Of a stretch of 64,000 bases of DNA, positions 1 through 64,000 are shown one piece after another; within the stretch, counting starts at the first letter, position 1, and every line of letters begins with the position of its first letter. Position numbers and translations under genes: made by a program. The stretch is from Vibrio orientalis CIP 102891 = ATCC 33934. Lineage in GTDB: Bacteria; Pseudomonadota; Gammaproteobacteria; Enterobacterales; Vibrionaceae. The DNA is taken from contig NZ_ACZV01000004.1 of NCBI RefSeq assembly GCF_000176235.1, positions 310,001-374,000 of the forward strand, in the 5' to 3' direction. Below the pieces are notes generated by a model, which saw only the letters and a program-made list of their open reading frames with translations, was not told where the DNA came from and did not search any database.

Positions 1-27
1 AGTCTAACCACTTTAATCACTGATCGA

Positions 28-52
28 AGCGCGGGACTCCCCGCGCTTTTTC
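28..52 (+). terminator. Rho-independent terminator of an upstream gene
   Basis: Perfect 8-bp stem (AGCGCGGG / CCCGCGCT) with a 4-nt loop, followed by TTTTTC. It ends a transcript entering from left of the window. Confidence 0.8.
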
Positions 53-146
53 GTTAGTATTTCTAACGGTTTTGTACAGTTATCCTCGCTGTGCGCGATT
101 TTATTCCCCATGTAGAGTTTCTTTAAATAAATTTAAGGAAATCATC

Positions 147-1550
147 ATGTCTCAACACCTTTCTTATTGGTTTAAGCAGGCGCTAGAGCGCGAACAACCT
201 CTTACTACTTATACACTTGATCAAGACATCGAAGCGGACGTCGCAATTGTTGGCGGAGGCTATACCGGTTTATGGACAGCTATCTTACTTAAACAGCAGC
301 AACCTGAGCTAAAAGTTGTGGTTATCGAAAAGTCACTGTGTGGAAGTGGTGCGTCCGGAGCAAATGGTGGATGTATGCTGACTTGGTCAACTAAGTATCC
401 GACATTGAAGCGTTTGTTCGGTGAGCAACAAGCAAAGTGGCTGGTGGAAGAATCAGAAAAGGCTATCTATGAAATAGAGCAATTTTGCACCGAACATGAG
501 ATTGATGCAGAGCTGTTTCGGCATGGCACTTTTTATACTGCGACTAATAGTGCACAAATGGGACAGATGGCTCCCGTGCTTGAACAGTTGGATCAGTTAG
601 GTTGCAACAGTTGGACGGAGTGTGAAGCTGAGCAAATAGTCTTGAAAGCAGGATCGCGTCAACATAAGGAAGGTTACTACTCGCCCGCAGCCGCGAGTGT
701 CCAGCCTGCGCTTTTGGTTAGGGGATTACGTCAAGTCGCCTTAAAACTTGGTGTTAAGGTGTATGAGAATACTCCAATGGCATTTATAGAATATGGTCAG
801 CCAGCCACTATCCAAACACCGAAAGCCAAGATATCAGCGCAGAAGGTGGTACTCGGACTTAATGCCTGGATGTTGGATCATTTCAAGCAGTTCAAAAACA
901 GTATCGTGGTTGTGTCGTCTGATATGGTGATTACCGAGCCTGTGCTAGATAAGTTATCCGCAATGGGGTTAGATACTGGAGTGACAGTTGTTGATTCGCG
1001 CATCTTTGTCCATTACTACCGAGATACGGCCGACGGTAGGTTAATGTTGGGTAAAGGTGGAAATCACTTTTCGTATGGAAACAAAGTGGATGTGATGTTT
1101 AACCGTCAATCTGGGTATACCCAATTATTAAGAGAGTCATTCAATAAACTTTTTCCAAGTTTGAGTGATACAGAGTTTGCTTATAACTGGACAGGCGCGT
1201 CAGATCGTAGCGTAACTGGCTTACCATTCTTTGGCCATTTGGACAGCCAATCAAATATTGTCTATGGGTTTGGTTATTCTGGAAATGGGGTTGCTCAGAC
1301 GCGTATAGGGGCAAAAATTCTCTCCTCTATGGTTTTGGATCTCGATAACCAATGGAGTCAATGTGGGCTGGCACAAGGGCCTTTAGGACACTTTCCACCA
1401 GAACCTATCAGATGGTTTGGCGCCATGATGGTGAGAAATGCTGTGCGACGTAAAGAAGAGGCCGAAGATAATGAGTTGCGACCTTTGGTTTGGGATAAGT
1501 GGTTGTCTAAATTGGCTGGTGCTGCGGGCAAGGCAGATAAGCTAGAGTAA
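147..1550 (+). CDS. FAD-dependent amino-acid/amine oxidoreductase (DAO superfamily)
   Basis: Predicted flavoprotein oxidase or dehydrogenase of the DadA/PuuB-like family, which oxidises amines or amino acids. The dinucleotide-binding motif GGGYTG lies at residues 36-41, and a C-terminal GYSGNGVAQTR segment closes the FAD site as in this family. The ATG at 147 is preferred over an in-frame start at 72 because AAGGAA lies 7 nt upstream and the motif then sits at the usual distance from the N-terminus; this gives 467 aa. A LysR regulator follows 57 bp downstream on the same strand and may control it. The substrate cannot be read from the sequence. Confidence 0.85.
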   Translation: MSQHLSYWFKQALEREQPLTTYTLDQDIEADVAIVGGGYTGLWTAILLKQQQPELKVVVIEKSLCGSGASGANGGCMLTWSTKYPTLKRLFGEQQAKWLVEESEKAIYEIEQFCTEHEIDAELFRHGTFYTATNSAQMGQMAPVLEQLDQLGCNSWTECEAEQIVLKAGSRQHKEGYYSPAAASVQPALLVRGLRQVALKLGVKVYENTPMAFIEYGQPATIQTPKAKISAQKVVLGLNAWMLDHFKQFKNSIVVVSSDMVITEPVLDKLSAMGLDTGVTVVDSRIFVHYYRDTADGRLMLGKGGNHFSYGNKVDVMFNRQSGYTQLLRESFNKLFPSLSDTEFAYNWTGASDRSVTGLPFFGHLDSQSNIVYGFGYSGNGVAQTRIGAKILSSMVLDLDNQWSQCGLAQGPLGHFPPEPIRWFGAMMVRNAVRRKEEAEDNELRPLVWDKWLSKLAGAAGKADKLE

Positions 1551-1607
1551 CCTTATTGTAATACGGACTTGGCATAGTTAAGTTTTTCCTATGCCAAGCC
1601 TATAGTT

Positions 1608-2519
1608 ATGTCGCTCGCCAACCCTAGATTCCTTCCTCCTTTAAATGCTTTAAAGGCCTTTGAGTCTGCCGCTCGATTACAGAGCTTAACCAAAGCGGCT
1701 GAAGAGCTGTATGTTACACGGGCCGCTGTAAGTCAGCAGGTAAAGCAGTTAGAAGGGTATTTGGGGGCTACGTTGTTTGAGCGTAAAGGCGCAAAGCTGA
1801 CGCTGACACAGGACGCAGAGTATTATCTCCCGCTCTTGACACAAACCTTCCACTCTTTATCTGTCGGAACGGAACAACTGTTTGCTAGAAAGCCGCGACA
1901 CACTGTCGTGGTCGGCGTGGCACAAAGTTTCTGCACCAAATGGTTGATTCCTAGGTTAAGTGACTTTCGGCGTCAATACCCTGATATTGATCTTAAGTTT
2001 TCATCGACCTCAAATGCATACCCAAATGGCAGCGGTTTTGCCGATATTGAAATTATTAATGGCATTGGGCATTGTTACAACTCCCAGTATCAGGAGCTGA
2101 TCAATGAGTCTTGGATCTTAGTTGGCTCCCCTGATTACTTAAGGGGGCGCTCGCTTTTAACCATTGAACAGATAGCGCAGGCTGAAAAAATAATGACCAC
2201 GGGGTATACCGAGAGTTGGGGCTATTGGTTTTCGCATGCGGGTTACAAAAGCGATTGGGTTAAGCCTGCACTGCAGTTTGATCACTCTTCGCTCTCGATC
2301 GAAGCAGCGCTCAATGGGCTTGGGGTAGTTTTGGTAAAAGATGTGTTGGTTCATGAGCATATAGCTCGAGGTCAATTAATACAGGTTTACTCAAAAGAAG
2401 TGCCCAGTGAAGGAGGGCACTATTTGATTTGTCACAACCTTGGAAAAAAGAGCGTTGCAACATTTGTTACTTGGTTAGAGCAGGCAATGGTTACTCACAA
2501 GGTGGAGACATATGGATAA
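1608..2519 (+). CDS. LysR-family transcriptional regulator (GcvA-like)
   Basis: 303 aa. The N-terminal winged helix-turn-helix (about residues 8-67, with the typical SLTKAAEELYVTRAAVSQQV run) is followed by a periplasmic-binding-like effector domain. The PPLNALKAFESAARL opening is typical of the GcvA/AmpR branch. It follows the FAD oxidoreductase in the same direction and is the obvious candidate regulator of that gene. Its 3' end overlaps the 3' end of the convergent sdaA by 29 bp. Confidence 0.85.
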   Translation: MSLANPRFLPPLNALKAFESAARLQSLTKAAEELYVTRAAVSQQVKQLEGYLGATLFERKGAKLTLTQDAEYYLPLLTQTFHSLSVGTEQLFARKPRHTVVVGVAQSFCTKWLIPRLSDFRRQYPDIDLKFSSTSNAYPNGSGFADIEIINGIGHCYNSQYQELINESWILVGSPDYLRGRSLLTIEQIAQAEKIMTTGYTESWGYWFSHAGYKSDWVKPALQFDHSSLSIEAALNGLGVVLVKDVLVHEHIARGQLIQVYSKEVPSEGGHYLICHNLGKKSVATFVTWLEQAMVTHKVETYG

Positions 2520-3861
2520 CGGCTAGACCACCGAGCGATGTTTCACGATATTTACGATTCATATCTTTACCTGTTTGATACATGGTTGCGATCACTTTAT
2601 CTAACGAGATAAGACACTTACTGGTCCGTTTGAGTGCCATACGTGAAGCATTAATCGCTTTCATCGCGCCCATTGCATTACGTTCGATACACGGCACTTG
2701 AACCAAGCCTCCGATCGGGTCACAGGTCATCCCTAGTGAGTGCTCCATTGCGATTTCAGCCGCGATACAGATTTGCTCGTTACTGCCACCACGAAGTGCC
2801 GTAAGACCCGCAGCGGCCATTGATGAAGACACACCTACTTCGCCTTGGCAGCCAACTTCAGCCCCTGAAATAGAAGCATTAGTTTTGTACAAAATGCCAA
2901 TTGCGCCTGCTACAGCAATAAAGTCTTTGAGCTGTTTAGTATCTAACTCTTTGATAAAACGATGGTAGTACATGAGAACGGCTGGAATCACGCCAGCTGC
3001 CCCATTTGTTGGCGACGTGACTACCTGACCCCCCGCTGCGTTTTCTTCACTAACGGCAAACGCAAACAAGTTAATCCAATCCATGATTTCCATTGGATCG
3101 TTTTCAATTGCCGCATTGGCTTCGAGTTTCTTAAGCAGGTTAGGGGCGCGTCTTGTGACTTCAAGTCCACCTTCTAGTACGCCCTCGGTTTCAAAACCAC
3201 GCTGCATACATAGGGACATGACTTTCCAAATTTGATCGGCTTTGCGGGTTATCTCTTCTTCACTAAAGAATCGTTGTTCATTTTGTAAGATCATGCCACC
3301 TAAACTAAGGCCGTTTTTCTCCGCCATCACTAGCATTTCGTCAGCACTGGTGAATGGGAAAGGAACATCGATCGCATTTTCGTTGCCACCGTTTTCTAAC
3401 TCTTTCGCGGTGGCTATGAATCCTCCACCAATGGAATAGTAGGTTTCGAAACCAATTTGTGCGCCAAAGGAATCGTAAGCGGTGATAGTCATGCCGTTTT
3501 CATGCAGAGGAAGATTGTCTGAGTGAAATAAGATGTCACTCTCATAGCTGAAATTGATAGTGTGGGCGCCAGCAAGGGCAAGGTAACCTTCGTCAATAGT
3601 GTTGGTTAACGCTTGTTTGGCACTTGCCATTTTGATGGTATCAGGTTTATTTCCTAGCAGACCTAGAATGACGGCACGGTCGGTATGGTGTCCTTTGCCC
3701 GTCAAAGAGAGTGAGCCGTACAGGTCGACTTGAATACGGCTAACTTTTGTGATGGATGAAGCTAGCACTCGGGTAAAATGGTATCCTGCAAGCATCGGAC
3801 CATTAGTGTGAGAGCTAGAAGGCCCTACGCCTATTTTAAAAATATCAAATATTGACAGCAT
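2491..3861 (-). CDS. sdaA: L-serine ammonia-lyase (L-serine dehydratase)
   Basis: Deaminates L-serine to pyruvate and ammonia with an oxygen-sensitive [4Fe-4S] cluster. The 456-aa protein is the single-chain form: the N-terminal beta domain starts MLSIFDIFKIGVGPSSSH, and the C-terminal alpha domain has VGCQGEVGVSSSMAAAG and the cysteine pair in MTCDPIGGLVQVPC that ligates the cluster. Length agrees with E. coli SdaA. It is convergent with, and overlaps, the LysR gene. No partner transporter is adjacent. Confidence 0.95.
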   Translation of the reverse strand: MLSIFDIFKIGVGPSSSHTNGPMLAGYHFTRVLASSITKVSRIQVDLYGSLSLTGKGHHTDRAVILGLLGNKPDTIKMASAKQALTNTIDEGYLALAGAHTINFSYESDILFHSDNLPLHENGMTITAYDSFGAQIGFETYYSIGGGFIATAKELENGGNENAIDVPFPFTSADEMLVMAEKNGLSLGGMILQNEQRFFSEEEITRKADQIWKVMSLCMQRGFETEGVLEGGLEVTRRAPNLLKKLEANAAIENDPMEIMDWINLFAFAVSEENAAGGQVVTSPTNGAAGVIPAVLMYYHRFIKELDTKQLKDFIAVAGAIGILYKTNASISGAEVGCQGEVGVSSSMAAAGLTALRGGSNEQICIAAEIAMEHSLGMTCDPIGGLVQVPCIERNAMGAMKAINASRMALKRTSKCLISLDKVIATMYQTGKDMNRKYRETSLGGLAVIHMSPPCE

Positions 3862-4048
3862 AAACTTTACTTCCTGTGAATTGGCCCGTCAGGCAGGCTC
3901 TTGTAATTACTAGTATGGCATCTTACCGAGATTTCGACTTATCAACACCGGAATAACAAAATATTAACCTTTGCTAAGCTAGCGGCAAAGACGATGTATG
4001 TACAGTACCTGAGTAATTCAGTAGGAATAATTGAGACATGAGTAAATA

Positions 4049-4882
4049 ATGAATATTTTGAGTGTAGTGCTTATCCTAGGAAAGAGGCTCGAAAACAACC
4101 GCCTAACGCCGGAAGGTATCAGTCGGGTCGAAGGGCTTGTTAAGTTGCTCGATCAAGTCAATGATCAAGAGACCGCTTTTGTCTTTTGTGGAGGAGTAAC
4201 AGACGGACAGACGACATCTGAAGCTGAAGCAATGCATCAGTACTTGCTGCGCTTACTTCCTGCCTACAAAACGTTACCGCCTCATATTCTAATTGAAAGT
4301 CAGTCGACCAATACCATCGAAAATATTCAAAATGCAGCAGACAAGTTAGTCGACAGTAAGTTATGTCGTGTTGGCCAAAAGATAGAGGTCATCTTCGTAT
4401 CCAATGATTACCACCTAAAACGAATCTTCGAAATTCAGTCGCTAATGGATGAACAAGGTCTACTAAGAGTGTTGCATCAGCGCTGTGAGCAAAGTGGGCT
4501 ATTGCTTTCAATATCGCTTGATCTTAGCCAACATTGCGCGGTGGACTACCCTCATCTCGGTGAGGCAGGTCGTGCTTTCTTATTGGTTGATGAACTGACG
4601 ACTTACCGCGTGTATTTAGAAGGGGTAAAGAATAGGGTATTTCAGCGCGAGTTAGCGGAGGTTAGGGCACTACCATTACGATTCGCGTTAGATGCACTTG
4701 AGGGTTTAAAAGCAATGCCACTGGATGTTGCGAGTGCGCGGGCGATAGAGAAAATAGCAAGGGCAGTCGAGAAGACTACCCCTCGTGTGTGCGATCAAGT
4801 TTTTATCGAACAATTAGACATACTTGATGCCAATCTTACTTGGCTGAATCGTCATCTTGACCCAGAGCGTCAGCGCGGGTGA
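4049..4882 (+). CDS. YdcF/ElyC-type DUF218 protein
   Basis: 277 aa. The DUF218 fold is suggested by VVLILGKRL at the start, the FVFCGGVTDGQTTSEAEAM segment and the ESQSTNTIENIQNA run, all typical of YdcF-like proteins. There is no signal peptide or membrane anchor, so a cytoplasmic YdcF-like protein is likelier than membrane-bound ElyC. The biochemical role of the family is unclear. The Shine-Dalgarno is weak. Its 3' end overlaps the convergent membrane-protein gene by 47 bp. Confidence 0.75.
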   Translation: MNILSVVLILGKRLENNRLTPEGISRVEGLVKLLDQVNDQETAFVFCGGVTDGQTTSEAEAMHQYLLRLLPAYKTLPPHILIESQSTNTIENIQNAADKLVDSKLCRVGQKIEVIFVSNDYHLKRIFEIQSLMDEQGLLRVLHQRCEQSGLLLSISLDLSQHCAVDYPHLGEAGRAFLLVDELTTYRVYLEGVKNRVFQRELAEVRALPLRFALDALEGLKAMPLDVASARAIEKIARAVEKTTPRVCDQVFIEQLDILDANLTWLNRHLDPERQRG

Positions 4883-5567
4883 CCAGTAAGTTAGTTTTGA
4901 TCGCCGCGAACGCAATAAGGCTATAAGCCATTAGCTCCGTCGCTTCCTCAGAGACATTTTTGATTTCTCTCAGGTAGTTGTCACCCATTACTGATTGCCA
5001 GAATGATCCCATGCCGTACAAGCGGGTAAAGACGAGTAGGATAACAACGCTAGTAATGAGTACCGGCATATAGCGAGTACTTAGCAGTGCGGCCATTTGG
5101 TTGACGGTTTGTTTACCCCCTGTATAGGCTAAGTAGCAACTAAACAGAGTGACGGCCAACGCTGGGTAAACCCAAGAGCCATGTGCCAACATATCAAACC
5201 ATACGTCCATTTCTCGAATAAATAGAACGGCGAAAAAGCCGCCCATTAGAACAGCAGCATAATGAACAGAGCTTTTTACTTTCACTAAGTGGAAAAAGCT
5301 TAAGCTAGTAATTGCGAGCATAAGCAGTTGCGCAGACTCCGTAAAGGAAGTCTCACCTAGGCCATGGTGGAACTGACTGAAGTCGATGCGTAAGCACAGG
5401 TTAACAAATATACCTAATGCGGCGACGACTAAAGCATTTAGGGCAACTTTTTGGAACGTGCGTTTAGCATGTTTTGAAATGACTGAGTTATCGAGGTGCT
5501 CAGATTCTAATGGGGTATCGTATTTCATAGCAGTGGTATTCTTGACTGGGTTTGAATTGTGATTCAC
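4836..5567 (-). CDS. Hypothetical multi-pass membrane protein
   Basis: Up to 243 aa with about six hydrophobic segments (for example VALNALVVAALGIFVNL near residue 41 and VLITSVVILLVFTRLYG further on). No recognised family. The start at 5567 is a GTG without a clear ribosome binding site. An in-frame ATG at 5528 would remove 13 polar residues and is equally plausible. Convergent with the DUF218 gene, with overlapping 3' ends. Confidence 0.65.
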   Translation of the reverse strand: MNHNSNPVKNTTAMKYDTPLESEHLDNSVISKHAKRTFQKVALNALVVAALGIFVNLCLRIDFSQFHHGLGETSFTESAQLLMLAITSLSFFHLVKVKSSVHYAAVLMGGFFAVLFIREMDVWFDMLAHGSWVYPALAVTLFSCYLAYTGGKQTVNQMAALLSTRYMPVLITSVVILLVFTRLYGMGSFWQSVMGDNYLREIKNVSEEATELMAYSLIAFAAIKTNLLVTRADALGQDDDSAK

Positions 5568-5641
5568 GTCACATTGTAGTTTGGTCGCAAAAACTCGTGT
5601 CAGAGAAGTGTTAGAGCTGAATGCTGTTCGATTATAGGACT

Positions 5642-5670
5642 AAAAAAAGAGAGGTCTTTGCCTCTCTTTC
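5642..5670 (-). terminator. Terminator downstream of the DUF333 lipoprotein gene
   Basis: Nine-bp stem (AAAGAGAGG / CCTCTCTTT, 6-nt loop). On the minus strand it is followed by a run of seven T. Confidence 0.85.
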
Positions 5671-5703
5671 TTCAATGATACTTAGTCGTATGTGAAGCCG
5701 CGG

Positions 5704-5970
5704 CTAGCCTTGTGACTGCTGTTCGTTCTTTTGACTGTTTCGGTAGTATTCCCACTGTTCAACGCGCTCATCATCAGGCAGTAGACAGTATGTTACGCGC
5801 ATCTCGTTTTCATTGACAGTTTCGAGCTCGCCACCCTGCTGAACACAGTAAACTGCTGCTGGGTTTGCAATAGACGTGTACTCTTTTACTTCGTATTCAT
5901 CAGGCTCACTTGCACAACCAGCCAATACAGCAGCACTGATCACAGACATCACGATACATGCTCTTTTCAT
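5704..5970 (-). CDS. DUF333 family lipoprotein
   Basis: 88-aa predicted outer-membrane or periplasmic lipoprotein. A signal peptide ends in the lipobox LAGC (Cys19). The mature part contains NPAAVYCVQQGGELE, the hallmark of the DUF333 family, sometimes annotated as putative hemolysin without experimental basis. Two further cysteines (in VYCVQ and TYCLL) could pair. It stands alone between its own terminator and the divergent DHH gene. Confidence 0.8.
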   Translation of the reverse strand: MKRACIVMSVISAAVLAGCASEPDEYEVKEYTSIANPAAVYCVQQGGELETVNENEMRVTYCLLPDDERVEQWEYYRNSQKNEQQSQG

Positions 5971-6180
5971 AAAATTTCCTTTGTTGAATCAATCGGTAAC
6001 CCATCGATTATAGGCGTTTTGACGAAATAATCTGTCTTAGGTTTGTCAAAAAGTCGCCGCTGTCTAAAATTATAAGGAGATATTCCACATTGTAATGGAA
6101 CAACGCTTGAAACGTTCTTGTCAGTTATAATAAGGTATTTTATACCTTAAACTAGTCAGTCTTAGCATAGGAAGTGCCTG

Positions 6181-7113
6181 ATGTCGGAGCAAAAATATCG
6201 ACTTGTAACTCGTAGTGATTTTGATGGTTTAGTGTGCGCAGTATTGCTAAAGCAACTCGATCTGATCGACGATATAAAGTTCGTTCACCCAAAAGACATG
6301 CAAGACGGAGTAATTGAAATTACTTCGAATGATATTGTCACTAATTTACCCTACGTCAAAGATGCGTATTTAGTATTTGACCACCACCTATCTGAAATGA
6401 TTCGAAACCAAGGTGAAAGGAAAAATCACATCATTGACCCAGATGCGCCGTCAGCTGCGCGAGTTGTATGGGAGCATTATGGTGGTGAAGGGACCTTTCC
6501 TGCTGAATGGTTAAGTATGATGGAAGCGGTTGATAAGGGAGACTCTGCCCAATTCAATCGTGATGAAGTGTTAGATTCAACAGGTTGGAATCTACTGAAC
6601 TTCTTAATGGATGCGCGTACGGGTCTTGGTCGTTTCCGTGAATTTCGGATTTCTAACTACAACTTAATGATGGATTTGATTGAGTATTGCAAAAACCACT
6701 CTATCGAAGAGATTCTTGCTCTGCCTGATGTGAAGGAACGCATTGAGCTTTATCGTGAGCATGAGTTTTTGTTTAAAGAACAGATTCAGCGTTGTGCAAC
6801 GGTCTATGACAATCTGGTGTTTCTCGATCTCACCAACGAAGAGGTCATTTACGCTGGCAACAGATTTGTGATTTATGCGCTTTATCCAAACTGCAATATC
6901 TCTATCCACAAGATGTGGGGCTTTCAGAAACAAAATACGGTGTTTGCGACGGGTAAATCTATTTTTGACCGTAGCTCTAAGACCAATGTTGGTGAGCTAA
7001 TGCTGAAATATGGTGGCGGAGGCCATAAAGCAGCAGGGACTTGTCAGATTGATAACGATAAAGCGGATCAAGTGCAGCAAGAGCTTATCGCGGAAATCAC
7101 TAACGACGGTTAA
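6181..7113 (+). CDS. DHH-family phosphoesterase
   Basis: 310 aa. The N-terminal SDFDGL motif and the DHH triad in VFDHHLSEM coordinate metal in this superfamily. The C-terminal DHHA1 signature is GGGGHKAAGTC near residue 280. Members cleave phosphodiesters of nanoRNA, cyclic dinucleotides or polyphosphate; this architecture is often annotated exopolyphosphatase-like, but the substrate cannot be decided here. The start is supported by AGGAAG 7 nt upstream. Monocistronic, closed by a strong terminator. Confidence 0.85.
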   Translation: MSEQKYRLVTRSDFDGLVCAVLLKQLDLIDDIKFVHPKDMQDGVIEITSNDIVTNLPYVKDAYLVFDHHLSEMIRNQGERKNHIIDPDAPSAARVVWEHYGGEGTFPAEWLSMMEAVDKGDSAQFNRDEVLDSTGWNLLNFLMDARTGLGRFREFRISNYNLMMDLIEYCKNHSIEEILALPDVKERIELYREHEFLFKEQIQRCATVYDNLVFLDLTNEEVIYAGNRFVIYALYPNCNISIHKMWGFQKQNTVFATGKSIFDRSSKTNVGELMLKYGGGGHKAAGTCQIDNDKADQVQQELIAEITNDG

Positions 7114-7134
7114 TCGAAACGTATGACTGAATGC

Positions 7135-7167
7135 AAAAGCCCCTGTAATCACTTACAGGGGCTTTTT
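7135..7167 (+). terminator. Terminator after the DHH phosphoesterase
   Basis: Twelve-bp stem (AAGCCCCTGTAA / TTACAGGGGCTT) with TCAC loop and a T tract. The A-rich 5' side means it may also serve the convergent diguanylate cyclase. Confidence 0.9.
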
Positions 7168-7192
7168 AATTTATTTAGCACAAGTTATGCAC

Positions 7193-8209
7193 TTAAAGCG
7201 GCATTACGCGGTTACGGCCAAGTTCTTTCGCTTCATACAGCAATTTGTCTGCACGTTCGATCAAGGAATTGGCTGTCTCTCCAGGTTGCAGCTCTGCGAC
7301 ACCTAAAGAGATGGTGATATTGCCTATTTGTTCTGATGTTCGTCGATCTTTGATCGATAGCTTTTCGATCGCTCGGCGCAAGCTCTCCGCATACTGACGC
7401 GCGATTCGCAGTGATTTATTTGGCACGATTAAGGCAAATTCTTCACCACCGAAACGGTACGCATGAATACCATCACGGCAGCTAAGTTGAATACGACGTG
7501 CAATCGCCTTGATCACGGTATCTCCAAATAAGTGACCATACGTGTCATTAAATGACTTAAAGTGGTCGATATCAGCCAAGATTAAGCACATTTTTTGCTC
7601 TGATCGGCACAAAGTATTCAAATCGCCATCAAAGGCTCTGCGGTTGTATAGACTAGTGAGGGAATCAAAGAGTGCATCTTGCTGAACTTCTGCCAATTGA
7701 CTCTTTAGCTGTTGGATCTCATTGGTAGCATTTTCTAATTGGCTGTTTAGAAAACGGGTAGAATGCCTTATCTCACGTGACTCGACGACTAATTGGCGAA
7801 TAACTTTCATCACTTCTTCAAGTGACATCGACTCGTCTTCGACTCTTTCTAAGCTATCGAAGCTTTTATCAATCATCTTAGAAAATTGAGATGTATCCGT
7901 AAGTGTATCTGATACAGAGTTCGCGACTTCGTTGACCAGTATCTCGATATTGGCACGCAGATCGTGCATATCGGTTTCCGCTCGACTCGCAATGTGGTTG
8001 TTATACAGCTGCTCTCCGGCTGCTGGAGGGCACACTCCGTAGTTTTCGATAACCCCATCAAGTTCACGATTTAATTGTGGGATAACATTATCGACATACG
8101 TATACCACAATGCATAGTTTGCTGGGGTTGCCGCTACGTGATGTTTCATCATCAAAGGTACCGCTTTCTTGAGGTTAGCGGTTGATTTTTTAAAGTCGTC
8201 GTCTGTCAT
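7193..8209 (-). CDS. Diguanylate cyclase (GGDEF domain)
   Basis: 338 aa. Makes cyclic di-GMP from two GTP. A helical N-terminal region and coiled coil (about 1-170, no membrane segment, so cytoplasmic) precede a GGDEF domain whose active-site signature is GGEEF in YRFGGEEFAL. The inhibitory I-site normally has RxxD nine residues before the signature; here that position reads RDGI, so product inhibition is probably lost. It lies upstream of no partner phosphodiesterase. The next gene on the same strand is cheV, 168 bp away. Confidence 0.9.
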   Translation of the reverse strand: MTDDDFKKSTANLKKAVPLMMKHHVAATPANYALWYTYVDNVIPQLNRELDGVIENYGVCPPAAGEQLYNNHIASRAETDMHDLRANIEILVNEVANSVSDTLTDTSQFSKMIDKSFDSLERVEDESMSLEEVMKVIRQLVVESREIRHSTRFLNSQLENATNEIQQLKSQLAEVQQDALFDSLTSLYNRRAFDGDLNTLCRSEQKMCLILADIDHFKSFNDTYGHLFGDTVIKAIARRIQLSCRDGIHAYRFGGEEFALIVPNKSLRIARQYAESLRRAIEKLSIKDRRTSEQIGNITISLGVAELQPGETANSLIERADKLLYEAKELGRNRVMPL

Positions 8210-8377
8210 TTCTTGTTAACGTTCTTGTCTAGACATCCTATTAAATAAGATTAGCGGATTTCGTTTATGGATGCTTGGTCTTATATTAATTTGTACTGAT
8301 CTATTGATAAGATTTATGAACAATATCATAACTTAACCCTAGGTGCTGTATGGAAATTGTTCAGTTATATCTGTGAT

Positions 8378-9304
8378 TTATATACTCGTTACTTCTTGCT
8401 CGCCATGCTCTAGTTGTTTTGCTCCTCTGAGCATAGCTTTGATTAAATCCCCGGCATTAAATTTCTCTAATGCTTCGTGAGCCCCCACTTGTTTCGCGCG
8501 ATCAATACAAATCTCACTCGATAAAGATGTGTGGAGGATAATGTAGCTGTTACTAAGGTCACTCTCGTTTTGCGTTTCGAAAGCCAATTCATAGCCATCC
8601 AAACCGGGCATTTCAATATCACTTACCAGCAGCTCGATAGGCTTACCTTGTTGAGCGTCATGGCGCATCAATTGAAGGGCATCAATCCCGTTATTACATA
8701 TCTGATAGGGGATATTGATGCTATCTAATGCATCCGAAAGTTGTTTTCGTGCAATAGAGGAATCATCAACCAATAGGATGCTCAGTGCTTTTAAGCGCTC
8801 TCGTTCGATGTCCGTCAACATAGGAATTTTAGTGGACTCATACTGAGGGTAGATTTTCGAAAGCAGTAACTCTACATCCAGCATTTGTACGATTTTTTCT
8901 TCAAAGCGTGTAATACCGGTAACAAACACATTGTTACCGACTGTTTGAGGCGCGGACTCGATCGACTTCCAATCGCACTCAATGATTTTTTCAATCGAAC
9001 GAACCATAAAGGCAACCACGGTGCGTAAGCAGTCGGTGACGATCAGGTAGCTAGATTGGTATTCGTCGGGCTGTATTGGTCGAAATCCAATGGCAGCTGG
9101 CATATTGATTACTGGAATGGTTTTACCGCGTAAAGAGACCGTACCAACGACATGATGATGTGAGTAGGGAATCTGAGTTGTTACCTGAAAAGGAACGATT
9201 TCTCTTACCTTTAGCGTCCCTATGGCAAATAGCTGTTTACTTTGAGTTAATGTAAACATCAACATACCTTGGGATTGATTCGCTTTACTAACCGTTTTTG
9301 CCAT
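8378..9304 (-). CDS. cheV: Chemotaxis protein CheV
   Basis: 308 aa. Couples chemoreceptors to CheA and can be phosphorylated. A CheW-like domain occupies about residues 10-165 (GTLKVREIVPFQ, VGTVSLRGKTIPVI), followed by a response-regulator receiver from about residue 175 with acidic ILLVDDSS and phosphoacceptor VSDIEMPGLDGYEL. CheW plus receiver in this order is diagnostic for CheV. It lies outside any flagellar operon, as extra cheV copies commonly do in vibrios. Confidence 0.95.
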   Translation of the reverse strand: MAKTVSKANQSQGMLMFTLTQSKQLFAIGTLKVREIVPFQVTTQIPYSHHHVVGTVSLRGKTIPVINMPAAIGFRPIQPDEYQSSYLIVTDCLRTVVAFMVRSIEKIIECDWKSIESAPQTVGNNVFVTGITRFEEKIVQMLDVELLLSKIYPQYESTKIPMLTDIERERLKALSILLVDDSSIARKQLSDALDSINIPYQICNNGIDALQLMRHDAQQGKPIELLVSDIEMPGLDGYELAFETQNESDLSNSYIILHTSLSSEICIDRAKQVGAHEALEKFNAGDLIKAMLRGAKQLEHGEQEVTSI

Positions 9305-9496
9305 GAAGGTTTTCTCTTTGGTGTCTTAGTTCAATGGTAGCGGAATTAGGTTGATGTTCAATGGATGTTGATCAAATTCGATGCCTTAATACATAAGTAC
9401 TAGCTGTTTTTTTGATTTAATAATTGGTTGGATGAAGATTTTGCGATTATCGGGTACAATCCGCGCCAAATCAGTCATCTTTTAAGAGGCATCAAT

Positions 9497-9775
9497 ATGG
9501 CTAACACAGCAGCGGCTCTGCACATTTTAGTTAAGCACAAAGAGCAAGCAGAAGACATCATCAAGCAGCTAAAGAAAGGCGCAAAGTTTCAAACTTTAGC
9601 TAAGAAATATTCCACCTGCCCATCGGGCAAAAAGGGTGGTGATCTTGGTGAATTCCGCCGTGGTCAAATGGTCCCTCAGTTCGATAAAGTGTGCTTCTCT
9701 GGTGAAACACTGGTTCCACATTTAGTGAAGACCAAATTCGGGTGGCATGTTGTGAAGGTTTTGTACCGTATTTAA
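9497..9775 (+). CDS. ppiC: Peptidyl-prolyl cis-trans isomerase C (parvulin)
   Basis: 92-aa single-domain parvulin that isomerises Xaa-Pro bonds in the cytoplasm. Nearly the whole length is the rotamase domain: [23 protein letters not shown] and the closing HVVKVLY. The ATG at 9497 follows AAGAGG and matches the known short PpiC N-terminus; an upstream in-frame start at 9428 adds residues foreign to the family. The element's recombinase begins 68 bp after the stop, so the insertion point lies at or just past the 3' end of this gene. Confidence 0.92.
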
Positions 9776-9795
9776 TTAATCTTGTATACTAGAAC

Positions 9796-9835
9796 TCTCA
9801 GTAGTTTATAATGTACTACGTTGAAATTACTGAGA
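9796..9835. promoter_or_regulatory. Inverted repeat in the recombinase control region
   Basis: An 8-bp inverted repeat TCTCAGTA (9796-9803) / TACTGAGA (9828-9835) encloses a smaller one (GTAGT / ACTAC) and a TATAAT-like box at 9807-9812. It sits directly before the recombinase start. It could be an operator, part of the attachment site, or both. Confidence 0.5.
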
Positions 9836-9842
9836 ATTCTTG

Positions 9843-11429
9843 ATGTACACCCCTCAATTGCTTAGTGAACATTACAGCCAGATCACTACTCCTCAATCAG
9901 AACAACCATTAGCCATCCTTTACTCACGATTCAGTTCCCGTAACCAAGTGGGCAATGATTCTATCAATCGCCAGCTAGAAGGTGCTCAAAAGTTTTGTGA
10001 GTACCACAATCTAAAGTTATCTGAAGCTAACTACTCCGACTTGGGAATAAGTGCCTACAAAGACAATGTCCGTGAAGGACTTGAACTACTTTTGAACGCT
10101 GTCCGTGATGGAACCATTCCTGCTAATAGCTGGATTCTGTGTCACACAACATGCCGTCTATCCCGTAAAGGCTTTCAACATGTGCTTAAACTAGTGAGTG
10201 AACTAGTAGCCACTGGTTGTAAGTTCTGCACGATTAATGACAACCAAGTGTATGATTCAACAAACATCAACAAGTTGAGTAGTGCTTTACCGCTCATTAT
10301 TTCTGCTGATTTGGCGTTCAGTGAATCAGAGAAAAAGTCATTAATGATCAAGCATGCTAAAGAGCAAACGCGCAAAAATCGTAAGATTGTTGGTAAGCAG
10401 CCATACTGGATCACTCTTCAAGATGGCAAGCCAATGCTTAATGACTTTTCAACGATTGTTAAGACTATTATTGATCTCCGTTTAAAGGGTTACTCTGCGC
10501 AACGCATTGCCAAGCAGCTTAATGCAGATGGTCATCTAAGCCCTACAGGGAAATCATGGGGTGCAGCTGCGATCAGAAAGACGATTGATAACCATGTGCT
10601 CTATGGAGCCAAAGAATATAGTGAGATGAAAGATGGTAAATTAGTGCCAGTTGAAATCGTTGAGGATCTGTATCCTGCTCTGTGTTCAAAAAGCATTTGG
10701 TTGCAAATCAAATATGAAAAGGGCACAAAAGAAGTAGGTAAGCGAAGTAAGAGCAGCCCATTTAGCAAACTGTTGCGTTGTGCATGTTGTGGCTCAGCCA
10801 TGACCACTCGAAGCACGTATCAAAAAGGTGTCAAATACGATTACCGTGTTTGCATTCGTTCAACTGAGGGTAGCTGTGATCAAAAATCCCGTTTCCGTGA
10901 TCTAGACAATATCATCCTAGGTGAACTCAAACACTTGAAGTATGAAGTAAAGACACATGCAACAGTTGAAGTTGATAGCATTAAGGTGTTTCAAGATAAG
11001 CTAACTTTGCTAAATCAAACGAAAGAGTTACTTCAATCAAATCCTACTGCTCTAGCAGCAATTTACGCTGATATTGCCAAAACAGAGCAAGAGCTACATG
11101 AAGCAAAGCGCACAAAAGAGTTACTGGAATCTCAACCAAATGAAGTCAACTTCCAAGCCATTGTGGACGTTGAGGATCAAAGTCAACGAAATGTTCTATT
11201 AAGGCGCATCATCGAATCAATTGAAGTAAAACGCATTGATAAGGAAAAGTTAGTATCTCAAGTGCGTGTAGTAGTTCGTTTTAAGAACAGTCATACACAA
11301 ACATTTGTCGTTTGCTATCGTTATCGAGGCTATGACGTTAAGTGGCTTACTGATACTGAGAAATATAAAGAACAATTGAACGCATTTGTTAATGATGCAG
11401 TGAAACAACTTGAAGAATGGGAAAGATAA
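9843..11429 (+). CDS. Large serine recombinase (integrase)
   Basis: 528 aa. Catalyses site-specific integration and excision of the element through a serine-DNA intermediate. Resolvase domain about residues 22-160, with the catalytic motif YSRFSS (Ser31) and the downstream DSINRQLEG run. A recombinase domain follows at about 170-280, then a zinc ribbon with CACCG and later cysteines near 310-350, then a coiled-coil C-terminal part, the standard order for large serine integrases. The ATG at 9843 is used rather than the preceding TTG. It sits at the element end next to ppiC, as expected for an integrase beside its att site, and has its own terminator. Confidence 0.93.
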   Translation: MYTPQLLSEHYSQITTPQSEQPLAILYSRFSSRNQVGNDSINRQLEGAQKFCEYHNLKLSEANYSDLGISAYKDNVREGLELLLNAVRDGTIPANSWILCHTTCRLSRKGFQHVLKLVSELVATGCKFCTINDNQVYDSTNINKLSSALPLIISADLAFSESEKKSLMIKHAKEQTRKNRKIVGKQPYWITLQDGKPMLNDFSTIVKTIIDLRLKGYSAQRIAKQLNADGHLSPTGKSWGAAAIRKTIDNHVLYGAKEYSEMKDGKLVPVEIVEDLYPALCSKSIWLQIKYEKGTKEVGKRSKSSPFSKLLRCACCGSAMTTRSTYQKGVKYDYRVCIRSTEGSCDQKSRFRDLDNIILGELKHLKYEVKTHATVEVDSIKVFQDKLTLLNQTKELLQSNPTALAAIYADIAKTEQELHEAKRTKELLESQPNEVNFQAIVDVEDQSQRNVLLRRIIESIEVKRIDKEKLVSQVRVVVRFKNSHTQTFVVCYRYRGYDVKWLTDTEKYKEQLNAFVNDAVKQLEEWER

Positions 11430-11450
11430 AAGGGCGAAAGCCCTTTTTTT
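11429..11450 (+). terminator. Terminator of the recombinase gene
   Basis: AAAGGGC / GCCCTTT stem with a GAAA tetraloop and seven or more T, overlapping the stop codon. Confidence 0.9.
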
Positions 11451-11831
11451 ATACCTGTCCAACCAACATCAGACTACTTAGATAATTGAGTTTATGTTGT
11501 AACGTTATAGTGGATTGTAGTGAAGTTTAATTCATACTGGATATGAACAAAATTTAACTTGAGAACTTTTGTTTATTTTTTAACCTTTTCACGGTGCACT
11601 CGATCCACCAACATCATAAAAATACCCTTTCATATACATAACTTCAATTTGTATGAGCACAATATCCTTAAATAAAGTGTTCATTTTGTTCATATTTGTC
11701 AAATCTATAATATCTTTTTTGTTGTGTTTGTTTATCTGGTGTAAATAGATAGAACATCGAGTGTTAATGTAATTAAAGTGAGTTTAAATAGGGTATAAAT
11801 AAAATTAAAGAAACACTGATAAGGAAATATT
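11451..11831. other. AT-rich non-coding region before the small-gene operon
   Basis: About 380 bp with no credible gene. It holds a 10-bp direct repeat ACCAACATCA (11462-11471 and 11607-11616) and, near the right end, a TATAAA-like -10 box around 11793 without a good -35. It is the only place from which the operon starting at 11832 can be transcribed, as the recombinase is closed by a terminator. Confidence 0.5.
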
Positions 11832-12050
11832 ATGGATTACACATATTACAGACCAGATGAAATTTACGGCACAGAATCAAAAAGAGAACGTAATAACAAG
11901 ATTATTAGTCATCTGGAAGCAGGCTATACAGTTACTACAGTTGCTCGCCACCATAAGTTATCGTGGCAGACGATATACAACATCATCACCAAAGCATTTA
12001 AAGATGCAAAAGAACGTGCCGAGTTTATGGATTCATTGGAGAAGTACTGA
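11832..12050 (+). CDS. Small helix-turn-helix protein
   Basis: 72 aa with strong AAGGAAA ribosome binding site. A helix-turn-helix of the transposase/resolvase type is visible at about residues 30-53 (GYTVTTVARHHKLSWQTIYN). Family not recognised; probably DNA binding. First gene of a tight run of small genes on the same strand (next start 7 bp downstream). An overlapping +1-frame reading of similar length is taken to be a shadow. Confidence 0.65.
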   Translation: MDYTYYRPDEIYGTESKRERNNKIISHLEAGYTVTTVARHHKLSWQTIYNIITKAFKDAKERAEFMDSLEKY

Positions 12051-12057
12051 GGTTTAA

Positions 12058-12324
12058 ATGACAGCATTTTATGATCAAACTGGTCGCACATGGAAATGGA
12101 AGAAAAATTTAGCGCAAAGGCAAGTCGATGAAAGAGAACGTAGGCAAAGCCTGATGGATGGTTATGAGAATAGTATCAAGGCTGTGAACTGGGTAGAGGT
12201 TCAAAAGTGTGTCGAGAGAAACATTAAACCTTGCATTGCAATTAAGAGAACTGGCGTTTCTCGCACCCAATATTGGAAGATGAGAAAAGAACATGAACAA
12301 GCACAAAGAAAAATTGAAAAGTGA
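12058..12324 (+). CDS. Small basic protein with helix-turn-helix-like segment
   Basis: 88 aa, rich in Lys and Arg. Residues about 55-76 (KPCIAIKRTGVSRTQYWKM) fit a helix-turn-helix. No family recognised. It lies 7 bp after the previous gene and overlaps the next by 32 bp, so it is part of a translationally linked operon. Likely DNA binding, by inference only. Confidence 0.6.
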   Translation: MTAFYDQTGRTWKWKKNLAQRQVDERERRQSLMDGYENSIKAVNWVEVQKCVERNIKPCIAIKRTGVSRTQYWKMRKEHEQAQRKIEK

Positions 12325-12592
12325 TGTGGCTTTTTATGCTTCGATCTATGGGACATTAATTACTAGTTGCTTGTTTAATAAGAGCACTCGCAGTGTACGA
12401 GATATATTCAAGATGAAAAATATAAAACCAGTTCGTACATTTAGCGGAATCAAGAATCTGGTAAACGTAATGGCGGCGATAGAAATCAAGCATGCAACAA
12501 TGCAAAAAGTTAGTGACAATAAAAATGTAGCATCATTAAACAATGAATGTGACACGAGATCAAAAATAGAGTTTTTAAGGAGTTTTAAATGA
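12293..12592 (+). CDS. Hypothetical small protein of the element
   Basis: 99 aa, basic. The segment YGTLITSCLFNKSTRSVRDIF (about 19-38) resembles a helix-turn-helix. No family recognised. It overlaps the gene before (32 bp) and its TGA overlaps the next ATG (ATGA), which argues that it is truly translated. Confidence 0.55.
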   Translation: MNKHKEKLKSDVAFYASIYGTLITSCLFNKSTRSVRDIFKMKNIKPVRTFSGIKNLVNVMAAIEIKHATMQKVSDNKNVASLNNECDTRSKIEFLRSFK

Positions 12593-13209
12593 AAGTTTTA
12601 AAAATGTATAGTACCTCAAAGGGAAGACATAACGTCGTAAGAGAGGCAGAAAGTACTTACGAGCTTTTCAAAAGTCGTTATAAAGAATATTTTTGCGGTG
12701 AGTGGTGTAGAGATTATTTCAGCAAAGCATTGATTAGATTGTTCGTAAATGGTCGTATCACAAGCGATGAGTTTAAAGAGTTCAATCAATATGGTCAAAA
12801 AATGTCTGACTTACTTGATGAAATGGGTGCTGAATTACCAAATGTTAGACCAATCTTATTAGAGATTGGAAAGAAAAGTGTAGATAAAGAAACTGATCTT
12901 TCTAATATAAAGCGCTTTATTGTATGGCATCAAAAGTTTAAAGGCATTCATCGTCGGATGGCTGATCTGTTAATTTTAATTAATGACGTTGAAAATAAAT
13001 TAAACGGATTTAATGTCCAAAATGGATATTCACGAAATTGTACTGATGCGGGAATTATTCCAGAAACATTACTAACTATTGAACAAGTAGCATTTCTGGT
13101 TGAGCTTGGATGGTTTACGAAAGCAAGTATAAAGTACGTATATGGTATCAGTGACAACGAAATGAGAAAAGCAAGTGCTATTGCACGTCAAAGAGTAGCT
13201 ACTGTTTAA
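12589..13209 (+). CDS. Hypothetical element protein with C-terminal helix-turn-helix-like region
   Basis: 206 aa, mostly helical by composition. The last 45 residues (TIEQVAFLVELGWFTKASIKY onward) look like a helix-turn-helix with the same spacing as its small neighbours. The start is coupled to the previous stop (ATGA). Not recognised. Possibly a regulator or replication accessory of the element. Confidence 0.6.
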   Translation: MKVLKMYSTSKGRHNVVREAESTYELFKSRYKEYFCGEWCRDYFSKALIRLFVNGRITSDEFKEFNQYGQKMSDLLDEMGAELPNVRPILLEIGKKSVDKETDLSNIKRFIVWHQKFKGIHRRMADLLILINDVENKLNGFNVQNGYSRNCTDAGIIPETLLTIEQVAFLVELGWFTKASIKYVYGISDNEMRKASAIARQRVATV

Positions 13210-13291
13210 TTAACAATCTTTCAGAACTGCAAAGAACTTGAACGTCATTCAGTTTGAGTTCAGTAGTACTATTTTTCATATGAGGTATGAA

Positions 13292-13522
13292 GTGAATAAC
13301 CATTTACATGCAAAGGATGTTTACTTGGCTTTAAAGTTAGTTCCATTAGTTGGAGCTAGCTTTGTAGCGAAGATGCTAGGTGTAAACATCAGAACAATTC
13401 AATATATAACCAATAAAAGAGTAAAGAGTAGTATCAAAAACAAAGATGATGTATTAATTAAACTGGTTCCTGATATGAAAGAACGACTTATCAAACATTT
13501 AGAAGAGAATGAAAGTGACTAA
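13292..13522 (+). CDS. Small helix-turn-helix protein
   Basis: About 76 aa. Helix-turn-helix at FVAKMLGVNIRTIQYITNKR. The GTG at 13292 is preferred because ATGAGG lies 6 nt upstream. In-frame alternatives are ATG 13280 and TTG 13238, neither with a good ribosome binding site. It overlaps the next gene by 14 bp. Function unknown beyond probable DNA binding. Confidence 0.5.
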   Translation: MNNHLHAKDVYLALKLVPLVGASFVAKMLGVNIRTIQYITNKRVKSSIKNKDDVLIKLVPDMKERLIKHLEENESD

Positions 13523-13733
13523 ATCAATTCCATTGAGAACATTAATTCAAGAGCGTAGTATGAGTGAGTTCTTTAAATCACTTGACTATGACACTTATAC
13601 ATTAAGAAGTGAAAATAAAGGAATTATACGTTTAGAAACGTATAATGGAACAAGTGCAGAAATTAAAATAAACCGTGAAGATATGGTATCAAGCAGAATG
13701 GTTAAAATGATAATGTCATTTGCTGCACTTTAA
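13509..13733 (+). CDS. Hypothetical small protein
   Basis: 74 aa. No family recognised and no helix-turn-helix evident. The body alternates charged and hydrophobic residues like a small alpha/beta fold. Its start lies inside the end of the preceding gene, preceded by AGAAGAG, consistent with coupling. Last gene of the 11.8-13.7 kb operon. Confidence 0.5.
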   Translation: MKVTKSIPLRTLIQERSMSEFFKSLDYDTYTLRSENKGIIRLETYNGTSAEIKINREDMVSSRMVKMIMSFAAL

Positions 13734-14054
13734 TGTCACGCGAAGCGTGTTGTACCAAATATTATTTTCTTTCTCTTTAATATTATTATCCACAGTGTTA
13801 ATGGATATTAGATAGTATTGAATGTATTGGAGAAGAACATTATAACAACGAGATTTTTGGTAATAAACACTAAAATCAATTTATTTTCTTGTTAAGAATG
13901 TTTGATAATTATTGTGTCAAAAAGTTTATTTAGGATTCTATCGTTATATAATAACAGTATCAAATAAATTACGCCTAGCAAGGCGTTTTTTTTAAAATTA
14001 AACTATCAAATATTTTTGATAATAAATAATTCATAATCACTCAAGGGAGTAAAT
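13734..14054. other. Candidate replication origin of the element
   Basis: A 320-bp AT-rich gap. It contains a perfect DnaA box TTATCCACA at 13786-13794. The heptamer TATCAAA occurs four times, twice in each orientation, at 13901-13907, 13958-13964, 14004-14010 and 14015-14021; the last two form an inverted repeat with a 4-nt gap. The genes downstream on the same strand are a helicase and a primase-like protein. Origin function is inferred, and the heptamers could instead be operators for the 14055 gene. Confidence 0.5.
13971..13993 (+). terminator. Terminator of the small-gene operon
   Basis: ACGCCT / AGGCGT stem with AGCA loop and eight T. Confidence 0.8.
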
Positions 14055-14246
14055 ATGCAAGCTTTAGATAATAACATTATGCGTAAAGTGTACATCAAAT
14101 ATGGTAGCAAAATCACATCAAGTGTAATTGGTTGCTCTCAAAGCCATGTATGCCGTGTAGCAAAAGAAAACAACTGGCCATCTCCATCTGGGAATGATGT
14201 GCATAAATTGATCATGGCATCTCTTTATAAAACAGAAAACTTTTAA
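14055..14246 (+). CDS. Small helix-turn-helix protein
   Basis: 63 aa with a strong GGGAG ribosome binding site. A helix-turn-helix spans about residues 15-40 (YGSKITSSVIGCSQSHVCRV). Not recognised. Placed between the candidate origin and the helicase, with an inverted TATCAAA repeat (14004-14021) just upstream that could be its operator. Confidence 0.65.
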   Translation: MQALDNNIMRKVYIKYGSKITSSVIGCSQSHVCRVAKENNWPSPSGNDVHKLIMASLYKTENF

Positions 14247-14277
14247 TTAACAGCACCATTGAAGTGAGAATTTTTTA

Positions 14278-14310
14278 ATGAATATGAGGTGCCAAATGAA
14301 AAAATTATAA
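14278..14310 (+). other. Possible 10-residue leader ORF before the helicase
   Basis: Encodes MNMRCQMKKL and stops 4 nt before the helicase ATG. The leader has GAG-type ribosome binding sequence upstream, and a second good one (GAGG) before its internal ATG. The helicase ATG itself has none. Re-initiation coupling is an inference. Confidence 0.35.
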
Positions 14311-14314
14311 CAAA

Positions 14315-16363
14315 ATGACTAATATCTTAAAAATCAAATTGAGTGACGAACAATATTTGTCACATGTTGCAAGCCAACTGCCAAAATCAAATGGTATACA
14401 TTTAATTCTTGCTAAAACTGGTGTCGGTAAAACACATCACATGCTTGAACAATGCCATGTTAATGGTGGGACTGCTGTTTTCCCTGTCAAAGCAGTAATG
14501 AATCAAAGCTTAAAGTACAAGGCAGACAACTCACTGCAAGGTACGATCATACAGATTGAACACCTTGATAAGTGGAGAACAAATCAAAATGAACTGCATG
14601 TCGATGAAGCTCAGATTTTGTATCTGGGCGGCTTTAGAAAGTCTGTAGAAAAATTATACGAAACAATAGTTGAAGCTTCACAGACCAAGCCTGTTTATTT
14701 GTATTCAGCGACGGTGAGAACCGAGTTCATGCCGTTAAAGTTCAATAGCATTATCCATGTTGAAAAGAGCTTTGAACGAAATATTAACGTAATCACTCTT
14801 GATTCTAAGGGTGACGTAAAGATCGCTGATGCAAAACTAGCTCAAAGTTTAGAGTATATTGATCAGCAAGGCGATAAAGCTAAAGTTATGGCTTTTATCA
14901 ACTCGAATGCGCAAGCAAGCGCAGTAGTTAAAAGACTGTCGCAAACGGGTAAGAAGGCAATTCTTTTATCTTCAAGCTCAATTCGGAGTGGCGAAGCTAA
15001 AGCAGTTTATCAAAGTATCATCAGTCATGCTGCGATTTCACAAGTCACATATGACTATGTCATTTGTACATCCTGTATGGCAGAAGGAATCAATTTCAAC
15101 GATTACTTCAAGGTTGTTAGTTGCCAGGATGAGAGCGGTAATCTGTTTCAGCAGCAAGGTCGTGCACGCGGTTCTGCTGAGCACTGGGTGATTCTAGGTG
15201 GTCTTGAAAACAAGGATCATGGTGACATATCCCTTTCTTACAATAATGCTTCTAGGCAAATCTGGCGCACTTCTACGGTTGATGGTGATGTTAAGCGTGT
15301 ACCGATAAATGTTGAGTGTGGTCTAGCTTCTTCAACTGAGCTTTGTGAGTGGTTAAACCATGATGCTCGTGCAAATGCTGATCTAGCATCATTGTTCACT
15401 TCTCAGTTCCAAAAAGGGGTGTACGCAAAGCAAGTGCTCAAGGAGATTGATTTGCTCGGGTATAAAGTTGACCAATTGCTCTCATATGAATCTGATGTTA
15501 AGACCAAAAACAATGGCAAGGTGTCATTGCAACGCTTAGCGAAAGTGCTTTATCAATCAGGTGGCAAAGTTTTATTTAAACGCAATGAGAGCAAATATGC
15601 ACTTTGCAATGATGATCCTGAAATAGAGTTAAAAGTCTTTGAAGATGGCGTATTAACTGATCTACCAGCACTCGCTTCATATTTGATCGGTAACAAGGAC
15701 ACTACACCTGCTTTAGTGCAAATGGTGCAGCTTCTGAATCCTGACAAAAGTAATGAGCAGATTGACAATGCAGTACAAGAGTTAATTGAGTGGGATTCAA
15801 GTTGGAACAAATATAATTTTCGTGGTGACAAGTGGAACGTGATGTCGATTATCAATGGTGATGGTCGAGCATTTTTACGAAACATCCACCAGCCAAGATA
15901 TAAAGAGATAAAGCAAGAAATTGACAACGCTATCACTGGTATGAGTGAAGTCATAATGAACAAGTACAGCGGAATCATTAGTGATGAGAAAGTAGCAGAG
16001 GCAGCAAGTCAGTTTTGGATTAATGCTTATCCAATCTCTCGGGATAATGGATCAGACAATAGGCACTTCCATAGTGACGACAATAAAACTCTTCGTCTAC
16101 GTCTATTCAAGCTGATGATGGGTATTACTTTTGATAGTCATGGAAACTGGGTTGTGAAGAAAGATAAAGCAATTTGGCATGTTGTTTTAGATCACAACGA
16201 CCGTAGAAAATACAATCGCAAGGCTGACACTGTGAAAAGTAAAGGTATTGAAATGAGCACATACCATGAAATGACCAAGTTCAACATGAAAGAAGTTGCT
16301 GTAATGAAACCAAAACCATTCAAGCAGTCATTAAATGACGTTATCAACCAGATTAATTTCTAA
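14315..16363 (+). CDS. SF2 DEAD-like helicase, probable replication protein
   Basis: 682 aa. Superfamily 2 motifs in order: Walker A AKTGVGKT (33-40), motif II VDEAQ (96-100), motif III LYSAT (129-133), motif V CTSCMAEGIN (251-260) and motif VI QQQGRARG (279-286). The long C-terminal half is not recognised. The layout recalls origin-binding or replication helicases of plasmids, phages and herpesviruses, but it could also be a repair-type helicase. It follows the candidate origin and precedes the primase-like gene, which supports a replication role. Its own ribosome binding site is missing (see the leader ORF at 14278). Confidence 0.75.
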   Translation: MTNILKIKLSDEQYLSHVASQLPKSNGIHLILAKTGVGKTHHMLEQCHVNGGTAVFPVKAVMNQSLKYKADNSLQGTIIQIEHLDKWRTNQNELHVDEAQILYLGGFRKSVEKLYETIVEASQTKPVYLYSATVRTEFMPLKFNSIIHVEKSFERNINVITLDSKGDVKIADAKLAQSLEYIDQQGDKAKVMAFINSNAQASAVVKRLSQTGKKAILLSSSSIRSGEAKAVYQSIISHAAISQVTYDYVICTSCMAEGINFNDYFKVVSCQDESGNLFQQQGRARGSAEHWVILGGLENKDHGDISLSYNNASRQIWRTSTVDGDVKRVPINVECGLASSTELCEWLNHDARANADLASLFTSQFQKGVYAKQVLKEIDLLGYKVDQLLSYESDVKTKNNGKVSLQRLAKVLYQSGGKVLFKRNESKYALCNDDPEIELKVFEDGVLTDLPALASYLIGNKDTTPALVQMVQLLNPDKSNEQIDNAVQELIEWDSSWNKYNFRGDKWNVMSIINGDGRAFLRNIHQPRYKEIKQEIDNAITGMSEVIMNKYSGIISDEKVAEAASQFWINAYPISRDNGSDNRHFHSDDNKTLRLRLFKLMMGITFDSHGNWVVKKDKAIWHVVLDHNDRRKYNRKADTVKSKGIEMSTYHEMTKFNMKEVAVMKPKPFKQSLNDVINQINF

Positions 16364-16366
16364 CCA

Positions 16367-16440
16367 AACCATCTAGTGATGAGGCAAGGTCACTAGCCTC
16401 TATTCAAAAATGGTACCTTTTTCAATCGAAAAATCAATGA
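16367..16440. repeat. Left copy of the 70-bp imperfect inverted repeat
   Basis: Shares AACCATCTAGT, ATTCA, GTACC, TTTTCAATC, AAAAA and CAATGA, in that order, with the reverse complement of 21305-21371. In both places the repeat points into the adjacent gene (16475 plus strand, 21208 minus strand). It may be a shared promoter region or the ends of an inserted module. Confidence 0.7.
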
Positions 16441-16452
16441 CCAATCGTCATT
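16436..16452. promoter_or_regulatory. Operator-like palindrome before the primase-like gene
   Basis: AATGAC (16436-16441), 5-nt spacer, GTCATT (16447-16452), 22 bp before the start codon. Related to the CAATGA/TCATTG sites at 20149-20166 and 21374-21421. Confidence 0.5.
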
Positions 16453-16474
16453 AATAATTATAAAGGAAACAAAA

Positions 16475-17470
16475 ATGACTAATACCAATAATGTAATAAA
16501 GTATCTTAATGCTAATATTAGCATCAAAAAGTCGATGTATGACTCTACGTTGACGACTGCAAAGCTAAGCACTGTAATAAAGTTGATCAGAGATGAAACA
16601 GTCAAAAATAAGATTGAACAAATACGATTATTGAATGCCAATGGTGCACATGACAAAGCCAAAGAAGTGAAGAATAATCTTCCCATGTTCTACCTAACTT
16701 GTTATCACGATATTGCTGGTGGAGCAAACCAATATAATGAAAATAGTCATTCAGGTCTGATGATGTTTGACATTGACAAAGTGTCACAAGATGAATCTAA
16801 GGACTTGATGTATCTACTTTTTAGTAGCGAATTTGCTGATAACGTTGTATTTGCCTTCTTATCACCTAGTGGTGGTTTAAAGTTCACTGTTGCTACTGAC
16901 TATGACGGCACAGATCCTGACTTCTACAAGCACTGCTACAAAAAATTGTATGCTCATTTAGTAGATATTGGTATGCCGGAAGGAAACCTTGACGCGCAAA
17001 CGTGCAATGCGAACCGTGGCACTTACTTCTCGGCTGACAAAAATATCAAGTTGGGTAAATCGAAAGTCATTTCATTGGAAGCGTATAGAGCAGAGTACAG
17101 CATCTTAAAAGCAGAAGACGAATCTATGATGTGCTCATTACGTGCGGTTAATGAACATGCTGATTATGATGAAGTTTATGCAAATAGATATTGGAATAAC
17201 GCTGTGAACAATATCATTGCATCAATGGGTAGCGGTGATCGCCACTTAAACATTTTCAAGCTATGTATGGTGTCATTTAAATGTGGGTTAGGAATTGAGG
17301 GTGCAATTGAGGCATTGAATCGTGCAAAAGCAAACGGTCAGTACACAGAATCTATGAGCATTAGAAACAAGGCATTAGATGCGTGGAAGTCATTTGATGG
17401 GGTAGTTGATATTAAGTTCTTTAAACCTCGAACTGCTCAGCAATATGCTCAAATATTCAGTGGCTTATAA
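16475..17470 (+). CDS. Primase-like protein with BT4734/VirE N-terminal-type domain
   Basis: 331 aa with a clear AAAGGA ribosome binding site. The segment MMFDIDK (about 96-102), then FAFLSPSGGLKF (127-137), then conserved Asp and Arg near 173-181, matches the BT4734-like N-terminal domain (also called VirE N-terminal domain) often fused or linked to helicases. The paired acidic residues and the SGG-K loop recall archaeo-eukaryotic primases. The C-terminal part is not recognised. With the upstream helicase it would form a replication module. The primase activity is inferred. Confidence 0.6.
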   Translation: MTNTNNVIKYLNANISIKKSMYDSTLTTAKLSTVIKLIRDETVKNKIEQIRLLNANGAHDKAKEVKNNLPMFYLTCYHDIAGGANQYNENSHSGLMMFDIDKVSQDESKDLMYLLFSSEFADNVVFAFLSPSGGLKFTVATDYDGTDPDFYKHCYKKLYAHLVDIGMPEGNLDAQTCNANRGTYFSADKNIKLGKSKVISLEAYRAEYSILKAEDESMMCSLRAVNEHADYDEVYANRYWNNAVNNIIASMGSGDRHLNIFKLCMVSFKCGLGIEGAIEALNRAKANGQYTESMSIRNKALDAWKSFDGVVDIKFFKPRTAQQYAQIFSGL

Positions 17471-17473
17471 ACG

Positions 17474-17495
17474 AAAAGGGAGTCCGAAGACTCCC
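17474..17495 (-). terminator. Terminator between convergent genes
   Basis: GGGAGTC / GACTCCC stem with CGAA loop. The T tract (TTTTCG) is on the minus strand, so it mainly ends the 17550-18074 gene. Confidence 0.7.
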
Positions 17496-17549
17496 AATAA
17501 CAAAGTATGACTAATACTCTATATAATCTATTTATAGATAAATCGCACG

Positions 17550-18074
17550 TTAATCAAACAGCCCTTTAGTGTATATACTTGGTTTTTCTTCCTTTTTCTC
17601 TTTAGGTGGAGGCACTGGTTGATCGTTATACGTCAAGTAAATCAATCCTCTCATACCAGCAGAACTTGGATGAGACGATGGGTTGTTGTACAACCAAAGA
17701 TGTTTAAGCTCTTTTTCGTCAATCGGTTCAATTGCTGAGAGTTTAAACCAGATCGAACACTTCTTTTTTCGGTAATAGGCAGGTGTCAGATTAGGTTCTT
17801 TTGAAGATATTTCAGTCTTACTCGTACTACCAGCGATCACGTCAATGATGTTTGCTCTACAAGTGAATTTTGAACCATGCATTAGGTACAAGTAGCACTG
17901 TTCACCACGCTCAAGTTGTAGCTTGGCAGTTTTAACAAAGCTCTGATTCATACCGATTCCGAACTTACCCATCCAAACACTGCCATTAGCTTCAATGACG
18001 GCTGAGTGCTCAGCAATGGTATCAGCACCGGACAGCTTATCACTGTATCTAAGTAGAAAGTGTAGATTTTTCAT
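17550..18074 (-). CDS. Orphan element protein next to the restriction-modification genes
   Basis: 174 aa, soluble, no recognised family. The N-terminal 115 residues look like a compact beta-rich domain (HFLLRYSDKL, GSVWMGKFGIGM, CYLYLMHGSKFTCRANI), which faintly recalls PUA/EVE-like nucleic-acid-binding folds. The tail is Pro/Lys/Glu rich and probably disordered. It is divergent from the methyltransferase gene with only 81 bp between them, so shared control is plausible. A role in restriction or defence is suggested by position only. Confidence 0.6.
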   Translation of the reverse strand: MKNLHFLLRYSDKLSGADTIAEHSAVIEANGSVWMGKFGIGMNQSFVKTAKLQLERGEQCYLYLMHGSKFTCRANIIDVIAGSTSKTEISSKEPNLTPAYYRKKKCSIWFKLSAIEPIDEKELKHLWLYNNPSSHPSSAGMRGLIYLTYNDQPVPPPKEKKEEKPSIYTKGLFD

Positions 18075-18155
18075 AGAGATGGAACCAAGTATATCAATGT
18101 TGTCAAGTTTTGATTATAATGCTACCACTTAAATATCTTAATTACTAGGTAAGAA

Positions 18156-19289
18156 ATGTTAGAAAATCAGCAGCTTACTATCGACTGTGCAGTACCAGAT
18201 AGTGGTGTTAATGCCCTTAAAATCAAAGCAGTGGATCTACCTAAGTTCCCTACGACTCGCTACCAAGGCTCAAAACGTAAAATCCTACCAGAACTAGCAA
18301 CAGCATTGAGCACGATCCAGTACAACAATGCACTAGATATGTTTAGTGGCTCTGGTGTCGTATCACTCTTGTTTAGAACATTAGGTAAGAACGTTAGCTC
18401 AAATGACTTCATGTTATACAATCAAAATACAGCCAAAGTATTTTTGGAGTTTGACCTTGAACGATTGAACGCTTTGAACGCACAGTCTGATTTAGAAGAT
18501 TTGCTGTATAACTTACCTTTGTCAGATGACGGACTAGTATCAAAGAACTATAAAGGCATTTACTTTATTGATTCTGAAAATGATGAGATTGACCGATTCT
18601 GTCAAAACATTCATCAGTACGACGATTTTGCAAAGTCTGTATACATCTATGCTATTGGTCAAGCGTTAACCAAGAAGCGTCCATACAATCTTTTCCACCG
18701 CGCAAATTTAGAAATGCGTACTAAAGAAGTTAAACGTTCTTTTGGTAATAAAAAGACTTGGGAAACACCAATGATTGAGCACGCAATCAAGTGTATCAAT
18801 GAATTGAAGAAGTATCCTATTAAAACTGCTGATACATTAAGCAAGTACACAACTGGTTTTAACTCAGCAGATTTAGAATCATTTGCTGATGATTTCGACT
18901 TAATTTATCTTGATCCGCCATACATCAATGGTAAAGGTACACCTGTTGATTACAGTAACTTCTATCATTTCTTAGAGGGGCTTTGCGATTACTCGTTGTT
19001 CGACAATGGTGATGATAAGTACCCTCATAAACCGATCACAAAGAAACCTAGTGCATGGTTAAAGCCAGATAGTGCATTGAAAGAGCTTACGGCGATCTGT
19101 GAACGCTGGCCTAATGCAACAATTGTTTTTAGCTATAGAAGTGATGGCTTACCAGTACCAGAAGAAGCAGCAAAGGCAATGTCAACTAAAGGTCGTACAG
19201 CCGAGATTCATTCTGCTGGCGAGTACAAGTATGCATTGAGTAAAACAAACACAAATGAAGAATTAATCATCATTTCAAAACCAGCATAA
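18156..19289 (+). CDS. DNA adenine-N6 methyltransferase of the EcoRV-type system
   Basis: 377 aa. Expected to protect the element and host by methylating adenine in the sequence cut by the neighbouring endonuclease. Motif order is that of alpha-class (Dam-like) enzymes: RYQGSK (35-40, motif X), DMFSGSG (61-67, SAM-binding motif I), a target-recognition region, then DPPY (253-256, motif IV). It is longer than M.EcoRV (about 300 aa) and only distantly like it, so specificity is inferred from the partner nuclease. Convergent with the endonuclease gene, with a terminator between them. Start supported by TAGGTAAG. Confidence 0.88.
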   Translation: MLENQQLTIDCAVPDSGVNALKIKAVDLPKFPTTRYQGSKRKILPELATALSTIQYNNALDMFSGSGVVSLLFRTLGKNVSSNDFMLYNQNTAKVFLEFDLERLNALNAQSDLEDLLYNLPLSDDGLVSKNYKGIYFIDSENDEIDRFCQNIHQYDDFAKSVYIYAIGQALTKKRPYNLFHRANLEMRTKEVKRSFGNKKTWETPMIEHAIKCINELKKYPIKTADTLSKYTTGFNSADLESFADDFDLIYLDPPYINGKGTPVDYSNFYHFLEGLCDYSLFDNGDDKYPHKPITKKPSAWLKPDSALKELTAICERWPNATIVFSYRSDGLPVPEEAAKAMSTKGRTAEIHSAGEYKYALSKTNTNEELIIISKPA

Positions 19290-19292
19290 TAA

Positions 19293-19320
19293 GAGGGGAG
19301 CAGAAGCTCCCCTTTGTTTT
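19293..19320 (+). terminator. Terminator after the methyltransferase
   Basis: AGGGGAGC / GCTCCCCT perfect stem, AGAA loop, followed by TTGTTTT. Confidence 0.8.
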
Positions 19321-20095
19321 ATTTGAATCTTGCCATTTCTGGATGATTGTACAAAGAGTGCCAGTCGAAAATCTGTTCTTTGGCTTCTTCGTAATTTGCC
19401 CAGTAGAAATCACAAGCACCTTTCTTATCACGGAACTGAGTAAACGGTCCATTTACAGTTTCAAAGCCACGAGGTGTATCGATCTCGACCGAACCAATGT
19501 TTTTCGTGTTGCCACTACCAGCACGAATACCAGTCAAATCAACCTTTTCACGAATGAAGACAGATTGTACCGAGTAAGGACAACGGATCTGACCACGAGT
19601 TGGGATATTTTCCAGTGTGTACTCTTCAAACGCTTCATTGCGAATGTACACAAAGCCTAGTACCCAATGTTCATGGTAAGTATTGTATGGGTAAAGGATG
19701 TTCTTCGTGTTGTTACGAATGAATGAGTTATAGCTACCAAGAGTCATCTTGGTCTTTTTGTAACCAATAGGTGCTTTTGGCTCGATGTAGGTAGATTTAA
19801 TATCAAGTGCAATGCGATGCAGTACAGTTCTGCCATCAACGTCATACTTAGTTAGAGTGAAGTCTGGATAAGTTGTTTGATTTGCAGTTTCAACAACATA
19901 GCCTTTCTCCGCAGCCAAGGAACGTAGTGCTGGACTAGCAAAACGTTCAAAAACCGTACTCAGAACTTTAGTGTCAGAGTCAATTGGTAGTACGTTGTTG
20001 TTTTGGTCGATAAAACCTTGGATTTCCCAAGTAAAGTTTCGTGTTAGCTCAAAGAAACGGCGACTAAAGCCGTTAATCTCAAAATATGGCTGCAT
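19319..20095 (-). CDS. EcoRV-like type II restriction endonuclease
   Basis: 258 aa. Compared from memory with R.EcoRV (about 245 aa), whole stretches match: DSDTKVLSTVFERF, YPDFTL, ALDIKSTY, SFIRNNTKNILYPY and AGSGNTKNIGS. The EcoRV catalytic residues Asp74, Asp90 and Lys92 correspond to Asp78, Asp98 and Lys100, and Glu45 to Glu50. The recognition-loop residues GSGNT are present at 193-197, so the target is probably GATATC with a blunt central cut. The gene appears intact. Start: ATG 20095 with GAGG 7 nt upstream. No controller (C) protein gene was recognised nearby. Confidence 0.92.
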   Translation of the reverse strand: MQPYFEINGFSRRFFELTRNFTWEIQGFIDQNNNVLPIDSDTKVLSTVFERFASPALRSLAAEKGYVVETANQTTYPDFTLTKYDVDGRTVLHRIALDIKSTYIEPKAPIGYKKTKMTLGSYNSFIRNNTKNILYPYNTYHEHWVLGFVYIRNEAFEEYTLENIPTRGQIRCPYSVQSVFIREKVDLTGIRAGSGNTKNIGSVEIDTPRGFETVNGPFTQFRDKKGACDFYWANYEEAKEQIFDWHSLYNHPEMARFK

Positions 20096-20148
20096 ATTGA
20101 TACCTCATTAAGTTACCAGTCATTTATGAGGTCTGAGGCTCTTTTTTT

Positions 20149-20166
20149 CAATGACTTGGCTCATTA
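20149..20166. promoter_or_regulatory. Operator-like palindrome between endonuclease and antirestriction genes
   Basis: CAATGA (20149-20154), 6-nt spacer, TCATTA (20161-20166), in the 187-bp divergent promoter region. Same half-site as at 16435 and 21374-21421. A second inverted repeat, CCTCAT / ATGAGG (20103-20131), lies closer to the endonuclease start. Confidence 0.45.
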
Positions 20167-20282
20167 AAAATGTGATTTGTTTCATAACAATCAAGAAACG
20201 GTATGATTGAAAAGTGTGAAAGACTTGTATACGAGATCACATGACTTGTTTATATTAGAAGAATCTAATTTAAGAGGTCGTA

Positions 20283-20684
20283 ATGCCGTTTATTCGCTTT
20301 TACAAAATGAATCCACTGCTTGGAATGGCTGTTGAAGAAGCGTTCTACGAATTTTCACGAACAGTGTCGAAGTATGATGGTGGAGCTTGGGAAGTAGTCG
20401 TTGATAGTGATGATGTGTATGCGGTTTATCCAGTGTCGTTAGGATCACTGGAAGTTGGTCATGATGGCAACTATGTCTTACCGATAGAAATATCTTCTAG
20501 AGCATTTGGTGTGTATGTTTCGTTAGCCGTCTACAACAAATTATGTTGGTTGTTTCACGATCAAGGTAACGATGCATTGTGCGAAGTTTTTAGCAGTATG
20601 TATCACTCTTTACGTATCTGGATGATAGATACAACCGAGCTTCCACCAGCAGAAGTTGAACATATTCTTAGGATGATTGATTAG
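20283..20684 (+). CDS. ArdB/KlcA-like antirestriction protein
   Basis: 133 aa with AAGAGG ribosome binding site. The pattern YDGGAWEV, then VYPVSL, then LEVGHDGNYVLPIEISSRAFGVYVSLAVYNKLC, ending with VEHILRMID, follows KlcA/ArdB proteins (KYNGGYWNF ... AAID) closely in order and length. Known members block type I restriction without binding DNA. On a mobile element this would help entry into hosts with type I systems. It is divergent from the EcoRV-like nuclease. The assignment is by motif pattern only. Confidence 0.65.
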   Translation: MPFIRFYKMNPLLGMAVEEAFYEFSRTVSKYDGGAWEVVVDSDDVYAVYPVSLGSLEVGHDGNYVLPIEISSRAFGVYVSLAVYNKLCWLFHDQGNDALCEVFSSMYHSLRIWMIDTTELPPAEVEHILRMID

Positions 20685-20685
20685 C

Positions 20686-20712
20686 AAAAAGGGAGCCGAA
20701 GCTCCCTTTTTT
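20686..20712. terminator. Bidirectional terminator
   Basis: AAAAAGGGAGC / GCTCCCTTTTT stem with CGAA loop, between the convergent antirestriction gene and the 165-aa gene. Confidence 0.88.
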
Positions 20713-21151
20713 AATGAATGAAATTGGCTTCAAGTAATTCATTAATCGAATATAATTGAATACCATCTTCTTCAAATTTCTCAGCCATTAGCATCATCTT
20801 CTGACTCAAACATTCGTAATACTCGTGGACACTGACTAGTGTCTCAGCATCAATATGCTGTGCTTCGATGAAGTATTCTAAAAATCCACCATCTTCACGA
20901 TATTGACACTCCACTAGGTGGCAAGCATTAAGTTTGTGCAGAAGCTGCGCTACGGCCAAGTTTGAACTAGACACATATATCTCACTGATAGGGTCATTGT
21001 CATTTTTAGTGTTCAAAAAAACAACATCACTATCGTTTACGGTAACACCGAGTGTACGTAAAGCATCCAAAATCACGTTATGCTCAAAAGGATCGTGAAA
21101 CATAAATGTAAAGTTCTGTTGAGCGGCAGTATTTGTATTAAAAGTAGTCAT
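20711..21151 (-). CDS. Orphan element protein
   Basis: 146 aa from the ATG at 21151 (165 aa if a GTG at 21208 is used). Acidic, soluble, no recognised family. The ATG has only a weak GAAG upstream. A perfect AAGGAGG lies 44 nt further up (21196-21202), followed by a GTGC-UUCG-GCAC hairpin (21184-21195). The control region upstream carries the right copy of the 70-bp repeat. Confidence 0.55.
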   Translation of the reverse strand: MTTFNTNTAAQQNFTFMFHDPFEHNVILDALRTLGVTVNDSDVVFLNTKNDNDPISEIYVSSSNLAVAQLLHKLNACHLVECQYREDGGFLEYFIEAQHIDAETLVSVHEYYECLSQKMMLMAEKFEEDGIQLYSINELLEANFIH

Positions 21152-21304
21152 AATCAAATCTTCAAGTTGGTTAATGTTTAAATGTGCCGAAGCACCCTCC
21201 TTAACCACTCAACGGTGCGCATACTAAAGCAATTGCTTCTATCATGACAACAAGAATATCTTATCGAACTAAACAAAATCGTTTATATTCAGGTGTTTGC
21301 TCAA

Positions 21305-21371
21305 TCATTGAGCTTTTTTGATTGAAAATGGTACTTTTTTTGGTGAATGATAACTGGTTAACTAGATGGTT
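21305..21371. repeat. Right copy of the 70-bp imperfect inverted repeat
   Basis: Reverse complement of the pattern at 16367-16440. The outermost 11 bp (ACTAGATGGTT, 21361-21371) are perfectly inverted with respect to 16367-16377. Confidence 0.7.
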
Positions 21372-21373
21372 GA

Positions 21374-21421
21374 TCATTGCTCAATGACCACACTCATTGG
21401 TGAAGGCAAATGATGCAATGA
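21374..21421. repeat. Cluster of CAATGA half-sites
   Basis: TCATTG 21374-21379, CAATGA 21382-21387, TCATTG 21394-21399 and CAATGA 21416-21421. The second and third form a palindrome with a 6-nt spacer, like the site at 20149. Confidence 0.6.
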
Positions 21422-21599
21422 TAAAAAAAATATTCCGGCGTCTGTTCACGTAAGCGAACCTATACTGTGGTTATCAGGTGTTCACTTATAATGCATGAAT
21501 AGACCGGCCTATTATTAACACTGTGGTTACATGGTTGAGTTAATACAATATGGTCCATACTAAAGGTGCTATATCGCACGTAATTGAGCTCGATTAGAC

Positions 21600-21632
21600 A
21601 AAAAAGCCTTCGACATTGTTGAAGGCTTTTTT
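21600..21632. terminator. Terminator downstream of the cytochrome c gene
   Basis: AAAAAGCCTTC / GAAGGCTTTTTT stem, T-rich on both strands. Probably host DNA, originally shared by ppiC and the cytochrome gene. Confidence 0.85.
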
Positions 21633-21649
21633 ATAGGCTTCGATTTCGA

Positions 21650-21961
21650 TTACTTCTGGCTAGAAAAATACGCTGCTATGTCTTTTAGATCTTCGTCATT
21701 TAGGCGCGACAGTTGGGCCTTCATCATTTCTGCTAGCGCACCTTGTCGGTTACCATCTTGGTAGTCTTTCATTGATTGAAATAGGTACTGAGCGTTTTGA
21801 CCTTTGATATTTGGGTACGTTGGGTTGCTTGCTGTACCATCAGTGCCGTGACAAAAGATACAGCTAGGCGATTTTACTTTGCCTAACTCAGCGTCACCGA
21901 ATTGAGTGTTCGCCAATGCAAGAGATGGTAGAAAAGAAAGAAAAACGAGCGTACGTATCAT
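21650..21961 (-). CDS. Class I c-type cytochrome (c553-like)
   Basis: 103-aa periplasmic electron carrier. A signal peptide (MIRTLVFLSFLPSLALA) is followed by one haem-binding CIFCHG motif and a distal ligand probably in the LAEMMKAQLS region. The ATG at 21961 is preferred because it gives a clean signal peptide; the longer in-frame reading adds a spurious N-terminus. The redox partner cannot be told. Confidence 0.88.
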   Translation of the reverse strand: MIRTLVFLSFLPSLALANTQFGDAELGKVKSPSCIFCHGTDGTASNPTYPNIKGQNAQYLFQSMKDYQDGNRQGALAEMMKAQLSRLNDEDLKDIAAYFSSQK

Positions 21962-22051
21962 AGAGAAACCTAAACCTATCAACTTTGATACGAAACAGAA
22001 TAAAGCTTCCCCTAAGGGGAAGCTCAATGGTTGAGATCAATTTAATACTCG

Positions 22052-23056
22052 TTAAAGCAGTTTACCTAGCTTCTCAATAAACAGCAGGATGTCTTGTTGT
22101 GAGATGTCTTTATGCGTAACGAATCGGATTGGGTTTCCAGGGGTAATGGTAATGCCTTCATCCGCCAGCTTGCTCGCAATGGCTGTGATATCAATATTGT
22201 CATCTAGCTTGGCAAACACGATGTTGGTCTGAACAAAGTCCGTATTGACGTTGAAACCCGGAAGATCAGACAAGCGTTCAGCGAGTAGCTTAGCGTTTGC
22301 GTGGTCAACTTTAAGTTGAGGCACTTGCTCTGTCAGCGCAAGTTTACCTGCAGCTGCTAAGATGCCGGCTTGACGCATACCGCCGCCTACCATTTTACGT
22401 AAGCGTCTTGCTCTTTGAATAAACGCTTTATCACCTAATAGCAATGAACCGATTGGCGCTGCAAGGCCTTTAGATAGACAAATCGTCATTGAGTCGAAAT
22501 GTTGTGCAATCTCTTTGACATCCACATCTAACGCTGCCGCGGCGTTGTACACGCGAGCGCCGTCTAAGTGCAGCAGTAGGTTATGTTGATCAACAAACTC
22601 ACGCGCTTGTGCAAGGTAGCTTAAAGGAAGAACCTTACCATTAATGGTGTTCTCAAGGCTCAATAGCTTTGTTCGTGCAAAATGGCTGTCATCAGGTTTA
22701 ATCGCGGCTTTCAGCTTAGCAAAATCAAGGGAGCCATCAGGATTGTTCTCAATAGGTTGAGGCTGAATAGAACCCAATACGGCTGCACCGCCAGCTTCAT
22801 ATTTGTAGTTATGAGCTTGTTGGCCACACAGGTACTCGTCACCGCGATCGCAGTGAGCCATAAGGCCAAGCAGGTTTGCTTGGGTTCCTGACGTAGTAAA
22901 CAATGCCGCTTCAAAGCCATGGCGCTCCGCTGCCCACTGTTCTAATTCATTGACGGTTGGGTCATCACCATAGACATCATCACCTACAGGTGCTTCTGCC
23001 ATTGCTTTACGCATTGCTTCTGTCGGTTTGGTTACCGTATCAGAACGAAAATCCAT
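22052..23056 (-). CDS. ltaE: Low-specificity L-threonine aldolase
   Basis: 334-aa PLP enzyme that cleaves L-threonine and L-allo-threonine to glycine and acetaldehyde. Family signatures: DFRSDTVTKPT at the N-terminus, HLDGARVYNA (Asp binding the PLP ring) and LSKGLAAPIGS with the Schiff-base lysine. The ATG at 23056 has AGGAGA 7 nt upstream and matches the family start. It begins 11 bp after the stop of the Nudix gene, so the two form an operon. Confidence 0.93.
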   Translation of the reverse strand: MDFRSDTVTKPTEAMRKAMAEAPVGDDVYGDDPTVNELEQWAAERHGFEAALFTTSGTQANLLGLMAHCDRGDEYLCGQQAHNYKYEAGGAAVLGSIQPQPIENNPDGSLDFAKLKAAIKPDDSHFARTKLLSLENTINGKVLPLSYLAQAREFVDQHNLLLHLDGARVYNAAAALDVDVKEIAQHFDSMTICLSKGLAAPIGSLLLGDKAFIQRARRLRKMVGGGMRQAGILAAAGKLALTEQVPQLKVDHANAKLLAERLSDLPGFNVNTDFVQTNIVFAKLDDNIDITAIASKLADEGITITPGNPIRFVTHKDISQQDILLFIEKLGKLL

Positions 23057-23067
23057 AATCTTATCTC

Positions 23068-23622
23068 CTAAATATAGCCGCATAGCTTTGCTTTACTTAA
23101 ACATGCGATGGTTTTGGCATCTGTGATTTCGCCACTAATTATTTTTTGTTCAAGTTGTTTAACCGAAAGTGAAATCACTTCAATCACCTCGTCTTCATCA
23201 CAGGCATAACGACGAGTTAAAGTCAGGTCTTTGGCTACGTATAGGTGTTGTAACTCATCACAAAATCCAGCCAAAGGCGTTACTTGGCCTAGAGATATCA
23301 TGGTTTTTGCACTGTAGCCAGTCTCTTCTTCAAGCTCACGATTAGCGCAGACTTCGACCGCTTCGCCATCTTCCAAAGTTCCTGCGGGTAATTCCAATAA
23401 CCATTTCTTAAGTGATGGCCTGAATTGATTGATTACAATGATGTCGCCATTTTCAGCGATCGGCAGGATTACCGCGGCTCCGGGGTGGGAAATCGTAGTG
23501 TGGGTGATTTTTTGGCCATTTGGCAAATCAATCTCTTCTTCAATAAGAGAGATACGCTTCCAGCTATGAAGGGTTTTTATCTTGGAGTTCATTATTGTTA
23601 TTGGTGCCCTGACGATTGACAC
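23068..23622 (-). CDS. Nudix hydrolase (ADP-ribose pyrophosphatase-like)
   Basis: Up to 184 aa. A Nudix box is visible as GTLEDGE followed by RELEEETGY, with the catalytic glutamates. The upstream INQFRPSLKKWLLELPAG and the order of strands fit the NudF/ADP-ribose pyrophosphatase group, so it probably hydrolyses ADP-ribose or related sugar nucleotides. The GTG at 23622 has AAGG upstream; an ATG at 23592 is possible. Upstream gene of ltaE. Confidence 0.85.
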   Translation of the reverse strand: MSIVRAPITIMNSKIKTLHSWKRISLIEEEIDLPNGQKITHTTISHPGAAVILPIAENGDIIVINQFRPSLKKWLLELPAGTLEDGEAVEVCANRELEEETGYSAKTMISLGQVTPLAGFCDELQHLYVAKDLTLTRRYACDEDEVIEVISLSVKQLEQKIISGEITDAKTIACLSKAKLCGYI

Positions 23623-23865
23623 GCATTACCTTACAGACAATACCTCTGTAGTTAAAGCATCTCAGTAACATGTGAGTAACTTTACGTCGTACGATTAGTG
23701 ATAGTAATCGCAAAACTGCAAACATTGTTTTCAGTGCGTTACGTAAATAAGCCTTCTGCTATAAAAGGTTGTCAGAATTGAAATTGCACTTGTAACAAAG
23801 TGCTAACAATTGTATAAACTTATTCATACGCACATGTTGTTTAATACGTTAGGAGAGCGCAATAG

Positions 23866-25530
23866 ATGATGAACCAGAGTCGAGTTACTCACTCACAAAA
23901 AGCGTTACTGTCTGAGAGAATCAATAAACTCGCTCAAGCCTTATCTGATGGTGTGTATGAACGTGAAGAAACGATCAAACTCTGTCTGCTAGCAGCCCTT
24001 GCTGGTGAAAGTGTCTTCTTACTGGGGCCTCCTGGTATTGCAAAGAGCTTAATTGCTAAGCGACTTATTCAAGCTTTTGATAATTCGTCTTATTTTGAGT
24101 ACCTAATGACGCGTTTCTCGACACCAGAAGAGGTGTTTGGTCCGCTTAGTATCCAAGAATTAAAAGATAATGGTCGTTACGTTCGTTTGACCGACGGTTA
24201 TCTACCGACTGCTCAGGTGGTTTTCCTTGATGAGATTTGGAAAGCAGGCCCAGCGATCCTGAACACGCTATTGACCGTAGTGAATGAAAAGACCTTCAAA
24301 AATGGTAACGAGATAGAGCGTGTACCAATGCGTCTATTGGTTTCAGCATCGAATGAATTGCCAGATGAAGATAGTGGCTTAGAAGCACTGTATGACCGTA
24401 TGTTAGTGCGCGTGTTTGTTAATCGTATCCAAGACAAACAAAACTTCAAATCTATGCTGACCGTCGGTACGCCGCAAGAGGCGACGATTCCTGAAGGTTT
24501 GGCAATTACTGATCAAGAGTACCATCAGTGGCAGTCAGAGCTTGAGCAACTGGAACTTAGTAATGATGTGTTTGAAAAGCTCTACGAGTTAAAAACCTTA
24601 CTAGAGTCGGCAGTCACTGCTGAAAGTGGTTTTAATGCGGAAGATACTGATATGTACGTATCAGACCGTCGTTGGAAGAAAGCCGTTAAGTTACTTAAAG
24701 CGAGCGCATTCTTTAATGGCCGTGATTCAATTAACCCACTAGATATCTTGCTGCTACAAGACTGTCTGTGGAACAGTCCTGAGTCTCGCGACATTGTACG
24801 TAAAGTGATCAAAGACTTCGCGCTGAATCACGCATTTGATCAGCAAGAAGTCGAACAGCAAATCACACTATGTCGTGAAGAGTTGACTGACATCCAAGAA
24901 GAGCTTGAGTCGGAATTCGGCACCATGCTTTCGATGGAGTCGACGACGGGTCTTATCAAGAAACAGGTGCACAGTTACGATATTTCTGATGCGAAGAGCT
25001 ACAAAGTGGGTAGCGCATTTGATTTGGTTAAGATGGTTCTACTGCAAAGCAATATGTCGGTCACTGAGTCGGAGAAAGGCGATAGCCGCTGGGTCTACGT
25101 GCCTAAGAACGAGCTAGAAAGAGTGATCAAAGAAGGCCACGGTGACGTTTACGGCTATGTGAACACCAACACCACTCTGGTTCGCCTACGTTTTGACATG
25201 GATGCGGCAAACAACTTAGTGATCAAAGATATTGCTAATCGTGCTGTGCTTGTTTCTATTGTGACAACCAAAGGCTTAGATGAAGAACTTTACCAAGAGT
25301 GGCTAACTAAGTCCCAGCAAGCAATGGCTCAGTTAGAGCATGCAGAGCATCATTTACTGCGCGTACGTTCTAACTTCCATGGCGCGCTTCCTCATGGCTT
25401 TGTCGATCAAGAATTGCCACGAGCGATGGAGTCTAGCTTACAGAATTTACAGCAAGTACTCGAATCAACCAAAGCGGAATGTGAACGCATTGTTTTCCGT
25501 TTCAAAACCTTAGATCAATTCTTTGCATAG
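23866..25530 (+). CDS. ravA: MoxR-type AAA+ ATPase RavA
   Basis: 554 aa. AAA+ chaperone-like ATPase that works with ViaA. Walker A is GPPGIAKS near residue 58, Walker B FLDEIWKAG, and sensor 1 lies in LLVSASNELP, followed by a long C-terminal region with the RavA triple-helical and LARA-type parts. Slightly longer than E. coli RavA (about 500 aa). In E. coli the pair has been linked to respiratory complexes and aminoglycoside uptake. Translation could start at 23866 or at the next codon. The viaA start follows 9 bp after the stop. Confidence 0.93.
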   Translation: MMNQSRVTHSQKALLSERINKLAQALSDGVYEREETIKLCLLAALAGESVFLLGPPGIAKSLIAKRLIQAFDNSSYFEYLMTRFSTPEEVFGPLSIQELKDNGRYVRLTDGYLPTAQVVFLDEIWKAGPAILNTLLTVVNEKTFKNGNEIERVPMRLLVSASNELPDEDSGLEALYDRMLVRVFVNRIQDKQNFKSMLTVGTPQEATIPEGLAITDQEYHQWQSELEQLELSNDVFEKLYELKTLLESAVTAESGFNAEDTDMYVSDRRWKKAVKLLKASAFFNGRDSINPLDILLLQDCLWNSPESRDIVRKVIKDFALNHAFDQQEVEQQITLCREELTDIQEELESEFGTMLSMESTTGLIKKQVHSYDISDAKSYKVGSAFDLVKMVLLQSNMSVTESEKGDSRWVYVPKNELERVIKEGHGDVYGYVNTNTTLVRLRFDMDAANNLVIKDIANRAVLVSIVTTKGLDEELYQEWLTKSQQAMAQLEHAEHHLLRVRSNFHGALPHGFVDQELPRAMESSLQNLQQVLESTKAECERIVFRFKTLDQFFA

Positions 25531-25539
25531 GAGAAATGA

Positions 25540-26985
25540 ATGCTAGGTGCTGACGGACTTAACCTTGTATTAATGATTGCGGACTCAGGCATGATTGACT
25601 CCGCAGTCAACGATCTTATGGCGCGCTCACAAATGATGGCGGTGACAGAAAACAGAGGGGTAAAATCTTCTGTTAAGAATCACCTGCTAAAATGGCGTGG
25701 CAGCGTTAAGAAACGCATCACTAAGGTGTGCGAAACCGATCGATTTAAGCAAGAACTGTCACTGTACCAAGAAGTCATTCATTGGAACGAAGCAGAGTTC
25801 TTCGACAAAATTCCAGAAGTCATTAAGCAGCTTGAATGGCACTCAGCGTTTTATCTGCAAGCCCGTCGTCTTATGGAGAAGAACAAAGGGGTTAATAACC
25901 CTATGTTCCCGCATTACTTCTGCGATCAATGGTATCAAAGCCTCTCAGATGCGATTCGCCAAGCGCAGCTTACCGAACTCGAAGCCAACAAAGAGAAAGT
26001 ACTTAAAGATCTCTATCAACGCATGGAAACCATGAAAAACATGGATAAAGTGACGGAAAGTGGTGATGAGGAGAGTGTTGGTCGCTTGTGGGATATGGCT
26101 TCTGCGAGATTAAGTAAGACAGACTTAACGGTGATGAAGCGCCATGCTGAGTTCTTATCAAAGAACAAAGGATTGCAAGAGATCGCCGAGAAACTTGGCC
26201 GCATGGCGAGTCAGGTGGATGATCCAGATCTAAACAAAGCGCCGCTAGAAGAGCCGCAAGTCGTTGAAGAGAAGTCTGATCAAGCGACGGACGATATTGT
26301 CGGTATTCATGAAGGGGATGACCTAAATAAGCTTCTGCCGAATGAAACCATGTTTTTGGCCTACCCAGAACTTGAAGTTGTGTTCTACAAGCACCTAGTT
26401 GATAAGCGCTTAATGAACTACAAGATGCAAGGTAAGTCTCGTACTTTACGTAAAGTCAGTGCCCAACGCCCAGACAACGCTCAGGCGGATGTCGAAAAAG
26501 GGCCGTTTATTGTTTGTGTTGATGCATCAGGTTCAATGAGTGGCTTTCCAGAGCAGTGTGCTAAAGCGATGGCCTATGCGTTGATGCAAATTGCGTTAGC
26601 AGAAGATCGTGATTGTTATGTGATTCTTTTCTCGACTGAACAAATTACCTATGAGCTAACCAAGCAAGATGGTTTACGTGAAGCGAGTGATTTCCTCACT
26701 TACAGTTTCCATGGTGGTACTGACCTTGAGCCCGTGTTAATCAAGTCGATTGATTTAATGAGTGGCGATAAATACCGTAACGCTGACATGGTGGTAATTT
26801 CAGACTTTATTGCCCCTAAACAGTCAGAAGAGATGCTAGAAAAAGTTGAACAGCTTAAGAAAAGCAAAAACCGTTTTCATGCGATTAGCCTGTCTAAATA
26901 TGGTAATCCAGAGCTAATGTCGATGTTTGATCATAGCTGGGCTTATCATCCAAACCTTGTCGGACGTTTGATGAAAAAGTGGTGA
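25540..26985 (+). CDS. viaA: VWA-domain protein ViaA (RavA partner)
   Basis: 481 aa, about the length of E. coli ViaA. The helical N-terminal half is followed by a C-terminal von Willebrand A domain whose metal site is DASGSMSG with later Thr and Asp (GGTDLEP, VISDF). It stimulates RavA ATPase in E. coli. Directly downstream of ravA with AGGAG ribosome binding site, and closed by a terminator. Confidence 0.93.
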   Translation: MLGADGLNLVLMIADSGMIDSAVNDLMARSQMMAVTENRGVKSSVKNHLLKWRGSVKKRITKVCETDRFKQELSLYQEVIHWNEAEFFDKIPEVIKQLEWHSAFYLQARRLMEKNKGVNNPMFPHYFCDQWYQSLSDAIRQAQLTELEANKEKVLKDLYQRMETMKNMDKVTESGDEESVGRLWDMASARLSKTDLTVMKRHAEFLSKNKGLQEIAEKLGRMASQVDDPDLNKAPLEEPQVVEEKSDQATDDIVGIHEGDDLNKLLPNETMFLAYPELEVVFYKHLVDKRLMNYKMQGKSRTLRKVSAQRPDNAQADVEKGPFIVCVDASGSMSGFPEQCAKAMAYALMQIALAEDRDCYVILFSTEQITYELTKQDGLREASDFLTYSFHGGTDLEPVLIKSIDLMSGDKYRNADMVVISDFIAPKQSEEMLEKVEQLKKSKNRFHAISLSKYGNPELMSMFDHSWAYHPNLVGRLMKKW

Positions 26986-27010
26986 TACGCCACTGACATG
27001 TTAGATGAAT

Positions 27011-27036
27011 AAGGAGCTTAATCGGCTCCTTTTTTG
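27011..27036 (+). terminator. Terminator of ravA-viaA
   Basis: AAGGAGC / GCTCCTT stem with 7-nt loop and a T tract. Confidence 0.85.
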
Positions 27037-27065
27037 TTATTTGTCTGCACCGATTCATCTTCCGC

Positions 27066-27082
27066 TGCACCTATTATGTGCA
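27066..27082. promoter_or_regulatory. NtrC-type binding site upstream of nasA
   Basis: Perfect palindromic TGCAC-N7-GTGCA (TGCACCTATTATGTGCA). Centred about 87 bp upstream of the start predicted from the sigma54 promoter, a normal enhancer distance. Confidence 0.7.
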
Positions 27083-27133
27083 AGCATTCAAACTTTGTGA
27101 TTTTAACTTGTTGATTATTATAAAAATACTCTT

Positions 27134-27149
27134 CTGGCATTCAACTTGC
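27134..27149 (+). promoter_or_regulatory. Sigma54 promoter of the nasA operon
   Basis: CTGGCATTCAACTTGC: TGGCAT and TTGC with 5 bp between, the canonical -24/-12 arrangement. Start expected near 27161. Confidence 0.8.
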
Positions 27150-27200
27150 GTTATCTATCTTGCGCGCGAAAGTGCGTCATAACATCAATAACAACGTCAT

Positions 27201-27238
27201 AGGCAAAGAAGCCTCTCCTATTCGGGGGAGGCTTTTTT
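27201..27238 (+). promoter_or_regulatory. nasA leader: ANTAR-type hairpin overlapping a terminator
   Basis: A hairpin AGGC-AAAGAA-GCCT (27201-27214) has a six-nucleotide loop with A at position 1 and G at position 4, as ANTAR antiterminators recognise. Its 3' arm is also the 5' arm of a terminator (27210-27233 plus TTTTTT) that lies before the nasA start codon. The two structures exclude each other. NasT (31804) is the expected ligand. Confidence 0.7.
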
Positions 27239-27254
27239 ATTTTAAGGAGCGGTG

Positions 27255-29870
27255 ATGACAAAGGAATGTACGAGAACAGCGTGTCCATATTGTGGGGTAG
27301 GCTGCGGGGTTGAAGTCAACCAACTGGGCATCACTGGTGACAAACTGCATCCTGCCAACAAAGGGGTGCTGTGCGTTAAAGGTTCCGCGTTGGCCGAGAG
27401 TCTAGAAATGCCGTCTAGACTTTTGTACCCCAAAGTGAATGGTAGAGAGGTTAGTTGGAGCGACGCGACGGACCTGATTGCTAAGGCGTATTTTGAAGCA
27501 ATTGATCATTACGATGCTGATGCCACTGCCATGTATGTTTCGGGTCAGTTATTGACCGAAGATTATTACCTAGCCAACAAATTCATGAAAGGCGTGGTGG
27601 GCAGCGCCAATATCGATACAAACTCGCGCTTGTGTATGTCATCAGCCGTTGTCGCTCATAACCGTGCATTTGGTGAAGATATCGTTCCGGTCAATTACTC
27701 CGACATTGAAGACGCTGAGCTGATTGTTATTTGTGGGGCCAACACCGCCTGGACTCACCCAGTGCTTTATCGTCGTATTCAACAGGCTAAACAGCGTAAC
27801 CCTAACCTTAAGGTGGTGGTGATTGATCCAAGGGAGACGGTCACAGCCCAGCAAGGGGACATACATCTACCGCTCCCAAATGATGGGGATATAGCTCTAT
27901 TTAACGGTTTACTACGCTATTGTATGGATCGTGCCGTGTTAAGCCGTGATTACATCGCGCAGCATACACTGGGTTTTGAAGAGTTATCCCAGACAATACA
28001 GTTGCCAAGTTATCGCATAGAGGCGCTGAGTGAACGTTTACAGCTCGACCAAGAGTTACTGAGTAAATTTTATCGTTGGTTCGCGACAACTAAGAAAACG
28101 GTGACACTCTTTTGCCAAGGTGTTAACCAATCACAAAGTGGGGCCGATAAAGCCAACAGCATTATCAACGCTCATTTAGCGACTGGGAAGATCGGTTATC
28201 CAGGCGCAGGGCCTTTTTCTATCACAGGGCAGCCAAACGCAATGGGAGGGCGAGAGGTCGGAGGGCTTGCAAACCAGCTTGCGGTTCATCGTGGCTTTGA
28301 TTCCGAATCCATTGGGCTAGTGAGTCAGTTTTGGCAAACAACACGCCTTGCCACTCAGCCGGGCTTGAAAGCGGTTGAGATGTTTGAAGCGGTTGAACGA
28401 GGTGACATTAAGGTCATCTGGATTATGGCCACTAACCCGGTAGTGTCGATGCCTGATAGCCAGTTTATTCGAAAGGCCCTAGAAAAGTGCCCTTTGGTGA
28501 TTGTGTCCGATGTGACTGAAGACTCCGATATCGCTCAGTACGCAGACATACTTTTACCTGCGGCAGGTTGGGGTGAAAAGCAAGGTATGGTGACCAACTC
28601 TGAGCGAATGCTGACGCGTCAAAGGCAGTTCATAAAGCCGAGAGGAGAGATAAAGTCTGATTGGCAGGCAATTCGTCAAGTGGGTGAAAAACTTTGTGCG
28701 TTACTTGGCGTGGAAAATGGATTTGATTTTAACTCAGAAGCCGCTGTTTTTCGTGAATACACAGCGATGACGGGCTTGAATAAAGAGAGTTGCTTGTTAT
28801 TCGATCTTTCACACTATGCCGACATTAGTGATGAAGAGTACCAAGCGTGGCAGCCGACTCGATGGGGGGGCAAACAGCCATTAGCCAACGGTAAATTTAG
28901 TTTCCCTGATCGTAAAGCGCGTTTTATTGTGCCTCATGAACCACCAAGTCTAAATAGCGCTGCGTGGTGGATGAATACGGGTCGTCAGCGAGATCAATGG
29001 CATACCATGACACGTACAGGGTATATCCCGCACCTTGCGGCGTCTGAATGCGAGCCCACGGTTTATATTAATACGCATTCGGCCCACTCATTAGGCCTAG
29101 AGAGCAATCAGTTGGTTGAAGTGCGTAGCCCTACGACAACACAGCGAGTGATTGCAAAAGCCGTTCAAGATGATGCACTCAGTCGTAATCAGCTCTTTAT
29201 GTCGATGCACTGGGCAGGAAAGTACGGTGGTGATAGTCAGATTAACGCCTTGCTAAGCCGTGAGGTCGACCCTTTGTCCGGCCAACCTGCATTCAAGTCT
29301 CAGCAGGTCGAACTGTTACCAGTGAATGTTAAAGCATATGGACTGTATATTGGCTCGAAATTTCAGCAGCGAGATTTCATCTATCAATCATTCCAATGTG
29401 AGGCAAAATCTGAAGTGTGGCGCTTTGCGGACTCGCAGACTATTGCGAAACATGACGTTGCCACAATCGGGGATGTTCATTCGCAGAGACGGGTGTTATT
29501 GGATATTGATGCAGGCTGGTTATCGGTTGGGTATGACGAGGAAAATGGCACTAATATACTTCGTTCAATTTTGCTTGTTTCTACCCAACCTATCACTTCA
29601 GATGTGAGTCAGTTGGTGAATCTGATTGGGCAGATATTAACCTTCTCTTCACTGCTCTCCATCGCTGCTGAGTACGATGCAAGTGAGATGATTTGTAGCT
29701 GCTTCCGAGTAACTGATAAACAAATATCGGCGGCGCTAAAAAGTGGAGAGTGCCAGTCAGTGTCACAGCTTACCAATAAACTGAAGTGCGGCAGCAATTG
29801 CGGTTCGTGTCTACCACAGGTCGAGGGCTTGGTTGACTCATATATCCAAACACTCACTATTACCAAATAG
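27255..29870 (+). CDS. nasA: Assimilatory nitrate reductase, catalytic subunit
   Basis: 871 aa. Reduces nitrate to nitrite in the cytoplasm with Mo-bisMGD. The N-terminal CPYCGVGC plus GVLCVKG holds a [4Fe-4S] cluster. The molybdopterin oxidoreductase domain and the molydopterin-binding domain (MSMHWAGKYGGDSQINALL) follow. A C-terminal BFD-like [2Fe-2S] domain (about 812-865, CSCFRV ... CGSNCGSC) is present, as in Klebsiella-type NasA. The ATG at 27255 sits 5 nt after AAGGAG; a GTG one codon earlier is too close. First gene of nasA-cobA-TrpD-like. No NasB-type reductase gene is adjacent. Confidence 0.94.
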   Translation: MTKECTRTACPYCGVGCGVEVNQLGITGDKLHPANKGVLCVKGSALAESLEMPSRLLYPKVNGREVSWSDATDLIAKAYFEAIDHYDADATAMYVSGQLLTEDYYLANKFMKGVVGSANIDTNSRLCMSSAVVAHNRAFGEDIVPVNYSDIEDAELIVICGANTAWTHPVLYRRIQQAKQRNPNLKVVVIDPRETVTAQQGDIHLPLPNDGDIALFNGLLRYCMDRAVLSRDYIAQHTLGFEELSQTIQLPSYRIEALSERLQLDQELLSKFYRWFATTKKTVTLFCQGVNQSQSGADKANSIINAHLATGKIGYPGAGPFSITGQPNAMGGREVGGLANQLAVHRGFDSESIGLVSQFWQTTRLATQPGLKAVEMFEAVERGDIKVIWIMATNPVVSMPDSQFIRKALEKCPLVIVSDVTEDSDIAQYADILLPAAGWGEKQGMVTNSERMLTRQRQFIKPRGEIKSDWQAIRQVGEKLCALLGVENGFDFNSEAAVFREYTAMTGLNKESCLLFDLSHYADISDEEYQAWQPTRWGGKQPLANGKFSFPDRKARFIVPHEPPSLNSAAWWMNTGRQRDQWHTMTRTGYIPHLAASECEPTVYINTHSAHSLGLESNQLVEVRSPTTTQRVIAKAVQDDALSRNQLFMSMHWAGKYGGDSQINALLSREVDPLSGQPAFKSQQVELLPVNVKAYGLYIGSKFQQRDFIYQSFQCEAKSEVWRFADSQTIAKHDVATIGDVHSQRRVLLDIDAGWLSVGYDEENGTNILRSILLVSTQPITSDVSQLVNLIGQILTFSSLLSIAAEYDASEMICSCFRVTDKQISAALKSGECQSVSQLTNKLKCGSNCGSCLPQVEGLVDSYIQTLTITK

Positions 29871-29880
29871 AGGCACGAAG

Positions 29881-30777
29881 ATGAAAAGAGAGACACGACT
29901 TTTAGACGGCTCAGGACAAAGTTTGCGTAGCGCAGGTTTTAGTCATCATTCCTTTAGCAACTACTGTTATATCGACTATCGCAACACGGCAGATGGTGAC
30001 AACAAAAGGACGGCCAAATATGGCAAGGTGTATCTGGTTGGCGCGGGGCCAAATGATCCTGACTTATTAACCGTAAAAGCATTCAAAGTGATACAGCAAG
30101 CGGAAGTGATTGTATTCGACCGACTGGTTAATCGAGAGATACTTGAATTTTCAAGCTCAACCTGTCAACACATCTACGTGGGTAAGCGCTGCGGAAAACC
30201 GAGCTTAAAGCAACAGGAAATCAGCCAGATATTAGTTGAGTTTGCCAAGCAAGGTAAGCAGGTGGTTAGACTCAAAGGGGGCGACCCATTTATTTTCGGT
30301 AGAGGCGGGGAAGAAGGTCTACTGCTTGCAAAACATGGTATTGAATTTGAAGTCATTCCCGGTATAACCGCGGCGATTGGTTGCGCAGCGTCGGCAAAAA
30401 TCCCCCTAACGCACCGTGAACTCGCTAGGAGCGTCACCTTTGTGACAGGCCAAGTGGTGACTGGCGCATTGCCTGCATGGTCCCAACTTGTCGGATCAGG
30501 ACAAACGTTAGTGTTTTACATGGGATTAGAAAAAGCACAAGACATACAGCAAGGCCTATTAAAGCACGGGCTTCGCGGTGACTTTCCGCTAGCCATCATT
30601 ACTCACGGTTGTAGCCGACAACAGAAGGTACATATTTCATCGCTAGAGTCGCTCACTTCAAAAGCGAATGAGTTAAAAGGCGTCAGCCCAGCATTGATTA
30701 TCTTAGGCGAAGTGGTCAAACTGCGAGAAGAACTAGAAAAGACCGTCGAGTCAGTGAATTCTCAAGAGGTAGTATGA
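29881..30777 (+). CDS. cobA: Uroporphyrinogen-III C-methyltransferase
   Basis: 298 aa. Makes precorrin-2 from uroporphyrinogen III, feeding the siroheme needed by NirB. SUMT motifs: VYLVGAGPNDPDLLTVKA, RLKGGDPFIFGRGGEE and EVIPGITAAIG. An extra N-terminal stretch of about 40 residues precedes the domain. The ATG at 29881 follows GAGG. Its TGA overlaps the next ATG (ATGA). The separate dehydrogenase/ferrochelatase steps must come from another locus such as cysG. Confidence 0.92.
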   Translation: MKRETRLLDGSGQSLRSAGFSHHSFSNYCYIDYRNTADGDNKRTAKYGKVYLVGAGPNDPDLLTVKAFKVIQQAEVIVFDRLVNREILEFSSSTCQHIYVGKRCGKPSLKQQEISQILVEFAKQGKQVVRLKGGDPFIFGRGGEEGLLLAKHGIEFEVIPGITAAIGCAASAKIPLTHRELARSVTFVTGQVVTGALPAWSQLVGSGQTLVFYMGLEKAQDIQQGLLKHGLRGDFPLAIITHGCSRQQKVHISSLESLTSKANELKGVSPALIILGEVVKLREELEKTVESVNSQEVV

Positions 30778-31721
30778 GCACAATTTTGGAGTGTATTCGC
30801 ACGGTAGGTCGTGGAGAGCGTGGACGTAAACCCCTTACGTTTGAGCAGGCCTATCAAGTCATGGATGAATATCTAGATGGTCAGGTTGGTGACGATCAGA
30901 TGGCGATGTTGTTAATGCTCATTCGCGTTCAGAATGAAACTAAACAAGAAATTGCAGGTTTCGTTAAAGCCTTCCAATCTCGCGTGCCAAATTTAGGCGC
31001 GGATATTGATTGGCCATGTTATGCGGGAAAACGGATAAATGCCGGTCAACCTTGGCATTTGTTGGCGGCTAAGCTCCTAGCGGACAGCGGTTATAAGGTA
31101 CTGCTACATGGTTACCATGATCGTCCTGCAGGGCGTCTGCATGCAGAAGATTATTTAGATAAGCTGAATGTAGAGCAAGCGAGCTCACCGGAACATGCTC
31201 AGCAGCTATTTGAACAAAAGAACATTGTTTACCTGCCACTAAAACATTTCGCTCCTCAGGCTGAAACCATGATTGGCTGGAAAAACCGCTATGGTCTGCG
31301 TACGCCAATCAACACGGTTGTTCGAGCGTTAAATCCAGGCGGCGCTATGCTTGGATTACGTGGTAGTTTTCATCCGGGCTTTCAACAGTTACATGCTGAC
31401 ATTGAAAGTGAGGTGGGTTTAACTCGCCATGCGGTTGTCTCATTTAAAGGTCAGTCAGGGGAATCTGAATACAACCCTAAAGTAAGCCAAACGGTATGGG
31501 TAAGTACACCAAGAGGTGTTGAGTCCCACTACTGGACGGAACGTATGCTGACAGATATCCCTTTACCAGAGAAATGTGTGTTTGGTACTGCAGAAGAAAA
31601 CCTCAACATGATGGCTAACACGGTTGTTTCAACAATGGCTGCAACTTTGTTTGCTGAGTTAAATGACCTAGACGCTGCTTATGAAAAGGCCCACCAATTA
31701 TGGAGCGAATACTGCCGTTAG
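30774..31721 (+). CDS. TrpD2/YbiB-like glycosyl transferase family protein
   Basis: 315 aa. Homologous to anthranilate phosphoribosyltransferase but of the YbiB (TrpD2) branch, known in E. coli as a nucleic-acid-binding protein without the TrpD reaction. Visible: an N-terminal helical domain (FEQAYQVMDEYLDG) and RTPINTVVRALNPGGA in the catalytic-like domain. The TrpD glycine-rich phosphate loop (GTGGD) is not present, which argues against true TrpD. Translationally coupled to cobA. Its role in nitrate assimilation is unknown. Confidence 0.8.
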   Translation: MSTILECIRTVGRGERGRKPLTFEQAYQVMDEYLDGQVGDDQMAMLLMLIRVQNETKQEIAGFVKAFQSRVPNLGADIDWPCYAGKRINAGQPWHLLAAKLLADSGYKVLLHGYHDRPAGRLHAEDYLDKLNVEQASSPEHAQQLFEQKNIVYLPLKHFAPQAETMIGWKNRYGLRTPINTVVRALNPGGAMLGLRGSFHPGFQQLHADIESEVGLTRHAVVSFKGQSGESEYNPKVSQTVWVSTPRGVESHYWTERMLTDIPLPEKCVFGTAEENLNMMANTVVSTMAATLFAELNDLDAAYEKAHQLWSEYCR

Positions 31722-31748
31722 TGGTAGGTAAACAAGCTCCAATATAAA

Positions 31749-31764
31749 TTGGCACATTCCTTGT
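31749..31764 (+). promoter_or_regulatory. Sigma54 promoter of nasT
   Basis: TTGGCACATTCCTTGT: TGGCAC, 5 bp, TTGT. Lies 40 bp before the nasT start. Confidence 0.7.
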
Positions 31765-31803
31765 TATGTCTCTTATAGATTGAGAGATAAACAAGGAATG
31801 TAC

Positions 31804-32385
31804 ATGTATAAAAAACTCTCCCAAAACCCCATCGTTGTTTGTAGTGATCGAGCAGAAGAGCAGCAGCGTTTGAGTGCTGAACTTAGCCGCGATTTTGACA
31901 ATGTTTCTAGCTGCCAACTTTCACAACTGGAATTGATTCTTGATGCTCAGGTTCAAGCTTCCGTGGTCATTGGTTGGTTGCAACCCAGTGCCGAATTGCG
32001 TCTTATCATTGAGCTTTGCCGTCAAAGAAATCATCCCTTGCTGGTGGTGTTAAAAAGACTAAACTCTAATGATATGAATCGTTTACCGGAGGTGAAGGAT
32101 TACGCTTTGTTACCTGCTGATTCGCAATTTCCGCTTGTGCCTTGGATTGAGCAAGCGTATATAACTCGCCAATCTATCTCTGCACTAGAGAGCGAAATCG
32201 AGCGGCTGTCGATACGATTGGATGAACGCAAGCTGATCGAAAAGGCGAAAGGACTATTGATGAAAATACACCAAGTCGATGAAGAAGCCGCTTATGCAGC
32301 AATGAGAAAGTCGGCGATGCAATCCAGTCAAACCTTAGCTCAAGTCGCGCGTAATTTACTTCAGACGCTGGAAGTACTCAGATAA
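31804..32385 (+). CDS. nasT: ANTAR-domain antitermination regulator NasT
   Basis: 193 aa. RNA-binding antiterminator for nitrate assimilation transcripts. An N-terminal receiver-like domain is followed by a coiled coil and a C-terminal ANTAR domain (about 137-190: LDERKLIEKAKGLLMKIHQVDEEAAYAAMR). Where a phosphoacceptor Asp is expected, the strand reads VVIGWL, so the receiver looks degenerate. The ATG at 31804 has AAGGAA 6 nt upstream, better than an in-frame TTG at 31780. No nasS-like partner is adjacent in the window. Targets are probably the leaders at 27201 and 32566. Confidence 0.87.
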   Translation: MYKKLSQNPIVVCSDRAEEQQRLSAELSRDFDNVSSCQLSQLELILDAQVQASVVIGWLQPSAELRLIIELCRQRNHPLLVVLKRLNSNDMNRLPEVKDYALLPADSQFPLVPWIEQAYITRQSISALESEIERLSIRLDERKLIEKAKGLLMKIHQVDEEAAYAAMRKSAMQSSQTLAQVARNLLQTLEVLR

Positions 32386-32433
32386 CCAATTACTACTTTG
32401 GGGTTAGGTGAAAAAATCCGCATTGGTGCGCAG

Positions 32434-32450
32434 TGCACTATTAGCAGGCA
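32434..32450. promoter_or_regulatory. Possible NtrC-type site upstream of nrtA
   Basis: TGCAC-N7-AGGCA: one perfect half-site and one with 3 of 5 matches. Centred about 97 bp upstream of the predicted sigma54 start. Confidence 0.4.
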
Positions 32451-32511
32451 GACCTAGCAGGGGATGAAAGATGATTTGTATTAACCTATTGAATATTAAG
32501 TATTAAATAAG

Positions 32512-32527
32512 TTGGCACGCAACTTGG
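32512..32527 (+). promoter_or_regulatory. Sigma54 promoter of nrtA-nirD
   Basis: TTGGCACGCAACTTGG: perfect -24 TTGGCACG. The -12 box TTGG departs from TTGC by one base. Confidence 0.7.
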
Positions 32528-32565
32528 AACGACTAAGGTAACAATTTGTTCAATCGTTACCTTTG

Positions 32566-32633
32566 ATTGCCAACGGCGGTAATTATAAGGATGCAAAGGC
32601 GCTACGACTCTTAGGAGGCGTAGCGCCTTTTTA
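32566..32633 (+). promoter_or_regulatory. nrtA leader: ANTAR-type hairpin followed by terminator
   Basis: Hairpin ATTGCC-AACGGC-GGTAAT (32566-32583), six-nucleotide loop with A1 and G4. Then a 12-bp terminator stem (32595-32606 / 32619-32630) with T tract, all before the nrtA start. A longer hairpin (AAGGTAAC / GTTACCTT, 32535-32563) precedes it. Confidence 0.68.
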
Positions 32634-32647
32634 TTTGGAGAAAAAAT

Positions 32648-34021
32648 ATGAAATGGACGTCAGTTTTCAAACAAACGTTACTGGGGGCGGCACTTGCCTC
32701 ATCGGTTTATGTTCCTAGTGCTTTCGCTGAATTAGGAGAGCCGGAGCTAGAAGAACTCAAATTTGGTTTCATCAAACTTACCGACATGGCACCACTGGCG
32801 GTGGCGTATGAGAAAGGCTTTTTCGAAGACGAAGGGCTTTATGTCACGTTAGAAGCTCAGGCTAACTGGAAAGTGTTGTTAGACCGAGTGATTGATGGCG
32901 AACTGGATGGCGCACATATGTTATCAGGGCAGCCGTTAGGTGCAACGATTGGCATTGGTACCAAAGCGGAAGTGGTTACGGCTTTCAGCATGGATCTTAA
33001 CGGCAATGCCATCACGGTATCGAATAAAACCTGGCAGCAAATGAAGCTACATATCGCGACTCAGCCTGATGGCAAACCTGTGCGACCAATTAAAGCGGAT
33101 GCCCTTAAGCCTGTGGTTGAAAGTTATCTCGATCAAGGGAAGCCATTCAATATGGGCATGGTGTTTCCGGTTTCTACTCACAACTATGAATTGCGTTACT
33201 GGCTAGCAGCGGGAGGTATCCACCCCGGTTATTACGCTCCTCAGTCAGGAGATAACAGTGGTCAGGTCAACGCGGAGGTCTTGCTGAGTGTGACACCGCC
33301 ACCGCAAATGCCTGCAACGATGGAAGCAGGCACGATTGAAGGTTATTGCGTCGGTGAACCTTGGAACCAACAAGCGGTATTTAAAGGTATTGGCGCGCCA
33401 GTGGTGACAGACTACGAAATCTGGAAGAACAACCCTGAGAAAGTCTTTGGTGTGTCAAAGAGTTGGGCCGAAAAATACCCCAATACCCATATTCGTGTAG
33501 TGAAAGCCTTGATTCGAGCTGCGCATTGGCTAGATGAAAATGACAATGCCAACCGTATTGAAGCATCGAAACTATTGGCTAAGAGTGAATACGTTGGAGC
33601 GGACTTTGAAGTGATTGCCAATTCAATGACCGGTACATTCGAATACGAAAAAGGCGATGTTCGAGACGTGCCTGACTTCAATGTCTTCTTTCGTCATAAC
33701 GCGACCTATCCCTATTACAGCGACGCTATTTGGTACCTCACTCAAATGCGCCGCTGGGGACAAATATCTGAAGAGAAGACGGATGATTGGTACATGAATA
33801 TTGCCAAGGAAGTGTATCGTCCAGACATCTACCAACAAGCAGCGGAAGCCTTAGTTGAAGACGGTGTTTTAACTGGAAATGACTTCCCTGACTTTACTCA
33901 AGAAGATGGTTTCCGCGCTCCCCAAACCCACTTTATTGATGACATTGTCTATGACGGCCGTACGCCTAATGCATACATAGAGAAGTTTGCTATTGGTTTG
34001 AAAGGGAAAGAGAAAGTTTAG
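32648..34021 (+). CDS. nrtA: Nitrate ABC transporter, substrate-binding protein
   Basis: 457 aa. A signal peptide (cleavage after VPSAFA, about residue 27) sends it to the periplasm. The NrtA/NasF fold is seen in [25 protein letters not shown] and [14 protein letters not shown], typical nitrate/nitrite-binding segments. The signal peptide rules out the cytoplasmic NasS paralogue. First gene of nrtA-nrtB-ATPase-nirB-nirD, read through the leader at 32566. Confidence 0.92.
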
Positions 34022-34069
34022 ACCAAGACGAGCAACAATCGAAATTAACAAGGATGTACAGGAGTAACT

Positions 34070-35038
34070 ATGTCGAGCAATGTGATATCGCTAATCCCAA
34101 GTAAAAAGCTGGTCGCGAACAAAAGTAAAGCGTTTTTGCTGCCCATCATTGGCGTTCTGATGTTCCTAATGATGTGGCATCTAAGCGCGCGTCAGGTGCA
34201 AACATCGTTGGGGACTCTGCCGGGGCCCGCACAAACCTACCAACAGTTTAGTAATTTAGTTGTTGAGCATTGGCAGGAAGGTGAAAAAGAGCTCGCCTTT
34301 ATCGAACGTCAAGAAAAGCGTAATGCGGCCAAATTGGCAAAAAATCCTGATGCGAAAGTGAAAATTAGACCTTATACCGGCAAGCCGACCTTTTTTGACC
34401 AAATTGTAACGAGTCTGGTGACAGTTGCGTGTGGTTTTTTGTTGGCGACAGCGATCGCCATTCCGCTTGGCATTGTGTTGGGTCTCAATCAAGGCGTCTA
34501 TCAGGCATTTAACCCGGTGATTCAATTACTCAAACCTGTGTCACCGCTGGCTTGGTTACCTATTGTCACCATGGTCGTCAGTGCTACCTATGTGAGTGAC
34601 GATCCCATGTTCGCGAAATCGTTCGTCAATTCACTACTTACCGTAGCGTTATGTAGTTTGTGGCCAACGTTAATTAACACGGCAGTTGGGGTCACTAGTG
34701 TCGACAAGGATCTTGTTAATGTCAGTCGAGTATTGCAACTTTCATGGTGGCAGCACATTCGAGTGATCGTCCTTCCGTCTGCTATTCCGATGATTTTTAC
34801 AGGCCTGAGGCTATCTCTTGGTATCGCATGGATGGTGCTGATTGCAGCCGAAATGTTGGCGCAAAATCCCGGCCTTGGAAAATTTGTCTGGGATGAGTTT
34901 CAAAATGGCAGTTCTGCTTCATTAGGGCGAATTATGGTCGCGGTCATCACCATTGGCTTTATTGGCTTACTGCTCGATCGCGGCATGTTACAGCTACAGA
35001 AATGGCTCTCTTGGAACAAACAGCAGGCATTGAGATAA
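34070..35038 (+). CDS. nrtB: Nitrate ABC transporter, permease
   Basis: 322 aa with about six membrane segments and the binding-protein-dependent permease region (VSRVLQLSWWQHIRVIVLPSAIP, the EAA loop). A charged insertion after the first membrane helix (about 70-105, KRNAAKLAKNPDAKVKIRPY) is usual in NrtB. AGGAG ribosome binding site. Second gene of the transporter operon. Confidence 0.92.
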   Translation: MSSNVISLIPSKKLVANKSKAFLLPIIGVLMFLMMWHLSARQVQTSLGTLPGPAQTYQQFSNLVVEHWQEGEKELAFIERQEKRNAAKLAKNPDAKVKIRPYTGKPTFFDQIVTSLVTVACGFLLATAIAIPLGIVLGLNQGVYQAFNPVIQLLKPVSPLAWLPIVTMVVSATYVSDDPMFAKSFVNSLLTVALCSLWPTLINTAVGVTSVDKDLVNVSRVLQLSWWQHIRVIVLPSAIPMIFTGLRLSLGIAWMVLIAAEMLAQNPGLGKFVWDEFQNGSSASLGRIMVAVITIGFIGLLLDRGMLQLQKWLSWNKQQALR

Positions 35039-35048
35039 GGAGTTTCTT

Positions 35049-35906
35049 ATGTCTAAAGCATTACTAGATTTAACTCAGTTGGGTATGAAGTTCCCGACGC
35101 CGAACGGGGAATTTATTGCCCTTAAAAACGTTAACCTCCAAATCAAAAAAGGAGAGTTTATTTCGCTAATTGGACATTCAGGTTGTGGTAAATCGACCGT
35201 ACTGAACCTTGTTGCTGGTCTCCATTTTCCTACTGATGGTGGAGTGATAGTTGATGGCCGAGAAGTGAGTGGGCCGGGGCCAGAGCGTGCGGTGGTTTTC
35301 CAAAATCATTCTCTGCTTCCTTGGTTAACGGTCTATCAAAACGTCGAGCTTGCCGCAAAGCAAGTAGTCAATAAGTACGTAGGTAAACAAGAGAGTAAGG
35401 TGTGGATTAAAGAACAAGTGGAGCACTACCTTCAACTGATTCAAATGTCTCATTCTGCAGACAAAAGACCTGATGAAATCTCGGGTGGTATGAAGCAGCG
35501 AGTGGGTATAGCGCGTGCCTTAGCTTTGAAACCGAAAGTGATGCTGATGGATGAACCATTTGGTGCTCTAGACGCTTTAACACGGGCCCACTTGCAAGAC
35601 TCATTAATGAATATTCAGGCTGATCTAAACAACACAGTCATCATGATTACCCACGATGTTGATGAAGCAGTATTGCTGTCAGATAAAATTGTCATGATGA
35701 CCAACGGACCAGCTGCGACCATTGGTGAAGTATTGTCGATTGACCTACCAAGACCTAGAGATCGCGTTGCTCTTGCTGATGATCCCCAGTATCAAAAATA
35801 TCGCCAAGCAGTGTTACGTTTTCTGTATGAGAAACAGTCTAAACCCACTGCGCCAATCAAGAGCACAGAGCAGAAAGAGCTAGAAGTGCCTGCCAAGACT
35901 GCCTAA
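35049..35906 (+). CDS. nrtD: Nitrate ABC transporter, ATP-binding protein
   Basis: 285 aa, single ATPase domain. Walker A GHSGCGKST, signature SGGMKQRVGIARAL, Walker B VMLMDEPFGALD and H-loop ITHDVDEA. No NrtA-like C-terminal fusion, so it is the NrtD/NasD type and not cyanobacterial NrtC. Starts 10 bp after nrtB, with AAGGAG. Confidence 0.9.
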   Translation: MSKALLDLTQLGMKFPTPNGEFIALKNVNLQIKKGEFISLIGHSGCGKSTVLNLVAGLHFPTDGGVIVDGREVSGPGPERAVVFQNHSLLPWLTVYQNVELAAKQVVNKYVGKQESKVWIKEQVEHYLQLIQMSHSADKRPDEISGGMKQRVGIARALALKPKVMLMDEPFGALDALTRAHLQDSLMNIQADLNNTVIMITHDVDEAVLLSDKIVMMTNGPAATIGEVLSIDLPRPRDRVALADDPQYQKYRQAVLRFLYEKQSKPTAPIKSTEQKELEVPAKTA

Positions 35907-35917
35907 GGAGAATCATT

Positions 35918-38401
35918 ATGGAACATATTGTCATTGTCGGTAACGGTATGGTTGGGCATCACTTGGTGGAACAACTTATCGAGCGTGGAGCTCATTTAGA
36001 AAAAAAGATTACCGTTGTCGGTGAAGAGCGCTTCATTGCTTATGATCGAGTTCAGTTATCGGCCCTGTTTTCTGGCAAATCCCATCAAGATCTGAGGCTC
36101 AGCAGTGAAGAGTGGTACAAGATGCATGGTGTTGCTCTTCTGCTTAGCAGCAAGGTCACCAATATCGATCGAGAGGGTAAGAATATCATTCTCGAAGAGG
36201 GACGTTCACTCAGTTATGACCAATTGGTATTAGCGACGGGTTCATTCCCATTTGTGCCACCAATTGAAGGTAATGATCGAGAAAATATCCTTGTCTACCG
36301 AACGTTAGATGATCTTGCTGAAATTAAAACTGCATGTCAGGGAGCGAAAACGGGTGCAGTCATTGGCGGTGGTTTACTCGGCTTAGAAGCGGCGAATGCT
36401 TTGAAGCTGCTTGGTGTTGAAACCCACGTGGTTGAGTTTGCGCCTCGTTTAATGCCGGTTCAGCTTGATGATGGTGCAGGCAATGTGCTGAAAGAAAAAA
36501 TTGAAGCGCTCGGGCTAACGGTCCATACGTCAACCGCAACAGAAAGAATTTGCGATGGAGAAAAGGCGAATCATCGCATGGTGTTTAAAGATGCTGAGCC
36601 ACTCGAAGTTGATGTGATTGTGTTTTCTGCTGGTATTCGCCCGCAAGATACCCTAGCAAGGCAATCTGGCCTGAATATAGGTGAGCGAGGCGGCATTGTT
36701 ATTGATGATCAATGTAAGACCAGTGACGACGCAATTTATGCGATTGGTGAGTGTGCCCTATGGCAAGAGAAAATCTTTGGTCTCGTAGCGCCGGGGTACA
36801 CCATGGCTCGTGTGGTGGCTGATTCTCTACTTGGCAGAGCCAATGCTGGCTTTACTGGTGCTGATATGAGCACCAAACTTAAGTTACTTGGGGTAGATGT
36901 CGCGTCCATTGGTGATGCACACAAAACGACAGAAGGCGCTCAAGAGATGCTCCTGCAAGATGCGGTTGCAGGTATCTACAAAAAGTTGGTTGTCGATAAG
37001 TCAGGTAGCCAGTTACTAGGAGCGATTTTGGTCGGGGATAACTCTGATTATGATGCCTTGTTACAGTGCTATCTTAACCAGACCCCGCTGCCTGATCATG
37101 CTGCAAACCTGCTGTTTGATACGGGCATGCTACAAGGAGAGATGGTAGATAGTGCGATCATTTGTTCATGCCATAACGTCAGTAAAGGCGATTTAGTCAG
37201 TGCGATTCAAGCCGGTGCTCATGATCTCTATTCACTCAAGTCGCAAACCAAAGCCGGTACCGGTTGTGGTGGCTGTAGCAACATGGTCAAAACGGTATTG
37301 GATGCAGAGCTGGTGGCGATGGGCGTTGAGGTCAACAACCATATTTGCGAGCACTTTGAACTATCGAGACAAGACTTGTTCCATATCTGCCAGGTAGAGG
37401 AAATTAAAGACTTCGACACCTTGATTAGCAAGCATGGTAAGGGGCATGGCTGCGATCTATGTAAGCCGACGGCGGCTTCGGTTTTCGCATCGTTGTGGAA
37501 TGAGCATATTATGGAACCGCAACACAGCAGTTTGCAAGACTCCAACGACGCTTTCATGGCCAACCTGCAAAAAGATGGTTCCTACTCAGTTGTTCCACGA
37601 GTTGCGGGTGGAGAAATAACCCCCGACAAGCTTATTGTGTTAGGTCAGGTGGCTAAGCAGTATGACCTTTACACCAAAATTACGGGCGGACAGCGAGTTG
37701 ACCTGTTTGGCGCTCAAGTCGAGCATTTACCTGAAATATGGCAAGCATTGATTGAGGCTGGCTTTGAAACAGGCCACGCTTACGGGAAGTCGCTGAGAAC
37801 CGTTAAGTCATGTGTTGGCTCAACTTGGTGTCGTTATGGTGTTGATGACTCGGTTGGTTTAGCAATTGATTTAGAGAATCGCTATAAAGGCCTTCGCGCA
37901 CCGCACAAAATCAAATTTGCAGTATCTGGGTGCACCCGTGAATGTGCTGAAGCGCAGAGTAAGGATATTGGGGTAATCGCAACAGAAAACGGCTGGAATC
38001 TTTACGTGTGCGGTAATGGTGGGATGAGACCGAGGCATGCTGATTTAATCGCCTCAGATCTCTCTAAATTAGAGCTAATTGCACTGATTGATCGAGTACT
38101 AATGTTCTATGTACGTACTGCCGATCGCTTACAAAGAACCTCGGTATGGTTGGAGAACCTTGAAGGAGGCCTAGAGTACTTGAAACAGGTCGTTATTGAT
38201 GATTCGTTGAATATTGCTCGGTCACTAGAGCAGCAAATGCAACACGTGGTGGATACCTATCAATGCGAATGGAAAAGTACGCTTGATAAGCCTGAGAAAC
38301 TTGCGCGATTCAAACCGTTCATTAACGTTGATAGTGAGAGCCAAGCGTTACCTTATCAACGTATCCGTGGCCAACGTATACCAGTAAGGGAGGAATTGTA
38401 A
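35918..38401 (+). CDS. nirB: Assimilatory nitrite reductase (NADH), large subunit
   Basis: 827 aa. Reduces nitrite to ammonium. Order of domains: FAD/NAD(P)H oxidoreductase (IVGNGMVGH at the start, AVIGGGLLGLEAA), BFD-like [2Fe-2S] domain (CSCHNVSKGD ... TGCGGC, about 412-460), and a sulfite/nitrite reductase domain with siroheme-[4Fe-4S] ligands CVGSTWC near 631 and CTRECAEAQ. Intact and of usual length. The stop overlaps the nirD start by one base. Confidence 0.94.
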   Translation: MEHIVIVGNGMVGHHLVEQLIERGAHLEKKITVVGEERFIAYDRVQLSALFSGKSHQDLRLSSEEWYKMHGVALLLSSKVTNIDREGKNIILEEGRSLSYDQLVLATGSFPFVPPIEGNDRENILVYRTLDDLAEIKTACQGAKTGAVIGGGLLGLEAANALKLLGVETHVVEFAPRLMPVQLDDGAGNVLKEKIEALGLTVHTSTATERICDGEKANHRMVFKDAEPLEVDVIVFSAGIRPQDTLARQSGLNIGERGGIVIDDQCKTSDDAIYAIGECALWQEKIFGLVAPGYTMARVVADSLLGRANAGFTGADMSTKLKLLGVDVASIGDAHKTTEGAQEMLLQDAVAGIYKKLVVDKSGSQLLGAILVGDNSDYDALLQCYLNQTPLPDHAANLLFDTGMLQGEMVDSAIICSCHNVSKGDLVSAIQAGAHDLYSLKSQTKAGTGCGGCSNMVKTVLDAELVAMGVEVNNHICEHFELSRQDLFHICQVEEIKDFDTLISKHGKGHGCDLCKPTAASVFASLWNEHIMEPQHSSLQDSNDAFMANLQKDGSYSVVPRVAGGEITPDKLIVLGQVAKQYDLYTKITGGQRVDLFGAQVEHLPEIWQALIEAGFETGHAYGKSLRTVKSCVGSTWCRYGVDDSVGLAIDLENRYKGLRAPHKIKFAVSGCTRECAEAQSKDIGVIATENGWNLYVCGNGGMRPRHADLIASDLSKLELIALIDRVLMFYVRTADRLQRTSVWLENLEGGLEYLKQVVIDDSLNIARSLEQQMQHVVDTYQCEWKSTLDKPEKLARFKPFINVDSESQALPYQRIRGQRIPVREEL

Positions 38402-38733
38402 TGGATACACTTATACAAGAGAGGATTTGTCGCTTAGACGAGTTACCGCCTTACCAAGGTTGTAGCGCAATGATAGGTGGTGAGCAGGTGGCACTGTTCA
38501 ATATTCCTTCTGCTGGTGTCTTTGCTGTGCAAAACTGGGATCCTATCGGCCAAGCCTTTGTGATCAGTCGTGGCATTGTCGGTGATGTTAAGGGCCAGTT
38601 GTGTGTAGCCTCTCCCCTTTATAAACAGCACTTCTGTCTTAAATCGGGTCAGTGTATCGAAAATGATGAAGTGAAGTTGTGTGTGTATCCCGTTGCTGTT
38701 GAGAATGGTAACGTGGTCCTCACTCTAAATTAG
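38401..38733 (+). CDS. nirD: Nitrite reductase (NADH), small subunit
   Basis: 110 aa Rieske-like protein that partners NirB. Rieske-type fold without the cluster ligands: the usual CxH and CxxH positions are not conserved, as in NirD. Motifs VALFNIPSAGVFAVQNWDPIG and RGIVGD. GGGAGG ribosome binding site inside the nirB end. Last gene of the operon. Confidence 0.92.
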   Translation: MDTLIQERICRLDELPPYQGCSAMIGGEQVALFNIPSAGVFAVQNWDPIGQAFVISRGIVGDVKGQLCVASPLYKQHFCLKSGQCIENDEVKLCVYPVAVENGNVVLTLN

Positions 38734-38904
38734 TGATTAGAAATAGATCGTATAGCCTAGATGTTAAACATATAGGTTGGCTTTTTAACCAATTGAACAG
38801 AAAAAGAAATTAATTGGTTGACCCTAGATTATTATCCGTTAGAGTACACCTCGTTCTCGCAGTTCTTGTGGCGAGAATGATGGTGTACCATCGCTTTATG
38901 CGTT

Positions 38905-38991
38905 GCCCTGGTGGTGGAATTGGTAGACACAAGGGATTTAAAATCCCTCGGCGTTCGCGCTGTGCCGGTTCAAGTCCGGCCCGGGGCACCA
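38905..38991 (+). tRNA. tRNA-Leu (UAA)
   Basis: 87 nt with encoded CCA. Acceptor stem GCCCTGG / CCGGGGC, anticodon loop TTTAAAA (anticodon UAA), a long variable arm (class II) and TPsiC GGTTCAAGTCC. Confidence 0.96.
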
Positions 38992-39030
38992 TCCCTCAAT
39001 AAGCAAGATAAGAAACAAGCAACAAATAAA

Positions 39031-39104
39031 GGCGCCTTGGCAGAGTGGCTATGCAGCGGATTGCAAATCCGTGGACCTCGGTTCGATTCCGGGAGGCGCC
39101 TCCA
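39031..39104 (+). tRNA. tRNA-Cys (GCA)
   Basis: 74 nt with encoded CCA. Acceptor GGCGCCT / AGGCGCC, anticodon GCA in ATTGCAAAT, U73 discriminator. Lies 39 nt after tRNA-Leu, probably co-transcribed. Confidence 0.96.
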
Positions 39105-39121
39105 TTCGATAGATCTGACTC

Positions 39122-39559
39122 CTAAGCCGAACATGGACTATTTCTAGTCTCAATCTCATATTGTCGAATTGGCATGACATCAATAGTTTGTTTAATCAAT
39201 TCCCAGTTTGTTTGCTTTCCCCAACGCAGCTTTTCTGTACCATCCTTGCCAATGAGTACCGCGGTATGACTGCCGGGCTTTACGTCATAAACATCAAATA
39301 GTGCACTTAGATTAAATTCATGTTTGACCCAAACGGGGTTGGTAAAGCCGTCTTCAGTCACCACCATGGTGATCAAGTCTCTGTCTTGCAGTTCGCAATC
39401 GTTAATCAGAGTTTCAAGTAAAAACTGCTTCACGTGCTCATCATTGGTCGGAGCGAAATAGATCACGCTGCGATGCTGATAATGCGTCGCGTACGCTGGG
39501 TATGTCCACGCCGTTGCGCTGTATAGTAATGTAATGCTGAGTATTAAAGCAGAGCGCAT
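39122..39559 (-). CDS. DUF4174 domain secreted protein
   Basis: 145 aa. A signal peptide (MRSALILSITLLYSATAWT) precedes a DUF4174 domain (SVIYFAPTNDEHVKQFL ... AVLIGKDGTEKLRW), a thioredoxin-fold-like family of unknown role. The ATG at 39559 has GAGG 6 nt upstream and gives a proper signal peptide; further upstream in-frame ATGs do not. Confidence 0.75.
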   Translation of the reverse strand: MRSALILSITLLYSATAWTYPAYATHYQHRSVIYFAPTNDEHVKQFLLETLINDCELQDRDLITMVVTEDGFTNPVWVKHEFNLSALFDVYDVKPGSHTAVLIGKDGTEKLRWGKQTNWELIKQTIDVMPIRQYEIETRNSPCSA

Positions 39560-39654
39560 AGCTTTCCTCGCTTTGTTAAGGATCATCATTATGTGTTCTA
39601 CGTTAAGTGTAGGTGTTAAGCTCAAATAACCGAGTAAAGAGGTGGAAATAGGTA

Positions 39655-40173
39655 ATGCGCAGACTGTCTAGTGAGCGACTAACGTTAAGGATGGTAGAGC
39701 AAAAGGATGCAGAATTTATCCTCGAGCTATACAGCAGTGAAGACTTCCTTCGTTTTGTTGGTGATAAAGGCATTAACACAGTTGGTGATGCTCAGTTGTA
39801 CATACAAAACAACATTCACGCTATGCATGAGGTACATGGTGTTTGCCTTCTGCTGGTGGAGCGTAGCGACACCAAAGAAAAGCTCGGTGTGTGTGGACTG
39901 ATAAAACGTCCAGAGCTTACGGCTTACGACATCGGTTATGGTTTTAAACCTGCCGCTTATGGTCAAGGTTATGGATATGAAGCGGGGCAAGCAGTAATAG
40001 CGTGTGCTCGTACACAGCCCGAAATCGATGAACTGGTAGCAATAACAACCTCAGACAACGGGGCTAGCCAAGCGTTGTTAACTAAACTCGGTTTTACCTA
40101 TGTCAAAGTTCAAGAGGCAATAAGTGATACAGTAGATTTATTGTTATATCAAATGAGTCTGGATAGTGAGTGA
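39655..40173 (+). CDS. GNAT acetyltransferase (RimJ/RimL-like)
   Basis: 172 aa. Starts SERLTLRMVEQKDAEFILELY, typical of the RimJ/RimL branch that acetylates protein N-termini or small amines. The acetyl-CoA loop is in GYGFKPAAYGQGYGYEAG, followed by TSDNGASQALLTKLGF. Substrate unknown. GAGG ribosome binding site. Overlaps the next gene by 8 bp. Confidence 0.85.
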   Translation: MRRLSSERLTLRMVEQKDAEFILELYSSEDFLRFVGDKGINTVGDAQLYIQNNIHAMHEVHGVCLLLVERSDTKEKLGVCGLIKRPELTAYDIGYGFKPAAYGQGYGYEAGQAVIACARTQPEIDELVAITTSDNGASQALLTKLGFTYVKVQEAISDTVDLLLYQMSLDSE

Positions 40174-40558
40174 AGTGATCGTATCGGATATTCTTCAAGG
40201 GAAACTTCGTATTGAGTTTAAAACAGTCAGTGCGATGGTCGCGATATACTGCCATGCACATCATGCAACGAAACAGGGCTTATGCCAAGAATGTAAAACG
40301 CTATTAGACTATGCAGAGACTCGCTTAGACCGTTGCCCTTATGGACAACAGAAACCGACCTGTAATCAATGCCCAATTCATTGCTATAAGCCCGAGCAGA
40401 AAGAACAAATGCGCCAAGTTATGCGTTTCTCAGGGCCGAGAATGTTATTGCCTCATCCGATTTTAGCCATTCGCCATTTGTTACATGAAAAGAAACCAGT
40501 TCCGGATAAGCCTATGCCGAATGCATCAAACCGACATGTAAGAAAGAAAGCTAAGTAG
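40166..40558 (+). CDS. Nitrous oxide-stimulated promoter family protein (YgbA-like)
   Basis: 130 aa. Cysteine-rich segment CQECKTLLDYAETRLDRC ... CNQCPIHCY is the family hallmark and suggests metal binding. The family is induced by nitrosative stress in E. coli (YgbA). Start is a GTG within the end of the acetyltransferase gene; a second GTG 9 nt later is possible. Closed by a strong terminator. Confidence 0.82.
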   Translation: MSEVIVSDILQGKLRIEFKTVSAMVAIYCHAHHATKQGLCQECKTLLDYAETRLDRCPYGQQKPTCNQCPIHCYKPEQKEQMRQVMRFSGPRMLLPHPILAIRHLLHEKKPVPDKPMPNASNRHVRKKAK

Positions 40559-40585
40559 GGTGTTATAAGTAGCACTGTTTGAAAC

Positions 40586-40616
40586 TAAAAAGAGGCACGC
40601 TAGGTGCCTCTTTTTC
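40586..40616. terminator. Bidirectional terminator
   Basis: AAAAAGAGGCAC / GTGCCTCTTTTT stem between convergent genes. Confidence 0.9.
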
Positions 40617-40621
40617 TATGA

Positions 40622-41782
40622 TTATTCTCCAGCGATAGCTTGTCGCTTGGTCTTAATGCTTGCTATCAACATGTAGATGCAAGTTGCGAGTAGAGCTGCA
40701 AACAAGTAGCCCATCAAACCTTGTGCGCCTGACATGAAACTGTCTGCCACGACAGGACCAGCAACAGAACCGATACTGTAGCTAAACAGCATAACTTGAG
40801 TCGCTGAAACTATGTAGCTCGCATCCAACTTGTCACAACCAAGGTTGATTGCAACAGGGTAAAGCGCAAATGTTGCAACGCCTAAGAAGAACAGTCCAGC
40901 CGCAAGTGCTTGGATGCCAGTGACTAATGTCGTAAATGTAATTGCAGCTACGCCGAGTAGGCAAAACAGTGCCATCAGTAATGTGCGACCTAAGTATTTA
41001 GATAGCCAAGGAACGACAGGCTGCACCGCCATACCACCTAAGATAACCACTGCCATTAGGCTGCCAATGTCGCTGTGAGCTATACCACGAGCAAACAGTT
41101 CGACTGGCATTAATCCGTAGATAGCGCCTAAGGTTAAACCTGAAACAATACAACCGATGATTGCAGCGTGATTCAGTTTACTGATCTGTTTTAGTGATAA
41201 AGACTCACTGTGCTCGCTTTGTGGCTGATCACTTTCGCCAAACAGTAGTACCACGACAGCTAAAATCAACAAGGTAATAATGGTGATAAAAGGAACGCCA
41301 CCAGAAATACCAATTACGCCGATACCCAGTTGTCCTAATGCGCTACCGCCATACAGTGCACCCATGTACAGACCTAAGCGCTTTGCTCGTGCGGATTCAT
41401 CACCATGAAGCAACCAAGATTCAACGATAACAAATACGCCAGCGACTGCCATACCCGCTACTAAGCGCGCAATAATCCAGACAGCTGAATAAGGAGCTAG
41501 AGGCAAAATCATGATGGTTACCATGAATGTCACTAAACACCAGACGAATGCATTACGGTGTCCGACTTTTTTTACAATTGGCTCTACACCCACTGCGCCG
41601 ATGAGAAGACCAGCGTAAAACACGCTTGCAAGCCAGCTTGCAAGAGAATTATCTAGGCCGTATTCGCCAAGCATTAAAGGAATCAGACTCATTAAATACC
41701 CCGATGCGACCGCATATAGAGCTAGCGCAATTACAGGTACAGAAATGCGAGCTTTCGGTGTTGGTGCAAGGGTATTTTCCAA
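40622..41782 (-). CDS. MFS transporter (YcaD-like)
   Basis: 386 aa with about twelve membrane segments. Motif A-like VEPIVKKVGHRNAF follows helix 2. Overall order fits the YcaD branch of sugar/drug MFS carriers. Substrate unknown. Confidence 0.82.
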   Translation of the reverse strand: MENTLAPTPKARISVPVIALALYAVASGYLMSLIPLMLGEYGLDNSLASWLASVFYAGLLIGAVGVEPIVKKVGHRNAFVWCLVTFMVTIMILPLAPYSAVWIIARLVAGMAVAGVFVIVESWLLHGDESARAKRLGLYMGALYGGSALGQLGIGVIGISGGVPFITIITLLILAVVVLLFGESDQPQSEHSESLSLKQISKLNHAAIIGCIVSGLTLGAIYGLMPVELFARGIAHSDIGSLMAVVILGGMAVQPVVPWLSKYLGRTLLMALFCLLGVAAITFTTLVTGIQALAAGLFFLGVATFALYPVAINLGCDKLDASYIVSATQVMLFSYSIGSVAGPVVADSFMSGAQGLMGYLFAALLATCIYMLIASIKTKRQAIAGE

Positions 41783-41980
41783 TGTCGTGGCCTCTTAAAG
41801 TGAATAAATGGTAAGCAATTTCGGGCGCGACTATGGAGCGAAAAGAGGATTGGGTAAAACGAAAAGTTTTTCTTATGACGACAAAAAATATTTATGCAGA
41901 TGAGAGGTGAGAAATAGTAGGTGAATTGCAGCAAATACATCGGTAATTGCCGCAATTCTTAGATGATTTTCCTGAGAGTG

Positions 41981-42415
41981 CTATTTCAGTAAGGCTTGAT
42001 TAAGCCATTGATCAAATTGTCCTTTTGGCAAAGCTCCATTGATAACATCAACTCTTTTTCCGTTCTTGAATACCATGATGGTTGGAATGCTTCTAATTTG
42101 GTATTTAGCCGCAAGGTTTTGCTGAGCTTCGGTATCTATTTTTACAAAGCGGACGTTTTTTGCTCGCTCGTTGGCAACGTCTGAAAATACCGGTGCAAAG
42201 CCAACACAAGGATTGCACCAAGTCGCCCAAAAATCGACGACGACAGGAACAGGGCTATTTAGGATTGCGTCAAAATTACTCTCTGTTCCTTCAATAGGTG
42301 CTCCATCTAATAGTGATGTTTGGCATTTCCCACAATTTGGCGACTCTGAAATGCGTTCAGATGGAACACGATTGACGCCAGAGCAAGATGGGCATCGAGT
42401 GTTAAAGGTAGACAT
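41981..42415 (-). CDS. trxC: Thioredoxin 2
   Basis: 144 aa, the length of E. coli TrxC. An N-terminal zinc finger (CPSC ... CGKC, about 8-32) precedes a thioredoxin domain with active site WATWCNPC. Reduces protein disulfides, especially under oxidative stress. The CNPC active site differs from the usual CGPC. Monocistronic. Confidence 0.93.
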   Translation of the reverse strand: MSTFNTRCPSCSGVNRVPSERISESPNCGKCQTSLLDGAPIEGTESNFDAILNSPVPVVVDFWATWCNPCVGFAPVFSDVANERAKNVRFVKIDTEAQQNLAAKYQIRSIPTIMVFKNGKRVDVINGALPKGQFDQWLNQALLK

Positions 42416-42519
42416 GACTTTTCTCTCGTTGTTTTTTTCAATTAGATGACAGTGATTGCCGTAGATAGTTATACTCTGAATCGAACGAGTGATACAAATA
42501 ACTAATTCAAAGGCTCAAA

Positions 42520-43602
42520 ATGAAAAATTTCTATGCGGAAATTACTGGCTGGGGCAAGTGCCTACCCCCAGCGACGCTCTCCAATGAAGACTTAAGCACT
42601 TTTTTAGATACCTCCGATGAGTGGATTCGCACGCGAACGGGCATAGAGAACCGCCGTATTAGTCACGTAAATACCTCTGATATGGCGACAGTGGCGGCAA
42701 AGCACGCGTTAGCTTGCGCAGGTATTACGGCAGAAGAGGTCGATTTGATTATAATCGCGACTTGTTCTCCTGACTCATTGATTCCTAATACCGCATCTAA
42801 GGTTTCTCAGAACTTAGGTATCAAAGCGGCAGCAGCTTTTGATCTCAATGCTGCATGTACAGGATTTGTGTACGGGTTAGAAACCGCAACACGACTAATG
42901 CAATCTGGCAATTACCGAAACGCCATTGTTGTTGGTGCAGAGCGACTGTCGTTCTTTATCGATTGGACTAAGCGTGATACCGCGGTGTTGTTTGGTGATG
43001 GTGCTGGTGCAGCGGTCCTTAGCCGCACGGAGCAAAAAGTCGGTCTGCAAGAAGCGCAATTAGGGTGTGATTCTGCGGGGCGTGACATTCTTGCTGTACC
43101 AAAATTTGGTACCTCAATGGATCGCTTTGCTGCCGACAATGGGCATTGGGATTTCAACTTTGTTGGTAAAGAAATCTTTAAGCGTGCCGTGAAAGGTATG
43201 GGCGCCGCTGCTCAAAGTGTCCTTGCGCGCAGTGAACTCTCGACAGACGACGTTGATGTGGTGATCCCACACCAAGCGAATATTCGTATTATCCAAACTT
43301 TGTGTGATCTATCAGGTATTAGCCAAGATAAGGCGTTTGTGAATATTCACAATTACGGCAATACCTCTGCCGCAACAGTGCCAATTGCACTTTGTGAAGC
43401 GCTTGAGCAAGGTAAGGTTAAGCCAGGAGACGATCTATTACTCGCGGCCTTTGGTGCTGGCCTCACATGGGGCGCTGGTCATATCAAATGGGGCGAACGA
43501 GTGACGGCTCTTGGTCAAAGTGATGCTGCTCTACCTGAGTGTAAGAGCACGGCGCTAGAATTACTTGCTAACGCTATCGAGCATTGCAAGAAAGGTGCGT
43601 AA
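42520..43602 (+). CDS. fabH: 3-oxoacyl-ACP synthase III (FabH-like)
   Basis: 360 aa, about 40 longer than E. coli FabH. Catalytic triad visible: Cys in AACTGFVYG, His in PHQANIRI, Asn in HNYGNTSAA. Starts fatty-acid chains from acyl-CoA and malonyl-ACP. It stands alone, outside the fab cluster, so it is probably the second, accessory FabH of vibrios. It could serve a special acyl product. Confidence 0.85.
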
Positions 43603-43633
43603 TCTCGTCACGTATTGAAATTATTCACAATTT

Positions 43634-43660
43634 AAGTCGCACTTTATGTGCGACTTTTTA
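43634..43660 (+). terminator. Terminator of the fabH-like gene
   Basis: AAGTCGCAC / GTGCGACTT stem, TTTAT loop, T tract. Confidence 0.9.
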
Positions 43661-43723
43661 TATCTATCACCTACCATTGAGATTATTATACTCGCCTAAC
43701 GATAAGAACTCCGCTGGGCTAGC

Positions 43724-44854
43724 ATGAAATTTCTTCACACATCTGATTGGCACCTAGGTCGCCAATTTCACAATGTTTCTCTACTCGATGATCAAAACGC
43801 TGTATTGCAGCAAATAACTGACTATTTACAGCAGCACCCTGTCGATGCGTTGGTGATTGCGGGTGATATTTACGATCGTTCTGTGCCTCCGACAGCCGCG
43901 ATAGAGTTAATGAATCATTTTGTTGAACAAGTGTGTGGTGAGCTTAAACTGCCTATCATTCTGATCCCGGGTAACCACGATGGTGCTGAGCGACTGGGTT
44001 TTGCCTCAAAACAGATGAAAGAATCTGGCCTGCATATCATTTCAAATTTTAGAGACATGGTTACACCGATAGTTTTGGATAGCGATATAGGGCCAGTTGC
44101 TTTCTATGGCATGCCATACAACGATCCTGAGCTAGTTCGTCACCATTTCAAACAGTCAGTATCTACTCATGACGAAGCCCATCAGCATTTATGTGAAGAG
44201 ATCAAAAAGAGCTTCGAGGATGGCACAAAGAACGTATTGATTAGTCATTGCTTTGTTGATGGTGCGATTGAATCAGAATCGGAGCGCCCGTTGTCTATTG
44301 GTGGTTCAGATCGTGTTAGTCACGAACATTTTGTCGACTTCGATTACGTGGCACTTGGTCACTTGCACCAACCGCAAAAAAAAGGCGAGGAGCACATTCG
44401 CTACTCGGGCTCCCTGATGAAATACAGCTTTTCAGAACAGCATCAGAAAAAAGGTATGACGCTGGTCGAGTTAGATGAAGGTGGCTTTAAGTCGGCCACC
44501 CACATTGACCTGAAAGCTCCTCATCAGATGCGCATTATTGAAGGTGAATTGGACGAAATCTTATCGCAAGGGAAAACCGATCCGAATAGTGAAGACTACC
44601 TGTTGGTGCGTTTGATGGACAAGCACGCCATCTTAAACCCAATGGACAAGTTGAGAGTCGTCTACCCCAACGTTTTGCATCTAGAAAAGCCAGGTATGTT
44701 GATTGGTACTGAACAAGAAATGGCGGTGGCTAAGTTAGCTCGCAGTGAAGCAGATATGTTCCGAGATTTCTTCCTAGAGGCACAAGACGCAAAGTTGAGT
44801 GAGGAGCAAGACAAAGCTATCACCGACATTATCAAGCAACTAAGCCAGCAATAG
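43724..44854 (+). CDS. sbcD: Exonuclease SbcCD, nuclease subunit
   Basis: 376 aa. Mre11-type metallophosphoesterase: HTSDWHLG, AGDIYDR, PGNHDG and HCFVDG/LGHLHQP motifs in order. With SbcC it opens hairpins and cuts palindromes in DNA. Starts 8 bp upstream of sbcC in the same operon. Confidence 0.95.
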   Translation: MKFLHTSDWHLGRQFHNVSLLDDQNAVLQQITDYLQQHPVDALVIAGDIYDRSVPPTAAIELMNHFVEQVCGELKLPIILIPGNHDGAERLGFASKQMKESGLHIISNFRDMVTPIVLDSDIGPVAFYGMPYNDPELVRHHFKQSVSTHDEAHQHLCEEIKKSFEDGTKNVLISHCFVDGAIESESERPLSIGGSDRVSHEHFVDFDYVALGHLHQPQKKGEEHIRYSGSLMKYSFSEQHQKKGMTLVELDEGGFKSATHIDLKAPHQMRIIEGELDEILSQGKTDPNSEDYLLVRLMDKHAILNPMDKLRVVYPNVLHLEKPGMLIGTEQEMAVAKLARSEADMFRDFFLEAQDAKLSEEQDKAITDIIKQLSQQ

Positions 44855-44862
44855 GAACAGCA

Positions 44863-47800
44863 ATGAAACCATTAAAACTCACGCTGCAAGCATTTGGTCC
44901 TTTTGCCAAGACTGAACAAGTCGATTTTACTCAGCTTGGTAGTAATCCTCTTTTCTTAATTAACGGCCCAACGGGTTCCGGTAAGACGTCGATTTTAGAT
45001 GCGATTTGCTTCGCGCTATATGGCGAAACCACAGGTAATGAACGCCAAGGCGTGCAAATGCGTTGCGATCAGGCCGCGGCAAACTTATTGACTGAGATTA
45101 GCTTAGAGTTTGCTTTGCATGATAAACGTTACCGTGTGATACGCGCCCCTGAACAAGAAGCGCCAAAAGCACGCGGCGAAGGAACAACAACGCGTAAACA
45201 TACAGCGTCGTTGTACGAGATTACCGGTGAAGAGCGCTTGATTACTAGTAAAACAGCGCAAGTCAAAACAGAGGTAACGGCGTTATTAGGGCTAAACGAA
45301 AGCCAGTTCCGTCAGGTCATGGTATTACCACAGGGTAAATTCCGCGAACTACTGCTGGCTAGCTCGAAAGACAGAGAAGCGATATTTGGTCAGCTATTTC
45401 AAACGGATATCTATAAAAAAATCGAATTCGCTTTAAAAGATCGTGCACTCTCAATCAGTAAATCGAAGGATGAACTCGATAACCAAATCCGTGGTGCCCT
45501 GCAGGTGGGAGAGGTCGGTACTGAGCAAGAGTTGAACGGTAAGCTTACCGAAGCGAATGAACAATCTGCTCAAGCTAAGGTTGCCGAGCAAACAAGTTCA
45601 GAAAAGCTTAGTCAATCGAAAGCCAAGCTACAGCAGATGACCGCGCTTAATGGACAGTTTGTGAAACTAGAGCAGGGAAGGGCTGCTTTAAAAACGCACC
45701 AAGAACAGCAAGCCGTTATCACAGAGCGCAACTCCGCATTAGAGCGAGCAACACAAGCGAACAAACTAGAAGCGCCATATTCGCAGTGGCAATCTAGCTT
45801 AAAGCAAGTCACTGAATTTGAACAAAAGCTAGCCGCGCTAAACGCGGATAAAGAGCAAGCACAAGTGATGTTAAAGCAGAGTGAAGCTCAACATCAAAAA
45901 GCAACTATCGAAGCAGAGCAACTCCCGGCTTTGAATGAGAAATTGTTCAAGCTAGACCAAACTCAGCAGAAGTTAATGGACCGAGCTCAGCAGCAATCAA
46001 ACGTGAATGCGTTAGAGCAAAAAAAGCTTGAGCAACAGCAAACATTAGATAAATACGTGGCTTTCAAAGATAAGCTCGCAAGTGACGCTCTGAAAGGCAG
46101 TCAAGACTTAGAGCAAGCTCGGAGGGATGTTACCGAGAAGGTGACACTAGAAGCGGAGCTTGCCAGCAGTCAACGCTTGGTCTCTGATCTGCGTAAACTC
46201 GCACACATTAAGGGCGAACAAGCCAGTTTGGATAAGCAAACTGAATTAAAGCAATCGGCAAAGCAAGCCTTACAAACAGAACTGGCTAGCAAACAAAAAT
46301 TGGCTAATGAGGTCGAACTTGATTGGCACAATGCACAAGCTGCAGTTCTTGCTCAGAAGCTTGAAACGGATCGACCTTGCCCGGTTTGTGGTAGTTGTAC
46401 GCACCCATCGCCAGCAAGTTTTGTTGGCAATGAAGTCTCGAAGCAACAGGTAGAAAGTGCTCGTCAAATCGAGCGAGCGGCGCTCGACCAATTTAATCAG
46501 GCAAGCAGTACTCTCGGACAACACCTTGCGCTATGCGAGCAAAATAGAGCCATGGTCAAGGCAGCAGAAGTTGAATTAGGTGACAAGGCGACGCTTAACA
46601 TTGCCGAGGTTGAGGAACAGCTCAATCAGCGTCAGCTTCGTTTGCAGCATCTTTCAACCATCGATGTAATCAAAATGGAGCAGATGGTTACTGAGCTTAA
46701 CCAGCGTTGCTCTGATGGTGAAACGAAAATCAATCAGCTTAAAGAAGAAATTTCTGCCAATGATACGGCTCTGAAGCTGAGCATCGAACAACTTGAAAAG
46801 CTCACGATTGCGATCAATGGAGAGTTCAATACGGTTGAGGAAGTTGAAGTAAAACGTGCGCAAATGCAGCAGATAATGTTGCAGCTTAAGCAGGCATTAG
46901 AAGGCGCACAGAGTCAGGTTCAGCAAGCGGCGATTAGGCAGTCGAACCTAGAATCACAAACGATGACTCACAATGAGTTGCTCAGCCAAGCGGTGAAGCA
47001 ACGCGAGCTTAATGAGCAGGCATGGCACAGCGCGCTGCAAGCGACCTCTTTTGCGTCCGAACAACAATTCTTGGCATCTCGTTCCACACCGTCTGAATTA
47101 GAGATGTGGCAAAACGAGATAACTCAATATAACCGTACAAGTGTTCAGCTAGAGCAGACCATCAGCGATCTAGAACAAGCTCTTGTCGATATGCAGCAGC
47201 CGAATCTAGAGCAAGAGCAACAGTCTGTAGAGCAACAACAAACCGAATATCTGCAAACAAGAACAGCGTTGGACGTTACTCAGTCGACACTACATCGCTT
47301 AGAAAAAGTTGCTCAAGATATTGCTCAACTGCATGAGAAAAATCGCAAGTTAGAAGCAGAGTATAAAGTTTATGGCACCCTTTACGATGTAGCGAGCGGA
47401 AAAACTGGCAGTCGCGTCAGCCTGCATCGCTTTGTGCTTGGCGTGTTACTTGATGATGTATTGATCCAAGCTTCACAGCGACTGAGTATTATGAGCCGCG
47501 GTAGATATCAACTGGTGCGTAAGACCGAAGGATTTAAGGGCGCTGCTGGGCGAGGCTTAGATCTCTCGGTCGAGGATGGCTATACCGGAAAAGTTCGCGA
47601 TGTCGCGACATTGTCAGGTGGCGAGTCCTTCATGGCGGCGTTGGCGTTGGCATTAGGTTTATCTGATGTCGTTCAGTCATACAGCGGCGGTATTCGTCTT
47701 GATACACTCTTTATCGATGAGGGCTTTGGTAGCTTAGATCCCGAGTCGTTGGATCTGGCAATGCAAATCTTGGTTGACCTACAACAAAGTGGTCGCACAA

Positions 47801-47907
47801 TTGGGGTTATTTCGCATATTTCTGAGCTTAAAGAACAAATGCCACTTAGATTGGATGTGGAATCATCTAGAGTAGGAAGTTCGATACGCCTAGTTGGTAC
47901 CCACTGA
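44863..47907 (+). CDS. sbcC: Exonuclease SbcCD, ATPase subunit
   Basis: 1014 aa SMC/Rad50-like ATPase. Walker A NGPTGSGKTS (34-43), two long coiled coils separated by a zinc hook CPVCG near residue 505, and C-terminal signature LSGGESFMAAL and Walker B TLFIDEGFGSLD near 945. AGGAA ribosome binding site after sbcD. The operon sits beside cqsS as in V. cholerae chromosome II. Confidence 0.95.
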   Translation: MKPLKLTLQAFGPFAKTEQVDFTQLGSNPLFLINGPTGSGKTSILDAICFALYGETTGNERQGVQMRCDQAAANLLTEISLEFALHDKRYRVIRAPEQEAPKARGEGTTTRKHTASLYEITGEERLITSKTAQVKTEVTALLGLNESQFRQVMVLPQGKFRELLLASSKDREAIFGQLFQTDIYKKIEFALKDRALSISKSKDELDNQIRGALQVGEVGTEQELNGKLTEANEQSAQAKVAEQTSSEKLSQSKAKLQQMTALNGQFVKLEQGRAALKTHQEQQAVITERNSALERATQANKLEAPYSQWQSSLKQVTEFEQKLAALNADKEQAQVMLKQSEAQHQKATIEAEQLPALNEKLFKLDQTQQKLMDRAQQQSNVNALEQKKLEQQQTLDKYVAFKDKLASDALKGSQDLEQARRDVTEKVTLEAELASSQRLVSDLRKLAHIKGEQASLDKQTELKQSAKQALQTELASKQKLANEVELDWHNAQAAVLAQKLETDRPCPVCGSCTHPSPASFVGNEVSKQQVESARQIERAALDQFNQASSTLGQHLALCEQNRAMVKAAEVELGDKATLNIAEVEEQLNQRQLRLQHLSTIDVIKMEQMVTELNQRCSDGETKINQLKEEISANDTALKLSIEQLEKLTIAINGEFNTVEEVEVKRAQMQQIMLQLKQALEGAQSQVQQAAIRQSNLESQTMTHNELLSQAVKQRELNEQAWHSALQATSFASEQQFLASRSTPSELEMWQNEITQYNRTSVQLEQTISDLEQALVDMQQPNLEQEQQSVEQQQTEYLQTRTALDVTQSTLHRLEKVAQDIAQLHEKNRKLEAEYKVYGTLYDVASGKTGSRVSLHRFVLGVLLDDVLIQASQRLSIMSRGRYQLVRKTEGFKGAAGRGLDLSVEDGYTGKVRDVATLSGGESFMAALALALGLSDVVQSYSGGIRLDTLFIDEGFGSLDPESLDLAMQILVDLQQSGRTIGVISHISELKEQMPLRLDVESSRVGSSIRLVGTH

Positions 47908-48088
47908 TTCAATAAGCGGCTAGAATTATAGAAATGCAGCGAGTTTCTTATGTGGGGTTTGAGTAGTGGCGTGAATGTCATCGCTTTACTCATATTGTAA
48001 TTATTAATATGTTATTTTTCAGCAGATGCGGCAGTAAACTCTGTGCGCAGCTTGCATAATATAGATAAACCAGTAACGGCTGTAGTAG

Positions 48089-50134
48089 ATGGATGTAGTT
48101 AAGAAAATTTACCAATATGCAGAACCCAACCTTTCCCTAGTAGGTTGGATGGGATGTATTGGTTTTCCTGCCTACTATTTCGTGTGGACGGTGATTTACC
48201 CTCAGCCTTATGAAAATGGGTTGCTGAGAGTGTTTTGTGCGTTACTGCTGCTCGGGTTGGCATTAAGACACTCCTTTCCGACTATAATTAAGCGCTTTTT
48301 ACCCTATTACTACTTAACGACAATCACTATTTGTCTGCCGTTCTTCTTCTCGTTCATGATGTTTATGAATGGCTGGTCGACCGTTTGGGCGATGTCCTTT
48401 ATGAGCTCGATCTTTCTACATATTCTTCTTGTACACGAGACGAGAGTTATGATCGTTCAGGCAACGACGGCCGTTGCTTTAGCTTCGTTGTGCGCGTACG
48501 GCTTTAACCATGGGCTACTAGACAGTGGTATTCCCGTAGTTTGGCCATATATCCCCATTTTCCTGTTCACCTATATTTTTGGTAATCTTTTTTACTTCCG
48601 AAATCAGGTTGAGCACGAGGCAAAAGTATCCATTGCTAAGTCATTTGGTGCGGGCATTGCCCATGAAATGCGTAACCCATTGAGCGCTCTGCAAACGTCA
48701 TTGGACGTATTAAGCTCTTTGCTTCCTTCGTCAAAGGCTAACAATCGTGACGTTGTTGAACTGCCACGTCAGGATCTAATGAGAATGAAAGAGGTTCTGG
48801 CCAGTGCTGATGAGGTAATTCATAACGGTAATGAAGCGATTGATTTACTGTTGACATCTATTGATGAAAACCGTGTCTCTCAATCTACGTTCAAATTGCA
48901 CTCCGCTGGGGAAGTGGTTAGAGAGTCTCTAGAGACTTATTCCTATCGCGGCGCGAATACAAGTAAATACATTACTCTCAATGTGGGTCAAGATTTTGAG
49001 TATTTTGGTAGTGATACCTTATTGAAGTACGCATTGTACAACTTGCTAAAAAACGCGTTGTACTACCGAAATGATGATGGATTTAAGATTTCGATTACGG
49101 TGAATGCAGACGAAAAGGCAAACTACCTCTATTTTGAAGATAATGGTATCGGGATCGAACCGGAGAAAATTGACTATATCTTCGAAGATTTCTATACATC
49201 AGGTAAAGCGTCTAGCTACGGGCTAGGGCTGCCATTTTGCCAGCGGGTCATGCACTCATTTGGCGGTTCGATTGAATGCGAATCTGAATTAGGTCAGTGG
49301 ACGCAATTTACCCTCAAATTCCCGCACAAACATTCTCAAACCATTACGTCGATCAAGCAAGAGATCCTGCGTACTAAATCGATATTATATATCGGCTCTG
49401 ATCTCATAGTGCAGCGTAAACTGAATGAGTTTGCTTTCTATATGGGGACCGAGCTGTCGGACGTGACACTTGAGCAAGCGTATCAAAAAGAGGAGTACGA
49501 ATTTGAGTACGACTTAATTTTGATCGATCTAGATACCTGCACTGAGTCTGAGTATCTAAAACTAGAGTCAAAATTGCATTTTACGGAAGCAAAATTGGTC
49601 GTTCTCTATGACAAGAACAGCCACTACCACACCAAATTCAGTCGCTTCTTATCCATCTATCCGATCGAGAAGTTACAAGTATTGAAGAATACGACGGACG
49701 TATTTTCTGAACTCATGTTTGGCCGTTGTGAGGCCGATCGAACGCAAATACCTCGCAAGACCATAAGCGTTGGAAAACGAATATTGATCGCCGACGACAA
49801 TGCTTCAATGCGTCAACTGACGACTATTTTACTCAATAAACAGGGTTATCAAGTTTCTCATGCGAGTGACGGGACAGAAGTCCTTGATGTTTTAGGCTCT
49901 CAGTCGATCGATCTGATACTGATGGATATTGAGATGCCCAAACTAAATGGTTTTGATGCGACAGAGGCGATAAGGCATTCGTCTGAAGATTATTTCGATA
50001 TACCGATTGTTGGACATACGGGTGACAACTGCCAAGAAACTTTACAGAAAATAAAGCAGGTGGGAATGAACGACTATTTAATTAAGCCCGTCGACAAAGA
50101 GCACCTGCTTGATAAAATATCCTTATATTTGTAA
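48089..50134 (+). CDS. cqsS: CAI-1 quorum-sensing hybrid sensor kinase CqsS
   Basis: 681 aa. Six N-terminal membrane helices (1-170) bind the CAI-1 autoinducer. Then a histidine kinase with H-box GIAHEMRNPLSAL (His192), ATPase N and G boxes, and a C-terminal receiver with phosphoacceptor LILMDIEMPKLNGF. Channels phosphate to the LuxU/LuxO relay. Gene order sbcDC-cqsS-cqsA (convergent) supports the call. The residue aligned with Cys170 of V. cholerae CqsS is Phe168. Confidence 0.95.
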   Translation: MDVVKKIYQYAEPNLSLVGWMGCIGFPAYYFVWTVIYPQPYENGLLRVFCALLLLGLALRHSFPTIIKRFLPYYYLTTITICLPFFFSFMMFMNGWSTVWAMSFMSSIFLHILLVHETRVMIVQATTAVALASLCAYGFNHGLLDSGIPVVWPYIPIFLFTYIFGNLFYFRNQVEHEAKVSIAKSFGAGIAHEMRNPLSALQTSLDVLSSLLPSSKANNRDVVELPRQDLMRMKEVLASADEVIHNGNEAIDLLLTSIDENRVSQSTFKLHSAGEVVRESLETYSYRGANTSKYITLNVGQDFEYFGSDTLLKYALYNLLKNALYYRNDDGFKISITVNADEKANYLYFEDNGIGIEPEKIDYIFEDFYTSGKASSYGLGLPFCQRVMHSFGGSIECESELGQWTQFTLKFPHKHSQTITSIKQEILRTKSILYIGSDLIVQRKLNEFAFYMGTELSDVTLEQAYQKEEYEFEYDLILIDLDTCTESEYLKLESKLHFTEAKLVVLYDKNSHYHTKFSRFLSIYPIEKLQVLKNTTDVFSELMFGRCEADRTQIPRKTISVGKRILIADDNASMRQLTTILLNKQGYQVSHASDGTEVLDVLGSQSIDLILMDIEMPKLNGFDATEAIRHSSEDYFDIPIVGHTGDNCQETLQKIKQVGMNDYLIKPVDKEHLLDKISLYL

Positions 50135-50176
50135 TGTTTTATAACCTATTAGTTAATAGGTGCTATTATTAATTGG

Positions 50177-51358
50177 TTAAATGAAGTATAGGTCTGGGTG
50201 GCTAAATGCGTCATCTGCAACGGACAATATTTTATCAATATCTTTCTTAGTTAATGAGCTATTTAAAGATAAGCGTAATATATTCTTATTGTCGGGTGTC
50301 GCTGGTGTGCAGAATACCGATCCAAATACTCCTCGTTCTTCAAAAAAGTCTCTTACCTTTCGTGTATTTGTTTTTTCTGCAGTTTCTAATGCAATTATTT
50401 GAGACTCACTTCTAATTTCAAAACCAATCGATTTTAATCCAGAAACGACTTGTTGTGCGTTATGGGCTAAGTTTGCTCGCGCATGGTCACTCTCTTTTAT
50501 GACTGTCAATGTCGCACTGATCCTATCCAGTTCACATGCCATCATTGCGGAGCTAAATATTGATGGAAACGACACATAAGGCACGACTTGCCCGGTTTCG
50601 TTATTGCACCAAACGGCCCCTGCGCGATAGGCAAACGTTTTAGCTAAGCTTGCGGTCAAAAAATCCACTTTATGCGTGAGCCCTAGCGAATGTACTAGCC
50701 CTGCGCCTTGTTCTCCATGGGTACCCAATGAGTGTGACTCGTCAACGACAATCGCACAACCCAGCTCCTTAGCGGCCTCAATGATTTCAATCAGCGGAGC
50801 AATGGTGCCGACGGTACTGTATATAGAGTCGATAAGGACAATACCAGGGCCATTTCGCTTAATTGTGCGTCTGAGATGACGAACATTATTGTGCATGAAT
50901 GGGTGAATATTGGCTCCTGCAATTCTGGCCCCTTCCCACATTGACATATGGGCGAAGAAATCGATGTAAACATTGGTGCTTGAGTCGCAAATGGTTTGCA
51001 ATAAACCAATATTCGCAATCCAGCCCGATGGTGCGATGGTACAGGATTGAAAACCCGTGTAGTCCGCCAATTCTTGCTCGACATTTTTATCCAAGCCATC
51101 ACCGTGAAGGAATACATTGGACATAAATGCCGTGTCTTTTCGAGAAGTCAGAGATCTGACATGGGCATCGATAATCTTTGGGTGGTTTGAAAGAGATAGA
51201 TAATCGTTACTTTGTAAAATAATATCTGTGCTTTCTGGCTTCATACCTAAAACTAAATTTCGACCATTGTCTTTTTTATTTATTAGATCGGTAACATAAA
51301 AATCGATTCGTTGCTTGACGAAATTAGGCAAGCACGAGTGGTCACTTAACATATTCAT
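50177..51358 (-). CDS. cqsA: CAI-1 autoinducer synthase CqsA
   Basis: 393 aa. PLP-dependent alpha-oxoamine synthase family enzyme that joins an acyl-CoA with S-adenosylmethionine or aminobutyrate to make the CAI-1 precursor. Signatures: DIILQSNDYLSL, VYIDFFAHMSMWEGAR, VDESHSLGTHG and Schiff-base lysine in TASLAKTFAYRAGA. The ATG at 51358 has AAGG 8 nt upstream; the longer in-frame reading starts with a non-family extension. Convergent with cqsS, only 42 bp between stops. Confidence 0.95.
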   Translation of the reverse strand: MNMLSDHSCLPNFVKQRIDFYVTDLINKKDNGRNLVLGMKPESTDIILQSNDYLSLSNHPKIIDAHVRSLTSRKDTAFMSNVFLHGDGLDKNVEQELADYTGFQSCTIAPSGWIANIGLLQTICDSSTNVYIDFFAHMSMWEGARIAGANIHPFMHNNVRHLRRTIKRNGPGIVLIDSIYSTVGTIAPLIEIIEAAKELGCAIVVDESHSLGTHGEQGAGLVHSLGLTHKVDFLTASLAKTFAYRAGAVWCNNETGQVVPYVSFPSIFSSAMMACELDRISATLTVIKESDHARANLAHNAQQVVSGLKSIGFEIRSESQIIALETAEKTNTRKVRDFFEERGVFGSVFCTPATPDNKNILRLSLNSSLTKKDIDKILSVADDAFSHPDLYFI

Positions 51359-51579
51359 AATAGTTAGCCTTGTAGTTGTCAAAATATTGCTGCCAGCTGA
51401 CAAGGCTATTTATGATGTGAGTTAAGAAATTAGTCTAATATAAAAGGTTATTTTCTTGCGCATTTCTGCAAACAAAAATATACTCGATTTAATATATCTC
51501 AATTCTCGATACGCTTTTGGGGCTATATTTAAATTTAATAAGTTACTAATTTATTAATAAATTAATATTTTCGTATTAG

Positions 51580-52536
51580 TTAATAAGCTTTACGAGTGAC
51601 TTCTGGCCAGTACATTTTTACGTAACCTACAGCTACCCATGCTACTAGTCCGGTTGCGACAGAGAGTTCAAACAGACCAAACTTATGTAACCAATGCCAA
51701 TGCGGGTGATACTGCTCGAAGAACGTGGTTAAGCGATGCATGGCTACAGCACTTATCACTGAAGGGAAAGTGACTGCTGCGATGGAAGGTTGAAACTTGA
51801 GTCGCATTAAACGGATATAGCACAGGTAGATTAGCATCGTCATGGTGATGGCAATCCCGGCTAGAGCTCCAGTCAAAATAGGGTCCGGTTCAGGGAAATT
51901 CACCAGATAAGTCGCTAAGGTGAGATTGATTGGTGCGGCCATAATCGCCAGTGTTGGCTTAGCTCGCTTTGGTAACATTCCTTCAAAAACAAGACGATAG
52001 AGAACTAACGGCAGCATAAAGAAATAGATCGCTATGCAGACGCTTACCAGAGTTTCCGAAAAAACAGTGTGACCAAACTGTGTTCCCGCCAATGAACTGC
52101 TAATCATACCAACAGGGTACAGGAACCAACTTGGTACAATGTTGGACATCTTAAAGTTCATCAACTGGAAGGTGAAGAACAGTATCATCATCGTGAAGTG
52201 CAACAGCAGAGCTGCAAACCAGATAGGGTAGGCGATGATGGGGGAAATGACCGCTAAATAATCACATAGAATCAGCAAAGCCATACTCATTGGGGCCATC
52301 AGGCTACCACTTAACGGATGGCGAATATCATTGATGAAGGTGTTGTAGCTAGTTAAGTACTTCACCAAAACAGGAAAGAGCAGAATCGCCCCGATTCCCG
52401 CCAGATAGGGACGAATCAATTCCCCAACTTCAGGTATGTAAAGCGCCCAAGCGTGGCCCAGTCCAATAAAGCCTAAAGCTAGTGCTGCTTGTGAGGGGGG
52501 AACACTCTGAAATTGAGTGAAGCGTCTCCAGTTCAA
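51580..52536 (-). CDS. TDT/SLAC1-family transporter (TehA-like)
   Basis: 318 aa with about ten membrane segments and the repeated helical hairpins of the tellurite-resistance/dicarboxylate transporter (TDT) family, for example LAGIGAILLFPVLVKYL and SGSLMAPMSMALLILC. Probably moves small anions; substrate unknown. Next to a chloride antiporter in the same direction. Confidence 0.78.
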   Translation of the reverse strand: MNWRRFTQFQSVPPSQAALALGFIGLGHAWALYIPEVGELIRPYLAGIGAILLFPVLVKYLTSYNTFINDIRHPLSGSLMAPMSMALLILCDYLAVISPIIAYPIWFAALLLHFTMMILFFTFQLMNFKMSNIVPSWFLYPVGMISSSLAGTQFGHTVFSETLVSVCIAIYFFMLPLVLYRLVFEGMLPKRAKPTLAIMAAPINLTLATYLVNFPEPDPILTGALAGIAITMTMLIYLCYIRLMRLKFQPSIAAVTFPSVISAVAMHRLTTFFEQYHPHWHWLHKFGLFELSVATGLVAWVAVGYVKMYWPEVTRKAY

Positions 52537-52662
52537 TGAAATACGTCCTTATTAGAGTAAAGCGGTATTTAGATAACGTAAAAGCTCTATTTTTTACCGA
52601 AAGAATCCATTGTCGGTAAAGTTGTTGCGATCATATCAAGTGGAGTATCTGCGGTGCAAACC

Positions 52663-54063
52663 TCAGTGAGGGTCACTTGGTAGATCTTTCTGTCGTAACT
52701 TCTCATTTTTAAGAGTTCGATGAAGCAACTGGCTATAGATAGGTTGGCCGCCAAACAATTGAGCGAAGATTACCGCGCCCAAACTTGTGATGATTAAAGG
52801 CAGAATGAGGTAATAGTTATTGGTCATTTCGATGACCAATAAAATACCGGTAATAGGGGCACGAACTGTTGCTGCGAATAACGCCCCCATCCCTGCAATA
52901 GCGAACATTCCTGGAGTGATGTTTAGCTCTGGAAACAGACTTTGCGCAATCAAGCCAAATGCATACCCAAATAGGGTGCCAAGCGCGAGCATAGGGGCAA
53001 AAATACCACCGGGAGCACCAGAGCCGAAGCAGATCATCGTAGTGACGATACGGGCAACGAACAGCAGCAACAGGATGGTTGCGCTGTAGCCACCATTGGT
53101 GATGGTTGGGATTAAACCAATACCGCCGCCTGTCACTTCTGGCAAGTAGAGTAGCATGATGCCAAAACATCCGCCGATTAGAGCTCCTGTGATCAGGTAG
53201 CGCTTACGGTCATTCTTATGCAGACGTACAAATAGGTCTTGAGACAGGGTGACCAAGTGGTTGAACAGCACACCAAACGCACCAAATAATCCACCAAGTA
53301 GCAAGAATAGCCACAGTGTTTCAAGCTCCGGTGCTTGATATTGGGGCATGGTGATGACAGCATTTTGCCCGTTGATGTAACGAAATACGATGTTGGCTGA
53401 TACGGCAGAAATAATCACAGCTCGGATTGAAATCAAAGAGTAGCGAAACTGTGGACGCATCTCTTCTACCACAAACATAATACCCGCTAACGGTGCGTTG
53501 AAAGCCGCAGCCAAGCCTCCTGCCGCTCCTGAAGCTAGCAATGAGTGGCGTGTATCGTCATCTTTGACTTTAAAAATGTCAGTGACCATACGACCGATTG
53601 CGCCACCCATTTGTACCGTTGGGCCTTCACGACCTAGTACCATACCTGAGCCGAGTGCGCCCATACCGCCGAAAAACTTCACCGGTATGACTCGCCACCA
53701 TCTTACCGGTCTGATTCCATCCATTGCCCCTTCGATTTCTGGGATCCCTGAGCCTGCTGCCTCAGGAGCGAATTTATGTACAAGGAAATAACCGATAAAG
53801 GCGAGCGCGGCACTAATGATAAATGCGGCTAACCAAAGAGGAACCACCCCGCCGATTTCATTTTTTAACCAGTCGGTACGTGTTTCGGAAACAAAATGAA
53901 CAGCGATTTCAAAGTAGGTCCCCACAATACCTGCTAGAACACCAACTAGTAGGGACAGTAGCAAGACAGAGACGGGGGTTTTATCCTTAGAGAGAAATTG
54001 ATTGATGGCATCCTTGGGAACTGCTGCAAGTAAGGATTGCTTAATTTTCTCTCTTTTGGTCAT
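52663..54063 (-). CDS. clcA: H+/Cl- exchange transporter ClcA
   Basis: 466 aa, length of E. coli ClcA. Selectivity motifs GSGIPEIEGAM, GREGPTVQMGG (gating Glu148 equivalent) and the proton glutamate in VVEEMRPQF (Glu203 equivalent) are all present, as is GAPGGIFAP. An antiporter, not a channel, used in acid resistance. Confidence 0.94.
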   Translation of the reverse strand: MTKREKIKQSLLAAVPKDAINQFLSKDKTPVSVLLLSLLVGVLAGIVGTYFEIAVHFVSETRTDWLKNEIGGVVPLWLAAFIISAALAFIGYFLVHKFAPEAAGSGIPEIEGAMDGIRPVRWWRVIPVKFFGGMGALGSGMVLGREGPTVQMGGAIGRMVTDIFKVKDDDTRHSLLASGAAGGLAAAFNAPLAGIMFVVEEMRPQFRYSLISIRAVIISAVSANIVFRYINGQNAVITMPQYQAPELETLWLFLLLGGLFGAFGVLFNHLVTLSQDLFVRLHKNDRKRYLITGALIGGCFGIMLLYLPEVTGGGIGLIPTITNGGYSATILLLLFVARIVTTMICFGSGAPGGIFAPMLALGTLFGYAFGLIAQSLFPELNITPGMFAIAGMGALFAATVRAPITGILLVIEMTNNYYLILPLIITSLGAVIFAQLFGGQPIYSQLLHRTLKNEKLRQKDLPSDPH

Positions 54064-54501
54064 GGAAAGGGGGACTCCAGTATAATCAGTATCAACAATA
54101 GGTTTGATGTAAATTATACGCCTGTGCAGGTGTAACTATAGCGATAAGATTGCAATATTGAGTTGCAAAATTGAGAGATAAGTTCAGTTTTAAATAGGTA
54201 AATAAATTCGCGGGACTAATGTCACAGTTCCGAGACAATCGTGCCTTGGTTGTCCTTGCATAATTGGCGTTTTGGACCATAGTTAAAGGGTAAGGCAATC
54301 TGAACCGACCCGCATGGAGGAAATATCGCCTTACCTACAATTTGGATGGATTCAAACGAAAAATACAAACGCCTCGTTTATTATCAGGTCGCAACATAAT
54401 GACCTCCTGATTCGCAGACTCACGATTGAGTAACGAGGGATAGGGCGCACTTAAGGTGCGCCTCTTGTCGTCTGTAGTTAGCTAAAAACTCAGTGCTTGT
54501 C
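54064..54501. other. Non-coding gap with inverted repeats
   Basis: 438 bp between divergently placed clcA and the 3' end of the COG0523 gene. From 54285 to 54465 it holds GTAAGGC (54290-54296) / GCCTTAC (54328-54334), GGAGG (54316-54320) that could pair with a CCTCC near 54402, AGGTC / GACCT around it, and a GGCGCAC / GTGCGCC hairpin at 54444-54462. A 39-codon open frame (54314-54433) has no ribosome binding site. A structured small RNA is possible. Confidence 0.35.
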
Positions 54502-55485
54502 TTACTCTTCAGTTAAGTTGGAAATATTCAATAAAACGTTTTCTAACTGGTCCCATGGTAATAATTGGCTATCAATAACCTCGAGTCGGCTTTCAAACCC
54601 TTGCAGCGACAGCTCATTTACAGCTACAACGCCGTTACTGACGTTAAAGGCAAAGCAGCCATTGGTTGTATTTAGCACGCCTTTAACCCGCTCTGCAGTA
54701 ATATCTGACAATACCGAGAATAACTCGTCAAACTGGAATACGACTTCAGCACCGAAGATCCAGCCACAGCTAAAATAGCCTTGGCCGCTGTTCTCTTTAC
54801 GAACATGAGTTTGACTTGGTTCTAATACAAATTGAGGCTCTTGCTCTGCGTGCTCATGGTGATGTGCTGCGACCTCGGATGATGGTGAAGCGTCACGGCG
54901 TGGAATGCTAAGAAGCTCGCTTGGAAAGTTACCTTGCTTGACTAACTGGCTAAAAATCTTTGGTGGAGTTTGATTTGTGACCCAATCGTTGAAGGCATCA
55001 ATATCAGCGACATGACATTGATCTACCTTATTACCGATGATGATGTCGGAAATGGCGAGTTGGTCATTGAAGTTCTGGTTGTTGGTATACTTTTCAATCC
55101 TGAGATTTCTTGGATCAACCAAACCAATGGTCGCTTTTAAATCAATGTAGTCGACAAACTGACTAGAGGTTAGCGTCGCGAGGACTTTATGCGCGTGACC
55201 AAGCCCTGTTGGCTCGACAATTAAACGATCTGGATTTGTTCGCAATAGGGCTGTAACAGCGACTGACATTGGCACACCTGCAGCGCAGCACATACAGCCA
55301 CCGGGTACTTCTTTAATCAAAGCACCTTGTTCTGTCATCATTGCGCCATCAATACCGATTTCTCCGAACTCATTCACCAACACAGCCCAATTTTCGTTGT
55401 CTGGTTTTGTTTTTAGTAAGTTGAGAATTGCAGTTGTTTTACCAGTGCCAAGGAAGCCGGTGATGATATTAGTTGGGATACCCAT
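54502..55485 (-). CDS. COG0523 G3E GTPase (CobW/YjiA family)
   Basis: 327 aa. Metallochaperone-type GTPase: Walker A GFLGTGKTT, metal-binding GGCMCC, NKVD base-recognition motif, and a histidine-rich stretch AAHHHEHAEQ near residue 205. The family inserts or delivers zinc or other metals. Metal and client unknown. Confidence 0.88.
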   Translation of the reverse strand: MGIPTNIITGFLGTGKTTAILNLLKTKPDNENWAVLVNEFGEIGIDGAMMTEQGALIKEVPGGCMCCAAGVPMSVAVTALLRTNPDRLIVEPTGLGHAHKVLATLTSSQFVDYIDLKATIGLVDPRNLRIEKYTNNQNFNDQLAISDIIIGNKVDQCHVADIDAFNDWVTNQTPPKIFSQLVKQGNFPSELLSIPRRDASPSSEVAAHHHEHAEQEPQFVLEPSQTHVRKENSGQGYFSCGWIFGAEVVFQFDELFSVLSDITAERVKGVLNTTNGCFAFNVSNGVVAVNELSLQGFESRLEVIDSQLLPWDQLENVLLNISNLTEE

Positions 55486-55592
55486 TGAACCTGTCTCATT
55501 TTAGTCTTTGTTATACTATAACAAAAGATGCTGAAAAATGGAGACAAAAAAGGCAGCCTAATGACTGCCTCGATGCTAGCTGAATCTGGTGA

Positions 55593-56537
55593 TTAGCGTT
55601 TGTTTTTAAGGTAGCGTTTACGGCGTTCTTCTTTCTTCTTCGCTTTTTCTTCTGCTTTACGCGTTGCTTCTATTTCAACTTGGATCAATTCTTGTGTGAT
55701 CATTTCAGGGAGCTCTAGAGTGACTTGACCAAGCGTACCGTTACGAAGTTCATGGAGGAGGATTTCAGACGTCTTATGCAAGTTGATACGGCCACCGGCA
55801 CTCAGTGCACCGCGCTTACGACCGATTTCTTCCATGATCTCAATGTCAGACTCAGGCAGTTCTTCAAGTAAGTAACGCTCTTTTAAACGCTCCGGGTAAG
55901 CCTTGGCTAAGTACTCTACTGTGTAGAAGGCCACTTCATCGTATTCCATTGCGGTATCTTTAACAGCACCAGTTGCAGCAAGGCGGAAACCACTGTGAGG
56001 GTTTTCTACCTTCGGCCACAAAATCCCTGGAGTATCAGAGAGAACAATTCCGTTTTGTAGATTAATACGCTGCTGGCGACGGGTCACGGCTGGTTGGTTG
56101 CCCGTTACTGCAATTGTACGGCCAGCCAGTGCATTGATGATGGTTGATTTTCCTACGTTCGGAATACCCATGATCATGGTGCGAATGTTTTTGCCGATCT
56201 CTTCGCGATGAGGGGCAAGCTTGCGCACCAGCTCCATGATTCGATTTACTTCTTGTTGCTGAGATGTCGTGATCGCAATGGCTTTAACATTGTGCTCTTT
56301 CTCAAAATGGTCAATCCAAAGTTGAGTGAGTTCCGGATCCGCGAGGTCACGTTTATTAAGAACTTTAACAACTGGTTTATCGCCCTTTAACTCAGCAATC
56401 ATTGGGTTTTCGCTACTAAAAGGGATACGAGCGTCAAGTACCTCAATAATGACATCAATCTGAGGGATCGCTTCCGCAATCTCTTTTTGGGCTTTGTGCA
56501 TGTGCCCCGGGAACCATTGGATAGACATAGGATTCAA
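55593..56537 (-). CDS. ylqF: Ribosome biogenesis GTPase YlqF/RbgA
   Basis: 314 aa. Circularly permuted GTPase: the G4 motif NKRD comes before G1 GIPNVGKST and G3 DTPG. N-terminal WFPGHMHKA is family-specific. The C-terminal domain and the very basic tail (EEKAKKKEERRKRYLKNKR) bind rRNA. Acts in large-subunit assembly in Bacillus. Confidence 0.92.
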   Translation of the reverse strand: MNPMSIQWFPGHMHKAQKEIAEAIPQIDVIIEVLDARIPFSSENPMIAELKGDKPVVKVLNKRDLADPELTQLWIDHFEKEHNVKAIAITTSQQQEVNRIMELVRKLAPHREEIGKNIRTMIMGIPNVGKSTIINALAGRTIAVTGNQPAVTRRQQRINLQNGIVLSDTPGILWPKVENPHSGFRLAATGAVKDTAMEYDEVAFYTVEYLAKAYPERLKERYLLEELPESDIEIMEEIGRKRGALSAGGRINLHKTSEILLHELRNGTLGQVTLELPEMITQELIQVEIEATRKAEEKAKKKEERRKRYLKNKR

Positions 56538-56854
56538 CCTTGAAATTCAAAATTGCGTCAATTGTAAGGGGAAATAGACAAGAGTAAAGGGCTAAAGGTT
56601 CGAGGATATCTAGATCGATAAATGAGAGCTAAGTGACGGTTGTTAAATTTCTGCGTTTTAGCGCTAGCAAATTTTACAAATTATCTAAGATTATGCGTTC
56701 GGTCACTCTGCTTTTCATACAACACAGGATACAATTTATATGAATACAAATTCTCATACGAAAGTATTACTTCTAACATCTATTAATACTTTGTCATAAA
56801 TTGATTTATTGTATATATTTTCGTGCTACAAATTACCACAAAAAAGATAAGACA
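56538..56854. other. AT-rich intergenic region before the chemoreceptor
   Basis: 317 bp. Divergent promoters for ylqF and the chemoreceptor must lie here. Apart from a GATATC site near 56605, no repeat, hairpin or gene is evident. Confidence 0.4.
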
Positions 56855-58417
56855 ATGACCGTCAGCCCAACTTCTTCCGATCGTGAAACGCTTTTAAATG
56901 ATACTGAGCAACTGGTGTCGACCACCGACTTAAAGGGGGTAATTACTTATTGTAACCCAGCCTTTTGTAAAATCGCTGAGTATTCAGAAAATGAATTACT
57001 TGGACAAAACCATAATATCGTTCGCCACCCAGATATGCCGAAGGCCGCTTTTGCAGACATGTGGAGCAACCTGAATCAGGGCAAAGCGTGGCGTGGCGTT
57101 GTTAAGAATCGTACCAAATCTGGTGGTTATTATTGGGTTGATGCCTATGTAACGCCGATTTTCGAGCATAATGAAGTGGTTGGGTTTCAGTCTGTACGAG
57201 TTAAGCCAAAACGAGAGTGGGTGAATACCGCCGATAAAGCGTATAAAGCGCTGATCAAAGCGGAGAAATCAGGCTCACGTTGGTCCATTAAAATGCCAGA
57301 CTTTGTTCGCTATGGTTGTTTGTTAGGAGCGTTTGTGGCTCCAATCGCAACGGCTACATCAGGTTTACAGGGTATGACTGCTATTGGCTTGAGTGCCTTA
57401 CCTTTGTTTGCGTTAGTTCTATTCTTCCGTCAAGAGTTGTTCACTACTCCGGCCAAATTAAAGAAACTTCAAGCTAAGTATGACAGTGTTAGCCGCCTAA
57501 TTTTCTCTGGTAGTGATCCTTTTTCAATCGCTGATTTCCATTTGCAGTTGTCGTCAGCTCGGATTAGGACGGTTCTTGGCCGAATGACCGATTCTGCTCA
57601 GCCAATACAAGATTTAGCGGACAATCTAAGTGCCACCTCTTATCAAGTGAGTGAGGCGTTGGATCAACAGACGAAAGACATCTTTCAAGTCCGAGGTGCG
57701 ACAGAACAAGTTGAAATAACCGCGAATGAAGTTTCTTCAAGTGCTCATGAGGCGAACCAGATTGTAGATTTAACCATTCATACATGTGTAAGTGCAAAGC
57801 AGAGCCTCGATAAGACGCATCACAACCTAGATAACTTGGCGATTCAAGCAGAAAAGGCGACCCAAACGACTTATCAACTGAGTGAGCAAGCGCAAAATGT
57901 TAGCCATATGATGGAAGAAATCGGTGGTATTGCAGAACAAACCAATTTGTTGGCACTCAATGCGGCAATTGAAGCAGCAAGAGCGGGAGAACAAGGCCGT
58001 GGTTTTGCGGTCGTGGCTGATGAGGTTCGCGCGTTATCTGGCAGAACGTCGAAAGCGACAATTCAAATCAAAGAAAGCATTGAGGCGATGTTAAGTACGA
58101 TAGAAGGCTGGCAGAGAGATATTCTCGACAACCGTGAACAGACGAATAAATGTGGCCAATCTGCTCAAGAAAGTTCTGTTCGTTTGTCAGAGGTGGAAAG
58201 CTTAATGCAACAAATGCATGAATTGATAAATTCGGTAGAAAGCTCAGCTAACCAGCAACGCCAGTTAACCAATGATGTCAGCTCACATATTCAATCTATC
58301 GCTGCGACAGCAGAACAAAACTTAGCGGCTACGCACTCAGTAAAAGAACATTCAACTGATCTAAAAGCGCAAGTTGAAGAGTTCCATCATCTCGCGAAAC
58401 GATTTGAAGAAAAATAA
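56855..58417 (+). CDS. PAS-domain methyl-accepting chemotaxis protein (Aer-like)
   Basis: 520 aa. N-terminal PAS domain (about 15-120; [40 protein letters not shown]) as in Aer redox/oxygen sensors. Two hydrophobic helices follow near 155-205, then a signalling domain with the hairpin tip [20 protein letters not shown]. No periplasmic ligand domain. Probably aerotaxis or energy taxis. The ATG at 56855 is preferred over one 54 bp upstream because the family begins just before PAS. Confidence 0.9.
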
Positions 58418-58431
58418 CGCTTACCAAACTG

Positions 58432-58458
58432 AAAGCCCTGCAACTGCAGGGCTTTTTT
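58432..58458 (+). terminator. Terminator of the chemoreceptor gene
   Basis: AAGCCCTGC / GCAGGGCTT stem, AACT loop, T tract. Confidence 0.9.
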
Positions 58459-58480
58459 CTATCGGTCTAAAGCATAGCTT

Positions 58481-59443
58481 TTAAGATTTGACTGGTTGAT
58501 AGAGGTATTTGTGACAGGTTTCTTCCGTCAGGCCTTTTAACAACCTTGAAAGCGTGGCGACGATCAGCAAGCCAAATATGAGACGTCCCCAAAATATAGA
58601 AGTGAAGTCAGCGCCGATTAGCATGATAAGGATGGTGTCTTCGATCATGCTATGGACCAAGTTAAGTAGCATGATGGCAGTAAACACATCTCTAGCGGGT
58701 ATGTGGCCACGCTTTGCTTCATTGATCAAAAGTCCGCCACCAAAAGAGAGCCCTAGGGTAATGCCGACAATTGTCATATTGGTCGCTTCTCGGCTAATGC
58801 CTAGAACCTTGAGGATCGGACGGAGCGCGATAGCCATCAGTTTCTCAATACCAAGCACTTTGAGTAGCTTGAGAGAAAACAAAAGTACAGAGATCACAAC
58901 GAAGATAGCGATAAGATTCTCTACCTGACTCCAGGCCCATTCAAGATAGCTTTGTTGCTCAACCACCTCCGGGCTCCAGATTATTTGGGCTTGATGATCA
59001 AGTAAATCGCCAAACTGATAGGTTTGATGAAGAATCCAAGCAAACAGTAGGCCGCCACCTAAGCGTAGAAGTAGAGTGACTGTCATACTGACACCTGCGC
59101 GCTTGGCGATTGCCGCTTCAATCGGCAACGAGTGTGCGATGAGCATCAGAGAGCCTAACACTGAAGCTTGGGCAACAGTCAATTCGACGTCACTGTTCAT
59201 AAACACTAATAGCCCAGCATAGATATTGGTTAATAACGTTGTTGCCCAAACCAGCCCCATTTCATCGGGGAGACCGACGAAACTCATCAGTGGGCTAAGC
59301 CATTGACTAAGGATGTCGATGCCGCCAAATTCTTCGACCACCTTGATCACAAGGATGATCGGAACCATCACTTTATACAGTGTCCAAGTGACATCAATGA
59401 TTTCAGTGAACAGTTGGCTGAAAAAGCGTTTTACCTTATCCAT
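58481..59443 (-). CDS. Nucleoside-recognition (Gate) domain membrane protein
   Basis: 320 aa, about eight membrane segments. Two Gate-like repeats (VMVPIILVIKVVEEFGG and LSFGGGLLINEAKRG) as in nucleoside transporters and spore-maturation proteins. Transport role unproven. Confidence 0.75.
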   Translation of the reverse strand: MDKVKRFFSQLFTEIIDVTWTLYKVMVPIILVIKVVEEFGGIDILSQWLSPLMSFVGLPDEMGLVWATTLLTNIYAGLLVFMNSDVELTVAQASVLGSLMLIAHSLPIEAAIAKRAGVSMTVTLLLRLGGGLLFAWILHQTYQFGDLLDHQAQIIWSPEVVEQQSYLEWAWSQVENLIAIFVVISVLLFSLKLLKVLGIEKLMAIALRPILKVLGISREATNMTIVGITLGLSFGGGLLINEAKRGHIPARDVFTAIMLLNLVHSMIEDTILIMLIGADFTSIFWGRLIFGLLIVATLSRLLKGLTEETCHKYLYQPVKS

Positions 59444-59594
59444 CTCTTTATTTCCTTGAGATTACTAATGACAGATAGCTTACTGGGTTAAGGGGAAATG
59501 TGAGTAACATTTTTGCCCTATATACTACATCAATATTTCTTATATAATTAAACTGATTAACAAAATATTCTAAAAATGGGTATCAAAGAAATAT

Positions 59595-60062
59595 ATGGAA
59601 ATTGATCGTATTGACAGAAAGATACTGGCAATCTTGCAGCGTAATAACCGCTTAGCAAATGTTGATCTAGCGGAAGAAGTTGGCTTGTCACCACCGGCGT
59701 GTTTAAAGCGTGTGAAACGACTAAGAGAAGGTAAAATCATCGTTGGTGACGTCGCGATTATTAACCCAGAATTGGCGGGTAACAAATTGACGCTCATTGT
59801 GTCTGTGGAGATGGAGCGAGATCGAGGGGATATCTACAGCGTGTTCCGTCAATCTATCTTAAAAGCACCAGAAGTTACCCAGTGTTATCAAATCACCGGC
59901 GGGTATGACTTTATGCTGGTGGTTTGTGTTCCGGATATCCAGACCTATGAGCGCTTTATCGAGCAAGTCCTTCACCAAGACCGCAATATTCGTAAGTTTC
60001 ATACTTCGGTGTCGACCAAGACGGTTAAGTTTACCACTGAGGTCAATGTCGACGCGATATGA
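59595..60062 (+). CDS. Lrp/AsnC-family transcriptional regulator
   Basis: 155 aa. N-terminal helix-turn-helix (DRKILAILQRNNRLANVDLAEEVGLSPPACLKRVKRL) and C-terminal RAM/ligand domain (QCYQITGGYDFMLVV). Divergent from the Gate protein gene across 151 bp, so it may control it. Effector amino acid unknown. Confidence 0.9.
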   Translation: MEIDRIDRKILAILQRNNRLANVDLAEEVGLSPPACLKRVKRLREGKIIVGDVAIINPELAGNKLTLIVSVEMERDRGDIYSVFRQSILKAPEVTQCYQITGGYDFMLVVCVPDIQTYERFIEQVLHQDRNIRKFHTSVSTKTVKFTTEVNVDAI

Positions 60063-60182
60063 GATGCTTTGATTTGAAATTTCCAGCGACGATTTCTTGA
60101 ACAGATTCTAATTGAAACTCCAGATCTATTAAGTAATGATGGGCAAATAATAGACAGATAAATATTTCAGGAGGAGCAAGCA

Positions 60183-60596
60183 ATGAGTTATTTGGTCGAA
60201 GGCGCATGCCAATGCGGACAAGTCAGTTATAAATTACATCAGCCGCCAAAGATGGTGTTGGCATGTCACTGTATCGAATGTCAGAAACTCTCAACCGCCC
60301 CGTTTAGCGTTACAGCAATTGTTGCGTCGGAAGACATTGAAATATCAGGTGAGCTCAAAGAGTGGTCTCGACTAGCCGAAAGCGGTAACAAGAACTATGC
60401 GAAGTTTTGTCCAGATTGCGGTAATCGAGTTTACCACTATAACCCAGATGATCAGTCAACCTTAAAGCTCAAGCTAAAAGCCAGTTCGCCAGATGATCAT
60501 TCGGTATTTGAGCCAAGTGCTCATGTGTGGGTCAGCGAAAAACAGGATTGGTACCAGATCCCTGAAGGGGTGAAGGTCTTTGAAAAGCAGCCTTAA
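60183..60596 (+). CDS. GFA-family protein (glutathione-dependent formaldehyde-activating-like)
   Basis: 137 aa. Zinc-binding cysteines of the GFA fold: CQCGQVSY, CHCIECQKLS and FCPDCG. AGGAGG ribosome binding site. Real substrates of most members are unknown. Confidence 0.87.
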   Translation: MSYLVEGACQCGQVSYKLHQPPKMVLACHCIECQKLSTAPFSVTAIVASEDIEISGELKEWSRLAESGNKNYAKFCPDCGNRVYHYNPDDQSTLKLKLKASSPDDHSVFEPSAHVWVSEKQDWYQIPEGVKVFEKQP

Positions 60597-60610
60597 GTTT
60601 TCATGAAGAT

Positions 60611-60640
60611 AAAGCCTAAGCACAAGTCTTAGGCTTTAAA
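60611..60640. terminator. Bidirectional terminator
   Basis: AAAGCCTAAG / CTTAGGCTTT stem with 7-nt loop between convergent genes. Short T tracts on either side. Confidence 0.75.
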
Positions 60641-60646
60641 ACATAA

Positions 60647-61075
60647 TTAGTCACGCATCATTACACATGCATAAGCCGTCGTGAAAGCTTGCTCTTGGTA
60701 TTGCTTTAAGCCAGTTTCCTTAAAGCTAATGGCAAGCGGATTCTTCTTCAAGCTCTCTTTGATCTGAGTTGGTGAAACCACTTCAACCTGTAAGTCATTG
60801 ATAAGCTGGATTGCGGCTTCTAGTTTAAAACCAACTGCGCCACCTGCAAATTTACCTTTGGTTTGGCGCTGACGGATTACCACTTTTTCTACTTTGTAAT
60901 CTTCAACTAGTTTGGCAAAAGAGAACTGGAACTTCTTCACTTCTTCTGTGCTATTTGCGTTACCAATAGAAATTTTTGCTACGCGGCAATCTGGTAAGTG
61001 CATTACGTTGTCAGAATGATCAAGAAGACAGATAACAGCGTCGTTACCTTTTAGCTCTACACCACAAATTTTCAT
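60647..61075 (-). CDS. DUF3010 family protein
   Basis: 142 aa. MKICGVELKGNDAVICLL opening and KVVIRQRQTKGKFAGGAVGFKLEA match DUF3010, a gamma-proteobacterial family with an RNase H-like look. Function unknown. Monocistronic. Confidence 0.8.
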   Translation of the reverse strand: MKICGVELKGNDAVICLLDHSDNVMHLPDCRVAKISIGNANSTEEVKKFQFSFAKLVEDYKVEKVVIRQRQTKGKFAGGAVGFKLEAAIQLINDLQVEVVSPTQIKESLKKNPLAISFKETGLKQYQEQAFTTAYACVMMRD

Positions 61076-61229
61076 GTTTATACCTAGTTAGTAGTTTGGT
61101 CGTCATTATATAGACCTAACAAAAGTTAGCGACCTTTAAATTGCGAGGGAGGTGATTTAGTAAGGGGAGGGGTAAGGAGGCCAGTGTCTTTGCTGGCCTA
61201 ACGATAATAAAACTATGCTGGTATGTGTG

Positions 61230-61601
61230 TTAAGGACACAGCTTTCCGCGCTGAGCTACACTGTCAATCATGTAATCCCCACGTAGGTTTCGGTATACCA
61301 CGGCATGCCAAACCTCATCATTTTCCAAAGTGAATTCAATCGCGTAGTTGATGCCATTCACGACCTGAGTTCTGATTTCATTAACTTCTTTTAGTTTAGA
61401 CGCGGTATTCATTTGATTCAGTAGCGTGTCTACTGCTTGTTGAGCTTCAGGGGTCAGCTCAGAAACGCTCCAGCCACCCGCAAGTGCTTCGGTGCGGCAC
61501 ATCGGGCTGATTGATGCAGGATCTTTTTCAGGTTGTGTTGCTTGACTGCACCCAGCTAATGTGGCGATAGCCGTTAGGGAAACTAACCATACTTTATTCA
61601 T
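61230..61601 (-). CDS. Cystatin-like lipoprotein
   Basis: 123 aa. Lipobox LAGC (Cys18). The mature part has AGGWSVSELTPEAQQAVD, then QVVNGINYAIEF, the glycine and Q-V-V-x-G signatures of cystatin-fold protease inhibitors, and a closing CP. Whether it inhibits a protease is unknown. Confidence 0.7.
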   Translation of the reverse strand: MNKVWLVSLTAIATLAGCSQATQPEKDPASISPMCRTEALAGGWSVSELTPEAQQAVDTLLNQMNTASKLKEVNEIRTQVVNGINYAIEFTLENDEVWHAVVYRNLRGDYMIDSVAQRGKLCP

Positions 61602-61720
61602 GATAACTCCATAGCGAAATAGTTAACTGACGATTATGTATTGTAAGTGAATTACAAGACAGAATATGCACCGAGTATAACTTTTCGTTAGAGTTCAATA
61701 TCAAAACAAAGTCAGAAAAT

Positions 61721-61747
61721 AGCCGTTTTATGAATAATAAAACGGCT
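61721..61747 (-). terminator. Terminator of the DUF3316 gene
   Basis: AGCCGTTTTA / TAAAACGGCT stem, with ATTTTC following on the minus strand. Confidence 0.75.
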
Positions 61748-61770
61748 TGTCTATAGAAAATTTGATGCGA

Positions 61771-62115
61771 TTAGCTTTTACCGCTTTCTCGATACTTGTA
61801 TTGATAGTCGACGTTTAGCACCGCTTTATATTGAATGTCGCCTTTGTTATTGGCGAATTCTTTAACGTGAACTGTCATCTCATCGAGTTTCACGCTTGGG
61901 TAAACCACGCTGTTTTCGTGGATAGGCAACGCAGTTTGCAGTTCAGTACTATTCATCGCTTTCATCTCATCCATGAGGTCAAAAGCCGCATCATAAGCCT
62001 GCTGTTTTGTTGCGTATGCATCGGTAGTAAAACTTGTATTGGATGTTTCCGTATTGGTTGAAGCAAAAACGGAAGCACTCATAAGTAGTGACGCCAAAAT
62101 AACAACTTTTTTCAT
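61771..62115 (-). CDS. DUF3316 family secreted protein
   Basis: 114 aa. Signal peptide MKKVVILASLLMSASVFA, then a DUF3316 domain common in vibrios (YATKQQAYDAAFDLMDEM, AVLNVDYQYKY). AGGAGA upstream fixes the ATG at 62115. Role unknown; probably periplasmic. Confidence 0.78.
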   Translation of the reverse strand: MKKVVILASLLMSASVFASTNTETSNTSFTTDAYATKQQAYDAAFDLMDEMKAMNSTELQTALPIHENSVVYPSVKLDEMTVHVKEFANNKGDIQYKAVLNVDYQYKYRESGKS

Positions 62116-62509
62116 GATTATTTCTCCTGATGGGTGACCTTCGAAACTAATACTACCCACCCAAGCGTAAAGCGTCTGTCAATCTGTGTAAGATTAATCC
62201 CACTTTTTGTAAAGCGTTTCTTTAAGTTCATCACCGTACAACAACAGAGTAAAGATACCGTTAGCGAGTGGGCCTTAATATCAGAAGGAAGTCATCGGAT
62301 AACAATTGCCGCTGCGTAGGAGTTACCGTGCAGTTAAGCTATATTTACATCATCAGTTTAGTCTTGGCTAAATTTAACCTACTGTAATTATTATGATTAT
62401 TTTTCTGTGACATACTTGGTATTTGATTTGCTTAGTGTAAACAGTGTCAAAACTAACATGGCATAGATAAAAGATAACCGTGATGGCAGTGGATGAATAG
62501 GACAAGGAC
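62116..62509. other. Intergenic region between DUF3316 and DUF6279 genes
   Basis: 394 bp, divergent promoters expected. No hairpin, repeat or further gene stood out. Confidence 0.4.
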
Positions 62510-63340
62510 ATGAGGAAAGTAGGATTATTACTCATTATTTGTAGCGCGCTTATCGGCTGTAGTTCGAAGTTTGTCTACAACAATATGGATTGGTTGCTGG
62601 TCGAATATCTAGAAGATTACGTAGAGCTCGATAATGCGCAAGAAGATCTTGTTGAACGAAAGATTGAAGTCTTGAGTGAATGGCACCGTCGAGAAGAGAT
62701 CCCCCACTATATCGATCACCTAGATGAACTCATGGCGATTGAACCACAGAGTTTCACTATCGAGCAATTACAAGTGCAGCAAGACAAAATACAGCAGCAC
62801 TCGCTACGATTAGTCGCTCGAATAGCCCCTGAGATGTATGCGCTGGCACGGGAGTTATCAGATAGCCAAGTTAACGAGCTGATGGATAGCATACGAGTGC
62901 GACACACCAAATATAAGAAAAAGTACCAGAAGCTAAGTGAAGTGGAAATTAAGGCGCGATACAAAGAACGTATCGTCGATAGTCTAGAAACATGGATGGA
63001 TGAGTTAACTCAAGGCCAACTGAAGACTGTCGATGATTGGGTCGATGAGCTATATGTCACGACCGATGACTGGATCAACTACCAAACGAATATGCGTATC
63101 GAGATGAACTCACTACTTGATCATCGACTCAATGTGGCAAGTTTCCAACCTCAATTCAATAAACTGATGTTTAACCCTGACACTTTGTACCCACCTCATC
63201 TAGAGGAGAAAATTGAGTACAATAAGCAGATAGGTAATCAATACTTGGTTAAAGTGATAAATGCCATGACGGATGAGCAAACGGAATATTACCGTGAAGA
63301 ACTGCAAGACTGGAAAGATCTGGCTCAATCTGTTTTATAA
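62510..63340 (+). CDS. DUF6279 family lipoprotein
   Basis: 276 aa. Lipobox LIGC (Cys16), then FVYNNMDWLLVEYLEDYVELDNAQ, the start of the DUF6279 family. Almost all helical and highly charged. Probably anchored to the outer membrane; function unknown. Confidence 0.78.
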   Translation: MRKVGLLLIICSALIGCSSKFVYNNMDWLLVEYLEDYVELDNAQEDLVERKIEVLSEWHRREEIPHYIDHLDELMAIEPQSFTIEQLQVQQDKIQQHSLRLVARIAPEMYALARELSDSQVNELMDSIRVRHTKYKKKYQKLSEVEIKARYKERIVDSLETWMDELTQGQLKTVDDWVDELYVTTDDWINYQTNMRIEMNSLLDHRLNVASFQPQFNKLMFNPDTLYPPHLEEKIEYNKQIGNQYLVKVINAMTDEQTEYYREELQDWKDLAQSVL

Positions 63341-63427
63341 CCATTTTTACAAATGAGATCGCTGACTATTTGAACAATCACCAAGGCGGGTTAGAGTAAA
63401 GGATTGTTTTCTAACACAGTCAATAAA

Positions 63428-64000
63428 ATGGAATGGATTCTGTTGTTTGGTGCGGGTGTCCTAGGTGGGATATTAAATAGCATCGCAGGAGGAGGGAGTT
63501 TTATTACCTTTCCTGCTCTTATGTTTGTCGGTGTGCCTCCTGTCATTGCCAACGCGACCAATACCTTTGCCGCTTGTGCAGGTTATATCAGTGGTACTTA
63601 CGGCTTTCGTGACGATATTGCCAATACAGGGCATCGATTGACCTTTACGGTTGTCTTGAGTCTTGTTGGTGGTGCTCTTGGCGCTTATTTACTACTGATC
63701 GTTTCTGAAACGCAATTCTTGACTGCTATCCCATGGCTGCTGCTCTTTGCAACGTTACTATTTTTGTTTGGTGAACCGCTTAGCAGTGCCTTAAGCCGTC
63801 TATCTCAATCATCAAGTAATGGTTCAAAGCTCGGTCTGGTTGCGATCTCCATTATGTTAGTTGTCGTGTCTGCCTATGGTGGATTCTTTAATGCTGGCCT
63901 TGGTGTGGTGGTACTGAGCTACCTAGTGTTGGCAGGTTATCGCGATATCAACCAAATGAATGGCCTTAAATTACTGATTTCTTCCTGCGTGTCTATTGTC
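63428..64000 (+). CDS. TauE/SafE-family anion permease (truncated by window end)
   Basis: At least 191 codons, open to the window edge. Starts MEWILLFGAGVLGGILNSIAG and continues GGGSFITFPALMFVGVPPVIANATNT, the TauE/SafE sulfite-exporter signature with the internal-repeat pattern. Several membrane helices visible. The ribosome binding site is weak. Substrate unknown. Confidence 0.85.
   Translation, partial: MEWILLFGAGVLGGILNSIAGGGSFITFPALMFVGVPPVIANATNTFAACAGYISGTYGFRDDIANTGHRLTFTVVLSLVGGALGAYLLLIVSETQFLTAIPWLLLFATLLFLFGEPLSSALSRLSQSSSNGSKLGLVAISIMLVVVSAYGGFFNAGLGVVVLSYLVLAGYRDINQMNGLKLLISSCVSIV

Follow-up and report, generated by a model that had tools for sequence, protein, structure and literature searches.

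Staphylococcal SCC elements combine a serine recombinase, a primase/helicase pair and variable cargo at the end of a single gene; in them CCPol-MP acts as the primase, while the helicase Cch2 unwinds DNA at a specific origin located downstream of the Cch2 gene (PMC7581432). In the Vibrionaceae, PICMIs follow a model of AlpA, a DUF3987/DUF5906 primase and integration beside fis (PMC10803314). Here we describe an island in Vibrio orientalis, found in a stretch of 64,000 nucleotides that was analysed as a whole and is referred to as the window; the genome that contains it measures 4.70 Mb in 5 contigs. We consider it likely that this locus is a mobile island, inserted site-specifically and operating in the manner of an SCC cassette, with its own replication pair, defence cargo and a vehicle that it does not encode.

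The island is 11,808 bp long and spans positions 9758-21567 of the window, with its ends set by comparison with a second copy, and its insertion point lies in the last codons of ppiC (peptidylprolyl isomerase, 9497-9775, + strand). The first-pass annotation had placed at 9780-21598 an integrated element that carries a serine recombinase and a replication module; the att sites, second copy and empty sites bear out a discrete element, and its exact ends are corrected to those given here. At the left end, called against the second copy and the empty sites, attL reads GTGAAG-GT-TTTGTACCG with the crossover dinucleotide GT at 9758-9759, and at the right end attR reads ACTAAAG-GT-GCTATATCG with GT at 21566-21567. 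The left junction restores the 3′ end of ppiC as KVLYRI-stop in both carriers, within sequence common to the two elements; the host's original tail, KVLYRT-stop, lies just past attR and ends at 21583, and at the right junction each carrier spells this tail as in its own host. Since the tail is rebuilt on integration, the host gene would survive. Unoccupied ppiC genes with a readable end (11 in Vibrio and 8 in Enterovibrio) terminate in KVLYRT-stop, the exception being KVLFRT-stop at one Enterovibrio locus (L053). We narrowed the crossover to GT because the flanking bases differ between attL and attR (the preceding base in Enterovibrio nigricans, AAA at attL versus AAG at attR, and the following base in both hosts), a call that presumes no later point mutation at these positions. 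A two-base overlap is expected of serine recombinases; in an excised circle the two ends would meet as CATACTAAAG-GT-TTTGTACCG. With defined att sites, empty sites and the same element in other hosts, the locus has the features of a site-specific integrated mobile element.

The second copy, a near-identical element, occupies the same ppiC site in E. nigricans DSM 22720, and empty sites with matching right-hand neighbours were identified at four Vibrio and three Enterovibrio loci; the search for the same gene set at ppiC and for empty sites, proposed earlier, was thus answered in both genera. Across the two genera the element is 95-98% identical in most 400-base bins, while ppiC is 75.6% identical and the other matched flanks 68-72%, which supports a recent horizontal transfer between genera, as judged by this disparity in divergence. 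One block (11364-12563, covering the end of the recombinase gene, a small helix-turn-helix (HTH) gene and other small genes) is only 77-80% identical and was therefore probably exchanged with unsampled relatives. A rough count of dN/dS between the two ppiC-site copies gave 0.07 for the recombinase, 0.10 for the helicase, 0.15 for the primase, 0.02 for the methylase and 0.32 for the endonuclease; the values of 0.07-0.15 indicate that recombinase, primase and helicase are under purifying selection.

The gene content reported by the first-pass annotation, namely a serine recombinase, tiny HTH genes (11832-14246), a helicase, a primase-like gene, an EcoRV-type restriction-modification (R-M) system and an antirestriction gene, was confirmed throughout. 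The large serine recombinase, or integrase (528-529 aa, 9840-11429, + strand; phrog_95, 1.4e-65), carries all three Pfam domains of large serine recombinases: Resolvase, Recombinase and Zn_ribbon (PF00239/PF07508/PF13408). Downstream on the same strand lie a 72-aa HTH protein (11832-12050; PF13542, HTH_Tnp_ISL3, 7.6e-07), which is a candidate regulator or excision factor, three small ORFs of 88, 99 and 206 aa that are conserved in the second copy (12058-13209), two small ORFs of 94 and 74 aa, the former with a weak MerR-like HTH match (13238-13733), and a 63-aa repressor-like HTH protein with a weak match to phrog_6223 (14055-14246, 0.006).

The putative replication genes follow. A 682-aa protein (14315-16363, + strand) is identified by its motifs alone as a probable superfamily-2-type helicase: AKTGVGKT, HVDEAQ and QQQGRARG, which resemble GxTGxGK[ST], DEA/IQ and QQxGRAR, are conserved in three members and kept in a relative of 25% identity. 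Searches of Pfam (above cutoff), PHROG and PDB gave no family or relative for it. The family is also rare: a profile search found it in 2 of 228 Vibrio genomes (the window's own and a second, G014), and among 369 genomes sampled at class level the window's own gave the sole match. The 331-aa protein encoded next (16475-17470, + strand) matches BT4734-like_N (PF08800, 5e-06) and, in PADLOC, PrimPol (8e-10) and RTasVirE-PriCT2 (2e-18); D99, D101, SPSGGLK and D173 are invariant across three members. These matches place it in the VirE/BT4734 branch of primase-polymerases, which has the CRISPR-associated ones as relatives. No solved relative was found for it by sequence, and among phages it gave a weak match, 27% identity to a Flavobacterium phage primase/helicase. 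Neither protein was found in plasmids or IMG/VR, and two AlphaFold models, built from shallow alignments, scored too low to be relied on (pLDDT 31 and 43).

Two regions are candidate origins. An AT-rich, conserved non-coding region (13740-14050) contains a DnaA box, TTATCCACA, at 13786 and TTTGATAAT repeats; it is a weak candidate, and the element's two DnaA boxes are a count near chance. The helicase-primase spacer holds a palindromic AAATGGTACCTTTTT site (16405-16433), which makes it another candidate, though not a strong one; a second GGTAC[C/T] site lies near the right end (21314-21342), where the E. nigricans copy has two. GGTACC gave four strand matches in the window against 0.22 expected, and because the motif is palindromic these represent two places, each counted on both strands. 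No convincing iteron array was found in the element, and Rfam returned one weak CrcZ match far below the gathering score.

The right-hand part of the island holds the cargo. It begins with a PUA-like protein (17550-18074, − strand; PF24405, 6.3e-18; NCBIfam DS9_1, 2e-16, below cutoff), possibly a defence accessory, followed by a D12-class adenine methyltransferase (18156-19289, + strand; PF02086, 1.3e-14) and an EcoRV-type endonuclease (19319-20095, − strand; PF09233, 1.3e-38; PDB EcoRV, 7.6e-42) that keeps the catalytic PD...DIK and the GSGNT recognition loop of EcoRV. An antirestriction protein of the PF03230 family (20283-20684, + strand; 4.4e-06; also phrog_10132) and a protein that matched no family, 146-165 aa depending on the start chosen and conserved in the second copy (20711-21208, − strand), lie to the right of these. 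Neither ppiC copy of the element contains GATATC; we rejected avoidance of EcoRV sites as not significant, because of the 32 palindromes expected more than 2.5 times the window's element lacks 4, and codon shuffling gave P = 0.16.

Cargo and core are told apart by a distant relative in another Vibrio, G014, where an element of ~7.3 kb interrupts comM. Its genes run in the order serine recombinase (615 aa), primase, helicase, small ORFs, HTH gene and small resolvase; the primase gene runs 4 bases into the start of the helicase gene, these two stand in the opposite order to that in the window, and recombinase, primase and helicase are each 24-26% identical to their counterparts there. The first-pass suggestion that the same set might occur elsewhere thus held for these three genes. 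Because the comM element has no restriction genes, we take recombinase, primase and helicase as the core and restriction as cargo, and by sequence the three are a recurring set found at different sites with different cargo, in a family sample of three members of which two are near-identical. Other serine-recombinase loci were inspected in six further Vibrio genomes whose recombinase matched at E ≤ 1e-30, as was another recombinase island of the genome that contains the window; the genus-wide helicase profile gave no relative in any of the six. The other Vibrio loci (L039-L045) were rejected as the same kind of element, having given no phmmer match to primase or helicase; this is a weak negative because the run also missed the known helicase of G014, which is fragmented between two loci (L020 and L021). 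Sequence comparison supports the boundaries, the insertion site, the empty sites, the cross-genus transfer, the conserved core and its purifying selection.

In the mechanism we favour, the large serine recombinase would recombine attP with the ppiC 3′ end, crossing over at the GT dinucleotide, and rebuild the ppiC tail, and would also excise the island, with one of the small HTH genes perhaps supplying the directionality factor. On the excised circle, the helicase would open the origin, the primase-polymerase would prime, and a host polymerase would complete the copying. For such a division of labour, SCC elements set a biochemical precedent (PMC7581432). The island would carry variable defence cargo, here the EcoRV-type R-M system and the antirestriction protein, and would travel by a vehicle encoded elsewhere, which may be phage particles, conjugation in trans or the uptake of DNA. 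Excision, replication, origin and vehicle are steps that we infer.

Searches for the means of transfer bear on the alternatives. Among 15 element proteins, Pfam and PHROGs gave no capsid, packaging, terminase, tail, relaxase or conjugation family except for sub-cutoff matches at chance level, and we rejected a prophage and a relaxase-bearing IME accordingly. This negative covers the two near-identical copies in full, while the small ORFs of G014 were partly scanned against families; within that scope it agrees with the first-pass statement that transfer and capsid genes are lacking, and relatives in which such genes might have appeared, or a locus lacking any empty site, were looked for and not encountered. 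The further suggestion that the element is carried by a helper, as a satellite, is unsupported: apart from the weak primase match, its similarity to phages and plasmids amounts to short matches at chance level, though helpers outside the sampled records may exist. We regard as possible, but unlikely, that it is a minimal PICMI-like satellite that a helper phage would induce and package, while its own primase and helicase would copy it and its R-M system would act against competing phages. Small size, a primase, defence cargo and the lack of capsid genes are all found in Vibrionaceae PICMIs (PMC10803314), and a large serine recombinase also occurs in PLE (PMC7145576). However, the scanned element proteins matched neither AlpA (PF05930/PF12728), a DUF3987/DUF5906 primase, a terminase nor a capsid-modifying family, 7.9 kb of the element gave just one match of 45 bases (E = 5e-3) among 50,697 phage records, and searches of IMG/VR found no relative.

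We give a somewhat lower chance to an iOriT-type conjugation hitch-hiker, in which a conjugative plasmid or ICE would mobilise the island from an oriT-like site and the antirestriction protein would help its entry. The PF03230 protein is consistent with this, as are the VirE/BT4734-type primases known in mobilisable elements of Bacteroides. Elements of the iOriT type are, moreover, a recognised kind (PMC11389934). Against it, no relaxase family was matched, and similarity to plasmids was confined to a 28-base terminator hairpin common to several records and a 38-base match in the same stretch. Improbable, in our assessment, is a site-specific defence island in which primase and helicase would act in defence and not in replication: the best PADLOC match of the primase is a reverse-transcriptase-associated VirE-PriCT2 protein, the primase resembles CRISPR-associated primase-polymerases, and the R-M and PUA-like genes adjoin, but the comM relative has primase and helicase with a recombinase and without R-M, and none of the element proteins scanned was recognised as a reverse transcriptase or a Cas protein. 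Decay of a prophage or ICE to a remnant would account for the lack of transfer genes but is disfavoured as highly improbable, given intact main genes under purifying selection, clean att sites and recent cross-genus movement.

Read as an SCC-like mobile island, the locus offers a concrete and testable case of an island that has crossed genera with genes for recombination and replication but no recognised transfer genes; by what means such islands move is an open question (PMC11389934). The locus also presents a primase-helicase pair that is compact and lies outside the families searched and, for a serine integrase of marine Gram-negatives, well-defined attP and attB sites. No published description of this element family was found in the literature searched. 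We see an even prospect that the members described here are the founders of an as yet undescribed Vibrionaceae family of replicating integrative elements, uniting a large serine recombinase, a VirE-type primase-polymerase and a helicase new to Pfam, PHROGs and PDB, and forming a gammaproteobacterial equivalent of SCC whose replication pair is unrelated to that of SCC.

Compared with known systems, the island shares a large serine recombinase and a replication gene of its own with the PLE of Vibrio cholerae, but has a primase and a helicase, with no RepA_N initiator (PF06970, no match in the element proteins) and no phage link found (PMC7145576), and membership was rejected on RepA_N. With PICMIs it has in common small size, a primase, defence cargo, the lack of capsid genes and the host family; it differs in having no AlpA, a primase that matches PF08800, a separate helicase and a site at ppiC, not fis, and was therefore not assigned to them. 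Its primase shares a domain family with CRISPR-associated primase-polymerases and RT-associated VirE-PriCT2 proteins, whereas here it sits in a recombinase-helicase element in which neither cas nor reverse transcriptase genes were recognised. SCC membership was rejected as well, on the Ccr family (CcrB model 52 bits against a cutoff of 900, CcrA 31 against 700) and on the site, ppiC and not rlmH; the primase is of VirE/AEP type as opposed to the A-family polymerase plus MP of SCC, and the helicase is SF2-type by motif as opposed to Cch/Cch2. The first-pass verdict that the element fits no class therefore stands for membership, in that features of SCC, PICMI and PLE are missing, and falls for the overall plan, which is that of SCC (PMC7581432): as in SCC/SCCmec pattern 2 (CCPol-MP-Cch2), a large serine recombinase, a primase and a helicase accompany variable cargo at one gene's 3′ end, without recognised transfer genes. 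By analogy, the island's pair would correspond in predicted function to the SCC replication operon while belonging to different families, and the staphylococcal SCC cassette is the nearest working model for the island.

Between the ppiC elements of the window and of Enterovibrio nigricans, compared in 400-base bins, identity falls sharply to 77–80% across the small regulatory genes (11364-12563), with a gap count of 137 bases in the first bin of this block, which probably reflects a modular exchange. Judging from the same two sequences, the EcoRV-type endonuclease (19319-20095) is evolving faster than its methylase (dN/dS of 0.32 versus 0.02, by rough count), and numerous copy-to-copy differences lie close to the endonuclease C terminus. 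The 28 bases of the terminator hairpin at 20686-20713 are identical in Vibrio, Yersinia, and Klebsiella records.

The genome carrying the window's ppiC element has another serine-recombinase locus (L039, C5:597000-616999; locus positions 12983-19348), where a small resolvase and an LSYSHD protein, SEFIR/TIR-like as judged by eye, adjoin tag-like genes; L040 in G045, a second genome, is a close relative. Elsewhere, distinct serine-recombinase islands in distinct Vibrio genomes use comM (yifB) for insertion (L020/L021 and L043). Several Vibrio serine-recombinase islands encode an extra small serine resolvase at the far end from the recombinase (L021:2151-2744, L043:11910-12485, L044:13832-14440, L045:13881-14498, and L039:14046-14582), whereas the ppiC element has no separate small serine resolvase.
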